From Hyphomicrobium nitrativorans NL23 (GTDB taxonomy: Bacteria; Pseudomonadota; Alphaproteobacteria; Rhizobiales; Hyphomicrobiaceae), in NCBI RefSeq assembly GCF_000503895.1, contig NC_022997.1:434001-498000 (forward strand): a stretch of DNA of 64,000 bases. The letters are read 5' to 3'. Of this stretch, positions 1 through 64,000 are shown piece after piece. Within the stretch, counting starts at the first letter, position 1. Each line of letters opens with the position of its first letter. The position numbers and the translations under genes were made by a program. The notes under the pieces are model-generated. The model was not told the DNA's origin and searched no databases. It saw nothing but the letters and a program-made list of their open reading frames with translations.

Positions 1-444
1 CGACTGCAGCGCATCGACGATGGCGATGAGATCGTCGACGAAACGTTCGCGGTGCGTGTCTGCGAGCGCTGCGAGGATCGCTTCGTCCACGCGCTTTACA
101 TAGGGCGCCGCGGCCTTCAGCCTGTTCCATCCGAGCTCGGTCAACGTCACAGCGTAGGCGCGCGCATCTTCGCGTGTGCGCCGGCGTTGAATGAGGCCCC
201 GCTTCAAAAGCCGTTGCGTGATGTCTGCCACCGTGGAGCGGTCGATGCCCGTTCTCTCGACAAGGTGGGTTTGGCTCAAGCCCTCGAACTTGGCGATCGT
301 CGACAGCACCGCGAACTGCCTTGGCGTCAAACCGTCCTCCTGCAGAACTGCAAGGAAGAGATCCGTCGCGCATTGGTCTGCACGGTGAAGAAGGTGGAGA
401 GGCGATCGCTCGAGACTGCCGAATTCGTCTTTCGTGTCGCGCAT
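1..444 (-). CDS. MarR-family transcriptional regulator (3' end cut by window)
   Basis: Translating the minus strand gives 148 codons running off the window edge, close to a full MarR length. A winged helix-turn-helix is visible: LTPRQFAVLSTIAKFEG, then LSQTHLVERTGIDRSTVADI (recognition helix), then LLKRGLIQRRRTREDARAYAV (wing). MarR proteins bind DNA as dimers and usually repress a neighbouring gene until a ligand binds. The start is uncertain: ATG at 444 gives MRDTKDEFGSLERSP, but an in-frame ATG at 510 adds 22 residues without a stop, and neither has a strong ribosome-binding site. The upstream spacer holds an inverted repeat that may be its own operator. The regulated gene is probably outside the window. 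Confidence 0.85.
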   Translation of the reverse strand, partial: MRDTKDEFGSLERSPLHLLHRADQCATDLFLAVLQEDGLTPRQFAVLSTIAKFEGLSQTHLVERTGIDRSTVADITQRLLKRGLIQRRRTREDARAYAVTLTELGWNRLKAAAPYVKRVDEAILAALADTHRERFVDDLIAIVDALQS

Positions 445-590
445 TGTCGTGATGTGTACTTTTTTGGGTCCAATCCCTGTGTGGAACTTTTGCTCAAAGA
501 GCGGTTTCATGGCGTGTCCGCACGCCCATGGAGCACACACTTAACAATTCAGATCAGCGCGTCTAGACAAAATGGTTCATACAAACAGGA

Positions 591-611
591 GTCGTGCATT
601 TATGACACGAC
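591..611. promoter_or_regulatory. Inverted repeat, possible MarR operator
   Basis: GTCGTG and CACGAC form 6-bp arms around a 9-base A/T-rich spacer in the gap between the marR-type gene and yciB. MarR proteins typically bind palindromes of about this size near their own promoter. A second perfect 8-bp palindrome, GTCTAGAC, lies about 25 bases nearer the regulator. Assignment as an operator is inference from position and symmetry only. Confidence 0.3.
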
Positions 612-661
612 AAGGTATCAAAAGCATGCTGACCGTCAGTATTGACCATATCGATGGTGCG

Positions 662-1258
662 TCAGTTGTTCGGCTCGGGGTCCGACGCATAACGCTTTAA
701 CAGTCCGACTTGTGCGATGGCGAACGCCATTGTTATCGGCATGATACCAAATAGTTTGAAAGACACCCAAGCGTCGGTCGACAAGAGGCGCCATGTCACT
801 TCATTGAGTATTGCGAGAAAGACAAAGAAGCACGCCCAACGGAACGTCAGCTTGCGCCAGCCTTCGGCCGTGAGAGCGAATACGTCGCCGAAAAGATATT
901 TGAGCAGGGCGTGCCCGAACAGCAAACCGCCGAACAGGATGCTGGCGAAGATGCCGTTGACGATGGTCGGCTTCAGCTTGATGAAAAGCTCGTCCTGAAG
1001 ATAAAGCGTAAGACTGCCGAACAGGATAACGAAAACGCCCGAGACGAGGGGCATCACCGGGATCTTTCCGAACAGGATGCGCGACGCCGTGAGCGACACG
1101 AGCGTTGCCACGACGAAGCATCCCGTGCCCCAGAAGATGTCGGCGCGCGCGTTGACGATGAAGAACACGACGAGCGGGCCCAGTTCGAGCAGGAACTTCA
1201 GAAGCGGGGGTTCTGCGTTGTGAGGTCCGGCGGCGCTCTTGGTGTCGAGTTGGCTCAT
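662..1258 (-). CDS. yciB: YciB/IspA-type inner-membrane septation protein (copy 1)
   Basis: 198 aa, the usual YciB length. It has five or so hydrophobic segments and family hallmarks such as FLLELGPLVVFFIVNARADI near the N terminus, FGSLTLYLQDELFIKLKPT in the middle and WVSFKLFGIMPITMAFAIAQ near the C terminus. YciB is an inner-membrane protein linked to cell-envelope and septum integrity; its biochemical role is not settled. It lies downstream of a second, diverged yciB-like gene on the same strand with a 73-bp gap. Tandem yciB paralogues are unusual. Confidence 0.88.
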   Translation of the reverse strand: MSQLDTKSAAGPHNAEPPLLKFLLELGPLVVFFIVNARADIFWGTGCFVVATLVSLTASRILFGKIPVMPLVSGVFVILFGSLTLYLQDELFIKLKPTIVNGIFASILFGGLLFGHALLKYLFGDVFALTAEGWRKLTFRWACFFVFLAILNEVTWRLLSTDAWVSFKLFGIMPITMAFAIAQVGLLKRYASDPEPNN

Positions 1259-1331
1259 TGTCGGTGTTCCGTTCGCTCTGATCGCCGGGCTCAGCTGTAC
1301 GTTTCGGGACTTGGGTCTTTTGTGGCGCGTG

Positions 1332-1937
1332 TCACAAGTGATGCTTGCTCATCCATTTGGTGAGAAGCCATGCGTAGATGCCGCTCATCGGAAGCACGAA
1401 GAACAGCTTGAACGCGATCCAGACATCGACGCCGTTCATGGCGAAACCGAGAACGTGGTAGATCTGGTCGTCTTTGAAGCCGATGCGGACGACTTCGTTC
1501 AAAAGTGCCGTGAGGACGAAGAACCAGGCGAAGCTGCGCGTGAACGTGTCCCAGCCTGCCTTGGTATAATGAAAGGTCTTCTCGAAGACGTACTGGAAGA
1601 AGTTGCGATCCAGCCAGAGGCCGAGGAAGAGGAAGCCCGCGAACATCGCGTTGAAGATCGTGACCTTGATCTGCACCCACATCGGGTCGCCGGTGATCAG
1701 CGTCAAGGCGCCGAAGACGATGGTGACCGATGACGCGATGAGCGGGAAGATGGGCGGGCGGCGGAACATGTAGATCATCGCGACAATCGCGACGAGGGTC
1801 GAAACGATCAGCGCCCACGTGCCAGCCGCGATCCCGTAGAGCGCGTTGACGACGAACATCAAGACGAGCGGTCCGAACTCGCTGAGGATGTTGACCGTCT
1901 GCTCGGCGTTGAACGGATAGAGGCGGCGGCGGCTCAT
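1332..1937 (-). CDS. YciB-like septation protein (copy 2, paralogue)
   Basis: 201 aa and clearly homologous to the next gene downstream: ILSEFGPLVLMFVVNALYGI, FGALTLITGDPMWVQIKVT and VWIAFKLFFVLPMSGIYAWL match the corresponding YciB blocks. It carries an extra loop (GFKDDQIYHVLGFAMNGVD) before the last membrane segments. The two genes appear to be an old tandem duplication, as they are recognisably alike but not nearly identical. They may form one transcript with ftsY 84 bp upstream. ATG at 1937 has a weak AAGG-type site about 12 bases upstream. Confidence 0.85.
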   Translation of the reverse strand: MSRRRLYPFNAEQTVNILSEFGPLVLMFVVNALYGIAAGTWALIVSTLVAIVAMIYMFRRPPIFPLIASSVTIVFGALTLITGDPMWVQIKVTIFNAMFAGFLFLGLWLDRNFFQYVFEKTFHYTKAGWDTFTRSFAWFFVLTALLNEVVRIGFKDDQIYHVLGFAMNGVDVWIAFKLFFVLPMSGIYAWLLTKWMSKHHL

Positions 1938-2021
1938 ACGTCTGGTAACCTTTGTTTGTCGCTGCGGATGGGCTCGGGGACTTGCTGCCCCGCGCTTACG
2001 CGGACTGGTGTTTCGGTGGTG

Positions 2022-3188
2022 TCAGATTTCTGCAATGGCGCGTGCGTAGTCCCCGGCAGAGAAGGCTTGAAGGTCGTCGATCCCTTCGCCGACGCCGATG
2101 GCGTGAACGGGAAGGCCATATTTTGCTGCGATGGCGACGAGGATGCCGCCGCGCGCCGTTCCGTCGAGCTTGGTCATGACGAGCCCGCTGACGCCTGCGC
2201 GCTTGCCGAACACGTCGACCTGCTGCAGCGCGTTCTGGCCGGTCGTCGCGTCAAGCACCAGCAGAGTGCTGTGCGGCGCATCCGGATCGAGCTTCTTGAT
2301 GACGCGCACGACCTTTTCGAGCTCGGCCATCAGCCCCTCCTTGTTCTGAAGGCGGCCGGCGGTGTCGAGCAGGAGAACGTCGTAGCCGCCCTCTTTCGCC
2401 TCTTTCAGCGCGTCGAAGGCGAGGCCCGAGGCGTCGGCGCCGAGATCGCGCGAGACGACGGGCGCGCCGGTGCGCTCGCCCCAAACCTTGAGTTGGTCGA
2501 TGGCGGCGGCGCGGAAGGTGTCGCCGGCGGCCAGCATCACGCGACGGCCTTCGCGGGTGAAGCGTGCGGCGAGTTTGCCGATTGTGGTCGTCTTGCCGGA
2601 GCCGTTGACGCCGAGCACGAGAATGACGTGCGGTTTCAAGCTGTCGTCGATGACGAGCGGCTGCGCGACGGGTTCCAGGACGCGCGCGACTTCATCTGCG
2701 AGGACTGCGCGCACCTCTTCCGGCGAGACGGCTTTGTCGAAGCGGCCTTTTGCGAGGGCAGCCGTGATGCGGGAAGCGGTTTCGATGCCGAGGTCGGCGC
2801 CGATCAGAACGTCTTCGAGGTCTTCGAGCGTTTCGTGATCGAGCTTCTTCTTGGTAACGAGGCCGGCGATGCTTTCCGTCAGACGCGACGACGTTTTCGA
2901 CAGGCCAGCCTTGAGGCGGCCGAACCAGCCGACGCGCGCGGGCTCGGCTGCGGGTTCCGGTTCCGCGCTGGCGTCCAACTCAGTGACTTCGGGTTGGGAC
3001 GGCGTTGCTGTCCCGGCCGGAGCGGGCGTTTCGGATTGGTCTTGTGGCGGCGGCGGTGCGGGGTTCGCGAAATCGCTCTCAGGCGTCGCAATGTCCGACG
3101 CGGTCTCCTCGGCGGGCGCCTCGGGCTCTTCCGCCGTTCCAAGCCAGCGGCTCAGAAACCCTTTCCGTTTCGGTGTGTCGGCCGTCAC
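2022..3188 (-). CDS. ftsY: Signal recognition particle receptor FtsY
   Basis: 388 aa from a GTG start. FtsY is the membrane-associated SRP receptor GTPase that docks ribosome-nascent chain complexes carrying Ffh at the translocon. Residues 1-85 are an acidic, Pro/Ala-rich A domain; the NG domain follows (VGWFGRLKAGLSKTSSRL). The P-loop GVNGSGKTTT is at about 193-202, with DTAGR and TKLD (G4) farther on and the closing helix GIDDLQAFSAGDYARAI. The GTG at 3188 overlaps the mtaB stop codon (GTGA), which fixes the start and implies translational coupling. Longer upstream readings run antisense-free into mtaB and lack FtsY homology. The partner Ffh is encoded about 4.5 kb away. Confidence 0.95.
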   Translation of the reverse strand: MTADTPKRKGFLSRWLGTAEEPEAPAEETASDIATPESDFANPAPPPPQDQSETPAPAGTATPSQPEVTELDASAEPEPAAEPARVGWFGRLKAGLSKTSSRLTESIAGLVTKKKLDHETLEDLEDVLIGADLGIETASRITAALAKGRFDKAVSPEEVRAVLADEVARVLEPVAQPLVIDDSLKPHVILVLGVNGSGKTTTIGKLAARFTREGRRVMLAAGDTFRAAAIDQLKVWGERTGAPVVSRDLGADASGLAFDALKEAKEGGYDVLLLDTAGRLQNKEGLMAELEKVVRVIKKLDPDAPHSTLLVLDATTGQNALQQVDVFGKRAGVSGLVMTKLDGTARGGILVAIAAKYGLPVHAIGVGEGIDDLQAFSAGDYARAIAEI

Positions 3189-4441
3189 GCGTGGACCATC
3201 CCATTCAAGCGGCGGCCGTCGTGGCTGCCGAGCGTCGCCCACTGAAACGAGCCGATCAGTGCGGGCCGGTCGAGGCGCACTTCGGCGAAATGCGGTGTGC
3301 GGCCGAGGTCTTCGCGCTCCATCAAGATCTCCGTACGGCGACCGGCGAGGCGGTCGAGATAGTTGCTGTGGGCTGCTTCGCCTTTCGCGCGCAGGCGTGC
3401 GGCGCGTTCCTTGATGGCGGCGCGCGCGACTTGCGGCATGCGTGCGGCGGGCGTGCCTTTGCGCGGCGAATAGGGGAAGACGTGGAGGTAAGTGAGGCCG
3501 CACGTGTCGACGATGTCGAGCGTGCGTTCGAACATGTCTTCCGTCTCGGTCGGGAAGCCGGCGATCAGGTCGGCGCCGAACACGACGTCGGGGCGCAGGC
3601 GGCGAATTTCGTTGCAGAAGCGGATGGCGTCCTCGCGCAGGTGGCGACGCTTCATGCGCTTCAGGATCATGTCGTCGCCGGCCTGCATCGAAAGATGCAG
3701 GTGAGGCATCAGGCGCGGTTCGGACGCGATGACATCGATGAGATGCCGGTCGGCTTCGACCTGATCGATGGACGAGAGGCGAAGACGGCGGAGTTCGGGG
3801 ACGTGCTTCAGGATCTGCTTGGCGAGCCGGCCGAGCGACATGCTGCCCGGGAGATCGGCACCGTAGGACGTCATGTCGACGCCGGTGAGGACGATCTCGG
3901 GATATCCGGCCTCGACGAGCCTCCTGGCTTGCGCGACGACTTCTCCGGCGGGCACCGAGCGCGAGGGGCCGCGGCCCATGGGAATGATGCAGAACGTGCA
4001 GCGATGATCGCAGCCGTTTTGAATTTGGAGGTAAGCGCGGGCGCGCGAGCCAAAGCCGTCGATCATGTGCAGCGCGGTTTCGCGTACGCTCATGATGTCG
4101 TTGACGGCGACGTCCGCCAACGTGTCGGTGGCGAGGGCCTTGAATGTTTCGGGTGCGAGCTTCTCCGCGTTACCGACGACGTGATCCACGCCCGGCATTT
4201 CCGCAAAGCGCTCCGGTTCGATCTGTGCGGCGCAGCCCGTGACGACGAGGCGCGCGCCGGGGCGCTCGCGCCGCAAGCGGCGGATGGTCTGCTCTGCTTG
4301 GCGAACGGCTTCGGCGGTGACGGCGCACGTGTTGACGATGATGCAATCGTCGAGACCTGCGTCGGAGGCGTGGCGGCGCATCACCTCGGACTCGTAAGTG
4401 TTGAGCCGGCAGCCAAGCGTCACGATCAGGGGTTCGGACAT
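3185..4441 (-). CDS. mtaB: tRNA N6-threonylcarbamoyladenosine(37) methylthiotransferase MtaB
   Basis: 418 aa radical-SAM methylthiotransferase that converts t6A37 to ms2t6A37 in tRNAs reading ANN codons. The N-terminal UPF0004 domain begins VTLGCRLNTYESEVM, and its cluster ligands are visible as Cys11, Cys39 and Cys70. The radical-SAM motif GCDHRCTFCIIP supplies Cys144, Cys148 and Cys151. The phrase LGCRLN and the tRNA-binding tail at the C terminus fit MtaB rather than MiaB. It is the first gene of a pair with ftsY, joined by a 4-bp overlap. Confidence 0.93.
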   Translation of the reverse strand: MSEPLIVTLGCRLNTYESEVMRRHASDAGLDDCIIVNTCAVTAEAVRQAEQTIRRLRRERPGARLVVTGCAAQIEPERFAEMPGVDHVVGNAEKLAPETFKALATDTLADVAVNDIMSVRETALHMIDGFGSRARAYLQIQNGCDHRCTFCIIPMGRGPSRSVPAGEVVAQARRLVEAGYPEIVLTGVDMTSYGADLPGSMSLGRLAKQILKHVPELRRLRLSSIDQVEADRHLIDVIASEPRLMPHLHLSMQAGDDMILKRMKRRHLREDAIRFCNEIRRLRPDVVFGADLIAGFPTETEDMFERTLDIVDTCGLTYLHVFPYSPRKGTPAARMPQVARAAIKERAARLRAKGEAAHSNYLDRLAGRRTEILMEREDLGRTPHFAEVRLDRPALIGSFQWATLGSHDGRRLNGMVHA

Positions 4442-4505
4442 CGTTGTTCGGACTTCGGCTTGCGGATTTCCACTGGACTCTTCAGATCGCGATCATGCTC
4501 GTCGA

Positions 4506-4585
4506 AGTCTGATCGCTCTCTACGTCATTGATGAGACCAACAATTCTCGCTCCGAACCGATGAAGTCCGAGGCGCTCATCATCTA
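4506..4585. repeat. Diverged copy of the GCTTCGGAC hairpin repeat
   Basis: The stretch TTGATGAGACCAACAATTCT, followed by CGCTCCGAAC, then AGTCCGAGGCG and ATCATCTAG, aligns in order with the better-preserved repeat copies that flank metZ (TTGATGAGAGCGATGATTCA, CGCTTCGGAC, GGTCCGAAGCG, ATCATGGTCTAG). The terminal CTAG supplies the dapF stop codon. It is degenerate, so the assignment rests on colinearity. Confidence 0.4.
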
Positions 4586-5485
4586 GGGCAAACGCTCGTG
4601 GGGGACAAGCGGCGGAGCCGGCGCGCGGTTCGCCGACAGAATGGCGTCAAGATCGCCTTCGTGTTCGATTTCCGCGGGGCCTGTCATGAGGATACGGTCG
4701 TCGGCCGTCCATTCTATGACGAGGGGGCCGCCGGGGAGCGTCACTGTGACCTTGCGGTCGGCCAGCCTTTTGCGCATGGCCGAGACGGCGGTTGCGCAGG
4801 CCGCCGTGCCACACGCGCGGGTGAGGCCCGCGCCCCGCTCCCAGGTGCGAATACGGATGGTATCGCGGGATTGAACGTCCGCGAGCGTGACGTTGACGCG
4901 CTCGGGAAACAGCGGGTGGTTCTCGATCATCGGGCCGAACCGCGCAAGATCGTAACTATCCACCGGCTTGTCGGTCCAGAATACGACGTGAGGATTACCG
5001 ACGTTGACCACCGACGGGGAGTGCAGGATCGGCGCTTCGATGGGGCCGATCTGCAGCTCGATGGCGCGGGTATCGTGAAACGGCTCGGAGAGCGGAACGT
5101 CGGCCCAGCCGAAGCGGGGCTGACCCATATCGACCGTGATGTCGTCGCTGTTCTTCACGCCGACGTCGAGCAGGCCAGCGCGGGTTTCATAGCGGAATTC
5201 CGATCTTCCGGTGCCGAGGTGCTCAAGCCAGGCGATGCAGCGTGTGCCGTTGCCGCAGGCGGCCGATTCCGATCCATCGGTGTTGAAGATCAGAACGAAT
5301 GCGTCCGTGCCGGGTGTTCGCGCCTTGTGGAGCACCATCATCTGGTCGAAACCTGTGGCGGGATTTTCCGCGACGGCTCTCACGTCCTGAGGCTTCAGTG
5401 GGCCGCCCCCGCGACGGAAATCGACGACGACAATCTCGTTGCCGAGGCCGTTCATCTTTACATAGCGGGTGGGGGCGGATGTCAT
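4583..5485 (-). CDS. dapF: Diaminopimelate epimerase
   Basis: 300 aa. DapF interconverts LL- and meso-diaminopimelate, the last step before LysA. The two-base catalytic cysteines are both present: Cys77 in AACGNGTRC and Cys225 in TRACGTAACA. The N terminus YVKMNGLGNEIVVVD is the family signature. ATG at 5485 (MTSAPTRYVKMNG) is preferred over a TTG ten codons upstream. The stop codon lies inside a diverged repeat. Other DAP-pathway genes (dapE, dapD, lysA) are 30-36 kb away in this window. Confidence 0.94.
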   Translation of the reverse strand: MTSAPTRYVKMNGLGNEIVVVDFRRGGGPLKPQDVRAVAENPATGFDQMMVLHKARTPGTDAFVLIFNTDGSESAACGNGTRCIAWLEHLGTGRSEFRYETRAGLLDVGVKNSDDITVDMGQPRFGWADVPLSEPFHDTRAIELQIGPIEAPILHSPSVVNVGNPHVVFWTDKPVDSYDLARFGPMIENHPLFPERVNVTLADVQSRDTIRIRTWERGAGLTRACGTAACATAVSAMRKRLADRKVTVTLPGGPLVIEWTADDRILMTGPAEIEHEGDLDAILSANRAPAPPLVPHERLP

Positions 5486-5629
5486 GACGCGACTATATGG
5501 GTGAAGCACCGTCAAAAGACAAATAGCGTGGTTTTCGCTTTTCTAATCGTGAACATGCCGAGACCCCTCGGAATACGGCGGGAACGCCTTAAATAATCCC
5601 AGACCCTAAAACAAGACATGAGGTTTCCG

Positions 5630-6796
5630 ATGCGCTTTCGCCCAGGCACCGTTGCTCCCGTTTTGTTCCTGATGGCCGTTCCGATGCTCGGCGCGTTCTC
5701 CGCAATCGGCGCGCAGACCAACGCACCGGCCGCACCGAAGACGGCGATTATGTTGACGCAGGTTGCGGAAGGTTTGGAGCGGCCGTGGGGACTGCAGTTC
5801 CTGCCGGATGGGCGCTATCTCGTGACGGAGCTTCCGGGCCGGCTCAGGGTCGTGGGCAAGGACGGCTCGCTCGGCGCGCCGATTACCGGCGTGCCGGAGG
5901 TGTACGCAAAGAACCAGGGCGGTCTGCTCGATGTGGCCCTCGCGCCGGATTACATCGACAGCGGAACGATTTTCCTCTCGTTCAGCCAACTGCGCGGTAA
6001 CGGTGCGAGTGCCACGGCGGTTGCGCGCGGCAAGCTCACGCTCGACGGCGCAAGCGGCAAGCTCACGGATGTGAAAGTGATCTTCCAGCAGGAGCCTCCC
6101 GTTCCCGGCAGCGACCGCCATTTCGGATCGCGCATCGTGGTCACGCCGGATGGAAATCTGTTCGTGACCACGGGCGACCGCGGCGACCGACCGGACGAGG
6201 CACAGAACCCGGCGAGCACCATCGGCAAGGTTCTCTACATCACGCAAGACGGAAAGCCGGCGCTTCCGAGCCCGGCAGGAGAGGGATGGAATCCGCTCGT
6301 CTGGTCCATCGGACATCGCAGCGTGCAGGGTGCGGCGTACGATGCGGACAAGGGCGTGCTGTGGACGGTGGAGCACGGGCCGCAGGGTGGCGACGAACTC
6401 AATCTCACCGAGAAGGGCAAGAACTACGGTTGGCCCGTGATCACGTACGGCATCGATTATTCGGGCGCGAAAATCGGCGACGGCGTTCAAGAAAAAGAGG
6501 GGCTGGAGCAGCCCGTCTATCACTGGACGCCGTCCATCGCGGTGTCGGGCGTGTTGCTCTATACGGGCGATCTGTTTCCGGAATGGAAGGGCAACCTGCT
6601 CGCGGGTGCGCTCAAGTACATGCAGGTGCAGCGCCTCGTGATCGAGGACGGCAAGGTTGTGCAGCACGAAGTCGTCGCCGACGACATCGGCCAGCGCGTT
6701 CGTGACGTGCGGCAAGGGCCGGACGGCGCCGTCTATCTGCTGACCGACGAGCGCAACGGGCGCATCGTGCGTATGGAGCCCGCCGCGACCGAGTGA
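5630..6796 (+). CDS. PQQ-dependent aldose-type sugar dehydrogenase, secreted
   Basis: 388 aa from ATG 5630, which has GAGG eight bases upstream; ATG 5618 is an alternative. A signal peptide is evident (PVLFLMAVPMLGAFSAIGAQ). The mature part is a six-bladed beta-propeller of the soluble PQQ glucose/aldose dehydrogenase family (YliI/Asd type): LERPWGLQFLPDGRYLVTE, DRHFGSRIVVTPDGNLFVTT, HRSVQGAAYD, WTVEHGPQGGDELN, NYGWPVITYG. Such enzymes oxidise aldoses in the periplasm and pass electrons to the respiratory chain. The exact substrate cannot be read from sequence. It is monocistronic, divergent from dapF. Confidence 0.85.
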   Translation: MRFRPGTVAPVLFLMAVPMLGAFSAIGAQTNAPAAPKTAIMLTQVAEGLERPWGLQFLPDGRYLVTELPGRLRVVGKDGSLGAPITGVPEVYAKNQGGLLDVALAPDYIDSGTIFLSFSQLRGNGASATAVARGKLTLDGASGKLTDVKVIFQQEPPVPGSDRHFGSRIVVTPDGNLFVTTGDRGDRPDEAQNPASTIGKVLYITQDGKPALPSPAGEGWNPLVWSIGHRSVQGAAYDADKGVLWTVEHGPQGGDELNLTEKGKNYGWPVITYGIDYSGAKIGDGVQEKEGLEQPVYHWTPSIAVSGVLLYTGDLFPEWKGNLLAGALKYMQVQRLVIEDGKVVQHEVVADDIGQRVRDVRQGPDGAVYLLTDERNGRIVRMEPAATE

Positions 6797-6808
6797 CGTT
6801 CGCCCCCG

Positions 6809-7333
6809 TTAGCGGCCGGGGATGCCAGCGCCCGGCGAAGTCCGCGGCATCGACTGATCGACGTCCTTGGGCTTCGGCTGGACCGCATCGTGGACCTGTA
6901 CGGTCTCGGTGCGGTCGATGCGGCAGTCCTGGTTGCGGTCGAGCAGCTTGAAGGCGACGTTGTGCGTGCCGGTCATTTCCTGGAGCGTGACCTTGCCGTC
7001 CTTGTTGGCGTCGTAATAGGGGAGCTTGGCGACTTCGAAGAGCCGGTCGCTGCGGGCCATGGCGGCGTATTCCTCCGCGTCGAGGAAGCCGTCGCCGTTG
7101 GCATCGTGCTCGCGGAACATGATGCCGAGATACTGGATCCACTCGTCGCAGGTGACGTCGCCGTCCTTGTTGAGGTCCCAGGTCTGGGCGGCGCTGATGA
7201 AGGTGCGGTCGAAGTCGTTGGTGCTGCCGAACGGGTTGCCGCCCCCGCCGCCGATCGATGAGCAGCCGCCCGCTGCGAGCATGGGCATCAGAACCAATGA
7301 AGCCGCCCGACGAAGGCTGCGTCGCTCAGACAT
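6809..7333 (-). CDS. EF-hand calcium-binding lipoprotein
   Basis: 174 aa from ATG 7333, preceded by a strong GGGGAGG site. The N terminus MSERRSLRRAASLVLMPMLA leads to a lipobox LAAGGC with Cys24, so it is probably a lipoprotein. Four EF-hand loops can be read: D53-E64 (DLNKDGDVTCDE), D77-E88 (DANGDGFLDAEE), D108-E119 (DANKDGKVTLQE) and D132-E143 (DRNQDCRIDRTE). In the last, the usual Gly at loop position 6 is Cys, which may weaken calcium binding. It is convergent with the PQQ dehydrogenase with a 12-bp gap. Those enzymes need calcium, but a functional link is only speculation. Confidence 0.85.
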   Translation of the reverse strand: MSERRSLRRAASLVLMPMLAAGGCSSIGGGGGNPFGSTNDFDRTFISAAQTWDLNKDGDVTCDEWIQYLGIMFREHDANGDGFLDAEEYAAMARSDRLFEVAKLPYYDANKDGKVTLQEMTGTHNVAFKLLDRNQDCRIDRTETVQVHDAVQPKPKDVDQSMPRTSPGAGIPGR

Positions 7334-7625
7334 GAAAATTCCTCCCCAGGGGCTTCGGCCCCATTTTCGGAGGGGGCCGCTCCCCTGGCCCCCGCTCCCT
7401 TGCCCCCAATCGGCGCGGGAATTATGGTTTTCGTGCGCCCTGAAGGGCGGAGATCGTTGACAGGGCGCATCCGATCGGAGAAGGTGCGGCCACTTCAAAC
7501 GGCCCTGTTTCTCAGAGCCGCCGCCCTGCACATGGTGCCGCGAGATTGCACCGGGAGGCAGGGGGGTCAACACCCGACAGCGCGTCGCGCCCTCGGGTGC
7601 TTTGGTGTTTTGCAGAAGGATCGTG

Positions 7626-9188
7626 ATGTTTCAATCGCTTTCGGACCGGCTGTCGGGCGTTTTCGACAAGCTTACCAAGCGTGGCGCCCTCACCGAGAGC
7701 GACGTGGCGGAAGCCATGCGCGAGGTGCGCCGCTCCCTGATCGAGGCGGACGTGGCCCTCGACGTGGTGCGGGACTTCACGGACAGGGTGCGGGCCAAGG
7801 CGATCGGCCAGGAGGTTCTGCGCTCCGTTACGCCCGGCCATATGGTCGTCAAGATCGTTAACGACGAACTGATCCGGACGCTCGGTTCCGAAGCCGCGCC
7901 GATCGATCTCCACGCGAGCCCGCCCGTCGCGATCCTGATGGCGGGCCTGCAGGGCTCCGGCAAGACGACGACGACCGCCAAGATCGCCTGGCGCCTGACC
8001 AACCGGGACAAGAAAAAAGTCCTGATGGCGTCGCTCGATACGCGCAGGCCGGCCGCGCAAGAGCAGCTTCGCGTGCTCGGCGAGCAGACGGGCGTGGCGA
8101 CGCTTCCGATCGTTGCTGGCCAAGGCCCGCTCCAGATCGCGAAGCGGGCGATGGAGGCTGCGCGTCTCGGCGGTTACGACGTCGTTATCCTCGATACCGC
8201 CGGCCGCACGACGCTCGACGAAGAATTGATGACGGAGGTCGCGGAGGTTCGCGACGCCACGCAGCCGCACGAGATCCTGCTCGTTCTCGACAGCTTGACC
8301 GGCCAGGATGCCGTCAACACCGCGAAGGCGTTCGATTCCCGGCTCGGCATCACCGGCACCGTGCTGACGCGCGCGGACGGCGACGGCCGCGGCGGTGCTG
8401 CGCTCTCCATGCGCGCCGTCACCGGCAAGCCGATCAAGCTGCTCGGTACCGGCGAAAAGTGGGATGCGCTCGAAGACTTCGATCCCGAGCGCGTTGCCGG
8501 ACGCATCCTCGGCATGGGCGATATCGTGGGCCTCGTCGAGAAGGCCGCGCAGACGATCGACGTCGAAAAGGCGAAGTCGATCGCCCAGAAGATGAAGAAG
8601 GGCGAGTTCGACCTCGAAGACTTGTCCGAGCAGCTCAAGCAGATGGAAAAGATCGGCGGCATGGGCGGCGTGCTCGGGATGCTGCCCGGCATGGGCAAAA
8701 TGAAAGCCCAGCTCAACGCCGCCAATCTCGACGACAGCATCGTGAAGCGTCAGCGCGCGATCATATCCTCGATGACGCCCAAGGAGCGGCGGCATCCGAA
8801 AGTGCTCGACGCCAAGCGCAAGCGGCGTATTGCGGCCGGTTCCGGCACACGCGTCGAGGATGTGAACAAGCTCGTTAAAATGCATCGCCAGATGGCCGAC
8901 ATGATGCGCGCCATGGGCAAGAACAAAGGCATGATGGCGCGGATGTTCGGGATGGGCGGCGGTGGCGGGCCTTCCGAAGCCGAGCTTGCCGACATGCAAA
9001 ACGAACTCGCGAGGCTCGATCCGAAGGCGCTCGCGCAGCTGCCCGACGATCTCAAGAGTTCTCTTCCGAAAGGATTACCTGGACTGGGCGGCGGCGTTCC
9101 GCGGCTTCCCGGTCTTGGCGGCGGACTGCCGGGTCTCGGCGGTGCGCTCCCGAAGTTCCCCGGCGTGCCGGGAAAGAAAAAGAAGTGA
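7626..9188 (+). CDS. ffh: Signal recognition particle protein Ffh
   Basis: 520 aa GTPase that binds signal sequences and 4.5S RNA. The start at ATG 7626 has AGAAGGA upstream. The N domain is residues 1-95, followed by the P-loop GLQGSGKTTT (107-116), DTAGR and the methionine-rich M domain (KIGGMGGVLGMLPGMGKMKA, then MHRQMADMMRAMGKNKGMM). The G4 motif reads TRAD rather than TKxD, as I recall from other alphaproteobacterial Ffh. The C-terminal 60 residues form a Gly/Pro/Leu-rich tail ending GKKKK, longer than in E. coli. rpsP follows at 57 bp, as in many bacteria. No 4.5S RNA gene is seen nearby. Confidence 0.96.
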   Translation: MFQSLSDRLSGVFDKLTKRGALTESDVAEAMREVRRSLIEADVALDVVRDFTDRVRAKAIGQEVLRSVTPGHMVVKIVNDELIRTLGSEAAPIDLHASPPVAILMAGLQGSGKTTTTAKIAWRLTNRDKKKVLMASLDTRRPAAQEQLRVLGEQTGVATLPIVAGQGPLQIAKRAMEAARLGGYDVVILDTAGRTTLDEELMTEVAEVRDATQPHEILLVLDSLTGQDAVNTAKAFDSRLGITGTVLTRADGDGRGGAALSMRAVTGKPIKLLGTGEKWDALEDFDPERVAGRILGMGDIVGLVEKAAQTIDVEKAKSIAQKMKKGEFDLEDLSEQLKQMEKIGGMGGVLGMLPGMGKMKAQLNAANLDDSIVKRQRAIISSMTPKERRHPKVLDAKRKRRIAAGSGTRVEDVNKLVKMHRQMADMMRAMGKNKGMMARMFGMGGGGGPSEAELADMQNELARLDPKALAQLPDDLKSSLPKGLPGLGGGVPRLPGLGGGLPGLGGALPKFPGVPGKKKK

Positions 9189-9245
9189 CGAATTCGGGCG
9201 GTGCGCCGCCCGGCATCAAATGACATAGAGAAAGGATTTCACGTC

Positions 9246-9635
9246 ATGGCAGCCAAGATCCGTCTTTCGCGCGGCGGCGCAAAGAAGCGCCCGTACTACT
9301 ACGTCGTCGTGGCCCACAGCACGGCACCCCGCGATGGCCGTTACATCGAGCAGATCGGTACCTTCAACCCGATGCTGCCCAAGGATAACCCCGAGCGCGT
9401 GAAGCTGATCGAGGATCGCTGCAAGCATTGGCTCTCGGTCGGGGCACAGCCGACGGACCGCGTGCTTCGTCTGTTCGACGGCGCAGGACTTCTGAAGCGC
9501 GATGCGCGCAACAACCCGCAGAAGGCCCAGCCGAAGAAGAAGGCCCAAGAGCGCGCGGCTGCGAAGGCCGAAGCCGCCGCCAAGGCCGCCGAAGCCGCTG
9601 CCGGTGGTGACGAGGGCGCGGCCGCCGAGGCATAA
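9246..9635 (+). CDS. rpsP: 30S ribosomal protein S16
   Basis: 129 aa. The first 80 residues are canonical S16 ([52 protein letters not shown]). The last 45 residues are an Ala/Lys-rich extension typical of alphaproteobacterial S16. ATG 9246 is chosen over an upstream in-frame ATG because AAAGGA precedes it and MAAKIRL is the usual start. It sits in the ffh-rpsP-rimM order, although here about 1 kb of extra sequence separates it from rimM. Confidence 0.96.
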
Positions 9636-9927
9636 GCCTGGCTGCATCGGTCCGACGTATGACGACGTTACGCGCAGGCATGCGGCATTCGCCGCGTGCC
9701 TGTCCGCGCATTTGGGGGCGAGCGAAACATATTCGCATCAGGTCGCGCGCTTTTGCGATTCTCCGCGCCCCGAGCTCTCGAAGCCACACACGAATTGCCT
9801 TAGCCTCACCCATGGCTGTCCTGCTTTGGGGGTTGGCAGCCATCATGTGCGGCGAACGAGGGGTGTAGGGGCGACGGCCGGCTGGCGCCGGGCGGGATGC
9901 GTCCCTGCAGCACACGGGGGACCTTCC

Positions 9928-10113
9928 ATGGCTTCTTTGAGGACCGATCTCAGCGACGACGAGGCAGCTTGGTGGGACCGGCGCTCCAATGCGCTGGTTC
10001 GCGGAAGCGAGCTGCTGGACGAAAAACCGGATACCGACACGTGGACCCGGGAGGAGCGCCGTCTGTGGATCTATGCGCTCGCCATCGGCAATCGGATCGA
10101 GCGCCTGCAATAG
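9928..10113 (+). CDS. Small hypothetical protein, 61 aa
   Basis: An ATG preceded by GGGGGACC opens a 61-codon frame, MASLRTDLSDDEAAWWDRRS onward, that is acidic and Trp-rich and ends LAIGNRIERLQ. There is no membrane segment or recognised domain. Composition and start context look gene-like and no competing frame is convincing, but I do not recognise it. It lies between rpsP and rimM. The 290 bp before it hold only a weak inverted repeat (ATGGCTG/CAGCCAT at 9812-9843). Confidence 0.45.
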   Translation: MASLRTDLSDDEAAWWDRRSNALVRGSELLDEKPDTDTWTREERRLWIYALAIGNRIERLQ

Positions 10114-10205
10114 CGGGTGGGCGCCGTGCCGGGCGTTCCACATGGCTGGATTTAAGGATGCAGAACGCTAGCGGCTGCCCTTTCTGCAATCCGTAGTAGA
10201 TATTC

Positions 10206-10230
10206 GTACATCTGATACAATCGGATGTAC
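10206..10230. promoter_or_regulatory. 25-bp imperfect palindrome before the leader/GrlR-like unit
   Basis: GTACATC and GATGTAC form 7-bp perfect arms, extended by GA/TC pairs across one mismatch. The palindrome ends immediately before a GGAGG ribosome-binding site. Size, symmetry and position fit a dimeric repressor operator or a 5'-UTR hairpin controlling access to the ribosome-binding site. No regulator is identified. Confidence 0.45.
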
Positions 10231-10240
10231 GGAGGATCTC

Positions 10241-10294
10241 GTGGTCGAGGTTGCCCCGCGTCCGGTCCGGGTGCAGGCGGGCAATCGGCAATGA
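10241..10294 (+). CDS. 17-codon leader peptide coupled to the GrlR-like gene
   Basis: A strong GGAGG site, five bases upstream, precedes a GTG codon that opens MVEVAPRPVRVQAGNRQ. Its TGA stop overlaps the ATG of the next gene (ATGA). The downstream gene has no good ribosome-binding site of its own, so it is probably translated by re-initiation from this leader. The peptide has no obvious attenuation codons. Too short for homology to be useful. Confidence 0.45.
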   Translation: MVEVAPRPVRVQAGNRQ

Positions 10295-10659
10295 TCGACG
10301 AGGGTGTCTACGGGTTGAGCTTCGAGGCTCCTGATATCCCGGGGGGAGGACGCTCCGCTTCCGGCGAAGGGCTCGCCGTTTTCCGCGGGGGGCTCATTCT
10401 TGGCTCCGACCCGCACGGGGGTGTTTTCCGAGGCCGCTACCATTATGATCCGGCCTGCGGCGAGGCGGTGGTCGAGGTTCAGCTCGCCATTCCACCGCAC
10501 GGTGTTCTGCTGACGGGTCTTGCCGTGGGGCCGGAGGGCGCGTTCGTCGATGTGTCGGGGCGTTTCTGTCCGCGACATCCGATTTCTTCAGCGGTGGTCG
10601 ACATCGCGGGTGCGCCGGTGGCGGTCGAGCTCCGGTTCATGGGACCCCTCGCGAAATAA
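10291..10659 (+). CDS. GrlR-like small protein
   Basis: 122 aa starting MIDEGVYGLSFEAP. The start, the phrase AVFRGGLILGSDPHGGVFRG and the pattern of short beta strands resemble the GrlR regulatory domain, an eight-stranded calycin-like fold found in many alphaproteobacterial small proteins and first described as a type III secretion repressor. Here there is no secretion system nearby, so the role is unknown. The ATG overlaps the stop of a 17-codon leader. Located 25 bp before rimM, with which it may be co-transcribed. Family assignment is from memory of the motif and moderately secure. Confidence 0.55.
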   Translation: MIDEGVYGLSFEAPDIPGGGRSASGEGLAVFRGGLILGSDPHGGVFRGRYHYDPACGEAVVEVQLAIPPHGVLLTGLAVGPEGAFVDVSGRFCPRHPISSAVVDIAGAPVAVELRFMGPLAK

Positions 10660-10684
10660 CGAGAAAAACGGCAGCGATCTATCG

Positions 10685-11266
10685 ATGACAGATGAAGACA
10701 ACCGGCCGGACAACGGCGGCGCGGCGCGGCGCGTGCTGCTCGGGCATATCACGGGCGCACACGGCATTCGCGGCGCGGTGCTCGTGCGCAGCTACACGGC
10801 GGAGCCTAGCGCAATCGCGGATTACGGGCCGCTCGAAGACGAGGGGGGAAGCGCGACGTTCACGCTGTCCGTCGAGGGCGGTACGGCGAAGGGCGTCATC
10901 TGCCGGGTTGCGGGTGTCGATGACAGGAACGGCGCGGAGCGTCTCAAGGGCGTGGCGCTTTATGTGCCGCGCGATCGCTTGCCGCCGCCGGACGACGGAG
11001 AATATTACCATACGGATCTCGTCGGGCTCGCGGCTGTCACGGAGGCAGGCGTGGCGCTGGGTGAGGTGGTCGCGGTGCTGAACTACGGGGCAGGCGACAT
11101 TCTCGAAGTGCGGCCCGAGGGAGCAAAGCGGACCGACCTCTATCCGATGACCGAAACGGTCGTCGTGCGCGTGGACATCGCGGGTGGCGTGATCGTGATT
11201 GCGCCACCTGAGGAGGTGGATGCGGGCGACGCGAACGGAGATGCGGTTGCAGGTGACGAACCGTGA
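10685..11266 (+). CDS. rimM: Ribosome maturation factor RimM
   Basis: 193 aa. RimM assists maturation of the 30S head domain and binds S19. The N-terminal domain starts VLLGHITGAHGIRGAVLVRS; the PRC-barrel domain contains YYHTDLVGLAAVTEAGVALGEV and GAGDILEVRPEG, and the C terminus adds an acidic tail. ATG 10685 is chosen over longer frames because family homology begins there. Normally trmD and rplS follow; here the next gene is on the opposite strand, so the classical operon is broken after rimM. Confidence 0.93.
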   Translation: MTDEDNRPDNGGAARRVLLGHITGAHGIRGAVLVRSYTAEPSAIADYGPLEDEGGSATFTLSVEGGTAKGVICRVAGVDDRNGAERLKGVALYVPRDRLPPPDDGEYYHTDLVGLAAVTEAGVALGEVVAVLNYGAGDILEVRPEGAKRTDLYPMTETVVVRVDIAGGVIVIAPPEEVDAGDANGDAVAGDEP

Positions 11267-11287
11267 GCGTTTTCGGACGCAGGTGCG

Positions 11288-12556
11288 TTAGAGCCGTTCG
11301 GCCTTGAACAGGCGTGGGAGGTCGCCGGTGAGGCCGGCGGCTTCCGCGACGAGGCGGCGTTTTATCTCCGGCATACGATCCACGAGACCCAGGCCGAAAT
11401 CGCGGGCGGCGCGAAGCAACAGCCAATCGTTGGAGAACAGCCGATTGAGGCCGTCGAAGGCCGCCGCCGACATAGCTGAATCGAACCGCCGCCAGCGTTC
11501 GTAGCGGCCGAGCGCTTCGAGGCTGCCGGGGTCGAGGCCGAGCCGCAGGCTGTCGGCGACGATCTCGGCAAGGGCCGCGACATCGCGAAACGCAAGGTTC
11601 ACGCCTTGGCCCGCGATGGGATGGACACCGTGCGCAGCGTCGCCGACGAGCGCGAAGCGCGCCGCTGCGTAAGCGCGTGTGAGGTGCGTTGCGAGCGGCC
11701 AGGACTGACGTGGCCCCGCGAGTGTGAGGGCACCGAGGCGGCCGGCGACACGCGTTTCGACCTCCGCGAGGAAGCCTGCGTCGTCGAGCGCGAGGATGCG
11801 TTCGGCTTCGGCGGCGTCCTCGGTCCAGGTGAGGCAGGCGCGGTTGCCGGGAAGTGGCAGGATGGCGAAGGGGCCGGCTGGCAGGAAGTGCTGGATGGCG
11901 CGGCCCTCGTGCGGGCGGTCGTGCGCGATGGTCGTGACGATGGCCGTCTGGCCGTGGTTCCAGCCGACGGTCTTGATGCGTGCGCGGTCGCGGGATGGCG
12001 AGCGGCGGCCCTCGGCGCCGACGAGGAGTTGCGCCTGGAGCTTGCGGCCGTCGTCCAGCGTGATGGACATGCCCGCGCCGGTGTCCGCGAATTCGGCGAT
12101 GCCGGCCGGCGCGAGGACGGTGATGTTCTCCGACGATGCGACGGCGGCCGAGAGCGCGCGTTCGAGCGCGGGAGCGGGCACGATGTGGCTTGCGGTCTCG
12201 CGGGCGGCCGTCGCTTCGCCCTGTTCCAGGTGATTGTCGTAGGTCAGCAGGATCGGGCGGACGCCCGCGTCGAGGCTCGAATCCGTGATCTGGATTTCGG
12301 TGACGGGTTGCGAGACGGCGGCGACGTCGCCCCAGACTCCGAGCGTCTCCAACATGCGCCGCGCTCCGGCGGACAGGGCGAAGGCGCGTGCGTCGTCCGT
12401 TGCGGACGGCGACGCGGTGCGCGGCTTGAGATCCACGATCGCGATGCGGATCTCATCGCCAAAAGCCGTGACCAGCGCGCGTGCCAAAGCGAGGCCCGCG
12501 AAGCTCGCGCCTGAGATGACGACGTCAAAGCGTGTTGTGGATGTCGCGTCGGTCAT
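11288..12556 (-). CDS. UbiH/COQ6-family FAD-dependent monooxygenase
   Basis: 422 aa from ATG 12556. It has a Rossmann FAD-binding start (FDVVISGASFAGLALARAL), a central QLLVGAEGRRSPSRDRA block corresponding to the DG motif, with Glu in place of the usual Asp, and the GD motif FALVGDAAHGVHPIAGQGVN. These order the protein within the ubiquinone-biosynthesis hydroxylases that add ring hydroxyls. Which ring position (UbiH, UbiF, UbiI or the alphaproteobacterial UbiL type) cannot be decided. It is convergent with rimM (21-bp gap) and divergent from tesB. Confidence 0.85.
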   Translation of the reverse strand: MTDATSTTRFDVVISGASFAGLALARALVTAFGDEIRIAIVDLKPRTASPSATDDARAFALSAGARRMLETLGVWGDVAAVSQPVTEIQITDSSLDAGVRPILLTYDNHLEQGEATAARETASHIVPAPALERALSAAVASSENITVLAPAGIAEFADTGAGMSITLDDGRKLQAQLLVGAEGRRSPSRDRARIKTVGWNHGQTAIVTTIAHDRPHEGRAIQHFLPAGPFAILPLPGNRACLTWTEDAAEAERILALDDAGFLAEVETRVAGRLGALTLAGPRQSWPLATHLTRAYAAARFALVGDAAHGVHPIAGQGVNLAFRDVAALAEIVADSLRLGLDPGSLEALGRYERWRRFDSAMSAAAFDGLNRLFSNDWLLLRAARDFGLGLVDRMPEIKRRLVAEAAGLTGDLPRLFKAERL

Positions 12557-12699
12557 GGTGTCGGGCGGTGCGATGATCGGGCCAATGGGTGGAGCGAAGA
12601 AGGATCGGCATGCGATGGGTCGCCGCGCCGGTCTTGACCGGGTTGGAGGCGCAGCCCATCGTCGTCCTCTGTCGATAGCATCAAATGCAGGGAAGCTCC

Positions 12700-13611
12700 A
12701 TGTCACGCGACATGCTTGGCGGACGGACGGACGGTCAGAGCGCACTCGACGAACTCGTGGGTCTGCTCGATCTCGAACCGCTGGAGGTCAACCTGTTCCG
12801 CGGACTGAGCCCTCAGGTGGGCCGGCAGCGCGTGTTCGGCGGGCAGGTGCTGGGCCAGGCGCTGGTGGCGGCCGTGCGGACGGTGGACGAGCCCAGGACC
12901 GCCCATTCGCTGCACGCCTACTTCCTTCTGGGCGGCGATCCCGACATTCCCATTCTCTACGAGGTGGAGCGTACGCGCGACGGCGGCAGCTTTTCCACGC
13001 GGCGGGTGAAGGCGATCCAGCACGGGCGCGTGATCTTCACCATGAGCGTCTCCTTCCAGAAGCACGAAGAGGGCTACGAGCACGCGCTCGATATGCCTGA
13101 CGTGCCGGCTCCGGAGGCGCTTCCTTCTGCGTTGGAACTGATGGAGCGGCTCACGGATGCGATGCCCGACAACATGCGGAGCTACCTGCAGCGGGCGCAG
13201 CCCGTCGATTTGAGGCCCGTGGACGTTTCCCGGTATCTTGCGCGGGCGCCGCAACCGCCGCAGCAGTCGATCTGGCTCAAGGCTAACGGCACGCTGCCGG
13301 ACGATCCGAGCCTGCATCAGTGCGTGCTCGCCTATGCCTCCGATTTCACGCTGCTCGATACGGCGCTGATCGCCCACGGCAAGCTGTTGTTCGACGAGGA
13401 CGTGCAACTCGCGAGCCTCGATCATGCGCTGTGGCTCCACCGTCCGTTCCGCGCGGACGAGTGGCTGCTTTACGTTCAGGACAGTCCAAGCGCTTCGGGT
13501 GCGCGCGGGTTCTGCCGGGGCAGCTTTTTCACCCGGAACGGGCGGCTCGTTGCGTCCGCGGCGCAGGAAGGGCTGATCCGCAAGCGCCAGACCGATTTTG
13601 TGGTCAAATAG
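12700..13611 (+). CDS. tesB: Acyl-CoA thioesterase II
   Basis: 303 aa double-hotdog thioesterase that hydrolyses medium- and long-chain acyl-CoA. Landmarks are RVFGGQVLGQALVAAVRTV, SLHAYFLLGGD, then in the C-terminal hotdog the catalytic region ASDFTLLDTALIAHG (Asp and Thr) and SAAQEGLIRKR (Gln), matching the Asp-Thr-Gln triad of E. coli TesB. ATG 12700 has GGGAAG seven bases upstream and is preferred to ATG 12685. It is monocistronic, with a 140-bp divergent spacer from the monooxygenase. Confidence 0.93.
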   Translation: MSRDMLGGRTDGQSALDELVGLLDLEPLEVNLFRGLSPQVGRQRVFGGQVLGQALVAAVRTVDEPRTAHSLHAYFLLGGDPDIPILYEVERTRDGGSFSTRRVKAIQHGRVIFTMSVSFQKHEEGYEHALDMPDVPAPEALPSALELMERLTDAMPDNMRSYLQRAQPVDLRPVDVSRYLARAPQPPQQSIWLKANGTLPDDPSLHQCVLAYASDFTLLDTALIAHGKLLFDEDVQLASLDHALWLHRPFRADEWLLYVQDSPSASGARGFCRGSFFTRNGRLVASAAQEGLIRKRQTDFVVK

Positions 13612-13698
13612 CAGGCAAACCTCGTTCATTGCATAAGTTTTGAGCACCGGATGGGCCCGAGAATGCCCGTCCGGCGGCCGTTCGTTTCTAAATTCTGA

Positions 13699-14190
<492 letters not shown>

Positions 14191-14233
14191 GATGCGGCTC
14201 GCTCACACGTTGGATGACAGGGGAGTTCACCAC

Positions 14234-15580
14234 ATGAAGGAAAGTTTGTTCTCGCGCTCGACGCTGGCCCTTGCGGCCGGTCTCGCGCTCACGCTCGTGG
14301 CCGGGCCCGGCTTCGCGCAGGAGGTCATTGCGCCCGCAGCACCGGCAGCGGCTGCGGCTGCTGAACCGGCACTCAGCGCCGGCGATACGGCGTGGATGCT
14401 GACGTCGACCGTCATCGTTCTCATGATGGCCATTCCCGGTCTCGCGCTCTTCTATGCCGGCATGACGCGCAAGAAGAACGTGCTCAACACGGTCGCGATG
14501 GTGTTTGCCGCCGTCTGCGTTCTCTCGGTGACATGGTTCGTGATCGGCTACTCCATCGCCTTCGGCGACGGCGGGGCGCTCAATGCCTACACGGGCGGCC
14601 TCGACAAGCTGTTCCTCGGCCATCTGACGAAGGACGCGATGTCGGGCACGATCCCGGAGTCGCTCTTCATCGTGTTCCAGATGACGTTCTTCGCGATTAC
14701 GCCGGCGCTCATCGTCGGGTCGATCGTCGAGCGCATGAAGTTTTCCAGCCTGCTCATCTTCCTCGTGCTCTGGAGCCTCATCGTTTACGCGCCCATCTGT
14801 CACTGGGTGTGGGGCGGCGGCTTCCTCTCGGAAGACGGCGTGCTCGACTTCGCGGGCGGCACGGTCGTTCACATCAACTCGGGTGTTGCGGGTCTCGTTG
14901 CCGCTCTCGTGCTTGGCCGCCGCAAGGGCTACGGCACGGAGAACCTCGCGCCGCATAACCTCGTGCTAACGCTGATCGGCGCTTCGCTGCTGTGGGTCGG
15001 CTGGTTCGGCTTCAACGCAGGCTCTGCCGCTGCTGCCAACGATACGGCCTCGATGGCCGCACTCGTCACGCAGATCGCTGCCGCTGCCGGTGGTCTCACC
15101 TGGATGGTCGCCGAGTGGATCTTCCATCGCAAGCCGACGGTGCTGGGCGTGACGTCCGGTGCGATCGCCGGTCTCGTCGGCATCACGCCGGCTGCCGGTT
15201 TCGTCGATCCGATGGGCGGTCTCTTCATCGGCATCGGTGCGGGCTTCGCCGCCTTCTTCTTCTCGACGGTCGTCAAGAAGGCGATGGGCTACGACGAGAG
15301 TCTCGACGTGTTCGGCGTGCACGGCATCGGCGGCATCGTCGGTGCGATCCTTACGGGCGTGTTCGCTGTCGAAGCCATCGGCGGCACGGCCGGCCTGCTC
15401 GAAGGCAACTTCGCTCAGGTCTGGATCCAGATCTACGGCATCCTTGCCACGATCATCTGGTGTGCGCTCGCCACCTTCGTGATCCTGATCGTGCTCAAGT
15501 ACACCATCGGCATCCGCGTGCCGGAGCCGGTGGAGGTCGAAGGTCTCGACGTCAACCTGCACGGCGAGGTGGTGCACTAA
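14234..15580 (+). CDS. amtB: Ammonium transporter AmtB
   Basis: 448 aa with a cleavable signal peptide (STLALAAGLALTLVAGPGFA), an Ala/Pro linker and eleven membrane segments. The Amt signature is present: ALFYAGMTRKKNVLNT, CHWVWGGGFL and the second pore histidine in DVFGVHGIGGIVGAILTG. It conducts ammonia/ammonium across the inner membrane as a trimer gated by GlnK. The start at 14234 has GGGAG upstream. A strong intrinsic terminator follows. Confidence 0.95.
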   Translation: MKESLFSRSTLALAAGLALTLVAGPGFAQEVIAPAAPAAAAAAEPALSAGDTAWMLTSTVIVLMMAIPGLALFYAGMTRKKNVLNTVAMVFAAVCVLSVTWFVIGYSIAFGDGGALNAYTGGLDKLFLGHLTKDAMSGTIPESLFIVFQMTFFAITPALIVGSIVERMKFSSLLIFLVLWSLIVYAPICHWVWGGGFLSEDGVLDFAGGTVVHINSGVAGLVAALVLGRRKGYGTENLAPHNLVLTLIGASLLWVGWFGFNAGSAAAANDTASMAALVTQIAAAAGGLTWMVAEWIFHRKPTVLGVTSGAIAGLVGITPAAGFVDPMGGLFIGIGAGFAAFFFSTVVKKAMGYDESLDVFGVHGIGGIVGAILTGVFAVEAIGGTAGLLEGNFAQVWIQIYGILATIIWCALATFVILIVLKYTIGIRVPEPVEVEGLDVNLHGEVVH

Positions 15581-15605
15581 CCCTCGACGTCCTGTCGGCG
15601 GGGTG

Positions 15606-15640
15606 GCCCCGGGGTCCAAGAACCCCGGGGCTATTTTTTG
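15606..15640 (+). terminator. Intrinsic terminator of glnK-amtB
   Basis: CCCCGGGG and CCCCGGGG form an 8-bp perfect stem (with flanking GC pairs) around TCCAAGAA, followed by CTATTTTTTG. The T-run merges into the first copy of the hairpin-array repeat. Confidence 0.9.
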
Positions 15641-15764
15641 TTTTCGTACGCATTTTTTTCCGAACACAAGTTGCGAGAGGCTTCGGAAAAGGAGCCGGGC
15701 GCCGGTGGATGGCCGCGCCACTTGGCGCGGGCGCGCAGTCGCGCGCCGAGCGCTGATGCGCTGC
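15641..15764 (+). repeat. Hairpin-array repeat, copy 1 (three-hairpin tail)
   Basis: The head reads CGAACACAAGTTGCGAGAGG, CTTCGG, then the constant GTGGATGGCC. Three adjacent hairpins follow: CCGCGCCA/TGGCGCGG with a 2-base loop, GGCGCGC/GCGCGCC, and AGCGC/GCGCT. It begins in the T-run of the amtB terminator and is followed directly by two more copies. No protein-coding signal is apparent. The T-rich start is partly duplicated in this copy. Confidence 0.75.
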
Positions 15765-15875
15765 GTTTCGTTTCGTACGCAAGTTGCGAGAAGCTTCGGA
15801 TAAGAGGCCGGGCGCTGGTGGATGGCCGCGGCACCTGCCGCGGGGACGCGGTCGCGTCCCGAGCGCCGGCGCGCT
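15765..15875 (+). repeat. Hairpin-array repeat, copy 2 (three-hairpin tail)
   Basis: The head is CGTACGCAAGTTGCGAGAAG, CTTCGGATAAGAGGCCGGGC, then GTGGATGGCC. The tail hairpins are CCGCGGCA/TGCCGCGG, GGGACGCG/CGCGTCCC and AGCGC/GCGCT. Compared with copy 1, both arms of the first two stems differ in a compensating way, so pairing is kept. It is abutted on both sides by further copies. Confidence 0.75.
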
Positions 15876-16009
15876 GTTTTTTGTTTTCGGACACAAGTGG
15901 CGAGAGGCTTCGGAAAAGGAGTGTCGTGCTTGTGGATGGCCGCCGCAGTCCATGCGGAGCATGGCTCCGCCACGACCGCCGGGTCGCGTTGCTCCCGGGC
16001 TGCACTGCT
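15876..16009 (+). repeat. Hairpin-array repeat, copy 3 (alternative tail)
   Basis: The head is CGGACACAAGTGGCGAGAGG, CTTCGGAAAAGG, then GTGGATGGCC. Here the three-hairpin tail is replaced by a different block, CATGCGGAGCATGGCTCCGC followed by GGGTCGCGTTGCTCCCGGGC. The same alternative tail is seen in copy 6 (36.8 kb), showing that head and tail modules combine independently. Confidence 0.7.
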
Positions 16010-16029
16010 CAAAAACCAAGCCGGAGATG

Positions 16030-16289
16030 ACAGGTTGCCTAGATTCTATGCGGCTAGGAATTGCGCCGTGAAACAGCAACTTCAATGTTTTCAGCAATTT
16101 CAGTGCTTTGATCGCTTTGAACGGGCTGGCATGGCTCTTGAAACCAGATGAGCGATGGGCCTGTCGCGTGCAGCCGGGTCGGGCGAGTTGGCTCTTCGGC
16201 CGGCAGGTTCTCACCGAGATCTTCTCCCGAGCACGCGTCTCCCCTAGACGTGCTCCAAACTGGCCCGGCAAAAAGCCGGGCCTTTTTTT
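16030..16289 (+). ncRNA. Candidate small RNA ending at an orphan terminator
   Basis: A strong terminator at 16262-16289 has no coding gene before it on the plus strand; amtB already ends at its own terminator 620 bp upstream. Just before it lies another hairpin, GAGCACG-CG-TCT/AGACGTGCTC with a C-rich CCCC loop (16229-16255). C-rich loops of this kind occur in several alphaproteobacterial sRNAs as ribosome-binding-site antagonists. No good reading frame covers the stretch. The 5' end is not defined and 16030 is only the end of the repeat block. Confidence 0.35.
16262..16289 (+). terminator. Orphan intrinsic terminator
   Basis: GGCCCGGC and GCCGGGCC pair perfectly around AAAAA, followed by seven T residues. 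The T-run leads straight into copy 4 of the hairpin-array repeat. It could terminate a small RNA reading in from the left. Confidence 0.9.
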
Positions 16290-16398
16290 GTTTTCGTACG
16301 CCAGTGTCGAGAGGCTTCGTTCAAAGAACGTTGTGCTCTGTGGATGGCCGGCGCACTTGCGCCGGGCGCCCTTGGCGCCAGAGGCCTTTCAGGCCTGG
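16283..16398 (+). repeat. Hairpin-array repeat, copy 4 (three-hairpin tail)
   Basis: The head begins TTTTCGTACGCCAGTGTCGA, GAGGCTTCG, then a diverged stretch and GTGGATGGCC. The tail hairpins are CCGGCGCA/TGCGCCGG, GGCGCC/GGCGCC and AGGCC/GGCCT. All three stems differ in sequence from copies 1, 2 and 5, yet each pairs perfectly. It starts in the T-run of the orphan terminator. Confidence 0.75.
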
Positions 16399-16433
16399 GC
16401 AGCCATTGGTCGGACAAGAGTTGAGAGATCATC

Positions 16434-17006
16434 TCAGACGACGACGAGGCGAGTGTGGCGGTCGATAAGGGGCAGAAGCTTCAGGAGGTCGCGGCGGGCG
16501 AGGGCGACGCAGCCTTCTGTGGGGGCGAGACCTTCGCCGGCGACGTGCAGAAAGATCGCGCTTCCTCGTCCGCGCCTGCGAGGCAGGCGATTGTAATCAA
16601 GGACAACGAAAACGTCGTAGAGGCCGTCCGTGCGCCAGAGCTTTTCGGCGCTCGCAGGGTAAGGGTGCGTGACCGCCCGATTGTAATTTCGGTCGGTTGC
16701 TGCATCGCACCATCCGTCGTCCGTTCGGGTCGTGGAGAGCGGGAGTGCCGTGTGGGGGCGGCGCAGCTTATCGGCTCGATAACGGGCGCTTTCGAGCCGA
16801 AACCGGCCGCGTGGAGTTGCGCCGTCGCCCTCGCGCTTCGCGGTCAGGATGCCGCCGCGCCCGAGAGCGCACCGGAAAACGAGATTGCCGCACGCGAGCC
16901 AACCCCGCTGGCTGCGCGGGTTCAGGGTCCGGACGACGATTTTGCGCACTGCGATGGCGGTCCCCTTTTTCCGCTGGGCGCGGACCGTTGCGGGGCGCCG
17001 GATCAC
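16434..17006 (-). CDS. YkuD-family L,D-transpeptidase
   Basis: 190 aa from a GTG at 17006 that has TGAGG eight bases upstream; GTG 16949 is an alternative, and longer ATG starts would overlap the divergent regulator gene. The YkuD active site IFLHVAGEGLAPTEGCVALA carries His154 and Cys166. The N-terminal part (GDGATPRGRFRLESARYRAD, YNRAVTHPYP) is typical of the short YkuD subfamily. Such enzymes form 3-3 peptidoglycan cross-links or attach proteins to peptidoglycan. No clear signal peptide is seen, so export is uncertain. Confidence 0.78.
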   Translation of the reverse strand: MIRRPATVRAQRKKGTAIAVRKIVVRTLNPRSQRGWLACGNLVFRCALGRGGILTAKREGDGATPRGRFRLESARYRADKLRRPHTALPLSTTRTDDGWCDAATDRNYNRAVTHPYPASAEKLWRTDGLYDVFVVLDYNRLPRRRGRGSAIFLHVAGEGLAPTEGCVALARRDLLKLLPLIDRHTRLVVV

Positions 17007-17079
17007 GCACTCTACCTCAGTCCGGGGACAGGTGCTAAGAGGGGTGCGCCCTTCAACCCTACGATTGGAGCCCGATGCC

Positions 17080-17766
17080 ATGAGTGCCGCACGCAAGATC
17101 CTGCTCGTCGACGACGACGAGGATCTCCGCGGGTCTCTTCAAGATCAGCTGGATTTGCACGACGAGTTCGACGTGTCGGTGGCGGGGACGGCAGGGGCCG
17201 GGATCGAGGCCGCCAAGAGCGGGCATCCCGATCTCGTGGTGTTCGACGTCGGGCTGCCGGACATGGATGGGCGGGAAGCGGTGCGGCTGTTGCGGAAGGG
17301 CGGCTTCAAAAGCCCGATCATCATGTTGACGGCCAACGACAGCGATGCCGACCAGATCCTCGGTCTGGATGCAGGCGCCAACGACTATGTGACCAAGCCG
17401 TTCAAGTTCGCCGTGCTGCTTGCACGCATCCGCGCGCAGCTCCGCCAGCACGAGCAGAGCGAGGATGCCGTTTTCACGATCGGGCCCTACACGTTCAAGC
17501 CGGCGTCGAAGCTTCTGGTGGACGACAAGGGCGGCAAGGTTCGCCTCACCGAAAAAGAGACGGCAATTCTCAAGTATCTCTACAGGACGGGCGACAAGGT
17601 GGTTTCGCGTGAGACGCTGTTGCACGAGGTGTGGGGTTACAATGCAGGCGTAACGACACATACGCTCGAAACGCATATCTATCGTCTGCGTCAGAAGATC
17701 GAGAAAGACCCGTCTAATGCGGAAATTCTCGTCACCGAAACGGGCGGCTACAAACTCTCGGCGTAA
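17080..17766 (+). CDS. cenR: OmpR-family response regulator, CenR-like
   Basis: 228 aa: a receiver domain (ILLVDDDEDLRGSL; phosphoacceptor Asp56 in VVFDVGLPDMDGREAV; switch Lys in YVTKPFKFAVLLARIR) and a winged-helix output (LTEKETAILKYLYRTGDKVV, HTLETHIYRLRQKIEKDPSN). The linker phrase QLRQHEQSEDAVFTIGPYTF matches my memory of Caulobacter CenR, an essential envelope regulator with partner kinase CenK. No kinase gene is adjacent. Its divergence from an L,D-transpeptidase gene fits envelope control, which is inference. Confidence 0.8.
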   Translation: MSAARKILLVDDDEDLRGSLQDQLDLHDEFDVSVAGTAGAGIEAAKSGHPDLVVFDVGLPDMDGREAVRLLRKGGFKSPIIMLTANDSDADQILGLDAGANDYVTKPFKFAVLLARIRAQLRQHEQSEDAVFTIGPYTFKPASKLLVDDKGGKVRLTEKETAILKYLYRTGDKVVSRETLLHEVWGYNAGVTTHTLETHIYRLRQKIEKDPSNAEILVTETGGYKLSA

Positions 17767-17896
17767 ACAGGTTGTTCACGTGCAATTAACAGGCGTATAC
17801 GAGTGCCTGGACCGGATGGGCCGAATCACCGGAGCCTGAGACCAGTTTTCAACCGCCGTGCGGGCGGTGTCGTGCTGGTTTTGCGGGGTTCTTACG

Positions 17897-18445
17897 ATGG
17901 CACTCGATGCGCTTGTGCTTCCTCTTCTCAACGTGCCCCTGTTCCAGGGGCTGAAGCCGCTTCAGCTCACCGAAATTGCGCGGCGCGCGGACCGCATCGT
18001 CTACAGGCCGGGCGACGTGATCGTGGCGGCCAACGCCGAGCCGGATGCGGCGGTGCTGGTCGTGTCGGGCGAGGCGGTGCGGACAGAGGGGCCGGGCCTC
18101 GGCGACGGTGCGGAGGCGATCCCGGCGGGCGCGCTCATCTCCGAGATGACGATGCTGATCGAGACCGCGTGCACGTCGACAGTCGTGGCGCGCACGCCTG
18201 TGCGTGCGCTCAGGATCACGCGGTCTGAGATGCTCGCGCACATGACCGACGATCCGACGCTCGCCGATCATTTCATCGAGAAGATTTCAGGCCGGCTCAA
18301 TACATTTGTGACGGGTCTCAAGGAGATCGACAGCTCGCTCGTTGCCATCGCGGGAGAAACACCGGCCGGTGAATTGCCGACGCCCGCGCAGACACAGCAG
18401 CAGGCGCAGATTGTCGATGATGCGGCAACGGTAACTCTCCACTGA
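17897..18445 (+). CDS. Cyclic-nucleotide-binding-domain protein without HTH
   Basis: 182 aa. Residues 10-120 form a cNMP-binding fold: LLNVPLFQGLKPLQLTEIAR, YRPGDVIVAANAEPDAAVLV, IPAGALISEMTMLIETACTS and ARTPVRALRITRSEML. The usual phosphate-binding cassette is recognisable but degenerate. The C terminus is short, with no CRP-type helix-turn-helix, so it is probably not a DNA-binding regulator. It lies 130 bp downstream of the cenR-like gene on the same strand and may be expressed with it. It ends at a strong shared terminator. Confidence 0.75.
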   Translation: MALDALVLPLLNVPLFQGLKPLQLTEIARRADRIVYRPGDVIVAANAEPDAAVLVVSGEAVRTEGPGLGDGAEAIPAGALISEMTMLIETACTSTVVARTPVRALRITRSEMLAHMTDDPTLADHFIEKISGRLNTFVTGLKEIDSSLVAIAGETPAGELPTPAQTQQQAQIVDDAATVTLH

Positions 18446-18568
18446 GGCTTCATCCCGCCATGCCGCGGAGGCTGGCATCCCGATGCGGCGAAACTCGGAA
18501 GCGTGTCTGGGCCCCGGCCTTCGCCGGGGTGACGTCCAGGTGGTGGTGAGCGATTTCATACGAAATAA

Positions 18569-18600
18569 GAAAAAGGCCAGAGTCCTGCTCTGGCCTTTTT
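18569..18600. terminator. Bidirectional intrinsic terminator
   Basis: AAAAAGGCCAGAG and CTCTGGCCTTTTT form a perfect 13-bp stem around TCCTG. It lies between the cNMP-binding gene (plus) and the 308-aa gene (minus) and serves both. Just upstream, 18510-18535 holds a short GGCCTTCGCC hairpin of the common REP kind. Confidence 0.92.
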
Positions 18601-18624
18601 CGTTTCTGGCTCGATGTGCGATCG

Positions 18625-19551
18625 TCAGCGGATGCGGCGCGGGTTCATGTAGAGGTCGGATTCCTGTCGCTCCAACGCGGGTTCGATCTTGCCCGCGAGC
18701 ATGTCTTTGTAGAGCCGCTTCATATGGCGGCGCGCGTCGCAGTTGAAGATCAACGTGGCGCCGAACAGCTTCATGATTGTCAGCAAGCGCCGATCCGCTC
18801 CCGCGCGGACCTGGCCTTTCCACTTGCCACCGATGGAGAACACGCGGCCGTCGAGATAGCCCGCGACCTCGCCGTGCTGATCGATCAGCGTGTAATCGCC
18901 GCCAAGATTGATGAAGGCGCGCTTCAATCTGTAGAACTGCGGCTTGCCGTCCTTGCCGATGATGAAGAACGAGAAGTTCTCCGGCATGAACGGCCACTTG
19001 TTGGCCGAGCGTTCGAGATAGACGATGTAGTTGTCGCCGTCGTCGGTGTTGATCGAATACGTCATCACCGGCATGCCGCGCGCACCGATGGTCTGCTGCA
19101 GCGAGCGGCCGATCATGAGATCCATGGTCGCGCGCCAGTTGAGCTTGTCGGTGAAGAGGCGGAAGACGAGGCGCTTGTGCATGCCCTCGGCCTTCTTCCA
19201 GGCGTCCTCGCGATAGCCGAACAGGCCGGTCCGCTTTCCGTCCTCGATGATCTCGCCGAAGATGTCCATGTCGGTCGTGAACTGGCGCGACTTCGCGCGG
19301 TTGCGCGTGTGGCGATAAAGCCCGAACTCGATCCAGTTGAAGTTCGTGATCCAGATGTCGACGGTGAAGCGGTTCCACTCGTCCTTCGCGCGCTTCGAAA
19401 CTTTCTTTTTGCTCTTGGCGCGCGTTGGTGCGGGGGCTGCCGGTGTGGTTGCGGCGGCCTCTTTCAGCGCTTCTTCGTGGGCGTCACGTGCGGCTTCGGC
19501 GGCTGCGGCTTCGGCCTTTGCGTCGACCACCTTGAGGGCGGGTGCGTTCAT
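18625..19551 (-). CDS. Conserved hypothetical protein, 308 aa
   Basis: The first 55 residues are Ala/Lys-rich and low in complexity (EAAAAEAARDAHEEALKEAA, then KSKKKVSKRAK). The remaining 250 residues look like a folded domain: FTVDIWITNFNWIEFGLYRH, FSFFIIGKDGKPQFYRLKRA, DYTLIDQHGEVAGYLDGRVF, SIGGKWKGQVRAG. The last region recalls the tubby/LURP-one-related fold, but I am not certain. No signal peptide or membrane helix is seen. It is monocistronic, ending at a bidirectional terminator. Confidence 0.7.
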   Translation of the reverse strand: MNAPALKVVDAKAEAAAAEAARDAHEEALKEAAATTPAAPAPTRAKSKKKVSKRAKDEWNRFTVDIWITNFNWIEFGLYRHTRNRAKSRQFTTDMDIFGEIIEDGKRTGLFGYREDAWKKAEGMHKRLVFRLFTDKLNWRATMDLMIGRSLQQTIGARGMPVMTYSINTDDGDNYIVYLERSANKWPFMPENFSFFIIGKDGKPQFYRLKRAFINLGGDYTLIDQHGEVAGYLDGRVFSIGGKWKGQVRAGADRRLLTIMKLFGATLIFNCDARRHMKRLYKDMLAGKIEPALERQESDLYMNPRRIR

Positions 19552-19648
19552 GCCGGTCTCCCTGCGTCATCTCGGGTTCGCGCGAATCACGCGGATGGCG
19601 AAACGCTAGCATCCGGCTCGGAGCGACGGCGGGGCGGGAGGCGCGCAG

Positions 19649-19681
19649 TCGTGGAAAAGCTGTGGGTAGTTGTGGGGATAG
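19649..19681. other. Cluster of three DnaA-box-like sequences
   Basis: Read on the plus strand, CGTGGAAAA, TGTGGGTAG and TGTGGGGATAG occur within 33 bases, each a near match to the DnaA box TGTGGATAA. None is exact. The cluster lies in the 146-bp gap downstream of yggS. It may simply be chance or the remains of a regulatory site. Confidence 0.2.
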
Positions 19682-19697
19682 ATCTGTTCGGTATGGG

Positions 19698-20360
19698 TCA
19701 GCGGGCGCCGAAAATGGCCGAGCCGACGCGGACGTGCGTCGCGCCGAAGCTGGCTGCGGTTTCGAAATCGCTGCTCATGCCCATGCTGAGTTCGGGGAGG
19801 CCGAGGTCGCGGGCGAGCTTCGCCAGAAATGCGAAGTGGACGGCGGGTTCCTCCTCGACGGGAGGGATGCACATGAGGCCCGCGATTTCGAGGCCGAGGT
19901 CGTCCCGGCAATGAGCGACGAAGGCGGCGGTCTCCTTCGGCATGATGCCGGCCTTTTGCGGCTCCTCGCCAGTGTTGACCTCGACGAACAGCTTGAGGCG
20001 CTTCTCCTGGCGCGCCTGCTCCTCGGCAATGGCGCGCGCGATCTTCGGCCGGTCCACGGTGTGGATGGCGTCGAACAGGGCGACGGCCTCGCGCGTCTTG
20101 TTGGATTGTAGCGGGCCGATGAGGTGGAGCTCGATGTCCGGATAGTGCGCGCGCAGCTCCGGCCATTTCGCCTTGGCTTCCTGCACGCGGTTTTCGCCGA
20201 ACATGCGCTGGCCCGCTTCGAGGACCGGGAGAATGTGCTCGGAGCCGAACGTTTTCGAGACTGCGATCAGGTTGACTGCGGCTGGGTCGCGGCCCGCCGC
20301 GCGCGCGGCTGCGGCGAGGCGCGTCTCAATGTCGGCGAGGGTGTCGGTGACAACGGTCAT
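19698..20360 (-). CDS. yggS: YggS-family pyridoxal-phosphate homeostasis protein
   Basis: 220 aa single-domain PLP-binding TIM barrel. The PLP lysine is Lys36 in LIAVSKTFGSEHI; FGENRVQEAKAKW, HLIGPLQSNKTREAVALFD, FVEVNTGEEPQKAGIMP and LSMGMSSDFETAASFGATHV are all family signatures. YggS buffers free PLP and influences amino-acid metabolism. Its ATG overlaps the stop of the upstream fic gene by 4 bp (ATGA), so the two are probably translationally coupled. Confidence 0.93.
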   Translation of the reverse strand: MTVVTDTLADIETRLAAAARAAGRDPAAVNLIAVSKTFGSEHILPVLEAGQRMFGENRVQEAKAKWPELRAHYPDIELHLIGPLQSNKTREAVALFDAIHTVDRPKIARAIAEEQARQEKRLKLFVEVNTGEEPQKAGIMPKETAAFVAHCRDDLGLEIAGLMCIPPVEEEPAVHFAFLAKLARDLGLPELSMGMSSDFETAASFGATHVRVGSAIFGAR

Positions 20361-21520
20361 ACGGTGGTTCCCGGATAGCGCTCGAACTCGTGGTCGTCCG
20401 AGCCAAGCAGCTTCATGTATTTGCGGTGGATGAAGAGCTTGTCGCGGCCGACCTTCTCCTCATCCAGGACGCCGATTGCGGCGAGTTGCTTCAGATAGCG
20501 CGACGCTGCAACGCGTTTCGCGACGCCACGATCCACCAGATGACCGATGCGTGTGTAGGGCTGGGCGAAGATCGTCTGGATCAGCTCCCACGAATAAATG
20601 CTGCTTGCGTTGGCGTTCACGTAAGCGGCTGTGTTCGTCATGAGGTCGCGAATGGCGCGGATGTGCGCGTTTGTCCATGTCGCAGTCGTTTCGACCGCGG
20701 TCAGCATGTAGAGCACCCAGGGTTCCCACTCGCCGCGCTGCGTTACGCCCTGCAGGAGCGCGTAGTATTGCCCCTTCGTGCGAACGATGTGGCGGCTGAG
20801 GTAGAGAGTCGGAATATCGAGCAGGCCCGCCTGGATGAGTGTCAGGATGTTGAGGATGCGGCCTGTGCGGCCGTTGCCGTCGATAAAGGGGTGAATGGCC
20901 TCGAACTGGTAGTGCAGGACGGCCATGCGGACGAGCGGGTCGATGTCGTCCGGTCCGTTGGCGTATTGCTCCCAGTTGGAGAGCAGACCACGCAGTCTGT
21001 CGGCGCCTTGGGGCGGCGTATAGATGACCTCTCCGCTGAAGGAGTTGCGTAGCGTCGTGCCTGGGGTCGATCGGACATCGAGATCGACGCCTTTGATGTG
21101 GCTGCAGAGGTCGATGGCCGTTCGTGCGCCAAGGGGCCGCGACTTCAGGGACTGAGCACCGAGGTAGATCGCGGCGCGATAGCGTAGCGCCTCCTTGGCC
21201 GCCGGATCGTTTCCGTCGTCGCTATGGCTGGCTTCGCGAAACAGCGCGTCGTTGGTTGTGACGATGTTCTCGATCTCGGAGCTGTCCTTGGCTTCGAGCA
21301 GGGGGATCGTGTTGACGAGGACGGATTGGTCGGGAATGTCGCGGCCCGCCAGACGCAGTTCGGCCACGGCGATGCGGGCCGGCATCGTCGCCTTCAGAAT
21401 GGCTTTGGAGTCGAGTTCGGCTGCTGGCGGCAGCGGGGGCAAGTCATTGAACGGCTTGCTCGGGTCGCAGGCGGTGCGGAGCGGCGGCCAGCCCGAGTTT
21501 TTCCTGGTGAGGTCTTCCAC
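20357..21520 (-). CDS. Fic-family protein (predicted AMP transferase)
   Basis: 387 aa. The Fic active-site loop HPFIDGNGRTGR starts at His210, fully matching HxFx(D/E)GNGRxxR. An inhibitory motif S80-S-E-I-E84-N85 fits the (S/T)xxxE(G/N) helix placed N-terminally to the Fic core, so it is a class II enzyme with auto-inhibition. A C-terminal winged-helix-like region (LVDRGVAKRVAASRYLKQLA, then VLDEEKVGRDKLF) follows. Fic proteins usually AMPylate target proteins. Its stop overlaps the yggS start; upstream is an operator-like repeat array. Confidence 0.9.
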   Translation of the reverse strand: MEDLTRKNSGWPPLRTACDPSKPFNDLPPLPPAAELDSKAILKATMPARIAVAELRLAGRDIPDQSVLVNTIPLLEAKDSSEIENIVTTNDALFREASHSDDGNDPAAKEALRYRAAIYLGAQSLKSRPLGARTAIDLCSHIKGVDLDVRSTPGTTLRNSFSGEVIYTPPQGADRLRGLLSNWEQYANGPDDIDPLVRMAVLHYQFEAIHPFIDGNGRTGRILNILTLIQAGLLDIPTLYLSRHIVRTKGQYYALLQGVTQRGEWEPWVLYMLTAVETTATWTNAHIRAIRDLMTNTAAYVNANASSIYSWELIQTIFAQPYTRIGHLVDRGVAKRVAASRYLKQLAAIGVLDEEKVGRDKLFIHRKYMKLLGSDDHEFERYPGTTV

Positions 21521-21566
21521 AGCCGTTTCTCTTCTCGCGTTCTCGAAACGTGTTCGCTCAGGGCGA

Positions 21567-21798
21567 TTTTGTGAACATATGGGTTGTGATATGCGCGTTC
21601 GGTGCGCATATCAAGGTCGATATGTTCCATAAGTTGTGATTTTGGAACATAGCTGCGAGGGTATGTGCATCCGGAGATCGTTTCTCGGCGCACGTGTTCA
21701 CAAAAGTGATTTTTGTGAACATACCTGGCCCGATATGTTTATGGGAAGCACACGACGATCCATACATGTCCCTACAAGCGGGAGATGCGAACATATCG
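21567..21798. promoter_or_regulatory. Array of GAACATA words in nested inverted repeats
   Basis: Five exact GAACATA/TATGTTC words occur in about 230 bp between fic and leuS. Perfect inverted repeats are TGATATGCGC/GCGCATATCA (21587-21613), TATGTTCCA/TGGAACATA (21621-21651), TGTTCACAAAA/TTTTGTGAACA (21695-21721) and CGATATGTT/AACATATCG (21731-21798). TTTTGTGAACATA is also a 13-bp direct repeat (21567 and 21711). It looks like a multi-site operator or a structured leader for the divergent genes. The regulator is unknown. Confidence 0.6.
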
Positions 21799-21895
21799 TG
21801 GGTCGACGCGGCTGCTGCGTCGCCTTGACCGCACTCCCCCTTTCGGGCTCAGTACCGCCGAATTCCTCAAGATCCCAAGAGCACGAATCCTCTCC

Positions 21896-24532
21896 ATGAC
21901 GACCGAACGGTACGACGCGCCGGCGCGCGAGAAGCATTGGCAAAAGGTTTGGGAGGAGGGCGAGATTTTCCGCGCCTCCGATGACCAGACGCGGCCCAAG
22001 TCCTATGTGCTGGAGATGTTCCCCTACCCCTCGGGCCGCATCCACATGGGGCACGTGCGCAACTACGCCATGGGCGACGTGTTCGCCCGCTACAAGCGGG
22101 CGCGCGGCTTCAACGTGCTCCATCCGATGGGCTGGGACGCCTTCGGCATGCCGGCCGAAAACGCCGCCATCGAGCGCAAGACGCATCCCGCGACGTGGAC
22201 GTACGCCAACATCGAGACGATGAAGGGCCAGCTCAAGTCCATGGGGCTCTCGCTCGACTGGAGCCGCGAGATCGCGACGTGCAGCCCCGATTACTACCAG
22301 CATCAGCAGAAGCTGTTTCTCGATCTCTATGCGAAGGGCCTTGCCTACCGGAAGTCCTCCAAGGTCAACTGGGACCCGGTGGATCACACGGTGCTCGCGA
22401 ACGAGCAGGTGATCGACGGACGCGGATGGCGTTCGGGCGCGCTCGTGGAACAGCGCGAGCTGACGCAATGGTTCTTCAAGATCACCGACTACGCCGAAGA
22501 GCTGCTCGCCGCGCTCAAGACGCTCGACAAGTGGCCGGAGAAGGTGCGCCTGATGCAGGCGAACTGGATCGGGCGCTCGGAGGGCACGCTCGTGCGCTGG
22601 GCGCTCGATGCCGAAGGCGCGCCTCAGGGACACAACGAACTCGAAATCTACACGACGCGGCCCGACACGCTGTTCGGCGCGTCGTTCATGGCGATTGCGC
22701 CGGATCACCCGCTCGCGAAGGCTGCTGCCGAGACGAACCCGGAGCTTGCGGCATTCTCCGAGGAATGCCGGCGGCTCGGGACTTCGGTTGCCGATCTCGA
22801 AACGGCGGAGAAGCGCGGGTTCGACACCGGCATTCGCGCGGCGCATCCGTTCGATCCGGATTGGAAGCTGCCCGTCTATGTCGCGAACTTCGTTCTGATG
22901 GACTACGGGACGGGCGCGATCTTCGGGTGTCCCGCAGGCGATCAGCGCGACCTCGACTTTGCGCGCGCGTACGGTCTACCCGTGATCCCCGTCATCCTGC
23001 CGCCGGGCGCGGATGCGGCGACGTTCGCCATCGGGGAAGACGCCGTCGACGGTGACGGCACGATGATCAATTCGCGCTTCCTGGACGGTCTTTCGACGAG
23101 CGAAGCGTTCGAGGAAGCGGCGACGCGCCTCGAAGGCATGAAGCTCGGCAAAAAGCCCGTGGGCCAGCGCAAAGTGAACTTCCGTTTGCGCGACTGGGGC
23201 ATCTCGCGGCAGCGCTATTGGGGTTGCCCGATCCCCATCGTGCATTGCGAGGCGTGCGGTGTCGTTCCGGTTCCGGCCGCCGAACTGCCGGTCAAGCTTC
23301 CGGAAGATGCCAGCTTCGACAAGCCCGGCAATCCGCTCGACCGGCATCCGACATGGAAGCACGTGCCGTGTCCGACGTGCGGAGCGCCGGCGCGGCGCGA
23401 AACCGACACCATGGATACCTTCGTCGACAGCTCCTGGTATTTCGTGCGCTTCACCGCGCCTCAGGCCGATCAGCCGGTCGACAAGCAAGCGGCGAGCTAC
23501 TGGCTGCCGGTCGATCAATACATCGGCGGTATCGAGCACGCGATTTTGCATCTGCTCTATTCGCGCTTCTTCTTCCGGGCCATCGCGGATACGGGCCACG
23601 GCTCGCGCGAGCTTCGCGAACCGTTCGGCGCGCTCTTTACGCAGGGCATGGTCACGCACGAGACGTACAAGTCGGAAGGCGGAAGCTGGCTCCTGCCGAG
23701 CGAGGTGCGCTTCGACGGAGAGGGCGCTGCGCGGACTGCGGTCGAGATCGCATCCGGGACGCCAGCCACGATCGGCTCCATCGAGAAGATGTCGAAGTCG
23801 AAAAAGAACCTGGTCGATCCCGACGACATCATCGCGGGATGGGGTGCGGACTGCGCGCGCTGGTTCATGCTGTCCGACAGCCCGCCCGAGCGCGACGTCG
23901 TGTGGACGGAAGCGGGCATCCAGGGGGCCGGGCGCTTCGTTCAGCGCACCTGGCGGCTCGTGGACGAAGTCGCCCGTCTCGCCGCGCCTGCCGGGGCACC
24001 GCGCCCCGCCGATTTCTCGGCCGAAGCCACGGAGCTTCGCCGGGCTGCGCATAAAGCCGTTCATGCCGTGGGGCAAAGCATCGAGGCCTTGCGCTTCAAT
24101 GTGGCCGTCGCTCAGATCTATGAATTCACGAACGTTCTTTCGGGACATCTTGCGAAGTCTCAGGGCGCGGGCAAGACGAGCGAAGATTTATCGTGGGCTT
24201 TGCGGGAAGCGGGCGAACTATTCGTGCAGATGATCGGGCCTATGATCCCTCATCTCGCCGAGGAATGCTGGGCGCGGCTCGGATACAACACTTTGCTCGC
24301 CAATCAGCCTTGGCCGGCCGTGGAATCCGGGTTGCTCGTTGACGATAAGATCACCATTGCCGTACAGGTGAATGGCAAGCGCCGCGACGAGCTTTTGATC
24401 GCCCGTGACGCCAAGGAAGACGAGGTTCGGGCCGCTGCGCTCAAGCTCGAAGCCGTGGTACGGGCCCTTGAAGGCAAAGAGCCCAAAAAGGTCATCGTCG
24501 TGCCGCAGAGGATTGTGAATGTCGTTGCCTGA
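21896..24532 (+). CDS. leuS: Leucyl-tRNA synthetase
   Basis: 878 aa class Ia synthetase charging tRNA-Leu. HIGH-type motif HMGH is at 50-53 ([20 protein letters not shown]), the KMSKS motif is intact ([10 protein letters not shown], about residue 631), and the CP1 editing domain lies between them ([20 protein letters not shown]). The zinc-like insert [10 protein letters not shown] and [10 protein letters not shown] is present. ATG 21896 starts the family homology. The order leuS-lptE-holA is conserved in many alphaproteobacteria. The long upstream leader contains the GAACATA array. Confidence 0.97.
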
Positions 24533-24542
24533 GGCAGGGACC

Positions 24543-25103
24543 ATGCGTTCGAGCGGCAACAAACCAACCGTCGTAAATCGCCGCACAGCCTCCCGGCTGT
24601 TGCTGGCCGCGGCGCTCGTTGGGCCGTTCGTGGCGGCGTGCGGCAACGGCGGGTTCCGCCCGCTTTACGGCTCGGCAGCATTCGGCGGCGCGGCTGCCGA
24701 CGAGCGGCTCGCCGAGGTTGCGGTGGCGCCGATCCCCGGCCGCGTCGGGCAGCAAATCCGCAATGAGCTGATCTTCCATTCGACGGGCGGCGGCGGCGAG
24801 ACCAAGGAGCCGCGGCTTCGGCTTGATGTGGCGATCCGCGAAAGCGTGACCTCGACCCTCGTGCAGAGCGACGGCGACAGCCGCGGCCAGGTGTTCAACA
24901 TCGAGGCGAGCTTCCGGCTGATCCAGGTTACGGACAACAGCGTGGTGCTCACCGGCACGAGCTACGGCCGTGCAGGCTTCGAGCGCTATCAGTCGATCTT
25001 CTCCAACGTGCGGGCACGCGAGGACGCCGAGAACCGCGCCGCCAAGGTGGTGGGCGAGGATCTGAAGGCGCGTCTCTCCGCTTATCTCGCAGGCTCCGCT
25101 TAG
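24543..25103 (+). CDS. lptE: LPS-assembly lipoprotein LptE
   Basis: 186 aa. The signal peptide RLLLAAALVGPFVAAC ends in a lipobox cysteine. Weak but recognisable LptE features follow: GFRPLYGSAAFGGAA, VAVAPIPGRVGQQIRNELIF and YQSIFSNVRAREDAENRAAK. LptE plugs the LptD barrel that inserts LPS in the outer membrane. ATG 24543 has GAGGCAGGGA upstream and lies 10 bp after leuS, so it is chosen over ATG 24519, which would overlap leuS. Confidence 0.88.
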   Translation: MRSSGNKPTVVNRRTASRLLLAAALVGPFVAACGNGGFRPLYGSAAFGGAAADERLAEVAVAPIPGRVGQQIRNELIFHSTGGGGETKEPRLRLDVAIRESVTSTLVQSDGDSRGQVFNIEASFRLIQVTDNSVVLTGTSYGRAGFERYQSIFSNVRAREDAENRAAKVVGEDLKARLSAYLAGSA

Positions 25104-25106
25104 GGC

Positions 25107-26150
25107 ATGGTTGCCGTCAAGGCGCATCAGGCCCAGGCGTTTCTCTCATCTCCCGATCCCAAGATTCGTGCGGTGCTGTTCTTCGGCTCCGATGTCGGGC
25201 TTGTGGCGGAGCGCGCGGCTGCGTTCGCAAAATCCTCTGCGGCGCGCACCGATCCGGCGGGAGAGCTGCTTCGCTTGGACGACGCCGACCTCGACGGAAA
25301 CCCGGAGCGTCTCATCGTGGAACTCGGCACGGTGCCGATGTTCGGGGGCCCTAAGATCGTGCGTGTCACGGCGGGGCGGCGCATCAACGCTGCCGCGCTG
25401 CGGCCGCTGATCGACGACGCGGCTCTCGAAGGGATGCTGATCGTTGAAGCGGGGAATCTCAAACCCGACGAGGCGCTGCGCGCGCTGTTCGAGAAGGCTG
25501 CCGTTGCTGCTGCCGTCGCCTGCTATGCGGACGCGGCCCAGGATCTCGAAGCGCTCATCCGCGACATGGTGCGGGCTGCTGGAACGTCGATTTCTGCGGA
25601 TGCGCGCCACGCGCTGGTGGAGCGGCTCGGAGCGGACCGTGCGCTCTCGCGGGGCGAGATCGAAAAGCTGCTGCTTTATGTCGGCAGCGCGCGAGAGATT
25701 ACACTCGATGACGTGGAGGCCGTGGTCGGCGACGTTTCCGAACTCGCGCTTGAGCGGATCACGTTCGCCGCGGCTGCGGGAGACACATCGCGGGCCGTGG
25801 GCGAGTGCGGCCGGGCGGTTTCGTCAGGCGAAAGCCCGCAAGCGATCATTGCCGCGCTTCAGCGGCATTTCCAAAGGCTGCATCGGGTGCGCGCCGCTGT
25901 GGACAGCGGGAGCACGCTGGATGATGCGCTGCGCCGAATGCGGCCGCCGCTGCATTTCAAGCAAAAGGATGCCTTCGCGGCGCAGTGCCGGCTCTGGACC
26001 TCGGCACGGCTGACCGACGCGCTCGGCAGGATCTCGACGGCGGCCAAGGCGGCGCGGCTCACAAGCGCGCTGGAGGAGGCTTTGTCCGAGCGGCTCGCGA
26101 TTGGGCTTGCGATGATGGCACGCGAGGGATCGGGCCGGGATCGCCGGTAG
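25107..26150 (+). CDS. holA: DNA polymerase III delta subunit
   Basis: 347 aa clamp-loader subunit that opens the beta clamp. Visible family features are VLFFGSDVGLVAERAAAFAK at the N terminus, LRPLIDDAALEGMLIVEAG, LSRGEIEKLLLYVG and the C-terminal collar QAIIAALQRHFQRLHRVRAA and LHFKQKDAFAAQC. It begins 3 bp after lptE and is almost certainly co-transcribed with leuS-lptE. In other alphaproteobacteria parAB often flank this cluster; they are absent here. Confidence 0.9.
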   Translation: MVAVKAHQAQAFLSSPDPKIRAVLFFGSDVGLVAERAAAFAKSSAARTDPAGELLRLDDADLDGNPERLIVELGTVPMFGGPKIVRVTAGRRINAAALRPLIDDAALEGMLIVEAGNLKPDEALRALFEKAAVAAAVACYADAAQDLEALIRDMVRAAGTSISADARHALVERLGADRALSRGEIEKLLLYVGSAREITLDDVEAVVGDVSELALERITFAAAAGDTSRAVGECGRAVSSGESPQAIIAALQRHFQRLHRVRAAVDSGSTLDDALRRMRPPLHFKQKDAFAAQCRLWTSARLTDALGRISTAAKAARLTSALEEALSERLAIGLAMMAREGSGRDRR

Positions 26151-26223
26151 CCGCGCATCCGTTGCGCAGCGGGCCGCGGTGCCTATAGTGCGCGCTTCAA
26201 TTTCGGGACGAGGGAGACACGTT

Positions 26224-27225
26224 ATGCCAGGCACGAAATACGATGTTGCCGCGATCGGCAATGCCATCGTGGATATCATCGGCCGCTGCGAGGACAGCTT
26301 CCTCGACAAGCACGCGGCGCCCAAGGGGCATATGCGCCTGGTCGATGCCGCGACCATCGACACCATCTATGCGGACATGGGTCCTGGGGTTGAGATCTCC
26401 GGCGGCTCCGCGGCGAACACGGCTGCGGGCGTTGCGTCTCTCGGCGGGCGCGGGGCGTTCATCGGCAAGGTGGCGAGCGACGAATTCGGTCGCATCTTCC
26501 GCCACGACATCCGTGCGGCGGGCGTCGCGTTCGAGACGCCGGCGGCCGAAAACAGCGCGCTTGCGACGTCGCGCTCGCTGATCCTCGTGACGCCCGACGG
26601 GCAGCGGACGATGAACACGTATCTCGGCATCAGCACCGAATTCAATCAAAGCGATGTCGATGCGGCGGTAATCGAGGCGTCGCGCATCGTCTATCTCGAA
26701 GGATATCTGTTCGATCGCGAAGAGGCGAAGGGGGCCTTCCGTGAGGCGCTCGCCATTGCGAAGGCAGCGGGACGGCAAGTGGCGCTGACGCTTTCGGATT
26801 CGTTCTGCGTGGACCGGCACCGGGCGGAGTTCCTGGCGCTGATCCGGGCGGGCATCGACATTCTGTTCGCCAACGAGAGCGAGATCCTTTCGCTCTACGA
26901 AACGACGAGCTTCGACGAAGCGGTGCGGCACGTCTCGCGTGATACGAAGCTTGCCGTGCTGACGCGCAGCGAGCAGGGATCGCTGGTGGTCTCGGAGGGC
27001 ACGCCTATTCAGATCGCGCCCGACCCGGTGGCGAAGGTGGTGGATACGACAGGTGCGGGCGATCTTTATGCGGCCGGGTTCCTGTTCGGGCTGGCACGCG
27101 GAGACGACTACTCGGCGGCGGGGCGCTTCGGCAGTTTCGCAGCTGCCGAAATCATCGGGCAGATGGGTGCGCGGCCGGAGGTGAAGCTGTCTCATCTTGC
27201 GCGCATGCGCGGGCTGCTCGGCTGA
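26224..27225 (+). CDS. Adenosine-kinase-type PfkB-family sugar kinase
   Basis: 333 aa from ATG 26224, with AGGGAGA upstream. The ribokinase fold shows the N-terminal GG motif (EISGGSAANTAAGVASLGGR) and the C-terminal signature DTTGAGDLYAAGFLFGLARG, whose GAGD Asp is the catalytic base. FIGKVASDEFGRIFRHDIRA and LFANESEILSLY fit adenosine kinase-like members. Substrate assignment (adenosine against another nucleoside or sugar) is by overall resemblance. It ends at a clear terminator. Confidence 0.85.
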   Translation: MPGTKYDVAAIGNAIVDIIGRCEDSFLDKHAAPKGHMRLVDAATIDTIYADMGPGVEISGGSAANTAAGVASLGGRGAFIGKVASDEFGRIFRHDIRAAGVAFETPAAENSALATSRSLILVTPDGQRTMNTYLGISTEFNQSDVDAAVIEASRIVYLEGYLFDREEAKGAFREALAIAKAAGRQVALTLSDSFCVDRHRAEFLALIRAGIDILFANESEILSLYETTSFDEAVRHVSRDTKLAVLTRSEQGSLVVSEGTPIQIAPDPVAKVVDTTGAGDLYAAGFLFGLARGDDYSAAGRFGSFAAAEIIGQMGARPEVKLSHLARMRGLLG

Positions 27226-27263
27226 CGGCAACCGGCTCCGTCGCGCGGCGGCGTGGCTCATGA

Positions 27264-27301
27264 AGGGGGGGTGTAAGGGAATTCCTTATGCCCCCTTTTT
27301 G
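27264..27301 (+). terminator. Intrinsic terminator after the PfkB kinase
   Basis: GGGGGTGTAAGG pairs with CCTTATGCCCCC around GAATT, with two wobble or mismatched positions, followed by TTTTTG. It ends the leuS-lptE-holA-kinase stretch. Confidence 0.85.
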
Positions 27302-27454
27302 TTCGCGAGCCCATACAAGGCGGAGAATCATTTTCGCAACAGATATAAGCCTGATGACGTTTCTTATTGGGTTTCCTACTTTTTCTCCTTTGCAATGCGC
27401 GTCGATAGTCCTCAGGATTCGTTAAATCGAATCACGAGGGATGGATCGATTTTC

Positions 27455-28003
27455 ATGTCTTCCGCAACCGGCCGCCGCGGCCGGCCCAAAGGCAGCGGCC
27501 TCGACGATCGCGCACAGCTTAGGCGCATCGAGGCGTTGCTCGATGCCGAGCCGGGGCTGAGGCCCACCACGGCGATCAAGTCGCTCGGCATTTCCGATCC
27601 GTCCACGATCCGGCGGCTCCGGGACAAACTTAAAGATCATGCTCCGTCAGGCGCCGCATCGGTGCCGTCCGGCCGTGGTCCCCAGTCGCCCACCGTTTCC
27701 GCTCGCGATGTTCGCCCGGTTAAACCGGATGCGCATTCCGAGCCGCCTTCGCTGGCCCAGGCCGGCGGTCTTGTCGAAGTGTCAGAGTTGGGTCAGGGCG
27801 CGTCTCCGGCCCCTTGGTTTCTCGATTGGTATGCGTTCGGCCTTTCGGCGGTTTCGAGCACGTTCGAGGCGCAGATGGCCTTCATGGACGATCTACTTCA
27901 TGCACCACACGTCGAGCACGCGTTGCGTCATCAGCTTCTGCTGAACGAAGTGGCGAAAGCGTTCTGTCCTAAGCGTCCGGATATCCGATCACGTTTGCAC
28001 TGA
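27455..28003 (+). CDS. HTH/AT-hook-like DNA-binding protein, 182 aa
   Basis: The N terminus MSSATGRRGRPKGSGLDD contains an AT-hook-like GRRGRPKGSG, followed by a helix-turn-helix candidate (LRPTTAIKSLGISDPSTIRR, LRDKLKDH). The middle is Ser/Pro-rich and the last 60 residues are a distinct helical region (WFLDWYAFGLSAVSSTFEAQ, MAFMDDLLHAPHVEHALRHQ). The general design suggests a transcription factor with a ligand or partner domain. ATG 27455 has GAGGG at 14 bases; ATG 27395 is an alternative. I do not recognise the family. Confidence 0.6.
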   Translation: MSSATGRRGRPKGSGLDDRAQLRRIEALLDAEPGLRPTTAIKSLGISDPSTIRRLRDKLKDHAPSGAASVPSGRGPQSPTVSARDVRPVKPDAHSEPPSLAQAGGLVEVSELGQGASPAPWFLDWYAFGLSAVSSTFEAQMAFMDDLLHAPHVEHALRHQLLLNEVAKAFCPKRPDIRSRLH

Positions 28004-28027
28004 TCATTGCCAAACCAACACGACCTC

Positions 28028-28052
28028 AGGCCGCCCCCAAGCGGCCTTTTTT
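28028..28052 (+). terminator. Intrinsic terminator after the HTH gene
   Basis: AGGCCGC and GCGGCCT form the stem around CCCCAA, followed by TTTTTT. Its T-rich end runs directly into copy 5 of the hairpin-array repeat. Confidence 0.88.
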
Positions 28053-28170
28053 CATTTTTGTTTTCGTACGTAAGTTGAGAGAAGCTTCGGATAAGGGGCC
28101 GGGTGCGGGTTGAGGGCCGCGGCACTTGCCGCGGGGGCGCGGTCGCGCCCCGAGCCCCTGCGGGGCTGGG
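28053..28170 (+). repeat. Hairpin-array repeat, copy 5 (three-hairpin tail)
   Basis: TTTTCGTACGTAAGTTGAGA, GAAGCTTCGGATAAGGGGCC, then GTTGAGGGCC where other copies have GTGGATGGCC. Tail hairpins are CCGCGGCA/TGCCGCGG, GGGGCGCG/CGCGCCCC and AGCCCC/GGGGCT. The second and third stems differ from those of copies 1, 2 and 4 and remain fully paired. Confidence 0.75.
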
Positions 28171-28181
28171 TGGAGAAGATG

Positions 28182-29345
28182 TCAGCCTTCGGCCCAGTCG
28201 GCGAGGCGGCCGAGGAAGGCGAGGCAGCGCTCGATCTCTGAGATCGCGATCCATTCGTCGGCGGTGTGGGCTTGGGCGATGTCGCCCGGTCCGCAGACCA
28301 CGGCCGGGACGTCCGCCATTTGAAAGAGACCCGCTTCGGTCGCGTACGAGACGGCGTACGTTTCGTTCTGCTGGGCGAGCTTGAGGGCGAGCGCGACCGC
28401 TTCCGATAAGGGACCCGCCGCGAAGGGCGGCACGCTGTTGACGCGGCGGATCGAAATACCCGCTTCCGGCGCGACACGCTGCATGTCGGCGAGGAAACGC
28501 GTTTCGGCGAACGCGTTCAGGCGCCGCTCGATGGCCTCGACGTCGAGGCCCGCAAGGGTGCGGACCTCGAAGCCGAAGTGGCATGCGGCGGGTACGATGT
28601 TGGACGCCGTGCCACCTGAGATCTCGGTGACTTGCAGCGTTGCGTAAGGCGGCAGGAAGCGGTCGTCGCGCGTTGCGGTCTTGAGATCCGTTTCGATGCG
28701 GTTCAACTCGGCGATGAGCTCGGCGGCAATCGCGATGGCGTTGACCCCGATGGGCGCCATGCTCGAATGTGCCGCACGGCCCGCAACGTCGACGCGCCAG
28801 CGCATCGGCCCCTTGTGCGCATCGACGACGGTCATGTTCGTCGGCTCGCCGACGAAGACGAGGCGCGGTTTCGCAAGGCGGTTGCCAAGCTCGGCAATCA
28901 TCGGACGTACGCCTGTGCAGCCGGTTTCCTCGTCGTAAGAGAACAGGATGTGGATCGGCACCTTGAGTGCGCGGCGCTTGAACTCGGGCACGAGCGCGAG
29001 CACGCAGGCGAGATAGCCCTTCATGTCGGTGGTGCCGCGACCGTACAGGCGGCCCGCCTCCTCGCGGACGAGGTAGGGATCGCTCGTCCAATCGGACGGC
29101 ACGGTGGGCACGACGTCGGTGTGGCCGGAGAGGCCGATGCCCGGCACGTCTTCCGGCCCGATGGTTGCGAACAGCGAGGCTTTCTCACCGTCCTCGGTGG
29201 GGACGAGATGCGAGGCGACGCCGTGGTCGGCGAGGTAGGCTTCGACGAAACTCACGAGATCGCGGTTCGACTTGTGGCTTGTGGTGTCGAACGCCACGAG
29301 ATGCGTGAGCAGCGCGATGGCGGAAGACGTCGTGTCGGGTGTCAT
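28182..29345 (-). CDS. argE: Acetylornithine deacetylase
   Basis: 387 aa M20 metallopeptidase-family enzyme that removes the acetyl group from N-acetylornithine. Metal and catalytic motifs are present: LSGHTDVVP (His and Asp), GRGTTDMKGYLACVLA (Asp), SYDEETGCTG (the Glu-Glu pair) and VGEPTN. The dimerisation domain includes GRAAHSSMAPIGVNAI. It is preceded at 9 bp by apaG on the same strand, so they are probably co-transcribed. argH is found 8 kb downstream. Confidence 0.92.
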   Translation of the reverse strand: MTPDTTSSAIALLTHLVAFDTTSHKSNRDLVSFVEAYLADHGVASHLVPTEDGEKASLFATIGPEDVPGIGLSGHTDVVPTVPSDWTSDPYLVREEAGRLYGRGTTDMKGYLACVLALVPEFKRRALKVPIHILFSYDEETGCTGVRPMIAELGNRLAKPRLVFVGEPTNMTVVDAHKGPMRWRVDVAGRAAHSSMAPIGVNAIAIAAELIAELNRIETDLKTATRDDRFLPPYATLQVTEISGGTASNIVPAACHFGFEVRTLAGLDVEAIERRLNAFAETRFLADMQRVAPEAGISIRRVNSVPPFAAGPLSEAVALALKLAQQNETYAVSYATEAGLFQMADVPAVVCGPGDIAQAHTADEWIAISEIERCLAFLGRLADWAEG

Positions 29346-29354
29346 GGGGTGGAG

Positions 29355-29762
29355 TCAGTTCACGCTGCGCGAGGCGTAAGGGCTGTCGAGCGAAAACGCG
29401 GGAATCGCGACGTCGAACAACCGGCCCGTCTCGTCGATCATCTGATAACTGCCGACCATGATACCCGATGGCGTGCCGAGCGGACAGCCCGAGGAATATG
29501 TAAACGACTGGCCCGGTGGGATGACGGGCGTCTGCCCGACGACGCCGGGCCCGCGCACTTCGTCCGTTTTTCCGGTGTCGTCGGTGATGCGCCAGATGCG
29601 GCTTTTGAGCTGGACGGTGTGTGCGCTCTCGTTGGCGATCTCGATCGTGTAAATCCAGAAGAAGTAGCTTTCTTCTTCTGTCGACTGATCTTCCGAGAAT
29701 TCGGGCGTGACGCGGATGCGGACGCCTTCGGTTACCTGCTCGTATGGGGTCTCGTCGGTCAC
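29355..29762 (-). CDS. apaG: ApaG (Co2+/Mg2+ efflux-associated, DUF525)
   Basis: 135 aa single-domain fibronectin-like protein. The family core is VRIRVTPEFSEDQSTEEESY, IANESAHTVQLKSRIWRIT, GVVGQTPVIPPGQSFTYSSG and GSYQMIDETGRLFDVAIPAF. Function is poorly understood. The only in-frame start is a GTG at 29762; an in-frame TGA lies five codons upstream. The terminal inverted repeat of a MITE-like element ends exactly at this GTG, so the original leader and ribosome-binding site have been displaced. Confidence 0.9.
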   Translation of the reverse strand: MTDETPYEQVTEGVRIRVTPEFSEDQSTEEESYFFWIYTIEIANESAHTVQLKSRIWRITDDTGKTDEVRGPGVVGQTPVIPPGQSFTYSSGCPLGTPSGIMVGSYQMIDETGRLFDVAIPAFSLDSPYASRSVN

Positions 29763-30032
29763 TAGGGTCTGTACTCAATATTCGATGGGCATTGACGCGA
29801 GGACTTTCGTGCGGCTGGCAGGAGCGAAAGCGCAGCAAACCTCCATGGTTTGCAAGCTTTCACGACGCACCGGAGGCGCGAAAGGACCGCGCCCCTGCGG
29901 GGTGAGCCAAGGCAAGCCAATTGCGGCGTCAAACCGCTTGCCCGATGCATAGGCATCGCGCTGCGCGCTTTTCCTGGCCCTTGGCCTGTCTTGGCTCATC
30001 AATGCCCCATCGAATATTGAGTACAGACCCTA
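29763..30032. mobile_element. MITE-like element 1 (25+ bp terminal inverted repeats, TA/CTAG flanks)
   Basis: The left end reads GGGTCTGTACTCAATATTCG and continues through ATGGG; the right end is its exact reverse complement for 25 bp, then the two match again after a single extra G. Both ends are flanked by CTAG, compatible with a TA or CTAG target duplication. The element is about 266 bp, too small for a transposase. Its interior is homologous to the core of element 2 near 53.8 kb. The target preference recalls IS5- or IS630-type transposases; that is inference. Confidence 0.8.
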
Positions 30033-30186
30033 GGCCGCTTCCGTTCTGGTTTGGCGGAGCATTACGGGTCCGGGCGCAGGCGTCAACGCCTGTCGGCGCG
30101 CTCTGGCCATTTTTCGCCGTCAGGCGCTGGCTAAACTGCGGACATGGCCGATTTGTGCCGCGTTCGACCCGATGGAATCGGATCGG

Positions 30187-30312
30187 ACGCTCTAGATCTT
30201 TGATGAGAGCGATGATTCACGCTTCGGACTTTCTCCGCGCTGCCGATTCACGCCGCGCCGGATAAGCGGCGCGCCGATCGGAGCGGCTAAGGTCCGAAGC
30301 GATCATGGTCTA
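30187..30312. repeat. GCTTCGGAC hairpin repeat, copy downstream of metZ
   Basis: GATCTTTGATGAGAGCGATG, ATTCACGCTTCGGAC, then about 50 bases containing a second hairpin (CGCCGCGCC..GGCGCGCCG), then GGTCCGAAGCGATCATGGTC. GCTTCGGAC and GTCCGAAGC pair. The same outer sequence without the insertion precedes the dCTP deaminase gene. It ends six bases before the metZ stop codon. Confidence 0.75.
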
Positions 30313-30317
30313 GGCGA

Positions 30318-31532
30318 TCAGGCGCGAGCGGCTTTCAGCGCGGCGTCGAGGTCGGCGCCGATGTCGTCGCCGTTTTCGAGGCCGATGGAGAGGCGCAGGA
30401 TGCCGTCTGAGATGCCAAGCTCCGCGCGGGCCTCGGGTCCGATGCGGAAATGCGTCGTCGTGGCAGGGTGCGTGATGAGGCTTTTCGCGTCGCCCAGGTT
30501 GTTCGAGATGCGCACGAGACGCAGCGCGTTCTGGAAGCGGAAGGCTGCCTCCTTGCCGCCTTCGATTTCGAAGGCGATCATCTGGCCGCCGCCCGACATC
30601 TGCTTCCTGGCGATGTCGGCTTGGGGATGATCGTCGCGGCCGCAATAGATGACACGGTTGACGCCCGGCGCGGCGGCGAGACGATCGGCGACGACGGCGG
30701 CGCTCGCGGATTGCTGACGGATGCGGATCGGCAGCGTCTCCAGGCTTTTCAGCATGACCCACGCATTGAAGGGAGAGAGCGACGGGCCCGTCTGGCGGAA
30801 GAAGTCCTGCAGGTGGTCGTTGAGGAATTTGTTCGAGCCGAGCACCGCGCCGCCCAAGCATCGGCCCTGGCCGTCGATGTGTTTCGTGGCCGAGTAGACG
30901 ACGACGTCCGCGCCGAGCGCGAGCGGACGCTGTAGCATCGGCGTTGCGAACACGTTGTCGACTACGGTCGTGATGCCGTGCTTTTTTGCGATGGCCGTGA
31001 CGCCCGCGATATCCACCAGGTCGAGCGTGGGATTGGCTGGCGTTTCGAAGAAGAAGCCCTTCGTGTTGGGCTTGATGGCGGCTTCCCACTGCGCGAGGTC
31101 GCGGCCGTCGATCAGCGTCATGGCGATGCCGAAGCGCGGACAGAGCGTTTCGACGATGTAGCGGCAGGAGCCGAACATCGCGCGGGCGGCGACGATATGA
31201 TCGCCGGCCGAGAGGAACGAGAGGAGGCCGGCCGTCACGGCGGCCATGCCGGTTGCGGTCGCGCGGCACATCTCGGCGCCTTCGAGGAGACGCAGGCGTT
31301 CCTCGAACATGGAGACGGTGGGATTGGCGAAGCGGGTATACTGGAAGCCGGGGTCTTCGTTCTTGAAGCGGGCTTCGGCCTGCTCGGCGGAGGTGTAGAC
31401 GAAGCCTTGGGTGAGGAAGAGGGCTTCCGACGTTTCGCCGAACTCGGAGCGGAGCGTGCCGCCGTGCACGAGCTGCGTTTCGGGGCTCCAACTCGCGGGA
31501 TCTGCGGGGGCCGACATCGGTGTCTTGGTCAT
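30318..31532 (-). CDS. metZ: O-succinylhomoserine sulfhydrylase
   Basis: 404 aa PLP enzyme of the Cys/Met metabolism family that makes homocysteine directly from O-succinylhomoserine and sulfide. The PLP lysine is Lys217 in VVYSATKHIDGQGRCLGG; YTRFANPTVSMFEERL, ATATGMAAVTAGLLSFLSAG and VVDNVFATPML are signatures. ATG 31532 has GAGGACA upstream. The leader carries a SAM-II riboswitch and a terminator stem, so it should be shut off when S-adenosylmethionine is high. Both flanks carry the same dispersed repeat. Confidence 0.92.
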   Translation of the reverse strand: MTKTPMSAPADPASWSPETQLVHGGTLRSEFGETSEALFLTQGFVYTSAEQAEARFKNEDPGFQYTRFANPTVSMFEERLRLLEGAEMCRATATGMAAVTAGLLSFLSAGDHIVAARAMFGSCRYIVETLCPRFGIAMTLIDGRDLAQWEAAIKPNTKGFFFETPANPTLDLVDIAGVTAIAKKHGITTVVDNVFATPMLQRPLALGADVVVYSATKHIDGQGRCLGGAVLGSNKFLNDHLQDFFRQTGPSLSPFNAWVMLKSLETLPIRIRQQSASAAVVADRLAAAPGVNRVIYCGRDDHPQADIARKQMSGGGQMIAFEIEGGKEAAFRFQNALRLVRISNNLGDAKSLITHPATTTHFRIGPEARAELGISDGILRLSIGLENGDDIGADLDAALKAARA

Positions 31533-31574
31533 GGAGATGTCCTCGCGCGCTCGGTGCGGGCGCGTGCCCGAACC

Positions 31575-31634
31575 CACAAAAAACCCGGCCGTCCTCCCCG
31601 CTGCCATGAGCCAGGGCGGACCTGTTGCCGGGTC
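31575..31634 (-). terminator. Terminator stem in the metZ leader
   Basis: On the minus strand CCCGGC pairs with GCCGGG, with inner pairing of AGGTCCGCC to GGAGGACGG-like bases, followed by TTTTTTG. It lies between the SAM-II aptamer and metZ. It probably acts with the aptamer as the expression platform (transcription attenuation), although SAM-II can also act on translation. Confidence 0.65.
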
Positions 31635-31646
31635 GCGCGCCGAGGG

Positions 31647-31704
31647 CCCTTTTTAGCGACTTGTTTTACGTGGCTGCAAGCCGGCCGGCCAAATCACCAC
31701 GATC
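31647..31704 (-). promoter_or_regulatory. SAM-II riboswitch upstream of metZ
   Basis: On the minus strand CGTGGTGATTTGG, then GCTTGCAGCCACG, then AAAACAAGTCGCTAAAAAGGG match the SAM-II architecture: the P1 stem CGTGG/CCACG, the conserved UGAUUU in the loop, the UUGCA segment and the 3' pseudoknot strand with GCUAAAAAGGG. SAM-II is known from alphaproteobacterial metA, metZ and related genes, which fits the downstream gene. Confidence 0.85.
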
Positions 31705-31763
31705 AGAGCGCTGATACCGCGGGATTAGCCTCTCGGGGCTCTTGGCGTCAAGGGGCGCTTCGT

Positions 31764-31863
31764 CTAGAGCGTCTGATCCGAATGCGATCAGACGCTCTCG
31801 ATCTTCGATGGGACCTATGATTCACGCTTCGGACGGGTAGGGTCCGAAGCGATCATGGTCCAG
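31764..31863. repeat. GCTTCGGAC hairpin repeat, copy upstream of metZ
   Basis: AGAGCGTCTGATCC and GGATCAGACGCTCT-like arms form a first hairpin (AGAGCGTCTGATC/GATCAGACGCTCT around CGAATGC). GATCTTCGATGGGACCTATG, ATTCACGCTTCGGAC, then GGTCCGAAGCGATCATGGTC follows. It has the same orientation as the copy downstream of metZ, so the two bracket the gene as direct repeats. Confidence 0.75.
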
Positions 31864-31888
31864 AGCCTCATGACCAGGAGCCAACTCG

Positions 31889-33007
31889 ATGTCTAAAGAG
31901 AGCAAATTTGCGGCGGCGGACGGCATCCTGCCGGCGCAGGCTATCCGAGCGCTGGCGGAGGCCGGGGGGATCACACCTTCTGAGCCGTTCGGGCAGGGCC
32001 AGGTGCAGCCCGCGAGCGTGGATCTGCGGCTCGGGGCGCGGGCGCATCGCGTGCGTGCGAGCTTTCTGCCCGGGCCGGGCGGTGCGGTGGCCGAGAAGCT
32101 CGACGATCTCACGCTGCACACGTTCGATCTCGAAGATGGCGCGGTGCTGGAGACGGGCTGCGTCTACGTGGTGCCGCTGCTGGAATGGCTCGCGCTGCCG
32201 TCGGGCATCGCCGCTTCGGCCAATCCGAAAAGTTCGACGGGGCGGCTCGACGTGTTCACGCGCGTGATTGCGGATGGCGTCACTGCGTTCGACCAAGTGC
32301 CCGCAGGGTACCGCGGGCCGCTCTACGCCGAAATCTGTCCGCAGACGTTTCCCATCGTCGTGCGCAAGGGCTCGAAGCTTTCTCAGCTCCGCTTCCGCAG
32401 CGGCGATCCGCGGGAGACGGACGATGCGCTTCGCCGGTTGCAGGCCGAGCAGACGCTCGTCTCGGGCGGGGACGCGGACATTCAGGACGGGATCGCGCTT
32501 TCGGTCGATCTCAAAGGCTTCGAAAAGGGTGGCGACGGCACGGGCCTCGTCGGCTATCGCGCGAAGCGGCACACGGGCGTGGTGGATGTCGATCAGCCGG
32601 GCGCCTGCGCGATTGCGGACTATTGGGAGCCGGTGTTCGCGGACAGCAAGCGGCGGCTGATCCTCGATCCGGATCAGTTCTATATTCTGGCGTCGAAAGA
32701 GGCCGTGCACATTCCGCCGACGCATGCAGCCGAGATGATGCCGTTCAACCCGCTGGTGGGCGAATTCCGCGTGCATTATGCGGGGTTCATGGACCCTGGT
32801 TTCGGCCATTCCGCAGCAGGCGGGTCAGGCTCGCGTGTGGTTCTCGAAGTGCGGTCGCACAAGGTGCCGTTCATTCTCGAAGACGGGCAGATCGTCGGCC
32901 GCCTCGTCTACGAGCGCATGACGGAGCTTCCGGACCAGCTCTATGGCAGCGACCTCGGCAGCCACTACCAGGCACAGGGCCTGAAGCTGAGTAAGCATTT
33001 CAAGTAG
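31889..33007 (+). CDS. Double-domain 2'-deoxycytidine 5'-triphosphate deaminase
   Basis: 372 aa, about twice the length of E. coli Dcd. Two dUTPase-fold units can be traced. The first has QPASVDLRLGARAHR, GIAASANPKSSTGRLDVFTR and GYRGPLYAEICPQTFPIVVR; the second has LDPDQFYILASKEAVHIPPT, GEFRVHYAGFMDPGFGHSAA and SHKVPFILEDGQIVGRLVYE. It likely deaminates dCTP to dUTP for thymidylate supply. The long form is, from memory, usual in alphaproteobacteria. Good ribosome-binding site (CCAGGAG). Confidence 0.85.
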   Translation: MSKESKFAAADGILPAQAIRALAEAGGITPSEPFGQGQVQPASVDLRLGARAHRVRASFLPGPGGAVAEKLDDLTLHTFDLEDGAVLETGCVYVVPLLEWLALPSGIAASANPKSSTGRLDVFTRVIADGVTAFDQVPAGYRGPLYAEICPQTFPIVVRKGSKLSQLRFRSGDPRETDDALRRLQAEQTLVSGGDADIQDGIALSVDLKGFEKGGDGTGLVGYRAKRHTGVVDVDQPGACAIADYWEPVFADSKRRLILDPDQFYILASKEAVHIPPTHAAEMMPFNPLVGEFRVHYAGFMDPGFGHSAAGGSGSRVVLEVRSHKVPFILEDGQIVGRLVYERMTELPDQLYGSDLGSHYQAQGLKLSKHFK

Positions 33008-33064
33008 GCGGAACGCCCCCTCTGTCATCCTGGAAAGGTGGAGGCGAAGCCGGAGCCTTATCCG

Positions 33065-33109
33065 GAAGGCACGCCTCCGGCGTGACCGCCTCGCTTGGCC
33101 GGGATGACA
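33065..33109. repeat. REP-like unit, identical to one at 36957-37001
   Basis: GAAGGCACGCCTCCGGCGTG then ACCGCCTCGCTTGGCCGGGA and TGACA: 45 bp with no difference between the two sites. It contains the hairpin CACGCCTCCGGCGTG. With TGTCATCC about 40 bases earlier it forms a longer stem with GGATGACA. Such GGGATGACA hairpins are common between genes in alphaproteobacteria. Confidence 0.8.
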
Positions 33110-33115
33110 TTTGCT

Positions 33116-33448
33116 TTAAGCGTCCGGGCAAGGGAGCGGTTTCGCGGCCTTGAGGATAGCCGAGACGACGCCGGGGAATTTGGCTTCGATCTCGGCGCAG
33201 CGGACCGTGTTCACGACCTCGGTGCCGCGCCGCTCGGAGCGGATCAGGCCCGCTTCCCGCAAAATCTGAAAGTGATGCGACTGGGTGGACTTCGCGAGAT
33301 GAGCGGGGGCCGCCGTGGAACAGTTGAGCGGGCAGTCGCCCGTGGCCAGCCGGCGCACGATTTCGAGGCGCACGGGGTCGGCAAGCGCGTAGAGCACGCT
33401 TTCAAGGCGCAGGTCATCGGTGGAAGGATGGAGAAATGGCCGCTGCAT
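33116..33448 (-). CDS. ArsR-family transcriptional regulator
   Basis: 110 aa winged-helix repressor: LESVLYALADPVRLEIVRRL, then AHLAKSTQSHHFQILREAGL (recognition helix) and IRSERRGTEVVNTVRCAEIE (wing). The phrase GDCPLNCS gives a Cys pair near the position of some ArsR metal sites, although the classical ELCVCDL motif is absent. It is divergent from a short-chain dehydrogenase gene and probably controls it. ATG 33448 is chosen; the frame is open to 33544. Confidence 0.85.
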   Translation of the reverse strand: MQRPFLHPSTDDLRLESVLYALADPVRLEIVRRLATGDCPLNCSTAAPAHLAKSTQSHHFQILREAGLIRSERRGTEVVNTVRCAEIEAKFPGVVSAILKAAKPLPCPDA

Positions 33449-33606
33449 GCCATCAGATATGGCAGGGGTGTTGCCATAATTCAATAGTTCGATAATCTTG
33501 AACTTCCGAAATCCCGCACCTATCTGGGGTTCAGCCCGCTCCAAGCCGGTTCGGCGCTCCCGTTTTGGCAGGCATCAGGAACACGCAGGATTATGGAGAA
33601 CTCCTC

Positions 33607-34377
33607 ATGGCACGTCCCCTTGAAGGCAAAGTTGCGCTGGTTACCGGCGCAAGCCGCGGCATTGGCCGGGCAATTGCGGAGCGCCTGGCCGCGGACGGTG
33701 CGCTCGTCGCCGTCCACTACGGCAGCAACCGCGGCGCGGCCGACGAAACCGTCGGGTCTATCGAGGCGGCGGGTGGAAAGGCGTTCGCGGTCGGCGCGAA
33801 CCTCGCTGCCTCCGATGGCGTGACGACGCTTTACGCGGCGCTCGATAAAGAGCTTCAGGCTCGCAACGGCTCGACCGCCTTGGACATCCTCGTCAACAAT
33901 GCGGGTATCGCGCCGTTCGTCAGCTTCGAGGATACGACCGAGGAAGTGCTGGACGAGATCTATGCCGTCAACGTGCGCTCCGTGTTCTTCATCTCGCAGC
34001 AGGGGGCCAAGCGGCTCCGGGACGGCGGGCGCATCGTCAACATCTCGAGCGGCGTCGTGCGCACGCCGTTCGTGGACGTGGCGGCCTATTCGGCGCTCAA
34101 GGCGCCGCTCGACAATCTCACCAAGACGCTGGCCGTGCTCCTGGGTCCGCGCGGGATCACCGTCAACGCCGTCTCGCCGGGCGCCATCGAGACCGACATG
34201 GGCGCGTTTCTCAAGGATCCTGCGGTGGCCGAGGGCATCAAGAGCAAGCAGGCGCTGAAGCGGATCGGCCAGGCGGAGGACATCGCCGACGTTGTCGGGT
34301 TCCTGGCCGGTCTCGAGTCGCGCTGGGTGACCGGGCAGGTCATCGAGGCCTCGGGCGGCTCGGCGCTGACGTTCTGA
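33607..34377 (+). CDS. Short-chain dehydrogenase/reductase
   Basis: 256 aa classical SDR. Cofactor motif TGASRGIG (13-20), NNAG at about 97-100, catalytic Ser about 147, Tyr161 and Lys165 in YSALK, and ITVNAVSPGAIETDM after it. The Arg in VHYGSNRG after the second strand suggests NADP(H). Good site GGAGAA before ATG 33607. The substrate is unknown. The divergent ArsR gene 158 bp away probably represses it, a common arrangement. Confidence 0.9.
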   Translation: MARPLEGKVALVTGASRGIGRAIAERLAADGALVAVHYGSNRGAADETVGSIEAAGGKAFAVGANLAASDGVTTLYAALDKELQARNGSTALDILVNNAGIAPFVSFEDTTEEVLDEIYAVNVRSVFFISQQGAKRLRDGGRIVNISSGVVRTPFVDVAAYSALKAPLDNLTKTLAVLLGPRGITVNAVSPGAIETDMGAFLKDPAVAEGIKSKQALKRIGQAEDIADVVGFLAGLESRWVTGQVIEASGGSALTF

Positions 34378-34508
34378 GCGATCAAGCTAAGAAATCAAAG
34401 AGCCCGGTTTTCGTCCGGGTGACGGAATGTGCGCGGCCGCCTACGCCCCTGTCCCCTGTGGCGGCTGCTGCTTCTCCCCCCGTTCCGTCACCCGTGCGAA
34501 GGCCGGGT

Positions 34509-35680
34509 TTACGTTGCCGAGAAATAGCCTTCGATGAAGCGGCGGTAGATGGCCGTGAGCTGCGTCAGCTCCGAGACCGGCACGTGCTCGTCGACGGCGT
34601 GGATCGTTTTGTTGACGGGGCCGAACTCGACCACCGGACAGAGATCCTTGATGAAGCGCGCGTCGGAGGTGCCGCCGCCCGTGGTGAGGGCTGGCGTGCG
34701 GCCCGTTTCCGCGCGAATTGCGGCGACGAGTTGCTCGACGAGGGGCCGTCGGGGCTCGTGAGAAATACGTCGCCGGTTCCGGAAACGTCGATGTCGTAAC
34801 GCGCATCGATCGTTGCGGCGGCGGCGGCAACCTGTTCCCGCAACCACGTTTCGATGGTCTCGCGGTTCCAGGTGTCGTTGTAGCGCACGTTCAGAATGGC
34901 GCGTGCTTCGGCAGGAATGACGTTCGATGCGCTGTTGGGCGCGGAGATCACCGTCGTTTGCAGGTTCGACGGCTGGAAGTGGGCCGTGCCGCGGTCGATC
35001 TCCACCGACGAGAGACGGTCGATGATGCGCGCGAGCTTCGGGATCGGGTTCTCGGCCTTTTGCGGATAGGCGGAGTGACCCTGACGGCCGTGCACGACGA
35101 CGTCCGCGTTGATCGAGCCGCGCCGGCCGATCTTGATTTCGTCGCCGAGGGCTTCGGGGTTCGAGGGTTCGCCGACGAGGCAGGCGCTGATCTGCTCGTC
35201 GCGGTCGCGCAACCATTCGAGCAGCTTCATCGTGCCGTTGATGGATGGCCCTTCCTCGTCGCCGGTGATGAGGAACGAGATCGAGCCGTGAAACTGGCTG
35301 CCCTCGCTCGCGAGATAGTCGAGGGCTGCGGCGACGAAGCAGGCAACGCCGCCCTTCATGTCCACCGCGCCGCGTCCGTAAAGAAGCCCATCGCGGATTT
35401 CGCCGGAGAATGGAGGGACGGTCCACGCGTCCACGCGACCGGGGGGCACCACATCGGTGTGGCCCGCGAAGCAGAGATGCGGCCCGGCATTGCCGATGCG
35501 CGCATAGAGATTTTCGACGTCGGGTGTGCCGGGCGTCGTGAAGGTGAGGCGGTGGCAGGTGAAGCCCGCGGGCTGCAGCACGTTTTCGAGCAGCGTCAGC
35601 GCGCCGCCTTCATCCGGCGTCACGCTTTCGCAGCGGACGAGCGCTTGGGTGAGGGCGATGGGATCTTGCTGCGGGATCAT
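34509..35680 (-). pseudogene. dapE: Succinyl-diaminopimelate desuccinylase with a frameshift
   Basis: The first 310 or so residues (ALVRCESVTPDEGGALTLLE, CFAGHTDVVPPGRVDAW, GRGAVDMKGGVACFVAAALD, ITGDEEGPSINGTMKL, VGEPSNP, RRGSINADVVVHGRQGHSAY) are intact DapE. At about 34741-34748 the frame breaks; the remaining 75 residues (PLVEQLVAAIRAETG, LTTGGGTSDARFIKDLCPVV, EFGPVNKTIHAVDEHVPVSE) continue one frame over. One missing base in the run GGCCCC restores a 390-codon gene. The step is normally essential for lysine and cell wall, so a sequencing error is as likely as a true lesion. Confidence 0.85.
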
Positions 35681-35771
35681 GATGCGGTTTCGCTGGTGGC
35701 TGACGTGGCGCCGAACGTACGGGTCATCCGAGGGCAAGGGAAGCACGCATTGGTGAAATGCTCAGATACGC

Positions 35772-35801
35772 AAAGAGGCCCCCGAACGGAGGCCTCTTTT
35801 T
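35772..35801. terminator. Bidirectional terminator between dapD and dapE
   Basis: AAAGAGGCC and GGCCTCTTT pair around a CCCGAACGGA loop, with TTTTT on the plus side and TTT on the minus. On the minus strand it follows dapD, so dapD and dapE are probably separate transcripts. Confidence 0.8.
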
Positions 35802-35829
35802 CAGTTCGAGATGTGGGCCCACGACTGGA

Positions 35830-36672
35830 TCAGTCGCGCAGCAGCTCGTTGATCGAGGTCTTGGAGCGGGTCTTCTCGTCTACGCGCTTGACGATGACGG
35901 CGCAGTAGAGGTTCGGGCCCGGCGTGCCGTCGGGGAGCGGCTTACCGGGCATCGTGCCGGACACGACGACCGAGTAGGGCGGCACCTTGCCGAAGAATTT
36001 CTCGCCGGTGGCGCGGTCGATGATGGTGGTGGATTGACCGAGATAGACGCCCATCGAGAGCACTGAGCCTTCGCCGACGTGTACGCCTTCGGCGACTTCC
36101 GCGCGGGCGCCGATGAAGCAGTTGTCCTCGATGATGACGGGGCCGGCTTGAAGCGGCTCCAGCACGCCGCCGATGCCCGCGCCGCCCGAGATGTGGCAGT
36201 TCTTGCCGATCTGCGCGCACGAGCCGACGGTGGCCCAAGTGTCGACCATGGTGCCGCTGTCGACGTAGGCACCGAGGTTGACGAACGAGGGGAGCAGCAC
36301 GACGCCGGGGGCGATGTAGGCCGAGTGACGCACGTAGGCGCCCGGCAGCACGCGGAAGCCGCCCTGCTTGAAGGTTTCTTCCGTCCAGCCTTCGAACTTG
36401 GGCGGTACCTTGTCCCAATAGACGGAGCCTGCCGGGCCGCCCGAGATGGTGCCCATGTCGTTCAGGCGGAAGGACAGAAGAACCGCTTTCTTGAGCCACT
36501 GGTTGACGACCCATTCGCCGTCTTTCTTCTCGGCCACGCGCGCCTTGCCGGAATCGAGCAGGTCGAGCGCCTTGACGACGGCGTCGCGGACGTCGCCCGT
36601 GGTGGCGGAGGTGACGCTGTCGCGGGCGTCCCAGGCGGTTTCGATCGTGCTCTGAAGGTCGACCATGCTCAT
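35830..36672 (-). CDS. dapD: Tetrahydrodipicolinate N-succinyltransferase
   Basis: 280 aa left-handed beta-helix enzyme that succinylates tetrahydrodipicolinate. The helix repeats are obvious ([80 protein letters not shown]). The N terminus [17 protein letters not shown] is DapD-like. ATG 36672 has GAGGAA upstream. Its product is further processed by DapC and by DapE, encoded next door. The upstream gap carries copy 6 of the hairpin-array repeat. Confidence 0.95.
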
Positions 36673-36741
36673 GCGTTTCCTCGTGATCTGCGTATTTGAG
36701 GGTTCTTGGAGGTTTGCGGCCGGGCCGTCAATGCTTGGGGA

Positions 36742-36874
36742 ATTTTGTTTCGTACGCAAGTTGCGAGAAGCTTCGGATAAGAGGCCGGGTGTCGGTGGAT
36801 GGCCGCGGCAGCCCATGCGGAGCATGGCTTCGCCATGACCCGCGGGTCGCGTTGCTCCCGGGCGCTCGCGCGCC
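36742..36874 (+). repeat. Hairpin-array repeat, copy 6 (alternative tail)
   Basis: The head is TTTCGTACGCAAGTTGCGAG, AAGCTTCGGATAAGAGGCCG, then GTGGATGGCC, almost identical to copy 2. The tail is the alternative block seen in copy 3 (CATGCGGAGCATGGCTTCGC, then CATGACCCGCGGGTCGCGTT and GCTCCCGGG). A final GGCGC-TCGC-GCGCC hairpin followed by TTTTTT looks like a terminator. It lies upstream of dapD, reading opposite to it. Confidence 0.7.
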
Positions 36875-36956
36875 AGTTTTTTCGCGATAGGAGCTTTTCC
36901 TGGGTCCCGGCTCGGCGCTTGGCTGTCGTGCTGAAAGCATGCCTCCGGCATGGCCC

Positions 36957-37001
36957 GAAGGCACGCCTCCGGCGTGACCGCCTCGCTTGGCCGGGATGAC
37001 A
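36957..37001. repeat. REP-like unit, identical to one at 33065-33109
   Basis: 45 bp identical to the earlier unit, starting GAAGGCACGCCTCCGGCGTG. It lies directly downstream of the tlpA stop codon and may act as its 3' hairpin. Confidence 0.8.
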
Positions 37002-37011
37002 GAGGAGGAGG

Positions 37012-37668
37012 CTAGTTCAGCTCGGCCTGGATGAGCGCCTTGGCTTCGGGGGCGTCCCACTCGTAGGGGCCGGGCAGGCGGCCGATCTCTCGGCCTTCGG
37101 CGTCGATCAGGATCGTGGTCGGCATGCCGACGGCGCGGAGCGCCGAGCCGGAGCGGGTCGTCGTGTCGGAATAGAGCTTCAGGGACGTGACGCCGATCTC
37201 GTCCAAGAACTTCTGCGCGGTTTCGGGCCCGGCGCGGTCTACGGCGAGGGCGACCACCTCGAAGGTGTCGGAGCCGAATTCCTGCTGAAGGCGGTCGAGC
37301 GAGGGCATTTCCTCGCGGCAGGGTGCGCACCAGGTGGCCCAGAGGTTCAGGAGAATGGTCTTGCCCTTGAAGTCGGCAAGTGTCATCGGCTTGCCATCTC
37401 CGTCGGTGAAACGGACCTCGCCCAGGGGTTCGGGCGTGGCTTTGAAGACGAACGCCGGCATATCGGGGACCGTTTTCCGCGATGCAGTGGCCTCTCCCGT
37501 GGCCGCCGATTGGCCAGAAACGGCCATGGCGCCGTTGTCAGCGTTGTTGTCAGGGCGGCCAAGCGTGCCGTATACCGCCGCAAAGCCGACAAGAGCCGCG
37601 ACGGCGGCCAGGGCGATCACGGTGGCGTAGCTTTTCTTCGGCGCGCCGGCCGAGGTGCCGTTTTTCAT
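37012..37668 (-). CDS. tlpA: Thiol:disulfide interchange protein TlpA
   Basis: 218 aa membrane-anchored thioredoxin. One N-terminal membrane segment (ATVIALAAVAALVGFAAVYG) is followed by a linker and the periplasmic thioredoxin domain with WATWCAPCREEMPSLDRL; Cys114 and Cys117 form the active site, and the cis-Pro lies in AVGMPTTILID. In Bradyrhizobium TlpA reduces partners for cytochrome oxidase copper-centre assembly. The divergent position next to argH also occurs in rhizobia, to my memory. Confidence 0.9.
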   Translation of the reverse strand: MKNGTSAGAPKKSYATVIALAAVAALVGFAAVYGTLGRPDNNADNGAMAVSGQSAATGEATASRKTVPDMPAFVFKATPEPLGEVRFTDGDGKPMTLADFKGKTILLNLWATWCAPCREEMPSLDRLQQEFGSDTFEVVALAVDRAGPETAQKFLDEIGVTSLKLYSDTTTRSGSALRAVGMPTTILIDAEGREIGRLPGPYEWDAPEAKALIQAELN

Positions 37669-37720
37669 GGTTTCGTCTTTGCTTCCGGTTACTTAGGGTC
37701 TCGCGGAGGGCCCACTCCTC

Positions 37721-39130
37721 ATGACAGAGAAGAACGCCAACAAGATGTGGGGCGGCCGTTTCGCCGCTTCTCCCGCCGACGTCATGCAGGAGATAAATGT
37801 CTCGATCTCCTTCGACAAGGTCTTGGCGCCCCACGATATCCGGGGCTCAAAGGCGCATGCCGCGATGTTGAGCGAGGCGGGGATCATCACGAAGAGCGAT
37901 GCGCGCGAGATCCTGAAGGGGCTCGATCAGATCGCAGCAGAGATCGAAAGCGGCAAATTCGTCTTTTCGGAGGAGCTGGAAGACGTTCACATGAACGTCG
38001 AGAGCCGCCTCAAGGAATTGATCGGCGCGCCTGCCGGGCGGCTGCATACGGCGCGGTCGCGCAACGACCAGGTGGCGACGGATTTCCGGCTCTACGTCCG
38101 GGATGCGGCCGACGGGATCATTCAGAGCATCGTCGGCCTGCAAAAGGCTCTTGTCGCCAAGGCGGAGACGCACGCGGCCGTGGTCATGCCCGGCTTTACG
38201 CATTTTCAGCCGGGCCAGCCAGTGACCTTCGGCCACCATTTGCTCGCTTATGTCGAAATGCTGGGGCGGGATCGCGGGCGGTTCCAGGATGCGCGGCGGC
38301 GCCTCAACGAATGCCCGCTCGGATCGGCCGCGCTTGCCGGGACGTCGTTCCCCATCGACCGGGCGAAAACGGCTGAGGTTCTGGGTTTCGACCGGCCGAT
38401 GGCGAATTCGCTCGATGGCGTTTCGGACCGCGATTTCGCGCTCGAAATCCTGGCGGCGGCGTCCATTGCGGCCGTTCATCTGTCGCGGCTGGCGGAAGAA
38501 ATCGTGATCTGGATGACGCCGCAGTTCGGTTTCATCAAGCTTTCGGATCGGTTCACGACCGGTTCGTCGATCATGCCGCAGAAGCGCAATCCGGACGCGG
38601 CCGAGCTGGTGCGCGCCAAGATCGGGCGCATCGCGGGCGCGTTCCAGGGCCTGCTGATGGTGATTAAGGGGCTGCCGCTCGCCTATTCCAAGGATCTGCA
38701 GGAAGACAAGGAAGCGACGTTCGACGCACTCGATTCGCTACGGATCGGTCTTGCGGCCATGACCGGCATGGTGGCGGACCTGGAGCCGGTGGAAGAGGCC
38801 ATGCGGGCCGCCGCCGGCCGGGGCTACTCGACAGCGACGGACCTCGCGGACTGGCTGGTACGCGAACTCAAGATGCCGTTCCGGGATGCCCACCACGTGA
38901 CGGGGACCATCGTCAAGGCGGCCGAGGACAGGGGGCTGGACCTCGAAGACGTGCCGCTCGACGTGATGCAGGCGGTGGAGCCTAAGATCACGAAGGATGT
39001 TTTCTCGGTTCTTTCGGTCGAGAATTCCGTAAAATCCCGTAAGAGCTATGGGGGAACTGCGCCACAGAGCGTCGCGAAAATGGCCCGAGCTTGGGCGCGG
39101 CGCCTGGAAAAGGACGCGAGCGGGCGCTAA
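37721..39130 (+). CDS. argH: Argininosuccinate lyase
   Basis: 469 aa member of the fumarase/aspartase superfamily, catalysing the last step of arginine synthesis. The signature [12 protein letters not shown] is at about 281-292; [20 protein letters not shown] at the start and [20 protein letters not shown] are characteristic. Start ATG 37721 has GGAGGG upstream. It is divergent from tlpA (52 bp) and followed closely by lptM and lysA, forming an apparent operon. Confidence 0.96.
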
Positions 39131-39185
39131 GGTTGCCGCTGGTCCCACGAAGGTGCCTTCGGTGGGCAAACGGGGTTTGATCGCG

Positions 39186-39380
39186 ATGCAGGGTCGTTTC
39201 TGCGCATTTCTGGCCGTTGCGGCCCTGGCGTTCGCGCTGGGCGGATGCGGCGTGAGAGGATCGCTCGAAACGCCGCGTGCGAACGACAACACGGCGGAAG
39301 CTCAGTCCGGCCAGGGCAAGCCCGAAGGGGCGGCTCCGAAGGGCCACAAGGGTTTCGTGCTCGACGGGCTGTTGCGCTAA
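39186..39380 (+). CDS. lptM: LptM-type small lipoprotein
   Basis: 64 aa. A signal peptide (FCAFLAVAALAFALGGC) with lipobox cysteine is followed immediately by GVRGSLETP, equivalent to the GxKGxLxxP motif of LptM/YifL. LptM helps the LptD/LptE translocon fold correctly. The gene lies between argH and lysA, a conserved position in alphaproteobacteria; the E. coli gene also precedes dapF. ATG 39186 is chosen over longer frames that overlap argH. Confidence 0.85.
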   Translation: MQGRFCAFLAVAALAFALGGCGVRGSLETPRANDNTAEAQSGQGKPEGAAPKGHKGFVLDGLLR

Positions 39381-39434
39381 GCGGTCTCTCGTTATACCTG
39401 CGGTCGCTTCACACTCCGGACCGCGACCCGTCTC

Positions 39435-40709
39435 ATGCATCACTTCAGCTATAAGGGCGGCGTGCTTCACGCCGAGGACGTCTCTCTCGTGCGCATCGCC
39501 GCCGATGTGGGAACGCCGTTCTATTGCTATTCCTCGGCCACGCTGACACGGCACTACAAGGTGCTCGCGGAAGCTTTTTCCGGGCAGGACGCGACGATCT
39601 GCTTCGCGGTCAAGGCCAACTCGAACCAGGCCGTACTGGCGACCATGGCGCGGCTCGGCGCGGGTATGGACGTGGTGTCCGAGGGCGAGCTTCGGCGCGC
39701 GCGGGCCGCGGGTACGCCGGCCGAAAAGATCATCTTCGCAGGCGTGGGCAAGACGCGCGACGAGATGGCGTATGCGCTGCGGGAAGGCATCCAGAGCTTC
39801 AACGTGGAGAGCGAGCCGGAACTGGAGGCGCTGTCCGAAGTCGCCGCTGGGCTTGGCGTGACGGCGCGGGTCGCGATCCGCGTCAACCCGGATGTGGACG
39901 CCAAGACGCACGCCAAGATCTCGACCGGCAAGAGCGAGAACAAGTTCGGCATTCCGTACCTGAAGGCGGTGGAGCTTTATGCGGATGCGCGGAGGCTGCC
40001 TGCGCTCGCGGTCGAGGGAATCCATATGCATATCGGTAGCCAGATCACCGATCTGGCTCCGTTCCGCGATGCGTTCCGGCTGATGCGCGATCTCACGCTC
40101 GAACTCCGGCGTGAGGGGCACGAGATCCGCCACCTCGATATCGGCGGCGGGCTGGGCGTGCCCTATCGCGGCTCCAACGAGGTGCCGCCGCATCCGGACG
40201 AGTATGCCGCGCTCGTCAAAGCGGCCCTCGGCGATCTCGGTGCGAAGATCTATCTGGAGCCGGGCCGGATGATTGCGGGCAACGCGGGCATCCTGGTGAC
40301 GCGCGTCGTGTACGTGAAGCAGGGTGCGGGCAAGCGGTTCACGATCGTGGACGGGGCGATGAACGATCTCATCCGCCCGACGCTGTACGAGGCGTATCAC
40401 GAGGTGTGGCCGGTTACGGAAGCGCTCTCGGAGGAGCCGCCGGTGCTGCAGGACATCGTGGGGCCGGTGTGCGAAACGGGCGACTATCTCGCGCTGGAGC
40501 GGAAGCTCGCGCCGTTCGAAGCTGACGATCTCGTTGCGGTGATGACCGCGGGCGCCTATGGCGCGGTGATGTCCTCGACCTACAACACACGGCCGCTGGT
40601 GCCGGAAGTTCTCGTAAATGGAGCGGCTTACGAGGTCGTGCGCGCGCGGCCGACGTATGACGAGCTGATCGGTCTCGACCGGCTGCCGGAATGGCTGGCC
40701 GAGGACTGA
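39435..40709 (+). CDS. lysA: Diaminopimelate decarboxylase
   Basis: 424 aa fold-type III PLP enzyme that converts meso-diaminopimelate to lysine. The PLP lysine is Lys60 in CFAVKANSNQAVL; HIGSQITDLAPFRDAFRLM, DIGGGLGVPY, EPGRMIAGNAGILVTRV and GPVCETGDYLALER are diagnostic. It is the last gene of argH-lptM-lysA. A weak ribosome-binding site precedes ATG 39435. Confidence 0.95.
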   Translation: MHHFSYKGGVLHAEDVSLVRIAADVGTPFYCYSSATLTRHYKVLAEAFSGQDATICFAVKANSNQAVLATMARLGAGMDVVSEGELRRARAAGTPAEKIIFAGVGKTRDEMAYALREGIQSFNVESEPELEALSEVAAGLGVTARVAIRVNPDVDAKTHAKISTGKSENKFGIPYLKAVELYADARRLPALAVEGIHMHIGSQITDLAPFRDAFRLMRDLTLELRREGHEIRHLDIGGGLGVPYRGSNEVPPHPDEYAALVKAALGDLGAKIYLEPGRMIAGNAGILVTRVVYVKQGAGKRFTIVDGAMNDLIRPTLYEAYHEVWPVTEALSEEPPVLQDIVGPVCETGDYLALERKLAPFEADDLVAVMTAGAYGAVMSSTYNTRPLVPEVLVNGAAYEVVRARPTYDELIGLDRLPEWLAED

Positions 40710-40785
40710 GGTGGACCTTCGGACCCGTATGAACGTTAGCGCTTTGTAATGCCGCACCCTTAGGGGTCATGTTAGGTTTCCGAGC

Positions 40786-43485
40786 ATGGAGAAGGCTCCG
40801 AGTTCTCGCACGACAGACCGCGCGTTCGAGCGGAAGATCTGGCGCGCCCGCCTGGCCGACGTGTTCGAGCAGGCGTGGGTGAAGCTCTGGCTCGTGCTCG
40901 CCGTCGTGGCGGTGTTTCTCATCGTCTCGTATGCGGGCATCTGGCCGCGTTTGCCTACGTTGCTCCACGTGGTGCTGCTCGGCGCATTCGGCGTGGCGAT
41001 GCTCGCGGCGCTGGCGTCGGTGGCGCGGATCACGTGGCCCTCTCGCGACGATGCCATCCGGCGCATCGAGCGCGCTTCGGGCGTGCCGCATCGGCCGGCG
41101 ACGTCGTACGAAGATACCGTCAGCGCGCCCAGCTCCGATCCGACGACGGCGGCCATCTGGCAGGCGCACAAGACGCGCATGGCGGCGCTGATCGCGAAGC
41201 TCCGGCCCGGCAAACCGCAGCCGCGCACGGATCGGTTCGATCCGTTCGCTTTGCGTGCGGCGCTGGTGCTGGCGGTCGTTGGGCTCACGGGCCTGCTTGG
41301 CGGGCGTGCCGTCGAGCGCGTGCATCAGGCGTTTGAGTTCGGGTCCGAGGTGGCGGTTTCGCAGGCACGGCTCGACGCGTGGCTCGCGCCGCCGGCCTAT
41401 ACGGGACGACCGCCGGTGATGCTGGCGGATGGCGCGGGCGGGGGCGCGCGTCCTGCGCAAGAGCAATCCGGAGACGCGGCGCGCGCGTCGTTCGAGGTTC
41501 CGATCCGCAGTCATCTCATTGTGCGTGTCGGCGGCATGGCGGGCACGCCGCTGTCGCTCGCGTTCGAGCCGGACGCGGATGGTGCGGCGGGCGGCGAGGT
41601 CGAGCGCATTGCAGCCGAGCAGGACGGCGACGCGGCGGAGCTTCAGGAGATCCGTCACGAGATGATGCGGTCCGGCACCGTGCGTGCGCTCGCCGGAAAC
41701 ACCGAGCTTGCCCGGTGGCACATCGTGCTGACCCCCGACAACCCGCCGCTGATCTCGCTGTCGCGTCCGCCGGAGCTGACGCCGCGCGGTTCGCTCAAGC
41801 TCACGTATCACGTGGAGGATGACTACGGCGTGGCGTCCGCGGAAGCCAAGCTCAAGCGGTTGCCGGATCCGAAGCCCGACCCGGCGAAAGCGTGGGCGCG
41901 GCCGGAGCTGCCCAAAGGGCCGCGCCAGCCGCTGATGCGTCCGCCGAAGCTCGAACTCAGATTGCCCAAGGCGAACGCGTCGTCGGGCGGGCAGCACACC
42001 TATTTCGAGATGGCGTCTCACCCGTGGGCCGGGCGTAAGGTGATCATGACGCTCGAAGCGACGGACGTGGCCGGGCAGGTCGGCCGGAGCCCGGGCTTCG
42101 AGATGATCCTGCCGGAGCGGCAGTTCACGCAGCCGCTCGCGCGGGCGGTCGTGGAGCAGCGCAAGAAGCTGATGGACGACAGCCGCTATCGGCCGTCCGT
42201 GCTGGTGGCACTCGACGCGCTGACGATGGAGCCCGAGGGGTTCATCGACGATTCGAAAATTTATCTCGGGCTGCGTACGGCCTATCATCGCCTCAAGAAC
42301 AGCCGCTCGCGGGCGACGCTCAAGAGCGTCGTCGATCAGCTTTGGCAGATTGCGCTCCGGATCGAGGACGGTACGCTTTCGGATGCGGAGCGCCGCCTCA
42401 AGGACGCGCAGGACAAGCTCGCGAAGGCGCTTGAAGGCGACGCGTCCGACGAAGAGATCCGGCAGGCGATGCAGGAGCTGCGCGAGGCGCTGCAGGATTT
42501 CATGCAGCAGCTTGCGCAGCAGAACGAAGGCCAGCCGCAGATGGATGGCCAGAACCAGGATCAGCAGACGCTCGGGCAGCAGGATCTCGAACGGATGCTG
42601 CGCGACCTCGAAGATATGGCGCAAAGCGGCTCACGCGAGCAGGCGCAGCAGTTGCTCTCCGAGATGCAGGATCTGATGGAGCGGCTGCAGGCCGGTCAGA
42701 TGGATCAAGCCCAGGCCGAGCGTAACCGCGAAATGATGCAGATGATGGACGAGCTGGGCACCATGGTCGGTGACCAGCAGTCGCTGATGGACGACACGTT
42801 CGGCGAACGGCGTGGCGACGAGGGCCAGCAGGACAACGGGCGTGGGCAGCCGCCGCCCGGCATGAAGGGGTTCAGCAACGAAGGCCGTCCGCAGGAAGGC
42901 CAAGGCGCGCCGCCGGGCATGTCGGATCAGCAGGGGCAGCAGGGCCGTGGTCAGCGCGGGCCGCAGGAAGGCGGACAGCAGCAGCGCGGCCAGGGTCAGA
43001 GCCGGCCGGGGCAAGGCCAGCAGCAGGGCAGCCTCGCCGATCGGCAGCGGCAGCTTCGCGAGCGGTTGAATGAATTGCAGCAGCAGATGCGCGAGAAGGG
43101 CGTCGGTTCGAGCCAGCAGCTCGACGACGCGGAGAGCGCGATGGGCGCTGCCGAGGACGCGCTGGAGCAGGGCGATCTCGCGGAGGCGACGGAGCAGCAG
43201 GGCCGCGCGCTCGATCAGATGCGCCAGGGTGCGCAGCAGATGGCGCAAGAGATGATGCAGAACTCGCCGCAGCGGTATGGGCAGGGTGGCGACACGCCGC
43301 GCGATCCGCTGGGCCGGCCGCAGCGCACGCAGGGGCCGGATCTCGGCACATCCGTCAAGGTGCCGGACCAGATCGACGTGCAGCGTGCGCGCGAGATCCT
43401 GGAAGAGCTGCGCCGCCGGCTCGGCGAAGCGACGCGGGCGCCGGTGGAATTGGATTACCTGGAGCGCCTGTTGAAGCGGTTCTGA
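40786..43485 (+). CDS. TIGR02302-family membrane protein
   Basis: 899 aa. Two adjacent membrane segments near the N terminus (VKLWLVLAVVAVFLIVSYAG, LLHVVLLGAFGVAMLAALAS) and a third at about 150 (VLAVVGLTGLLGG) precede a large soluble part. Residues 520-800 are very rich in Gln, Met and Gly (coiled-coil-like QQLAQQNEGQPQMDGQNQDQ and so on). The layout matches the alphaproteobacterial TIGR02302/DUF4175 family, of unknown function, often found after lysA. It is 76 bp after lysA. Confidence 0.82.
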   Translation: MEKAPSSRTTDRAFERKIWRARLADVFEQAWVKLWLVLAVVAVFLIVSYAGIWPRLPTLLHVVLLGAFGVAMLAALASVARITWPSRDDAIRRIERASGVPHRPATSYEDTVSAPSSDPTTAAIWQAHKTRMAALIAKLRPGKPQPRTDRFDPFALRAALVLAVVGLTGLLGGRAVERVHQAFEFGSEVAVSQARLDAWLAPPAYTGRPPVMLADGAGGGARPAQEQSGDAARASFEVPIRSHLIVRVGGMAGTPLSLAFEPDADGAAGGEVERIAAEQDGDAAELQEIRHEMMRSGTVRALAGNTELARWHIVLTPDNPPLISLSRPPELTPRGSLKLTYHVEDDYGVASAEAKLKRLPDPKPDPAKAWARPELPKGPRQPLMRPPKLELRLPKANASSGGQHTYFEMASHPWAGRKVIMTLEATDVAGQVGRSPGFEMILPERQFTQPLARAVVEQRKKLMDDSRYRPSVLVALDALTMEPEGFIDDSKIYLGLRTAYHRLKNSRSRATLKSVVDQLWQIALRIEDGTLSDAERRLKDAQDKLAKALEGDASDEEIRQAMQELREALQDFMQQLAQQNEGQPQMDGQNQDQQTLGQQDLERMLRDLEDMAQSGSREQAQQLLSEMQDLMERLQAGQMDQAQAERNREMMQMMDELGTMVGDQQSLMDDTFGERRGDEGQQDNGRGQPPPGMKGFSNEGRPQEGQGAPPGMSDQQGQQGRGQRGPQEGGQQQRGQGQSRPGQGQQQGSLADRQRQLRERLNELQQQMREKGVGSSQQLDDAESAMGAAEDALEQGDLAEATEQQGRALDQMRQGAQQMAQEMMQNSPQRYGQGGDTPRDPLGRPQRTQGPDLGTSVKVPDQIDVQRAREILEELRRRLGEATRAPVELDYLERLLKRF

Positions 43486-43524
43486 TCCGCGTCTTTCGAA
43501 AGTGCGCTCGCTGATATTCCGATG

Positions 43525-44481
43525 CTACGGAGCGATGGCGGCAGGAGCGGAGCGGATGCCGATGCCGGCGATGCCCTGGTGGCTGACGAGGTTGGTCGAG
43601 GCGTAGCCGCCCGGCGGTTCTTCGCCCGACATCCATTCGCTGAACTGGTTCCAGAGATCGAAGATCAGGAGCGTGCCGTCGCGCTCGGTGAGCGGCATGC
43701 GGTAGGGCGCGAGCGTGAACTTGTATTCGAAGAGGTACGAGACGCGCGCGGCACGGATCTCGATGCCGATCAGCGTCTGCGTGACCGGGCCCGCGACCTG
43801 GTATTCGTAGGTGCGCGTGTCGCGGCCCGCGACGTGCACTTCCGCGTGCGGCAGCGAAACGCCGGCGCCGAGGCCGACGTAAGGATGCAGCCGGAAGCCG
43901 AGGCTCGGCAACCTGAGGAGGCCGGTGAAGGTCAGCATGTTGTGGCCGTGACTGGCTTCGACGCGCTCGAAGATGTCGCGCAGGACGGCGCGTTCGGGGG
44001 CGGGGGCGCCGTTGAGCGTGCCTGTCAGCTCGACTTCCTCGGACAAGCGGCCGATGGTCTTCGAGTGGATGAAGTCGAGCATCGCGCCCGTGCGGCCGCT
44101 CTCGAACCAGCGCACGATGCGCGCGCCGTAGTAGATCGGGTTTTTGAAGGGCCGACCTTCCCACTGCACGCCCTTCGCGGTGAAGTCGTGCACGCCAGAT
44201 TGGGTGACGCGGACATCGCTCGGGTAGGTGTAGGGCACGCCGGTATAGCCCGCGAACATCATCTCGCCGCCGTGCGGGGCGATGGCGGACGGTGGCGTGG
44301 GCGCGCTCGACGCGGCGCTAGTGCCTGAGCTGTCGGACATCTGGGCCATCGTGACGGATGCGGCGAGAGCTGCGAGGGCGGCCGTAGCGAACAGGGTTTC
44401 GAGGCGGGCGCGGGTTTTCGATGGGCTCGTGGGCGCGCGGCGTGTCGCGTGCGCCCAGCCGAAGCTTCTCGCGATGTGCAT
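43525..44481 (-). CDS. Outer-membrane beta-barrel protein, lipid A oxidase-like
   Basis: 318 aa with a signal-type N terminus (ALAALAASVTMAQ). The mature part has alternating strands and aromatic-rich turns typical of an eight-stranded barrel: GRPFKNPIYYGARIVRWFES, GAMLDFIHSK, LGFRLHPYVGLGAGVSLPHA, YEYQVAGPVTQTLIGIEIRA and VSYLFEYKFTLAP. The pattern resembles rhizobial LpxQ-type lipid A oxidases, but I cannot assign activity. It is convergent with the TIGR02302 gene. Confidence 0.6.
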   Translation of the reverse strand: MHIARSFGWAHATRRAPTSPSKTRARLETLFATAALAALAASVTMAQMSDSSGTSAASSAPTPPSAIAPHGGEMMFAGYTGVPYTYPSDVRVTQSGVHDFTAKGVQWEGRPFKNPIYYGARIVRWFESGRTGAMLDFIHSKTIGRLSEEVELTGTLNGAPAPERAVLRDIFERVEASHGHNMLTFTGLLRLPSLGFRLHPYVGLGAGVSLPHAEVHVAGRDTRTYEYQVAGPVTQTLIGIEIRAARVSYLFEYKFTLAPYRMPLTERDGTLLIFDLWNQFSEWMSGEEPPGGYASTNLVSHQGIAGIGIRSAPAAIAP

Positions 44482-44541
44482 GGTGTCCCTACTCCCGCCC
44501 CTGTCGTTCTCGAAATCAGGTAGCGGATCGGAGGAGCCCGC

Positions 44542-45669
44542 TCAACCGCGTTCGTGCTCCGAGGCTGCCGATAGGGCCGCGCCTGCGGTGCCGCGACCGC
44601 GCGGCTGGGCCAGGTGCTGGATCATCCGGAAGACGATCGTGATTTGAGCCGCGTCCTGGGTCAGGTAGTCGCGACCCGTGAAGCCCCACCAGTCCCAGCA
44701 GCCTTGCGGGTTCATGGGTGACGAGGACGCTTGCGGGAAGAGCACGACGAGAGCGTTGGCATCCGCCCAGTTCGCGTATCCCGTTTCGCGTATGAACGCG
44801 TCTCCCGATGCGGCGATGTTCTGCGCGCAACCATGGAAGGCGATGTGGATGCGGCAAGTCGTCGATGCGGCGCAATCGGCGGGGACGTAGGCGACGCCTT
44901 CGTCCTCCATGTCGTGGCCGGCGATGCCGCGGAAGAATGGGCGCTGGTCGAACGTGACGAAGGTGCCGCCCGGGGTTTCGGTGCGCGGTTTGAGGGGCCC
45001 GTAGATGTGTGTCAGGACCGCTTCGGCCTGATCGTAGTCGCAATCGACGATGTAGGGCTTGCCGGTCACTTCGCAGGACAAGCCTTCGCTCGCGGTGACG
45101 AAGGCGTGGCCAGCCGGAATGTCGGAGACGAAGGCGAGACGATCGTCGGAGAAGCCGAGGAGTTTGTAGTAGTCGAAGGCGGCTTTGACGATGGACGGTA
45201 CGACCGTGCGGTCATTAGAGCCGGAGAAGAGGTAGACGCGGTCGTCGAGCAGGTTTTCGATGGGATCTATGCGCCCGGCTTCTGCGAGGCTCCGCGTTTT
45301 TCGTGCGAGGCGGTCGACATCGGGTACGCCCCAGGGCGCGAGTGTGTTCAACATGCAGCCGTTGATGGCTTTCGGCATGTTGAGGAAGGCGACGCCGGGG
45401 CCCATCATCATGTCGGAGAAGACGCTCTGCGCGCAGCCGTAGGGGCCGCCCGCGATGATCGCCGCGCCGATGACGACCTTCGAGTGGGCGATTTGAAACT
45501 GGCCCGCCATGTAGGCGCCGGACGAGATGCCGGAGACGGACGTGGCTTCGATGTCTGCGCCGAGCGCGGGCAGTCCGGGGCGCTTTTCTTCCGTGCAGCC
45601 TGCGGCGAAGCCAAGAGCCGCTGCGGCGAGGCAAACGGCAGTGCGGCGGACAATGGCGGGAACGATCAT
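44542..45669 (-). CDS. PHB-depolymerase-type esterase lipoprotein
   Basis: 375 aa. A signal peptide with lipobox FAAGC (Cys25) marks a lipoprotein. The lipase-box-like SVSGISSGAYMAGQFQIAHS carries the likely nucleophile Ser50; YLFSGSNDRTV contributes Asp, and HIAFHGCAQN gives an oxyanion/His region typical of extracellular poly(3-hydroxybutyrate) depolymerases. The final CWDWWGFTGRDY is also family-like. Whether it acts on PHB or other esters is open. It has its own gap from the barrel gene (60 bp). Confidence 0.8.
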   Translation of the reverse strand: MIVPAIVRRTAVCLAAAALGFAAGCTEEKRPGLPALGADIEATSVSGISSGAYMAGQFQIAHSKVVIGAAIIAGGPYGCAQSVFSDMMMGPGVAFLNMPKAINGCMLNTLAPWGVPDVDRLARKTRSLAEAGRIDPIENLLDDRVYLFSGSNDRTVVPSIVKAAFDYYKLLGFSDDRLAFVSDIPAGHAFVTASEGLSCEVTGKPYIVDCDYDQAEAVLTHIYGPLKPRTETPGGTFVTFDQRPFFRGIAGHDMEDEGVAYVPADCAASTTCRIHIAFHGCAQNIAASGDAFIRETGYANWADANALVVLFPQASSSPMNPQGCWDWWGFTGRDYLTQDAAQITIVFRMIQHLAQPRGRGTAGAALSAASEHERG

Positions 45670-45809
45670 AGTGCTGGCCCGTCATCCCGGCTTGGTGCGA
45701 TCAAAAGGGAGCTTACCTTAGCGCGCCAGATGGTGGAGCGCCACGGTTGCGGGGGACTTTAGCCTGCGCGTCACGACACCTCTGTGACGCGAGCGTATTC
45801 GTGTTTTCG

Positions 45810-48015
45810 TCAGCGGAGCCTGACGGTTACGCGGTCGGCCCGGCCCCGGGCGTCGATCACGGTGAGGCGGGCGAAGCCGCGCCCATCCGGCTGCCAAGCG
45901 GCTTCGCGGCGGAAGGGATCGGTGGACACGGGGTTGCCGTCCACCAGCCACGTGAGCGGGAGCGCGCCGCCTTCGGCCTTGAGCACGAGCGGTTCGGCCT
46001 CGCGCTCGGCGACATCCAGCTCCGAACGGTCGGGCGGGAAGGAGATCAGAACGGGCGGTTCGAGGAAGGGGCCTTCGGCAACCACAGCGCCATCGCCCGT
46101 GTCGCGGAAGCGTTTGAGCGGAGGGGGCAGGGCGGCGTTGCCGTCCTTGATGGCGCCAGCGGGAGCGGAGACAAAACGGCGTGCGGCGATCCGAGATGCG
46201 GGTGAAGGTGTCGTAGAGGATCGGAGCGGCCGCGAGGCGGCCCATGAGGCCGGGGGTGGCCGCGGCGTCCGGGCGGCCGACCCACACGGCCACCACGTGG
46301 CGGCCGTCGTATCCGACAGCCCAGGCATCGCGATAGCCGTAGGACGTGCCCGTCTTGTAGGCGATGGCGCCGCCCTTCGTGTTTGGCGGGGGTGGTGCGT
46401 CTTTCAGGATGTCGGTCACGTACCACGATGCGACGGGCGTGAGCAGGCGATTGCGTGCGGCGTCGGTGGCCGTGGTTTCGGTGGCGGCCTCGGTTTTGTC
46501 GCCTTTGCGCCAGACGAGGGGGATCGGATCGCCGCCGCGCGCCAGTGCGGTGTACAGCGTTGCGAGATCCTTGAGCGTGACGCCGACGCCGCCAAGCGCG
46601 ACGGCAAGCGAGGGCTCGGTGTTGCGCGGGAAGACGGGGGTAATTCCGGTGCGGCGAAAGCGTCCGACGAGGCGGCCGGGACCGATAGCGGCGAGCGCTT
46701 TGACGGCCGGGACGTTGAGCGAATTGCCGAGCGCTTCGCGGATCGAGACCGTGCCGTGGAAGTCCTCGTCGAAGTTCTCCGGGCGATACGTTCCGAAGCG
46801 GGTCGGGCGATCCTCGATAAGCGTTTCCGGGTGGGCGAGACCGTTCTCGAAGGCGAGGCCGTAGATGAAAGGCTTGAGCGCAGAGCCCGGCGAGCGGATG
46901 GCGCCCGTCATGTCGATGGCGCCCTGGCGATCCTTGTCGAGATAGCCGGCGGAGCCGACGTGGGCGAGCACCTCGCCCGTCGCATGATCGACAACGAGCA
47001 CGGCGGCCGAAAGGCGGGGCCCGAGAAGTCGCGTCTGCTGGGCCGTGAGCTGTTCCACCGCGGTTTGCAGCTCGCGGTCGAGCGTCATGCGGTGAATGTG
47101 CGTTGCGGGGCGCGCGGTGACTTCGGTTTCCGAAAGGTGCGGCGCAAGCTGCATGAAGCGCAGACGCGCGGTGGGGACGCGTTCGCTCTTGGCGCGCTCG
47201 GCTTCGGCTTTCGGAATGACGCCCGCTTCGACGGCGTGATCGAGAACGTGATCGCGGGCGCGGCGGGCCGTTTCCGCGTGACGGTCCGGGCGTCGCGCTT
47301 CGGGCGACTGCGGGAGTGCCACGAGGAGGGCGGCTTCTCCGACGGAGAGATGGCGTGGCTCCTTGCCGAAGTAGGCGAGAGACGCTGCGCGTACGCCCTC
47401 GATGTTGCCGCCGAAGGGCGCGAGGCGGAGATAGAGCCTCAGGATCTCGTCTTTCGAGAGATGCGCTTCGAGCTGAAGCGCGCGCGCCATCTGGTGCAGC
47501 TTGCCGGACGCCGTGCGCAGGTGGCGGCCTTCGAGCAAACGGGCGACCTGCATGGTGAGCGTGGAACCGCCGGAGATGATCGCGCCGTGGCGAACGAGAA
47601 GGTACGTCGCGCGCATCATCGCGAGCGGGTCGACGCCCGCGTGGTCGTAGAAGCGCTTGTCTTCGAAGGCCATCAGGATGGCGAGGTAGCGGGGATCGAC
47701 CTCGTCGACTTCCAGCGGGAGACGCCAGCGGCCTTCCTTCGTCGTGAAGGCGCGCAGGAGGCGGTTTTCGCGGTCGAGCACGGTTACGGAAGTTTTTTCC
47801 GCGGCCGCGAGCGGGAGAGGTCCGAGGTTCTTCGTGGCGATGAGAAGTGCAATGCCGACGGCGGCGACCGGCAAGGCCACCGCCGCGAGCAGGAGTGCAG
47901 CGATCCGCAGAGGACGCGGGGGGAGCCTTGTCCATGTCCATCGCGGGGCGCGATCGGAGCGTTCGGACAAGGGTGCCTCTGCGGTTCGCCGTTTCGGAAG
48001 ACGCATGACGTCCAT
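45810..48015 (-). pseudogene. pbpC: Penicillin-binding protein 1C with a late frameshift
   Basis: The main frame from ATG 48015 encodes a membrane anchor, a transglycosylase (AFEDKRFYDHAGVDPLAMMR, ISGGSTLTMQVARLLEG) and a transpeptidase (SPGSALKPFIYGLAFENGL, with SxN in GNSLNV and KTGTSYGYRDAWAVGYD). At about 46185-46205 it shifts; the C-terminal BiPBP_C domain (SAPAGAIKDGNAALPPPLKR, PLTWLVDGNPVSTDPFRREA) is readable one frame over to 45810. One extra base near CTCGGATC explains it. The catalytic domains are unaffected. It follows the alpha-2-macroglobulin gene by 11 bp. Confidence 0.85.
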
Positions 48016-48025
48016 TTCGTTTCTT

Positions 48026-51000
48026 CTAGTCCTTGTTCGTGACAGTGAGCGTGCCGGAGGCCGAGCGCGCATGCCGTTCCGGGCGATACATGTCTTCGAC
48101 GGTGGCGGCCGGGTGGACGAAGGTGCCGGGCGTCACCGCGCGGACAACGTAGGCCACCGTGGCGGATGCCGCTACCTTGTCCAGGGTCGCATCGGTATCG
48201 ATGCCGTGCGTGGTGTCGCCGCGCCCGCCGTCGTCGGCATCGTCTTCGCCGCCGCCGTTGTCCTCGTCATCCAGATCATCGCCGCCCGCCGCGGGCGTAT
48301 CGGCGTTCTGGGTGCGGCGCGCGGTGTTCCAGAGGTTGAAGGCGGCGACGAAGCGGTCGTCCCGGAACTCCGTGTGCTCGGGGCGAAGGGTGGTCTTGAG
48401 CCAGGAAAGGCTCTTGATGTCGCCCGAGTCCACGAGGCGGGGGTTTTCGATCTCAAGCCCGGCGGGCAGCCGGTCCACGAGCAGGATGCGGCCGGCCGCT
48501 TCGTCGCTCTCGACCTTGAGCACGGCGACGAGACGCTGGTTCTGCGCAAGCTCGCCCGTGCTTCCCGATGCGCTTTCGAGGTCCACCGGCTCGCCTGCAA
48601 GCGTGTAGTAGCTGCGGGTGACGCTGAAGCCTTTCGAGACGGCGGGTTCGGGCGAGAGGGCTGCGCCGATCACCGTCACGACGGCGTCGATCGAGGCGTC
48701 GCCATCGTTGCTGACGGTGATGCCGTTTTCGAGATCGTGAGCCGAGTAGGCGCGCTGGATCGCACCGTTAACGGGCGTGCCGTCGATGGAGAGTTGCGCC
48801 TTCTTCGCGTCCTCGCCGAGGGCGTGGGCGGCTAGCAGCATCCAGGCCTGCTCCTGCGTGGAGGTGTAGGAGCGGGCGGTGTAGGCGCGGCTTACGACGT
48901 TGACGAGGCGCGGCGTGTCATTGCGGACGACGCGGCTTTCGGTGGCGAGGGTGAGAAGGGCCGCGCCGTCGCGGATCTCGGAGCCGTAGTCGGTGCGTGC
49001 GGCGTCGAGTTTGTCCGCTGCGTCGAAGGCGTCGAGTGCGGCCGTGAAAGCCCGTTCCGAGCGTTCCTTGTCGCCGACCATGGCGAGGGCTGCGCCGAGC
49101 TGGGCTTTCGCGAGCGGTGTGGTGAAGCTTTCGAGGCGTGTGTCGACCTCGTAGCGCAGTTCGCCCATGGGTGCGCGGCCGTTGCGGGCCAGCACATAGA
49201 GGGCGTAGGCGCGTTCTTCTCCGCCGCCGGTTACGCGGTCGCTGTTGAGGGCGAAGTTCTGAAGCCGGTCGAGAGCCTGGCGGAAGGGCAGGTCGCGGAC
49301 GACGTATCCTTGCTCGCGGGCCCGCGTCAGGAAGTCGGTGACGTAGCTCGTGAGCCAGAGGTCGCCGTTGGCGGGGCTCCAGCCGCCGAACGCGCCGGAC
49401 GCATCCTGCATGTCGAAAACGCGGGTGATGGCCTGCTCGACGCGCGTCTTGATGTCGTGATCCGCGCCGAAGCCGATGTCTTTCGCGACGGCGTTGACGT
49501 AGAGAAGGGGAAGCGCGCGCGAGACGGTCTGCTCTGCACATCCGTACGGATAGCGGTCGAGCGAGGTGAGAAGGCCCGGCACGTCCATGTGGGCGGCGGG
49601 GCCGACCGACACGTTCACGCGGGTGCGGTTCGCGATCATGCCTGCGAGGAGATCCTTCGAGAGCGTGAGCTTGCCGCCTTTGGCCGCAAGGGTCGCGACT
49701 GTCGAGCGCTTGATGTCGCCGGCGGGCGGCTTGACGTCGAACTGCAGGCGGCGCGAGACGGCGATGTCGTTCGGGCCGGTGACGTTGACGTCGTAGACGA
49801 AGGTGCCGACATCGTGCGGCTTCAGCTTCACCTGGGCCGATTTGCGCTCGCCCTTGGAGAGATCGAGCACCTTTTCGGCGAAGGGCGCGTCGTCGATCAA
49901 GCCGGATACGCTGGCCTTGTACGGCCCGGCGGGTCCGTCCACGTTGTGGAGCGAGAGGTCGACGGTGGCTTCGTCGCCGAGGGTCAGGAAGCGCGGCACG
50001 GAGACGGTCAGCGCAACGGCGTCGCGGACGACGATGTCACGGGTGGCGTGGCCGAGCTTCGTGTTTGTCCAGGCGACGGCCATCAGGCGCACGGTGCCAT
50101 TGAAGGGCGGGAGCGCGAAGTCCACGCTGGCCGTTCCATCTTGCGCGACCGTGACGATGCCGGAGTAGAGCGAGACGGTTTCCTCCACCGGCGGACTGGC
50201 TTGCAGGCCGCTGCCGCCCATGCCGTCGCCGCCCGAGCGCAGCGTGCCGCGTTCGGCGCGCATGCCGTCGATGAGGCGGCCGTAGAAGTCGCGCAGTTCG
50301 AGCGCGAGCTTGTGCTGGGCGTAGAAGTGGCGTTCCGGCGCGGGGGCCTGGAAGCGCGTGAGGTTGAGGATACCGACATCGACGGCGGCCACCGTGACGC
50401 GGGCTTCCTCGCCGGGCGTGAGACCCGCGATCTTGACGGGGACTTTCAGGCCCTCCGTGCTCTTGATCTGGTCGGCTGTTTCGAGCGCGACGTTGAGCGT
50501 GCGGGGGGCCTGGTCGATGCCGATCCAGCGGACGCCGATGGCGCGGCCGGGCATGCGCTTGGCCCCTTCGTCCATCGGCCGGTAGAGCATGGCCGTGGCG
50601 TAGGCGCCTGCGCCCCAGTTCTCGCCGACGGGAATGGCGACTTCGCCGCCGCCCGCCGCGATCTCGATTTCCTGCGCGGAGAGCAGGCCCTGTCCGAGCA
50701 CGGTTACGAGCGCCTTGCCGCCGTGGCGGGAGGCGATGCGGAGTTTGGCGGTGTCGCCGGCTTTGTAGGTTTCCTTGTCGAGCGCGACTTCGAGGACTTC
50801 AGGGCTGTCGGCGGAATCGCCGCCCGTGTACCAGCCTGCGTTAAAGACGAGGGTGGAGAGAGCCGCGCCGCCGGATCCGGATGCGCTCACTTCGAGGCGA
50901 TAGCGCCCGAAGCCGACCTCTGCGGCGATGGCGGCAGGCGTGGCGGCGGTCGTATCGACCGTGCCGGCTGCAACCTTCTTGGTGATGGTTTGGCTCTCGT

Positions 51001-53401
51001 AGGCCCAAGATCCGTCGCGGCTGTACCATTGCCATGAGGTGTCGAGGCGAAGCAGTTGCCAGTCGAGCTTGGCGTTGGCCGGTTTGTCGTCGCCGTCGAG
51101 CAGGATCGCTTCGAAGCGGGCCTTTTCGCCTTCGGGCAGGCCGGTGGCGGGGAAGAGCTGCTTGATGCCGACGCGGGGTTCACCGAGCGCGACAGGCAGC
51201 GTGATCGAACGTTCGATGGTGCGGCCGCCGGTTTCGCGCAGGCGGACGATGACGTTCGCTTCCAACGGACGCGCGGTCTTGGTGACGGCGGGCAGCATCA
51301 CGGGAAGCGCGGCAGTGCCGTCGTCTGACGTGTTCGGCAAGCCTTCGAGCGGCTGGCGCACGGGGCTCACCTGCTCGTCGGCCTGGCCGAAGCGGTAGCC
51401 CGCGAAGCCATCGAGATCCTTCGTGGAGGGACGTACGAGGATGTCGCCTTCGACGACGAGGTTCGCAGCCGGCGGCCCGTAGAGGTAGCGGCCGGTCAGG
51501 TCGACGGTTTTGACGGCTCCCGGTGCGAGGCGGCCTGCGCCGTCGGCAAGCGTCAGATCGAGACGCTCCGGCACGTAGTCTTCGACGAGGAACGTGACTT
51601 GCGTGAGTGCGTCCGCCTTCGGATCGGCGTGCAGGCGCGCGCGCCAGGTGCCCGTCATGGCGCCACCCGCGAGTGCGATGGTGTGGGCGCGGGCGCCGAG
51701 GCCGCCCTGGTCGGCGAGCGGATAGCGGCCGTGCTCAACGCCGTCGGGCCGCGTGACAATGAGGGTGACGGGCAGCGTTACGGCGTTGCCGATGTTGTCG
51801 CGGACGAGGCCGGTGACGTTGACCTCTTCGCCGGGGCGGTAGACGCCGCGCTCCGTGTAGAGGAAGGCGTCGATCGGGCCGGATGCGTCGCGGCCTTTCA
51901 CGCCGCGGTCGGAAAGATCGAATGCGTTGGTGGTGAGATCGAGGAAGGCGTATTCGCCCGCGCCGTTCTGGGCGACGAGGATCGCGGGTGCGTTGCCGCC
52001 TTCGCCGCGCGACTGGCCGGGCTCGAAGCGCGCGTAGCCGGTCTTATCGGTTTTGGCGGTGGCGAGGATTTCGTTGTTGCGTGCGACGAGGCGGACTTCG
52101 GCGTCTGCGACGGGGTCTGCGTTCGCGAGCGAGCGGACGAAGGCGTGCACGCCGTCATCGCCGGACAGTGCCGTAAGGCCGAGGTCCGAGACGATGAACC
52201 ACTGCGTCGCCTGCTCGTTCCAGCTTTCGGTGGCGGCTTCCGACGGGCGCGCGATCATCGCGTAGGCGCCGGGCTGAAGCTCGCCGATCGCTTCGCCCAC
52301 GGGGAAGGCGACGGTGACCTCGGCGTTGAGCTTGCTCGCGACGTCGAGCGTGCCGGTGTAGACGCGGGCGCCGGTGCGGTTCTTCAGTTCGTCGAACTCG
52401 TAGCCGCGGAGCTGGCGGTCGAAGTTTCCGGCGGTGAGGGCGGTCGCAAGGCTGCGGTCGCCGATGCGATAGACTTCGATCTCGACTTTGTTGGTGTTGA
52501 TCGCGACGAGCGGAATGCCCTGCTGGCCGCGGCTCGGCAGCACGTAGGAGCGGCCGGTGAAGTGCACCATCGGCTTGCGGTCGGGCACGTAGACGGCGAG
52601 CGTGACGGGCTTGGCGAGCGGCTCGTCGACGTCGGAGGGGAGCCCGGCGCGGAGCGCGATCTCGTAGCGCTCGCCGTGACGGACGCCTTCGACGCAGAGC
52701 TGGCTGCCTTCGGCGGCGACCGCCTCAGGATCGCGGCCGTTCACGGACACGAACTTTGCGAAATCCTGTTCGCCGCGCGCCAGGTTTTCCGAGAAGCGGA
52801 TGCAGACGCGGGGCTGGGCAGCGTCCGAGTCGGTCGAGTAGTCGGCCATGCGGAAGCCCTGCTCGGCGCGGAGCTTTTCATAAGTTTCGCGCACGCCGGT
52901 TGCTTCGACGAGCGACAGGCTGGCGCGAAGGGCATCGATAGCGGGGCGCCAGTAGGAGCGCCGCTGCATGGCTTCGCCAAGGACGGCGAGCGTGCGCGCT
53001 TTGAGGGCGGGATCTTTCGCAAGCTGGTAGGCGCGATAGGCGGAACCCGATGCGTTGACGGGGAGATCGTAGCGCTCGGCACCGCTGTTCGGGTCGGGTG
53101 TAATGGCGAGAAGCGCGCGGGCGAGACCGAGCCAGTTCTCCGCACTCTTGTCGTCGGCGGTGACGGCTGCCGCATAATGACGGGATGCAGCGCGCGGGTC
53201 TTCGCCAAGCGCTTTATCGCCCGCAAGACGGAGGTCGGCTGCGGGACGCGCGCCGGGCTTCCAGTTCTCTTTCAGGTACGTTTCGTAGCGCTCGGCATCC
53301 TGGGCGACGCCGCGATGCGCGAAGGGGCGTTCGTCTGCGATGGCGGCTGTGAGGCCGGAGATAACGAACAGCGAGAAAAGGAGGGCTTTGAGACAGCGCA
53401 T
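48026..53401 (-). CDS. Bacterial alpha-2-macroglobulin (MG2 family)
   Basis: 1791 aa. A signal peptide (ALLFSLFVISGLTAAIAD) is followed by MG-type beta domains (YVLPSRGQQGIPLVAINTNK, GVYRPGEEVNVTGLVRDNIG) and a thioester domain with Cys1288-Ala-Glu-Gln1291 in YPYGCAEQTVSR. The protein is thought to trap proteases in the periplasm and guard the wall with PBP1C, encoded next and likely co-transcribed. The signal has no lipobox cysteine, unlike the E. coli lipoprotein YfhM, so it is probably soluble. ATG 53401 has AAGGTGG upstream. Confidence 0.94.
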   Translation of the reverse strand: MRCLKALLFSLFVISGLTAAIADERPFAHRGVAQDAERYETYLKENWKPGARPAADLRLAGDKALGEDPRAASRHYAAAVTADDKSAENWLGLARALLAITPDPNSGAERYDLPVNASGSAYRAYQLAKDPALKARTLAVLGEAMQRRSYWRPAIDALRASLSLVEATGVRETYEKLRAEQGFRMADYSTDSDAAQPRVCIRFSENLARGEQDFAKFVSVNGRDPEAVAAEGSQLCVEGVRHGERYEIALRAGLPSDVDEPLAKPVTLAVYVPDRKPMVHFTGRSYVLPSRGQQGIPLVAINTNKVEIEVYRIGDRSLATALTAGNFDRQLRGYEFDELKNRTGARVYTGTLDVASKLNAEVTVAFPVGEAIGELQPGAYAMIARPSEAATESWNEQATQWFIVSDLGLTALSGDDGVHAFVRSLANADPVADAEVRLVARNNEILATAKTDKTGYARFEPGQSRGEGGNAPAILVAQNGAGEYAFLDLTTNAFDLSDRGVKGRDASGPIDAFLYTERGVYRPGEEVNVTGLVRDNIGNAVTLPVTLIVTRPDGVEHGRYPLADQGGLGARAHTIALAGGAMTGTWRARLHADPKADALTQVTFLVEDYVPERLDLTLADGAGRLAPGAVKTVDLTGRYLYGPPAANLVVEGDILVRPSTKDLDGFAGYRFGQADEQVSPVRQPLEGLPNTSDDGTAALPVMLPAVTKTARPLEANVIVRLRETGGRTIERSITLPVALGEPRVGIKQLFPATGLPEGEKARFEAILLDGDDKPANAKLDWQLLRLDTSWQWYSRDGSWAYESQTITKKVAAGTVDTTAATPAAIAAEVGFGRYRLEVSASGSGGAALSTLVFNAGWYTGGDSADSPEVLEVALDKETYKAGDTAKLRIASRHGGKALVTVLGQGLLSAQEIEIAAGGGEVAIPVGENWGAGAYATAMLYRPMDEGAKRMPGRAIGVRWIGIDQAPRTLNVALETADQIKSTEGLKVPVKIAGLTPGEEARVTVAAVDVGILNLTRFQAPAPERHFYAQHKLALELRDFYGRLIDGMRAERGTLRSGGDGMGGSGLQASPPVEETVSLYSGIVTVAQDGTASVDFALPPFNGTVRLMAVAWTNTKLGHATRDIVVRDAVALTVSVPRFLTLGDEATVDLSLHNVDGPAGPYKASVSGLIDDAPFAEKVLDLSKGERKSAQVKLKPHDVGTFVYDVNVTGPNDIAVSRRLQFDVKPPAGDIKRSTVATLAAKGGKLTLSKDLLAGMIANRTRVNVSVGPAAHMDVPGLLTSLDRYPYGCAEQTVSRALPLLYVNAVAKDIGFGADHDIKTRVEQAITRVFDMQDASGAFGGWSPANGDLWLTSYVTDFLTRAREQGYVVRDLPFRQALDRLQNFALNSDRVTGGGEERAYALYVLARNGRAPMGELRYEVDTRLESFTTPLAKAQLGAALAMVGDKERSERAFTAALDAFDAADKLDAARTDYGSEIRDGAALLTLATESRVVRNDTPRLVNVVSRAYTARSYTSTQEQAWMLLAAHALGEDAKKAQLSIDGTPVNGAIQRAYSAHDLENGITVSNDGDASIDAVVTVIGAALSPEPAVSKGFSVTRSYYTLAGEPVDLESASGSTGELAQNQRLVAVLKVESDEAAGRILLVDRLPAGLEIENPRLVDSGDIKSLSWLKTTLRPEHTEFRDDRFVAAFNLWNTARRTQNADTPAAGGDDLDDEDNGGGEDDADDGGRGDTTHGIDTDATLDKVAASATVAYVVRAVTPGTFVHPAATVEDMYRPERHARSASGTLTVTNKD

Positions 53402-53606
53402 TGCCTACCACCTTGGGGTTGAACGGCTGATTTCCAGTGTTCGGACAGTACTCCGGGGCCAACGGACACGTGAGCCCATCAGAGCTGAACGATCAAACGT
53501 TGGCGGTAACCGGAATTTGCCGGGAAATGCCGCTCGTTGCGGGTGCTTTATGCCGGGGCGGCGAGACGTGGGGAGGTGCGCGATCGTGGGCGGGCGCGTC
53601 CAACGC

Positions 53607-53645
53607 AAAAGGCCACCCGGCGGAAATTGACGGGCGGCCCTTTTT
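53607..53645. terminator. Terminator-like hairpin near MITE-like element 2
   Basis: AAAAGGCCACCCG and CGGGCGGCCCTTTTT form an imperfect stem. It has T-runs on both strands but no adjacent gene end. On the minus strand the nearest upstream gene (ending 53936) is separated from it by element 2, so it may be that gene's original terminator, displaced by the insertion. The remaining 53402-53606 shows nothing clear. Confidence 0.55.
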
Positions 53646-53658
53646 GCCGACGTGCTTG

Positions 53659-53926
53659 AGGCACCAAACCCCCTCAGGATGGCCTCACGACGCGAGGGCT
53701 TTTGTTCGGCTGGCAGAAGCGAGGTCGCAGCAAACCTCTATGGTTTGTAGGACCTTGCGACGCACCTGCCGGGCAAAAGATCCGCGCGGCTTCGCCGTGG
53801 GACGAGATGGGCCGACGGCGGCGTCGAAGCGCTCGACCGATGCGAAGGCATCGTTCTTCGCACTTCTCCTGGCCCTCGACCAATCTCGTCTCATCGTGAC
53901 GTCATCCTGAGGGGGGTTTGGTGCCT
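53659..53926. mobile_element. MITE-like element 2 (same core, different inverted ends)
   Basis: The left end AGGCACCAAACCCCCTCAGG (then ATG) is matched by the reverse complement of the right end, CATCCTGAGG then GGGGTTTGGTGCCT, with a one-base difference in the C-run. The interior, from CGACGCGAGG to TCTCATCGTGACG, aligns without gaps over about 200 bp with element 1 at 29.9 kb, including the palindrome CAAACCTcTATGGTTTG. The ends are unrelated to those of element 1. No target duplication is evident. Confidence 0.7.
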
Positions 53927-53935
53927 AGGGAAGCG

Positions 53936-54529
53936 TCAGTGACGAAGCAGCGCTGGGGGAGGTGCTGCGTCGTTGCCTGCAAGGAGAGACGGATCGAACA
54001 GGTTGGGCGGGCGCGGGCCCCTCGGCGCGGGGGCTGCGGAGAGGCTGCCCTTGGGGCCGGCCGCATTCCAAATGTGTGCGAACGAACGCTGGGCGTTGCC
54101 GGAGGTGGTCGTGCAGCGATCGCAGAACAGCTCATAAGCGTCGCGCTTCAAGGGATCACGACGCATGCAGTCGCCGATCCATGCGGTGGTGTCGTCGAGC
54201 ACGAGTTGCTCATGTGCGTCGAGAAGGCGGATGTCGGTGGCGAAGCGGCAATCGGCTCGCGTCATCGCAGCGGCCGGTTCGAGCTTCGTGTGACGAACAA
54301 AGACGATTTCGAGGGCGACGCCGGCTGCTTCGAGATCAGCGGTGAGCGCTTCGAGTGCGCACGCGACGGGGCTTTCGGCAGAGAGCGCGAGAAGACGGTA
54401 GGTGACATTGCCGGCGGGCGCGCCCTGCTCACGGAGGGCTTCAAGATGGCGCGCGACAAACGCTTTCAGGCGGGCCTCCTTCTCGTCTTTTACGGGGCCG
54501 TTCGCGCGAGCCGAAGGACGAAGGGGCAT
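53936..54529 (-). CDS. Conserved hypothetical protein, 197 aa
   Basis: It starts MPLRPSARANGPVKDEKEAR at ATG 54529, with AAGGAAG upstream. The middle looks folded and is not membrane-bound: VTYRLLALSAESPVACALEA, LEIVFVRHTKLEPAAAMTRA, ATDIRLLDAHEQLVLDDTTA. The last 35 residues are Pro/Ala-rich (AAPAPRGPRPPNLFDPSLLA). Two Cys-containing segments, IGDCMRR and LFCDRC, are of note. I do not recognise the family. A MITE-like element lies 10 bp beyond its stop codon. Confidence 0.6.
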   Translation of the reverse strand: MPLRPSARANGPVKDEKEARLKAFVARHLEALREQGAPAGNVTYRLLALSAESPVACALEALTADLEAAGVALEIVFVRHTKLEPAAAMTRADCRFATDIRLLDAHEQLVLDDTTAWIGDCMRRDPLKRDAYELFCDRCTTTSGNAQRSFAHIWNAAGPKGSLSAAPAPRGPRPPNLFDPSLLAGNDAAPPPALLRH

Positions 54530-54692
54530 GTATGTCTTCCTTGATTGCGAGCCGCGGAAGCCCGTAGCTCGCCGTTGTCGTGATGGCGTCATTTAGGCGC
54601 CAAGACGGTTAAGCAAGTGTTGAACAACGTGAGCCGTTACGGTGTCGCACAGGGCGCTCTAAGACTTGACTGTGATCGCTGTGCGCCAGCCC

Positions 54693-55121
54693 TCAGCGAG
54701 GGCGAGTGCGCCGTCTGTTCCGGAATTGGATGAGAATTTTTCTGCAACCGTTTCCATTTGCTTTGACTCTTTCAATCGCGTGATTGGGCGACTCGGCGCG
54801 AGCCGATTTCGTTTCCAGGCGGACGGGAAGCGTGTTTCTGGGCGCCAAGATCGGCGAAGATTTTTTTGCGGGCTCGGTCCGGCGGTTGGCCTCTACCTCG
54901 CGGAGTCTCGCGCCGAGCCCATCGGGCACATGCGAGCCGCCCCTGGGGCGAGCCTGGGCCGTGGTCTCTGTTTTCGGGGGTGCGTTGAGTTCGGCCAGGG
55001 CGCTCTGCGCATACGGGCCAAAGGCGTGGGCTGCGCGGGCCATCGCGTCGGGAACGAGCCCGAGCCGCGACGCGTGCCCGAACCATCCGCGCGCGCGCCA
55101 TTTCTCCGGCGCATACGCCAT
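54693..55121 (-). CDS. Doubtful hypothetical protein, 142 aa
   Basis: The frame MAYAPEKWRARGWFGHASRL onward is open for 142 codons and has plausible codon use in its first half; the second half is Arg-rich and could be spurious. The plus strand is also open over much of the region, so coding is uncertain. No domain is recognised. If it is not real, 54530-55290 is an intergenic stretch without other visible features. Confidence 0.3.
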   Translation of the reverse strand: MAYAPEKWRARGWFGHASRLGLVPDAMARAAHAFGPYAQSALAELNAPPKTETTAQARPRGGSHVPDGLGARLREVEANRRTEPAKKSSPILAPRNTLPVRLETKSARAESPNHAIERVKANGNGCRKILIQFRNRRRTRPR

Positions 55122-55290
55122 GAGTGTCGACCTGTCTCTACAGGCGCTGCCGACACCATACGTGTGCTGGCCAGCGCGTTACGAATGAAACCGATCAACC
55201 CCGGGCTGTCGTGATCCGGGTTCTGATTAAGCGTTGTTTTTGTCGCGAGTGCGGCCGGCGCGTGACGGAATCGGCGCTGGTGCGGTTCCG

Positions 55291-55352
55291 CTCCCTGTCA
55301 TCCCGGCTCGGCGCTCTGGCTTTCGCCATCGCTTGGCCGGGATGACAGGGAG
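55291..55352. repeat. REP-like hairpin with 17-bp perfect arms
   Basis: CTCCCTGTCATCCCGGC and GCCGGGATGACAGGGAG pair perfectly around about 28 bases that contain a smaller hairpin. It shares CGCTTGGCCGGGATGACA with the two identical REP-like units at 33 and 37 kb. It lies 7 bp beyond the phoB stop and may serve as its terminator. Confidence 0.8.
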
Positions 55353-55359
55353 CGAGGCG

Positions 55360-56055
55360 TCAGATGCCGTTGCGTTCGCCGAAGACGTAGCCGGAGCCGC
55401 GAACGGTGCGGATGGGATCGCGTTCCTTGCCGCGGATGAGCGCCTTGCGCAGGCGTCCGATGTGAACGTCCACGGTGCGTTCGTCAACAAATGCGTCGCG
55501 GCCCCAGACGCCGTCCAGCAATTGCGCGCGCGACAGCACGCGGCCGGGGCTTTCCATCAGGAATTCGAGCAGGCGAAATTCGGTCGGGCCGAGATGCACT
55601 TCGCGCAACCCGCGCGTCACCTTGTGCGCCGGACGGTCCAGCTCGATGTCGGCAAAGCGCAGGACATCCGCCATCCGATCCGGCGCGGCGCGGCGAAGGA
55701 TCGCCTTCACGCGCGCCATCAGCTCGGGAAGCGAGAACGGCTTGACGACATAGTCGTCCGCGCCGGTCGAGAGACCGCGGATGCGGTCTCCCTCTTCGCC
55801 GCGCGCCGTCAGCATGACGATGGGGATGGAGCGCGTTTCCATTCGCGCCCGCATCCGCCGGCAGATCTCGATGCCCGACGTGCCCGGCAGCATCCAATCG
55901 AGAACCAGAAGATCCGGTTTCTCTTCCGCCACGAGGATTTCGGCTTCTTCGCCGGTTTCCGCGTGCGCGACGCGGAAGCCTTCCGCTTCCAGATTGTAGC
56001 GGAGCATTTCAGCGAGAGGGGCCTCGTCTTCGATGAGCAGGATTTTTGCCGTCAT
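55360..56055 (-). CDS. phoB: Phosphate response regulator PhoB
   Basis: 231 aa OmpR-family regulator. The receiver (ILLIEDEAPLAEMLRYNLEA) has phosphoacceptor Asp53 in LLVLDWMLPGTSG and Lys in DDYVVKPFSLPELMARV; the DNA-binding domain ends RTVDVHIGRLRKALIRG and RTVRGSGYVFG. PhoB activates Pho-box promoters under phosphate limitation. It lies 25 bp after phoU at the end of the pst operon, as in other alphaproteobacteria. No phoR kinase gene is in the window. Confidence 0.95.
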   Translation of the reverse strand: MTAKILLIEDEAPLAEMLRYNLEAEGFRVAHAETGEEAEILVAEEKPDLLVLDWMLPGTSGIEICRRMRARMETRSIPIVMLTARGEEGDRIRGLSTGADDYVVKPFSLPELMARVKAILRRAAPDRMADVLRFADIELDRPAHKVTRGLREVHLGPTEFRLLEFLMESPGRVLSRAQLLDGVWGRDAFVDERTVDVHIGRLRKALIRGKERDPIRTVRGSGYVFGERNGI

Positions 56056-56080
56056 GTCAGAACCTGTGTTGTGTCAGGGA

Positions 56081-56791
56081 TCAGCTCGCGGGGAACAGCG
56101 TCGAGCTGGTGTCGTCGCCCTTGGGGCGGTCGTCGGAGATCATGGTGCCGCGCACGAAGAAGTGGATCGTCTCGGCGATGTTCGTCGTGTGGTCGCCCAC
56201 GCGCTCGATGTTCTTGGCGCCGAACAGGAGATGCGTGGAGAGGCCGATGGAACGCGGATCCTCCATCATGTACGTGAGAAGCTCCCGGAACAGGGAATTG
56301 TACATGGAGTCGATGCTTTCGTCGGAGCGCCATACGGAAAGGGCGCGTTCCGCGTCGCGTGCGGCGTAGGCGTCGAGCACCTCCTTGAGCTGCTGGAGCG
56401 CGAGATCCACCATATGGCGCAGGCCGGTCATGAGAGGCTTCGGGTGCGATTCGTCCGCAATCGCGAGCGCCCGCTTGGCGATGTTTTTCGCGAGATCGCC
56501 GATGCGTTCGAGGTCGCCGGTGATGCGGAGCGCCGCCATCACGTGACGAAGGTCGTCCGCGAGCGGCTGGCGGCGGGCGATCATCGAGATCACCTGCTCC
56601 TCGATGTCACGCTCCAGGTCGTCGATGTGGCGGTCCGACTTCACGACCTGCTCGGCGAGCTTGGGGTCGCGTCGCTCAAGCGCGTCAAACGCCTGGCCCA
56701 GGATGTGCTCGGCGAGGCCGCCCATCTGCGCGATCTTCTTGTCGAGGAGGGCAAGCTCTTCCTCGTAGGATTTGACGATATGCTCGTTCAT
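56081..56791 (-). CDS. phoU: Phosphate uptake regulator PhoU
   Basis: 236 aa all-helical protein made of two PhoU three-helix repeats. IVKSYEEELALLDKKIAQMG starts the first; metal-binding patterns DLERIGDLAKNIAKRAL and NIERVGDHTTNIAETIHFFV (E/DxxxD) recur in each. It represses PhoB signalling when Pst is saturated. ATG 56791 has GGAGACG upstream and is chosen over a longer frame lacking homology. It follows pstB by 140 bp. Confidence 0.94.
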   Translation of the reverse strand: MNEHIVKSYEEELALLDKKIAQMGGLAEHILGQAFDALERRDPKLAEQVVKSDRHIDDLERDIEEQVISMIARRQPLADDLRHVMAALRITGDLERIGDLAKNIAKRALAIADESHPKPLMTGLRHMVDLALQQLKEVLDAYAARDAERALSVWRSDESIDSMYNSLFRELLTYMMEDPRSIGLSTHLLFGAKNIERVGDHTTNIAETIHFFVRGTMISDDRPKGDDTSSTLFPAS

Positions 56792-56931
56792 GGCGTCTCC
56801 TTTGGGCCTTCCGGCCACGCGGATATGTTCGGGTTTCGAAGGCGCGCGCAGCGATCTGCGCAGCGCCATAATGCCGTTCAGCAGGACATTCCCATCTCGG
56901 GTCATCGGGTGGGCTCCTTTCGGAGCCGCGA

Positions 56932-57738
56932 TTAGCCGAAGCGCCCGGTGATGTAATCCTGCGTGCGCTGATCCTGCGGGTTGGTGAAGATTTCGTTGGT
57001 CTCACCTTCCTCCACAAGAATGCCGAGGTGGAAAAACGCGGTCCGCTGCGAAACGCGGGCGGCCTGCTGCATCGAGTGCGTGACGATGACGATACAGTAG
57101 TTACGCTTCAACTCGTCGATCAGCTCTTCCACCTTGGCGGTCGCGATGGGATCGAGCGCGGAGCACGGCTCGTCCATCAGGATCACCTCCGGACCGACGG
57201 CAACGGCACGCGCAATGCAAAGGCGCTGCTGCTGGCCGCCGGAGAGGCCGGTGCCGGGATCGTTGAGGCGGTCGCGAACTTCTTTCCAGAGACCGGCGCG
57301 TTCGAGGCTTTTGGCCACGATGTCGTCGAGCTCGGCTTTATTGGCCGCGAGGCCGTGGATGCGGGGACCGTAGGCCACGTTCTCGTAGATCGACTTCGGG
57401 AACGGGTTCGGTTTCTGAAACACCATGCCGACGCGGGCACGAAGCAGCACGGGGTCGAGCGAGGGATCGTAGATGTCCTCGCCCTCAATGGTGATCTTGC
57501 CGGTGACGCGGCAGGCCGCAATGGTGTCGTTCATGCGGTTGATGCAGCGCAGGAACGTCGACTTGCCGCAACCGGACGGGCCGATGAAGGCCATCACGCC
57601 GCGGTCAGGGATGTTGACATTGATGTCCTTGAGCGCCTGCTTCTCTCCGTAAAAGACGTTGACGTCCTTTGCCAGAATTTTAGGCCCAGTCGCATTCGCT
57701 GAAGACTGCACGGTGGCGCTCGTTGTTTCCATAAGCAT
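56932..57738 (-). CDS. pstB: Phosphate ABC transporter ATP-binding protein PstB
   Basis: 268 aa from ATG 57738, which is 7 bases from GGGAG; ATG 57744 is too close to it. Walker [11 protein letters not shown]-loop [11 protein letters not shown] signature LSGGQQQRL, Walker B VILMDEP and the switch His in [13 protein letters not shown] are all intact. PstB energises high-affinity phosphate import with PstCA. The unstructured first 20 residues ([15 protein letters not shown]) are longer than in E. coli. Confidence 0.95.
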
Positions 57739-57762
57739 TTTCATACTCCCAGTATCAGGGGC

Positions 57763-59067
57763 CTACCAGCGGCGTTCGAAGCGGCGACGCAGGATAACGG
57801 CAAGAAGGTTCATACAGACCAACACGAAAACGAGGATGAGGGCGGCGCCCGACGTGCGCTCGACGAAGCCTCGTTCGGCCGACGTGGCCCACATGAAGAT
57901 CTGTACCGGCAATGCGGTCGCAGGATCGAGCGGGGTGGTCGGATACTCGACGACAAAGGCCACCATGCCGATCATGAGAAGCGGTGCCGTCTCGCCGAGC
58001 GCCTGGGCGAGGCCGACGATGGTGCCCGTCAGAATGCCCGGAACCGCAAGCGGCAGCACATGGTGGGTGATGGTTTGGATCTTGGACGCGCCGACGCCGT
58101 AGGCCGCCTCGCGGATCGAAGGCGGGACCGCCTTGAGGGCCGCGCGGGTGGCGATGATGATCGTCGGCAACGTCATGAGGGTCAGCACGAGGCCGCCGAC
58201 GACGGACGCCGAGCGGGGCAGGCCCGCCATGTTGATGAAGATCGCGAGACCCAGGAGACCGAACACGATCGACGGCACCGCCGCGAGGTTGTTGATGTTG
58301 ACCTCGATGGTGTCGGTGAAGAGGTTCTTCGGCGCGAATTCCTCAAGATAGACGGCCGCGGCGACACCGAGCGGAACCGAGAGGGTCACGACGATCATCA
58401 TCATGAAAAGCGAGCCGATGATCGCGACACCGATGCCGGAGGTTTCAGGGCTGCTCGATGCGCCGTAGGTGAAGAGGCCGGTGTTGAAGCGCTTCGAGAG
58501 GAAGCCCTCGGCTTCGGCCTTATCGAGCCAGCCGAGCTGCTGATCCGAAATCCGGCGCTGGCTGGCGGTTAGCGTGCGATCGATTTGGCCCTTCATCAAG
58601 GAGTCGACCTGGCCGTGGGCGAGAACCCATACCGGAACCGTCGTTCCGATGAGTGAGGGATCGGCCTGAACGAGGCGGCGGATCGTGATGTCGACGTCAC
58701 GCGACATGAGACCGCCGATCTCGCGCATCGCGGGACGGTTCGACGTGTCGACGCCGAGCTGGGCGGCAAGGGCCCGACGGGCGAGCAAGGTATAGTCGGC
58801 GTTACGAATATCCTGCGCCCGCTGAGTTCCCGTGGGGTCGATGACGTCCTTGTCCAGGTTGACGTTGAGCTGCAAGGACGTCTGCACGAAGGCCGTGTAG
58901 CCGTTCGAAACGATACTGCCGAAGAGGAACAGCAGGAACGCAAGGGCGAACCCGATTGCGGCGATACCAAAGAGGCGGAACCGGCGTTCGGCGGCATAGC
59001 GCCGGCTGATGCCCTTCTTGATGATGGCGGTGCGATCCGGTCTGCCGGGATTTGCTGTGATGGCCAT
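57763..59067 (-). CDS. pstA: Phosphate ABC transporter permease PstA
   Basis: 434 aa, about 140 residues longer than E. coli PstA. After the first membrane segment (FGIAAIGFALAFLLFLFGSI) comes a periplasmic insertion (QLNVNLDKDVIDPTG, through DPSLIGTTVPVWVLAHGQVD), consistent with the DUF3333-containing PstA of alphaproteobacteria. The remaining core has the permease EAA-like loop EAAYGVGASKIQTITHHVLP. Its ATG overlaps the pstC stop (TAATG). Confidence 0.92.
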   Translation of the reverse strand: MAITANPGRPDRTAIIKKGISRRYAAERRFRLFGIAAIGFALAFLLFLFGSIVSNGYTAFVQTSLQLNVNLDKDVIDPTGTQRAQDIRNADYTLLARRALAAQLGVDTSNRPAMREIGGLMSRDVDITIRRLVQADPSLIGTTVPVWVLAHGQVDSLMKGQIDRTLTASQRRISDQQLGWLDKAEAEGFLSKRFNTGLFTYGASSSPETSGIGVAIIGSLFMMMIVVTLSVPLGVAAAVYLEEFAPKNLFTDTIEVNINNLAAVPSIVFGLLGLAIFINMAGLPRSASVVGGLVLTLMTLPTIIIATRAALKAVPPSIREAAYGVGASKIQTITHHVLPLAVPGILTGTIVGLAQALGETAPLLMIGMVAFVVEYPTTPLDPATALPVQIFMWATSAERGFVERTSGAALILVFVLVCMNLLAVILRRRFERRW

Positions 59068-60542
59068 TATTCGTATTGCTCCCGGTACTTGCGCACCACA
59101 TAGAGTGCGTAAATGTTGAGGCCGAGCGTGATCGTGAAGAGCGTAAGGCCGAGGGCGAACGCCACGAGCGTCTGCGGCGAGTTGAACTCAAGGTCGCCTG
59201 TGAGCTGGCTCACGATTTTCACCGTGATGGTGGTGACAGGTTCGAAGGGGTTGATGGTCAAGGTCGCGGCGATGCCCGCTGCGAGCACCACGATCATCGT
59301 TTCGCCGATCGCGCGCGAGACCGCGAGCAGGATGGCGCCCACGACGCCCGGCAACGCGGCCGGAAGAACCACGCGCTTGATGGTTTCGGACTGGGTCGCG
59401 CCCAAGCCGTACGAGCCATCGCGCAGGGACTGCGGCACGGCGTTGATGATGTCGTCTGAGAGAGACGACACGAACGGAATGATCATCACGCCCATGACGA
59501 TGCCCGCCGTGAGCACGCTCGATGCCGAGATGCTGAGGCCGAGGCCCGCGCCCGCGTCGCGCAGGAAGGGGCCGAACGTGATGAGCGCGAAGAGGCCGTA
59601 GACGATGGTGGGGATGCCCGCCAGGATTTCGAGCATGGGCTTGGCGAGCGTGCGAACGCGCGGGCCCGCGTACTCCGACATGTAGATGGCGGCGAGCAGA
59701 CCGACCGGCACGGCCACGAACATGGCGACCGTGGAGATATAGAGCGTGCCCCAGAAGAGCGGCACGAGGCCGAACTGGCCTTCGCCGGTGCGTCCGGGCG
59801 CGGAGAAGCGTGGATCCCAGACCGTGCCGAAGAAGAAGTCGGCGGGCGACACGAACTGGAAGAAGTGGATGGTCTCGAACAGCATCGAGAAGACGATGCC
59901 GACGGTGGTCAGGACCGCGATGGTGGATGCGGAGACGAGACCGCCGAGAACAACGCTTTCGACGGCGTTGCGGGCGCGGAGTTTGGGGGCCATGCGCGAA
60001 AACGCATAGAGGAAGCCGCCAAGGGCGAGGAGTAGCGCGAGGCCGGTCGAAGCCCACCGGCTCGTGTTCTGATAGCTGACCTGATCGTAAGCCGCCGAAA
60101 TCATGTAAGGCGCCGGGGCCGAGCCCATCACGATGCCCCTGGCCTGCATGACGCGCTGCGCCTCGTCGGCGGTCGCGAAACCGAGCCGCGATTTCTTGAT
60201 CACTTCGCGGTCTTCGTCCGACAGGTTCGGGATGCCGCGCGCAATGGCGTTGATACGGCCGAGAACGAGCGTCTGTTCCGCTGCGGAGAGAGCCTGCACG
60301 CTTTCGGGAAGGTTGTCCTTCACGATGGTGCGCACGACGAAATGCTCGGCTCCGCCCCAGATCAGCGAGAGAACGAGTGCGGGGAGCACCGTCCAGACAG
60401 CAAGATACCCGCCGAAGTAGCCGGGGCGAGAGTGAAGCTTTTCTTCGGTCTTGCGGGCCAGGTCCCTGGCCCTCCAAGCGCCTATGAAGTAGGAGGCAAG
60501 ACCTGCAAGAAGCAGCCCCAGCACGATGGCAGACGTTGACAT
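59067..60542 (-). CDS. pstC: Phosphate ABC transporter permease PstC
   Basis: 491 aa, well above the 319 of E. coli. An N-terminal helix (TSAIVLGLLLAGLASYFIGA), a second segment (LAVWTVLPALVLSLIWGGAE) and a large insertion (ALSAAEQTLVLGRINAIARG, GIPNLSDEDREVIKKSRLGF) precede the core. The permease signature is GSYGLGATQSETIKRVVLPA. ATG 60542 follows GAGGGATC. It is separated from pstS by a stem-loop spacer and coupled to pstA. Confidence 0.93.
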   Translation of the reverse strand: MSTSAIVLGLLLAGLASYFIGAWRARDLARKTEEKLHSRPGYFGGYLAVWTVLPALVLSLIWGGAEHFVVRTIVKDNLPESVQALSAAEQTLVLGRINAIARGIPNLSDEDREVIKKSRLGFATADEAQRVMQARGIVMGSAPAPYMISAAYDQVSYQNTSRWASTGLALLLALGGFLYAFSRMAPKLRARNAVESVVLGGLVSASTIAVLTTVGIVFSMLFETIHFFQFVSPADFFFGTVWDPRFSAPGRTGEGQFGLVPLFWGTLYISTVAMFVAVPVGLLAAIYMSEYAGPRVRTLAKPMLEILAGIPTIVYGLFALITFGPFLRDAGAGLGLSISASSVLTAGIVMGVMIIPFVSSLSDDIINAVPQSLRDGSYGLGATQSETIKRVVLPAALPGVVGAILLAVSRAIGETMIVVLAAGIAATLTINPFEPVTTITVKIVSQLTGDLEFNSPQTLVAFALGLTLFTITLGLNIYALYVVRKYREQYE

Positions 60543-60663
60543 CAGATGATCCCTCGGTCGCGGCGGCTTTGGTGAAATAGCCGGCGGCGTCGCATGCGAA
60601 ACTCGTCCGTTCGTTGGATAGCGGGCGGCCCGCTGTCGGTTCGGTGTCGTGAGCCGGAACAAT

Positions 60664-60695
60664 GGTCCGGGCTCCATGAAAAGGAGACCCGGACC
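60664..60695 (-). other. Stem-loop between pstS and pstC
   Basis: GGTCCGGGCTCC and GGAGACCCGGACC pair with a single bulged A around ATGAAAA. There is no T-run, so it is more likely a stabilising or partial-termination hairpin that allows more PstS than permease to be made. That effect is inference from other pst operons. Confidence 0.6.
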
Positions 60696-60731
60696 CGTCG
60701 TCTCGTTACAGGCTAACCTGCAACCGCTGCA

Positions 60732-61799
60732 TTACATGGTCTTGGCAGCGGAAACGGCGTCCTGAAGAGCCTTGCGCTCGTCATCCGGAGCCGGCACGAG
60801 GCCGTACTCGGCAAGCGGGCCTTCCGGGCCGATCATCCGATCGGAGACGAAGTACTCGACGTACTCCTTGAGGCCGGGGATGGTGCCGATGTGCGCCTTC
60901 TTCACGTAGAACTGAAGCGGACGCGAAACCGGGTACTGACCCGACGAGATCGTCTCGACCGACGGGGAAACGCCGGAGAGGGTCGCAACCTTCAGCTTGT
61001 CGGTGTTGTTCTCGTAGAACGAGAGACCGAACACGCCAACGCCGGTGGGGTTGGACGAGAGACGAGCGAGCGTCTCCGTGTAGTCGCCGTCGATGTCGAC
61101 CGAAGCGCCGTCCTTGCGGACCTGGAGGCAAGCCTTGTCGGCGGCCTTCTTCTTCGCAGCGTCGTCGCCTTCGGCCTTGGCCTTGTGCAGGTCGAGACCG
61201 CCGGTGGCCTTGCAGCCCTCGTGGAGGACCTTCTCTTCGAATACTTCGCGCGTGCCGTGCTTCTCGCCGGGGATGTAGGCGACGATCGGCCAATCGGGGA
61301 GCTGATCGTTGACCTCTTTCCAGGTCTTGTAGGGGTTGGTGACGAGCGCGCCATCCTTCGGAACCTCGGCGGCGAGCGCCAGGTAAAGGTCCTTCGGCTC
61401 GACGTTCCAGTCGGCGCTCTTGGCGTCGACAGCAAAGACGATGCCGTCATAACCGAACTGGATCTCCATGATCTCGGTTACGCCGTTCTTCTTGCAGTCT
61501 TCGAGTTCCGACTCGCGGATCTTGCGCGATGCGTTGGCGATGTCGATCGTGCCCTCGCCGAGACCTTCGCAGAAGCGCTTGATGCCCGAGCCCGAGCCGC
61601 CCGACTCGATGATCGGGGTCCGGATGCCGTCGTTGGCCTTGCCGAACTGCTCGGCAACGATGTTCGCGTAGGGGAGCACCGTCGAAGAGCCGGCGATCTG
61701 CACCTGGTCGCGGGCCAATGCCGCGCAGGCGAACGCCACCATGCCGACGGCGGCAGCCGACGTATAGGCGATGGACCTGTTGTTCACACTGATCTCCAT
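60732..61799 (-). CDS. pstS: Periplasmic phosphate-binding protein PstS
   Basis: 355 aa. Signal peptide (YTSAAAVGMVAFACAALA) then the phosphate-binding motif QIAGSSTVLPYANIVAEQFG and ESGGSGSGIKRFCEGLGEGT. A Lys/Ala/Asp-rich insertion (LHKAKAEGDDAAKKKAADKA) is notable. It delivers phosphate to PstCAB. ATG 61799 has ACGAGACAG upstream. It is the first gene of the operon. Confidence 0.94.
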   Translation of the reverse strand: MEISVNNRSIAYTSAAAVGMVAFACAALARDQVQIAGSSTVLPYANIVAEQFGKANDGIRTPIIESGGSGSGIKRFCEGLGEGTIDIANASRKIRESELEDCKKNGVTEIMEIQFGYDGIVFAVDAKSADWNVEPKDLYLALAAEVPKDGALVTNPYKTWKEVNDQLPDWPIVAYIPGEKHGTREVFEEKVLHEGCKATGGLDLHKAKAEGDDAAKKKAADKACLQVRKDGASVDIDGDYTETLARLSSNPTGVGVFGLSFYENNTDKLKVATLSGVSPSVETISSGQYPVSRPLQFYVKKAHIGTIPGLKEYVEYFVSDRMIGPEGPLAEYGLVPAPDDERKALQDAVSAAKTM

Positions 61800-61890
61800 C
61801 TGTCTCGTGGATCCATACAACAGACGCGGCCCTCTGCCTGCGGTCTGTCCCGGGGCCCATGCCCCGGCGCCCTTTTTCTAGCGACCGCAC

Positions 61891-61908
61891 ACTGTGGTTT
61901 TGTGACAT
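61891..61908 (-). promoter_or_regulatory. Weak Pho-box candidate upstream of pstS
   Basis: On the minus strand, ATGTCACAAAACCACAGT has one good half-site (TGTCACA) and a poor second one compared with the Pho-box direct repeat. The position, about 95 bp before pstS, is suitable. The rest of 61800-62174, between pstS and sdhB, is relatively AT-rich and presumably carries both divergent promoters; nothing else is distinct. Confidence 0.3.
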
Positions 61909-62174
61909 CGTAATAAATTGAAAACGCTAGATTAAGTTTGATTTGCTGCAATGCGCCATGATCTCGGCGGTACGGAGCTGAAAAAGCCTTTCCGCGCGCG
62001 GGCCAGAGCAGGGCGCGCGGCAGGGGCCGCTCCTGACGGCGCGAGGGCGGGTTTTCTACGAAAGTTCTGGGACTTGCGCAGAAGCGCGTCATTGCCGGAC
62101 GTTGACAGCCCTCGGCCGGGGTCGCATTGAGTGAAGATGGCTTTTTTCTGTTCGCTCGCAGAGGTCCGCGCTCC

Positions 62175-62954
62175 ATGGTCCAACTCACGCTTCCCAAAAA
62201 TTCAAAGATTCAAAAGGGCAAGACGTGGAATTCTCCCGACGTCAAGGGAGCGTGGCGCGAGGTGCGGGTTTATCGCTGGGATCCGGATACGGGCGAAAAT
62301 CCGCGTGTCGATACCTATTGGATCGACACCGAGCAGTGCGGGCCGATGGTTCTCGACGCGCTCATCAAGATCAAGAACGAGATCGATCCGTCGCTGACCT
62401 TCCGTCGGTCGTGCCGCGAGGGAATCTGCGGGTCGTGCTCGATGAATATCGACGGGATGAACGATCTCGCGTGTCTCAAGGGTCTCGACGAGATCACGGG
62501 GCCCATCAACATCTATCCGCTGCCGCATCTCAAGGTGGTCAAGGACCTGGTCGGCGATCTGACGAATTTCTATGCCCAGCACCGTTCGATCGAACCGTGG
62601 CTCAAGACCGATACGGCGACGCCGCCCAAGGAATGGAAGCAATCGCGCGACGACCGCGAAAAGCTCGACGGGCTTTACGAGTGCATCCTGTGCGCCTGCT
62701 GCTCGACGGCGTGCCCGAGCTATTGGTGGAACTCGGACCGCTATCTGGGTCCGGCGGCGTTGCTCCAAGCCTATCGGTGGGTGATCGACAGCCGCGACGA
62801 GGCGACCGGCGACCGGCTGGACAACCTTGAGGATCCGTTCCGGATCTACCGCTGCCATACGATCATGAACTGCGCCAAGACGTGCCCCAAGGGGCTGAAC
62901 CCGGCGAAGGCGATTGCCGAGCTCAAGAAGCTGATGGTGCAGCGGCGGGTGTAA
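62175..62954 (+). CDS. sdhB: Succinate dehydrogenase iron-sulfur subunit
   Basis: 259 aa. The 2Fe-2S domain has [15 protein letters not shown], and the C-terminal ferredoxin-like domain has [16 protein letters not shown] and [17 protein letters not shown], giving the 4Fe-4S and 3Fe-4S clusters. It transfers electrons from SdhA to quinone. ATG 62175 is preceded by GAGG. No sdhA, sdhC or sdhD is adjacent on the 5' side or in the following 1 kb, so the sdh genes are split here. Confidence 0.95.
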
Positions 62955-63018
62955 GGCGCTGGCGCGTATCTGCGTGCGGATGGAATGTTGGGACGCTTGC
63001 GCGGCGATCCTGTAACGC

Positions 63019-63077
63019 GCGGGTCTGGATCCCGGCCGTCCTTGCGTAGCATGGCTCTGCCATGACGCCGGGATGAC
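63019..63077. repeat. REP-like hairpin after sdhB
   Basis: GGATCCCGGC and GCCGGGATGAC-like arms surround GTAGCATGGCTCTGCCATGA, itself a CATGGC/GCCATG hairpin. It belongs to the same general type as the GGGATGACA units. A further CACCGGCGAAGGCCGGTG hairpin lies at 63117-63134. Nothing else is distinct in 62955-63274. Confidence 0.6.
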
Positions 63078-63274
63078 GCCAGTGTGTGCAAACCGATGGC
63101 TACAGCCTATTCGTCACACCGGCGAAGGCCGGTGCCTAGACGCGTTTCCAAGGTAAAGGAAGCGCCTCGCATTTCTGCCGGAAGCCCCGCGAAACCCGCT
63201 TTTTTGATTTGGCGGTGAGGCCCGCTTCAGGGGCATTGCGGCGCTTTTCGGGCTGAGAAGAACCCAGAAACGAG

Positions 63275-63309
63275 AAGACCGGTGGCGCATCGCGCTGCCA
63301 CCGGTCTTT
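63275..63309. terminator. Terminator-like hairpin between sdhB and the histone-like gene
   Basis: AAGACCGGTGGC and GCCACCGGTCTT pair perfectly around about ten bases. T-runs are short on both sides, so termination strength is uncertain. It lies about 70 bp beyond the histone-like stop codon. Confidence 0.6.
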
Positions 63310-63377
63310 AAAGATCAAACCAGGCCGCCGTCGCCGCTCTCGTTGCCCAGACGAGTGCGGACGAGGCGATCCCCGCT

Positions 63378-63671
63378 TTACGCGGCCTTCTTGGTCCGCT
63401 TCGCGGCGGGCTTACGAGCAGCCGGCTTGCGAGCAGCCGTCGTCTTGCGAGCGGCGGGCTTGCGGGCGGCAGGCTTCGCAGCCTTGCGAGCGGCGGGCTT
63501 GCGAGCAGCGGTCGCCTTGCGGGCAGCCGGCTTACGAGCGGCGGTGGTCTTGCGAGCAGCCGTCGTCTTGCGAGCGGCGGGCTTGCGAGCAGCAGCCGTC
63601 TTGCGAGCGGCGGGTTTACGGGCCGTGGCCGCCTTGCGGGCCGGGGCCTTCTTTGCAGTGGTCTTAGCCAT
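63378..63671 (-). CDS. Histone H1-like Lys/Ala-rich DNA-binding protein
   Basis: 97 aa composed almost entirely of Ala, Lys, Arg, Pro and Thr in imperfect repeats of AARKPAARK and AARKTTAARK. It resembles the C-terminal tail of eukaryotic H1 and bacterial H1-like proteins, which condense DNA. A strong site, GAGGGAGAG, precedes ATG 63671. The repeats on DNA are of about 15-30 bp and so length may vary between strains. An upstream palindrome may be its operator. Confidence 0.85.
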   Translation of the reverse strand: MAKTTAKKAPARKAATARKPAARKTAAARKPAARKTTAARKTTAARKPAARKATAARKPAARKAAKPAARKPAARKTTAARKPAARKPAAKRTKKAA

Positions 63672-63691
63672 AAGAGTTCTCTCCCTCTAGA

Positions 63692-63709
63692 GTTCGAATC
63701 ATTTCGAAC
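63692..63709. promoter_or_regulatory. Palindrome upstream of the histone-like gene
   Basis: GTTCGAA and TTCGAAC flank TCAT, an 18-bp perfect inverted repeat 20 bp before the start codon and within the leader or promoter. It is a plausible repressor site or leader hairpin. The remaining sequence to 63929 is AT-rich with no clear gene. Confidence 0.45.
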
Positions 63710-63929
63710 AAAAAATCATGAGGAAGTTCGATCATTTTGTTGACATGTAAAGTGGATTCAGCTCTCGCATTTCTTCGCATTCGCATTGAAGTGTTGCGCG
63801 AAGTCAACAATTTCGTCGGGATTTTAAGATGCTACGTCGTCATCCTCGACTCCGTGTCATCTCCGAGCGGAAAGTTTTTCAACACGAAACGCGGATGCGC
63901 GATGTCGGAAACGACTCATTCGAGTCGCA

Positions 63930-64000
63930 TTACGCCGCTTTCACCACGCGCCGCTGAAGATCCAGCACCGCCATCATGAAGCCCATGCGATCCTCGACAG
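63930..64000 (-). CDS. C-terminal end of an unidentified protein (cut by window)
   Basis: The minus-strand frame ends VEDRMGFMMAVLDLQRRVVK followed by AA and TAA. It is open to the window edge. The sequence is amphipathic and gene-like, but 23 codons are too few to identify it. Confidence 0.4.
   Translation of the reverse strand, partial: VEDRMGFMMAVLDLQRRVVKAA

Follow-up and report, generated by a model that had tools for sequence, protein, structure and literature searches.

The intergenic DNA of the Rhizobiales contains RIME and ABC, the rhizobial intergenic mosaic elements, which are mosaics of palindromic modules about 100 bp in length. Group IIC introns are a further class of element with a preferred site, inserting behind terminator hairpins. 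Short intergenic palindromes that occur in many copies and in clusters are a property of the REP/REPIN elements associated with RAYT (GTAG REPs), and CGTC REPs are described as commonest in alphaproteobacteria (PMC3733652). Hyphomicrobium is not mentioned in the main text of that paper. The repeat described here, first seen in a 64,000-nucleotide stretch of the Hyphomicrobium nitrativorans NL23 genome (hereafter the window), is a terminator-targeted repeat with three hairpins that has expanded in its lineage. It is of the REP/MITE kind and falls outside both definitions as far as tested.

A search of the window recovered the six copies claimed in the first-pass annotation, all on the + strand (Table 1). 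They score between 67.7 and 99.1 bits, whereas no other match in the window exceeds 12.9 bits. The stem sequences given there and the GTTGAGGGCC variant in the copy at 28053 were confirmed on re-reading. The pairing of stem 1 also holds, although its length of 8 bp does not, the consensus H1 having 7 bp and a 4-base loop. Three hairpins had been stated for four of the six copies; the remaining two (15884 and 36747) also possess H1, with a palindrome (CCATGCGGAGCATGG...) replacing its loop.

Table 1. Copies of the repeat and adjoining terminators in the window.
Feature	Window position	Strand	Description	Score (bits)
Copy 1	15657-15763	+	H1 CCGCGCC/GGCGCGG	94.6
Copy 2	15770-15875	+	H1 CCGCGGC/GCCGCGG; tandem with copy 1	97.4
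Copy 3	15884-16012	+	longer palindrome instead of H1 loop	67.7
Copy 4	16291-16396	+	H1 CCGGCGC/GCGCCGG	96.2
Copy 5	28061-28167	+	H1 CCGCGGC/GCCGCGG; convergent genes on either side	99.1
Copy 6	36747-36875	+	inserted palindrome in H1; flanked by two - strand genes	84
Intrinsic terminator 3' of amtB-like gene	15600-15640	+	stem 15600-15637; hairpin and T-run, target side of first array
Terminator hairpin and T-run immediately 5' of copy 4	16262-16290	+	stem 16262-16282

Several other features were observed in the window. Positions 16224-16296 (+) may encode an sRNA, with sub-threshold matches to SorX (27.4 bits; gathering score 46.6) and suhB/mmgR (21.5 bits; gathering score 41), and the terminator of this possible sRNA precedes copy 4. 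A SAM_alpha riboswitch lies at 31632-31710 (-, 72.8 bits), its region flanked by a two-copy repeat (30175-30313 and 31780-31863), and a match to the ffh sRNA family lies at 7555-7607 (+, 56.6 bits). A second dispersed repeat, containing CCGGGATGACA, occurs at 33062-33109, 36954-37001, 36983-37012 and 55329-55358, while nine overlapping 84-base repeats at 63378-63683 probably encode a basic repetitive protein on the - strand.

The unit spans about 110 bases and consists of a 5' module of about 55 bases followed by the hairpins H1, H2 and H3 and often by a T-run; such a run (5 of 8) follows H3 in 21 of 32 copies, a count made without a control. H1 has the pattern CCGnnnC-loop-GnnnCGG, H2 falls into three discrete types (a, GTCGCNTTGCTCCC; b, like GGGCGCGGTCGCGCCC; c, GGCGCCCTTGGCGCC), and H3 is represented by many different sequences. 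The H1 and H2 types are found in many combinations, giving the repeat a mosaic character, and in some copies the loop of H1 or H2 contains an additional palindrome. Copies also stack head to tail with a period of about 110 bp, 22 of 67 following another copy; truncated second copies downstream are not a general rule, with 6 of 41 ends scoring at least 17 compared with 1 of 41 controls. By inspection, the 5' end reads GTTTCGTACG and the 3' end is a hairpin followed by GTTTTTTG, with no terminal inverted repeats of the MITE kind.

In the complete 3,653,837-base, single-contig genome of NL23, BLAST gave 49 matches to the repeat, and a covariance-model search gave at least 78, partial ones included (70 + and 8 -; 150 of 4,243 candidates scored). 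The 5' module alone gave 67 nhmmer matches (60 + and 7 -) in the 1,015,348 bases examined. Seven congeners contain between 0 and 9 covariance-model matches each, again including partial ones, and the expansion therefore took place mostly in the H. nitrativorans lineage. An exact 5'-module pattern was found in five stretches from named genomes, three of them Hyphomicrobium; the other two, from a Comamonadaceae MAG and from Schwartzia, are taken for chance matches. The H2a motif GGGTCGCNTTGCTCCC is more widely distributed, occurring in 28 of 60 family genomes when NL23 and its congeners are counted in, and in genome G086 it sits, as judged by eye, between hairpins after a different 5' sequence. 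Plasmids gave no match to the repeat.

Covariation was assessed in an alignment of 32 of 58 genome matches, 33 of which remained after filtering; a text filter removed copies with inserted palindromes and some others, and truncated copies, identical tandem copies and the copy at 3613428 are likewise omitted. H1 pairs in 222 of 224 cells (99.1%), and 34 cells are changed on both sides, which bears out the covarying stems reported earlier. None of 500 shuffles reached the observed number of paired cells, of changed cells or the covariation score, and all slid controls were likewise exceeded, although related copies can exceed such shuffles without any structure. In contrast, 424 of 500 shuffles reached the observed 3 changed pairs and 3 pair types, since no more than three pairs vary. 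Among the aligned copies, the 5' module is well conserved and has no convincing covariation; the consensus fold of the whole unit contains H1 only and shows no structure in the 5' module.

The nature of these changes bears on how they arose. All double changes in H1 are C-G/G-C flips, and no one-sided state is seen. Across the three hairpins there are 578 Watson-Crick pairs (222 in H1, 169 in H2 and 187 in H3), 2 G-U pairs and 3 single mismatches; the H2 and H3 stems were picked by folding, and neither mismatches at their ends nor the 2x2 internal loop of H2a are counted. H1 alone has 222 Watson-Crick pairs, no G-U pair and 2 mismatches. Compensation at the RNA level is usually thought to pass through G-U, and the tolerance of G-U expected of RNA-level selection is not seen over H1, H2 and H3 taken together, where G-U pairs are as rare as single mismatches. 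Joint Watson-Crick flips of the H1 arms also separate species at a single place: at the tRNA-Val site in five genomes, H1 and H3 differ and yet pair, while GTCGCNTTGCTCCC stays constant (by inspection; H3 of G003 has only 4 bp). Double changes of this kind have been reported from template switching in DNA replication, which copies one arm onto the other and does not need RNA selection (PMC8794818).

These features limit the case for a putative structured RNA, whether an sRNA or an element of mRNA 3' ends, whose fold is under selection. The H1 measures that surpass all 500 shuffles and slid controls, the high conservation of the 5' module and the copies that swap stems at one place in several genomes but keep their pairing speak for such an RNA. 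However, the exclusive C-G/G-C flips and the near absence of G-U speak against it, and no Rfam family reaches its gathering score over any copy in the window, where the two Rfam matches lie elsewhere; at E<=1, matches within 15580-16450 lie only beside the copies, overlapping copy 4 by at most 6 bases. Nor is there a sense preference between tandem genes, where 5 clusters are sense and 6 antisense (4 and 5 without two clusters of mixed orientation), and hence no sign of a 3'-UTR role. We therefore consider a selected RNA fold unlikely. To call the paired changes direct evidence of a fold under selection, as the first-pass annotation did, is too strong, since flips with hardly any G-U fit arm-to-arm copying of DNA, or a DNA hairpin, at least equally well. 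Of its suggestion of a structured RNA or a mobile hairpin element, the hairpin element of mobile-like character survives, and RNA-fold selection as a proven fact does not. We infer that the hairpins are DNA palindromes kept equal mutationally, recognised as DNA hairpins, or both; the matching arms seem to be a feature of the DNA itself and are not proof of a working RNA. The repeat is a natural example in which covarying stems, which usually serve as proof of a functional RNA, differ by Watson-Crick flips with almost no wobble states; the extent to which template switching can imitate RNA selection could be tested on it.

The placement of the copies is equally distinctive. Most sit immediately downstream of a T-run, which in many cases follows a hairpin, and share the strand of that terminator-like site. 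Of 45 cluster-first copies, 36 have a T-run at their 5' edge and 9 do not, whereas 74 of 4,000 randomly chosen genome positions have one. In 33 of the 45, the stretch before the T-run can fold with -10 kcal/mol or better, a figure without a control. Some copies lie directly 3' of tRNA genes, in NL23 those for tRNA-Val, tRNA-Asp and tRNA-Ala, and copies behind tRNA genes occur in relatives too. At the M20-peptidase locus of copy 5, four of seven readable genomes (G001, G002, G005 and G007) have, by eye, the terminator without the element. NL23 has the element, and G003 carries a diverged copy in the corresponding position; this insertion is therefore old or repeated. In G006, a longer sequence containing a different palindromic repeat occupies the locus. 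None of the six readable relatives has, by eye, the element behind amtB. G004, whose contigs end near the genes, is counted as not readable at both sites, and the relatives are only 70-77% identical at the protein level, as gauged from two genes. Because target and element end both contain T-runs, which cannot be told apart, any target-site duplication would be masked.

Such placement could also mean that the repeat is retained for its function, as a backup terminator or as an insulator that separates convergent genes, with H3 and its T-run as the putative working part. Convergent genes flank 22 of the 34 clusters, tandem genes 11 and divergent genes 1, as counted without a genome-wide control from our own codon-model gene calls and with two clusters in one shared intergenic region. 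This preponderance, the T-run 3' of H3 and the H3 hairpins of copies 1 and 2, which were called terminator-like, would suit that role. On the other hand, a terminator-like hairpin already stands 5' of 33 of 45 copies, the two sites examined above are empty in most readable relatives, and such a function leaves the one-strand polarity described below unexplained. We accordingly give a retained terminator function little credence.

The copies show a pronounced strand polarity. With up to one mismatch, the H2a motif occurs across the whole NL23 genome 51 times on the + strand and 5 times on the - strand (backward control 2:1), two of the five - matches being near the origin (327 kb) and three near dif. 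In the DNA examined, which was partly chosen because a search had found copies there, all 32 loci (17 in the right arm and 15 in the left) and all 54 5'-module copies outside 2.10-2.45 Mb are on the + strand, whereas inside this interval, within 200 kb of a dif-like site, 6 module copies are + and 7 are -. Within the left arm, two uninterrupted 200 kb blocks, picked for known matches and searched on both strands, gave 7 of 7 module matches on +, and exact patterns on both strands gave 17:2 (+:-). Shorter motifs in the examined DNA outside 2.1-2.45 Mb include some - matches, namely GTGGATGGCCG at 19:3, H2b at 9:1 and two H1 patterns at 14:1 and 7:1. A tool artefact was rejected as the cause: a reverse-complement query returned the same 49 places, and the both-strand pattern counts agree. 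The supply of + terminators was rejected likewise, four blocks holding 40 + and 26 - terminator-like sites; 10 of the former and 1 of the latter lie within 250 bases of an element, with the elements' own ends included. The CCGGGATGACA repeat shows no polarity in the examined DNA (14 + and 11 -).

Replichore-linked orientation, as in lagging-strand transposition, is ruled out in NL23 by copies on + in both arms. A scan of the examined DNA placed the dif-like site at 2,297,145, with one mismatch to what we take to be the dif motif. The KOPS-like motif GGGNAGGG has strand ratios of 23:1 and 2:13 on the two flanks of this site; the right arm has 21:5, and the left arm 8:15 and 16:31. Since the skew of this motif reverses at the dif-like site and favours the - strand in the left arm, the arms are ordinary. 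The left-arm GC skew is weak beyond the ter zone (-0.03 and 0.00), and the origin near 0.405 Mb is thus placed by the skew switch alone. NL23 and contig C1 of G086 share an uneven GC skew: about half of the chromosome is strongly skewed, and in the other half the skew is close to zero. The 4,470,904-base contig of G086, whose arms are not established, carries the H2a motif 3 times on + and 17 times on -.

One reading of this polarity is that insertion orientation is set by the absolute strand of the circular chromosome rather than by the direction of replication or transcription, with later inversions near ter and ori accounting for the few exceptions; we consider this distinctly doubtful. If true, it would imply a process that sees one strand of the circle, such as Hfr-like single-strand transfer or rolling-circle copying, and the hairpins would be recognised on that strand; to name Hfr-like transfer as the cause is a guess. 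We know of no standard mechanism that predicts whole-chromosome strand polarity of a repeat, and a search of the literature at title level found none on this repeat or on such polarity.

Taken together, we lean, with some reserve, towards a non-autonomous Hyphomicrobium insertion repeat that acts as DNA. A trans-acting enzyme would recognise the hairpin and T-run on single-stranded DNA, and the arms would be kept equal by hairpin template switching during replication, by a need for the DNA hairpin, or by both. A REP/REPIN-type element, mobilised by a RAYT (Y1) transposase that was later lost or has diverged, is disfavoured and very improbable, for beyond the shared intergenic palindromes, high copy number and clustering, NL23 has no match to Y1_Tnp (PF01797, the only family searched), against 5 of 14 genomes positive in the control set, and neither a GTAG nor a CGTC tag is seen at the ends of the consensus H1. 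The earlier view that the repeat does not fit a simple REP agrees with this lack of a RAYT-type match in the genome. The insertion repeat would therefore be a terminator-targeted one for which no enzyme was found.

Compared with known systems, the unit differs from REP/REPIN elements in carrying three adjacent hairpins on a conserved module of about 55 bases, in having no Y1 match and no GTAG-type tag at its palindrome end, GTGGATGG preceding H1 in the consensus by inspection, and in its position behind terminators and its absolute strand polarity. CGTC REPs resemble it in being alphaproteobacterial and palindromic with no dedicated transposase known (PMC3733652); the unit, in contrast, has no CGTC tag at the ends of H1 (the one hairpin inspected for it), is about 110 bp long and has three hairpins. 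Group IIC introns share the terminator target, whereas the unit measures 110 bp and contains no intron, and the window holds no group II intron Rfam match. In being an intergenic mosaic of palindromic modules of about 100 bp, the unit resembles RIME and ABC as these are described.
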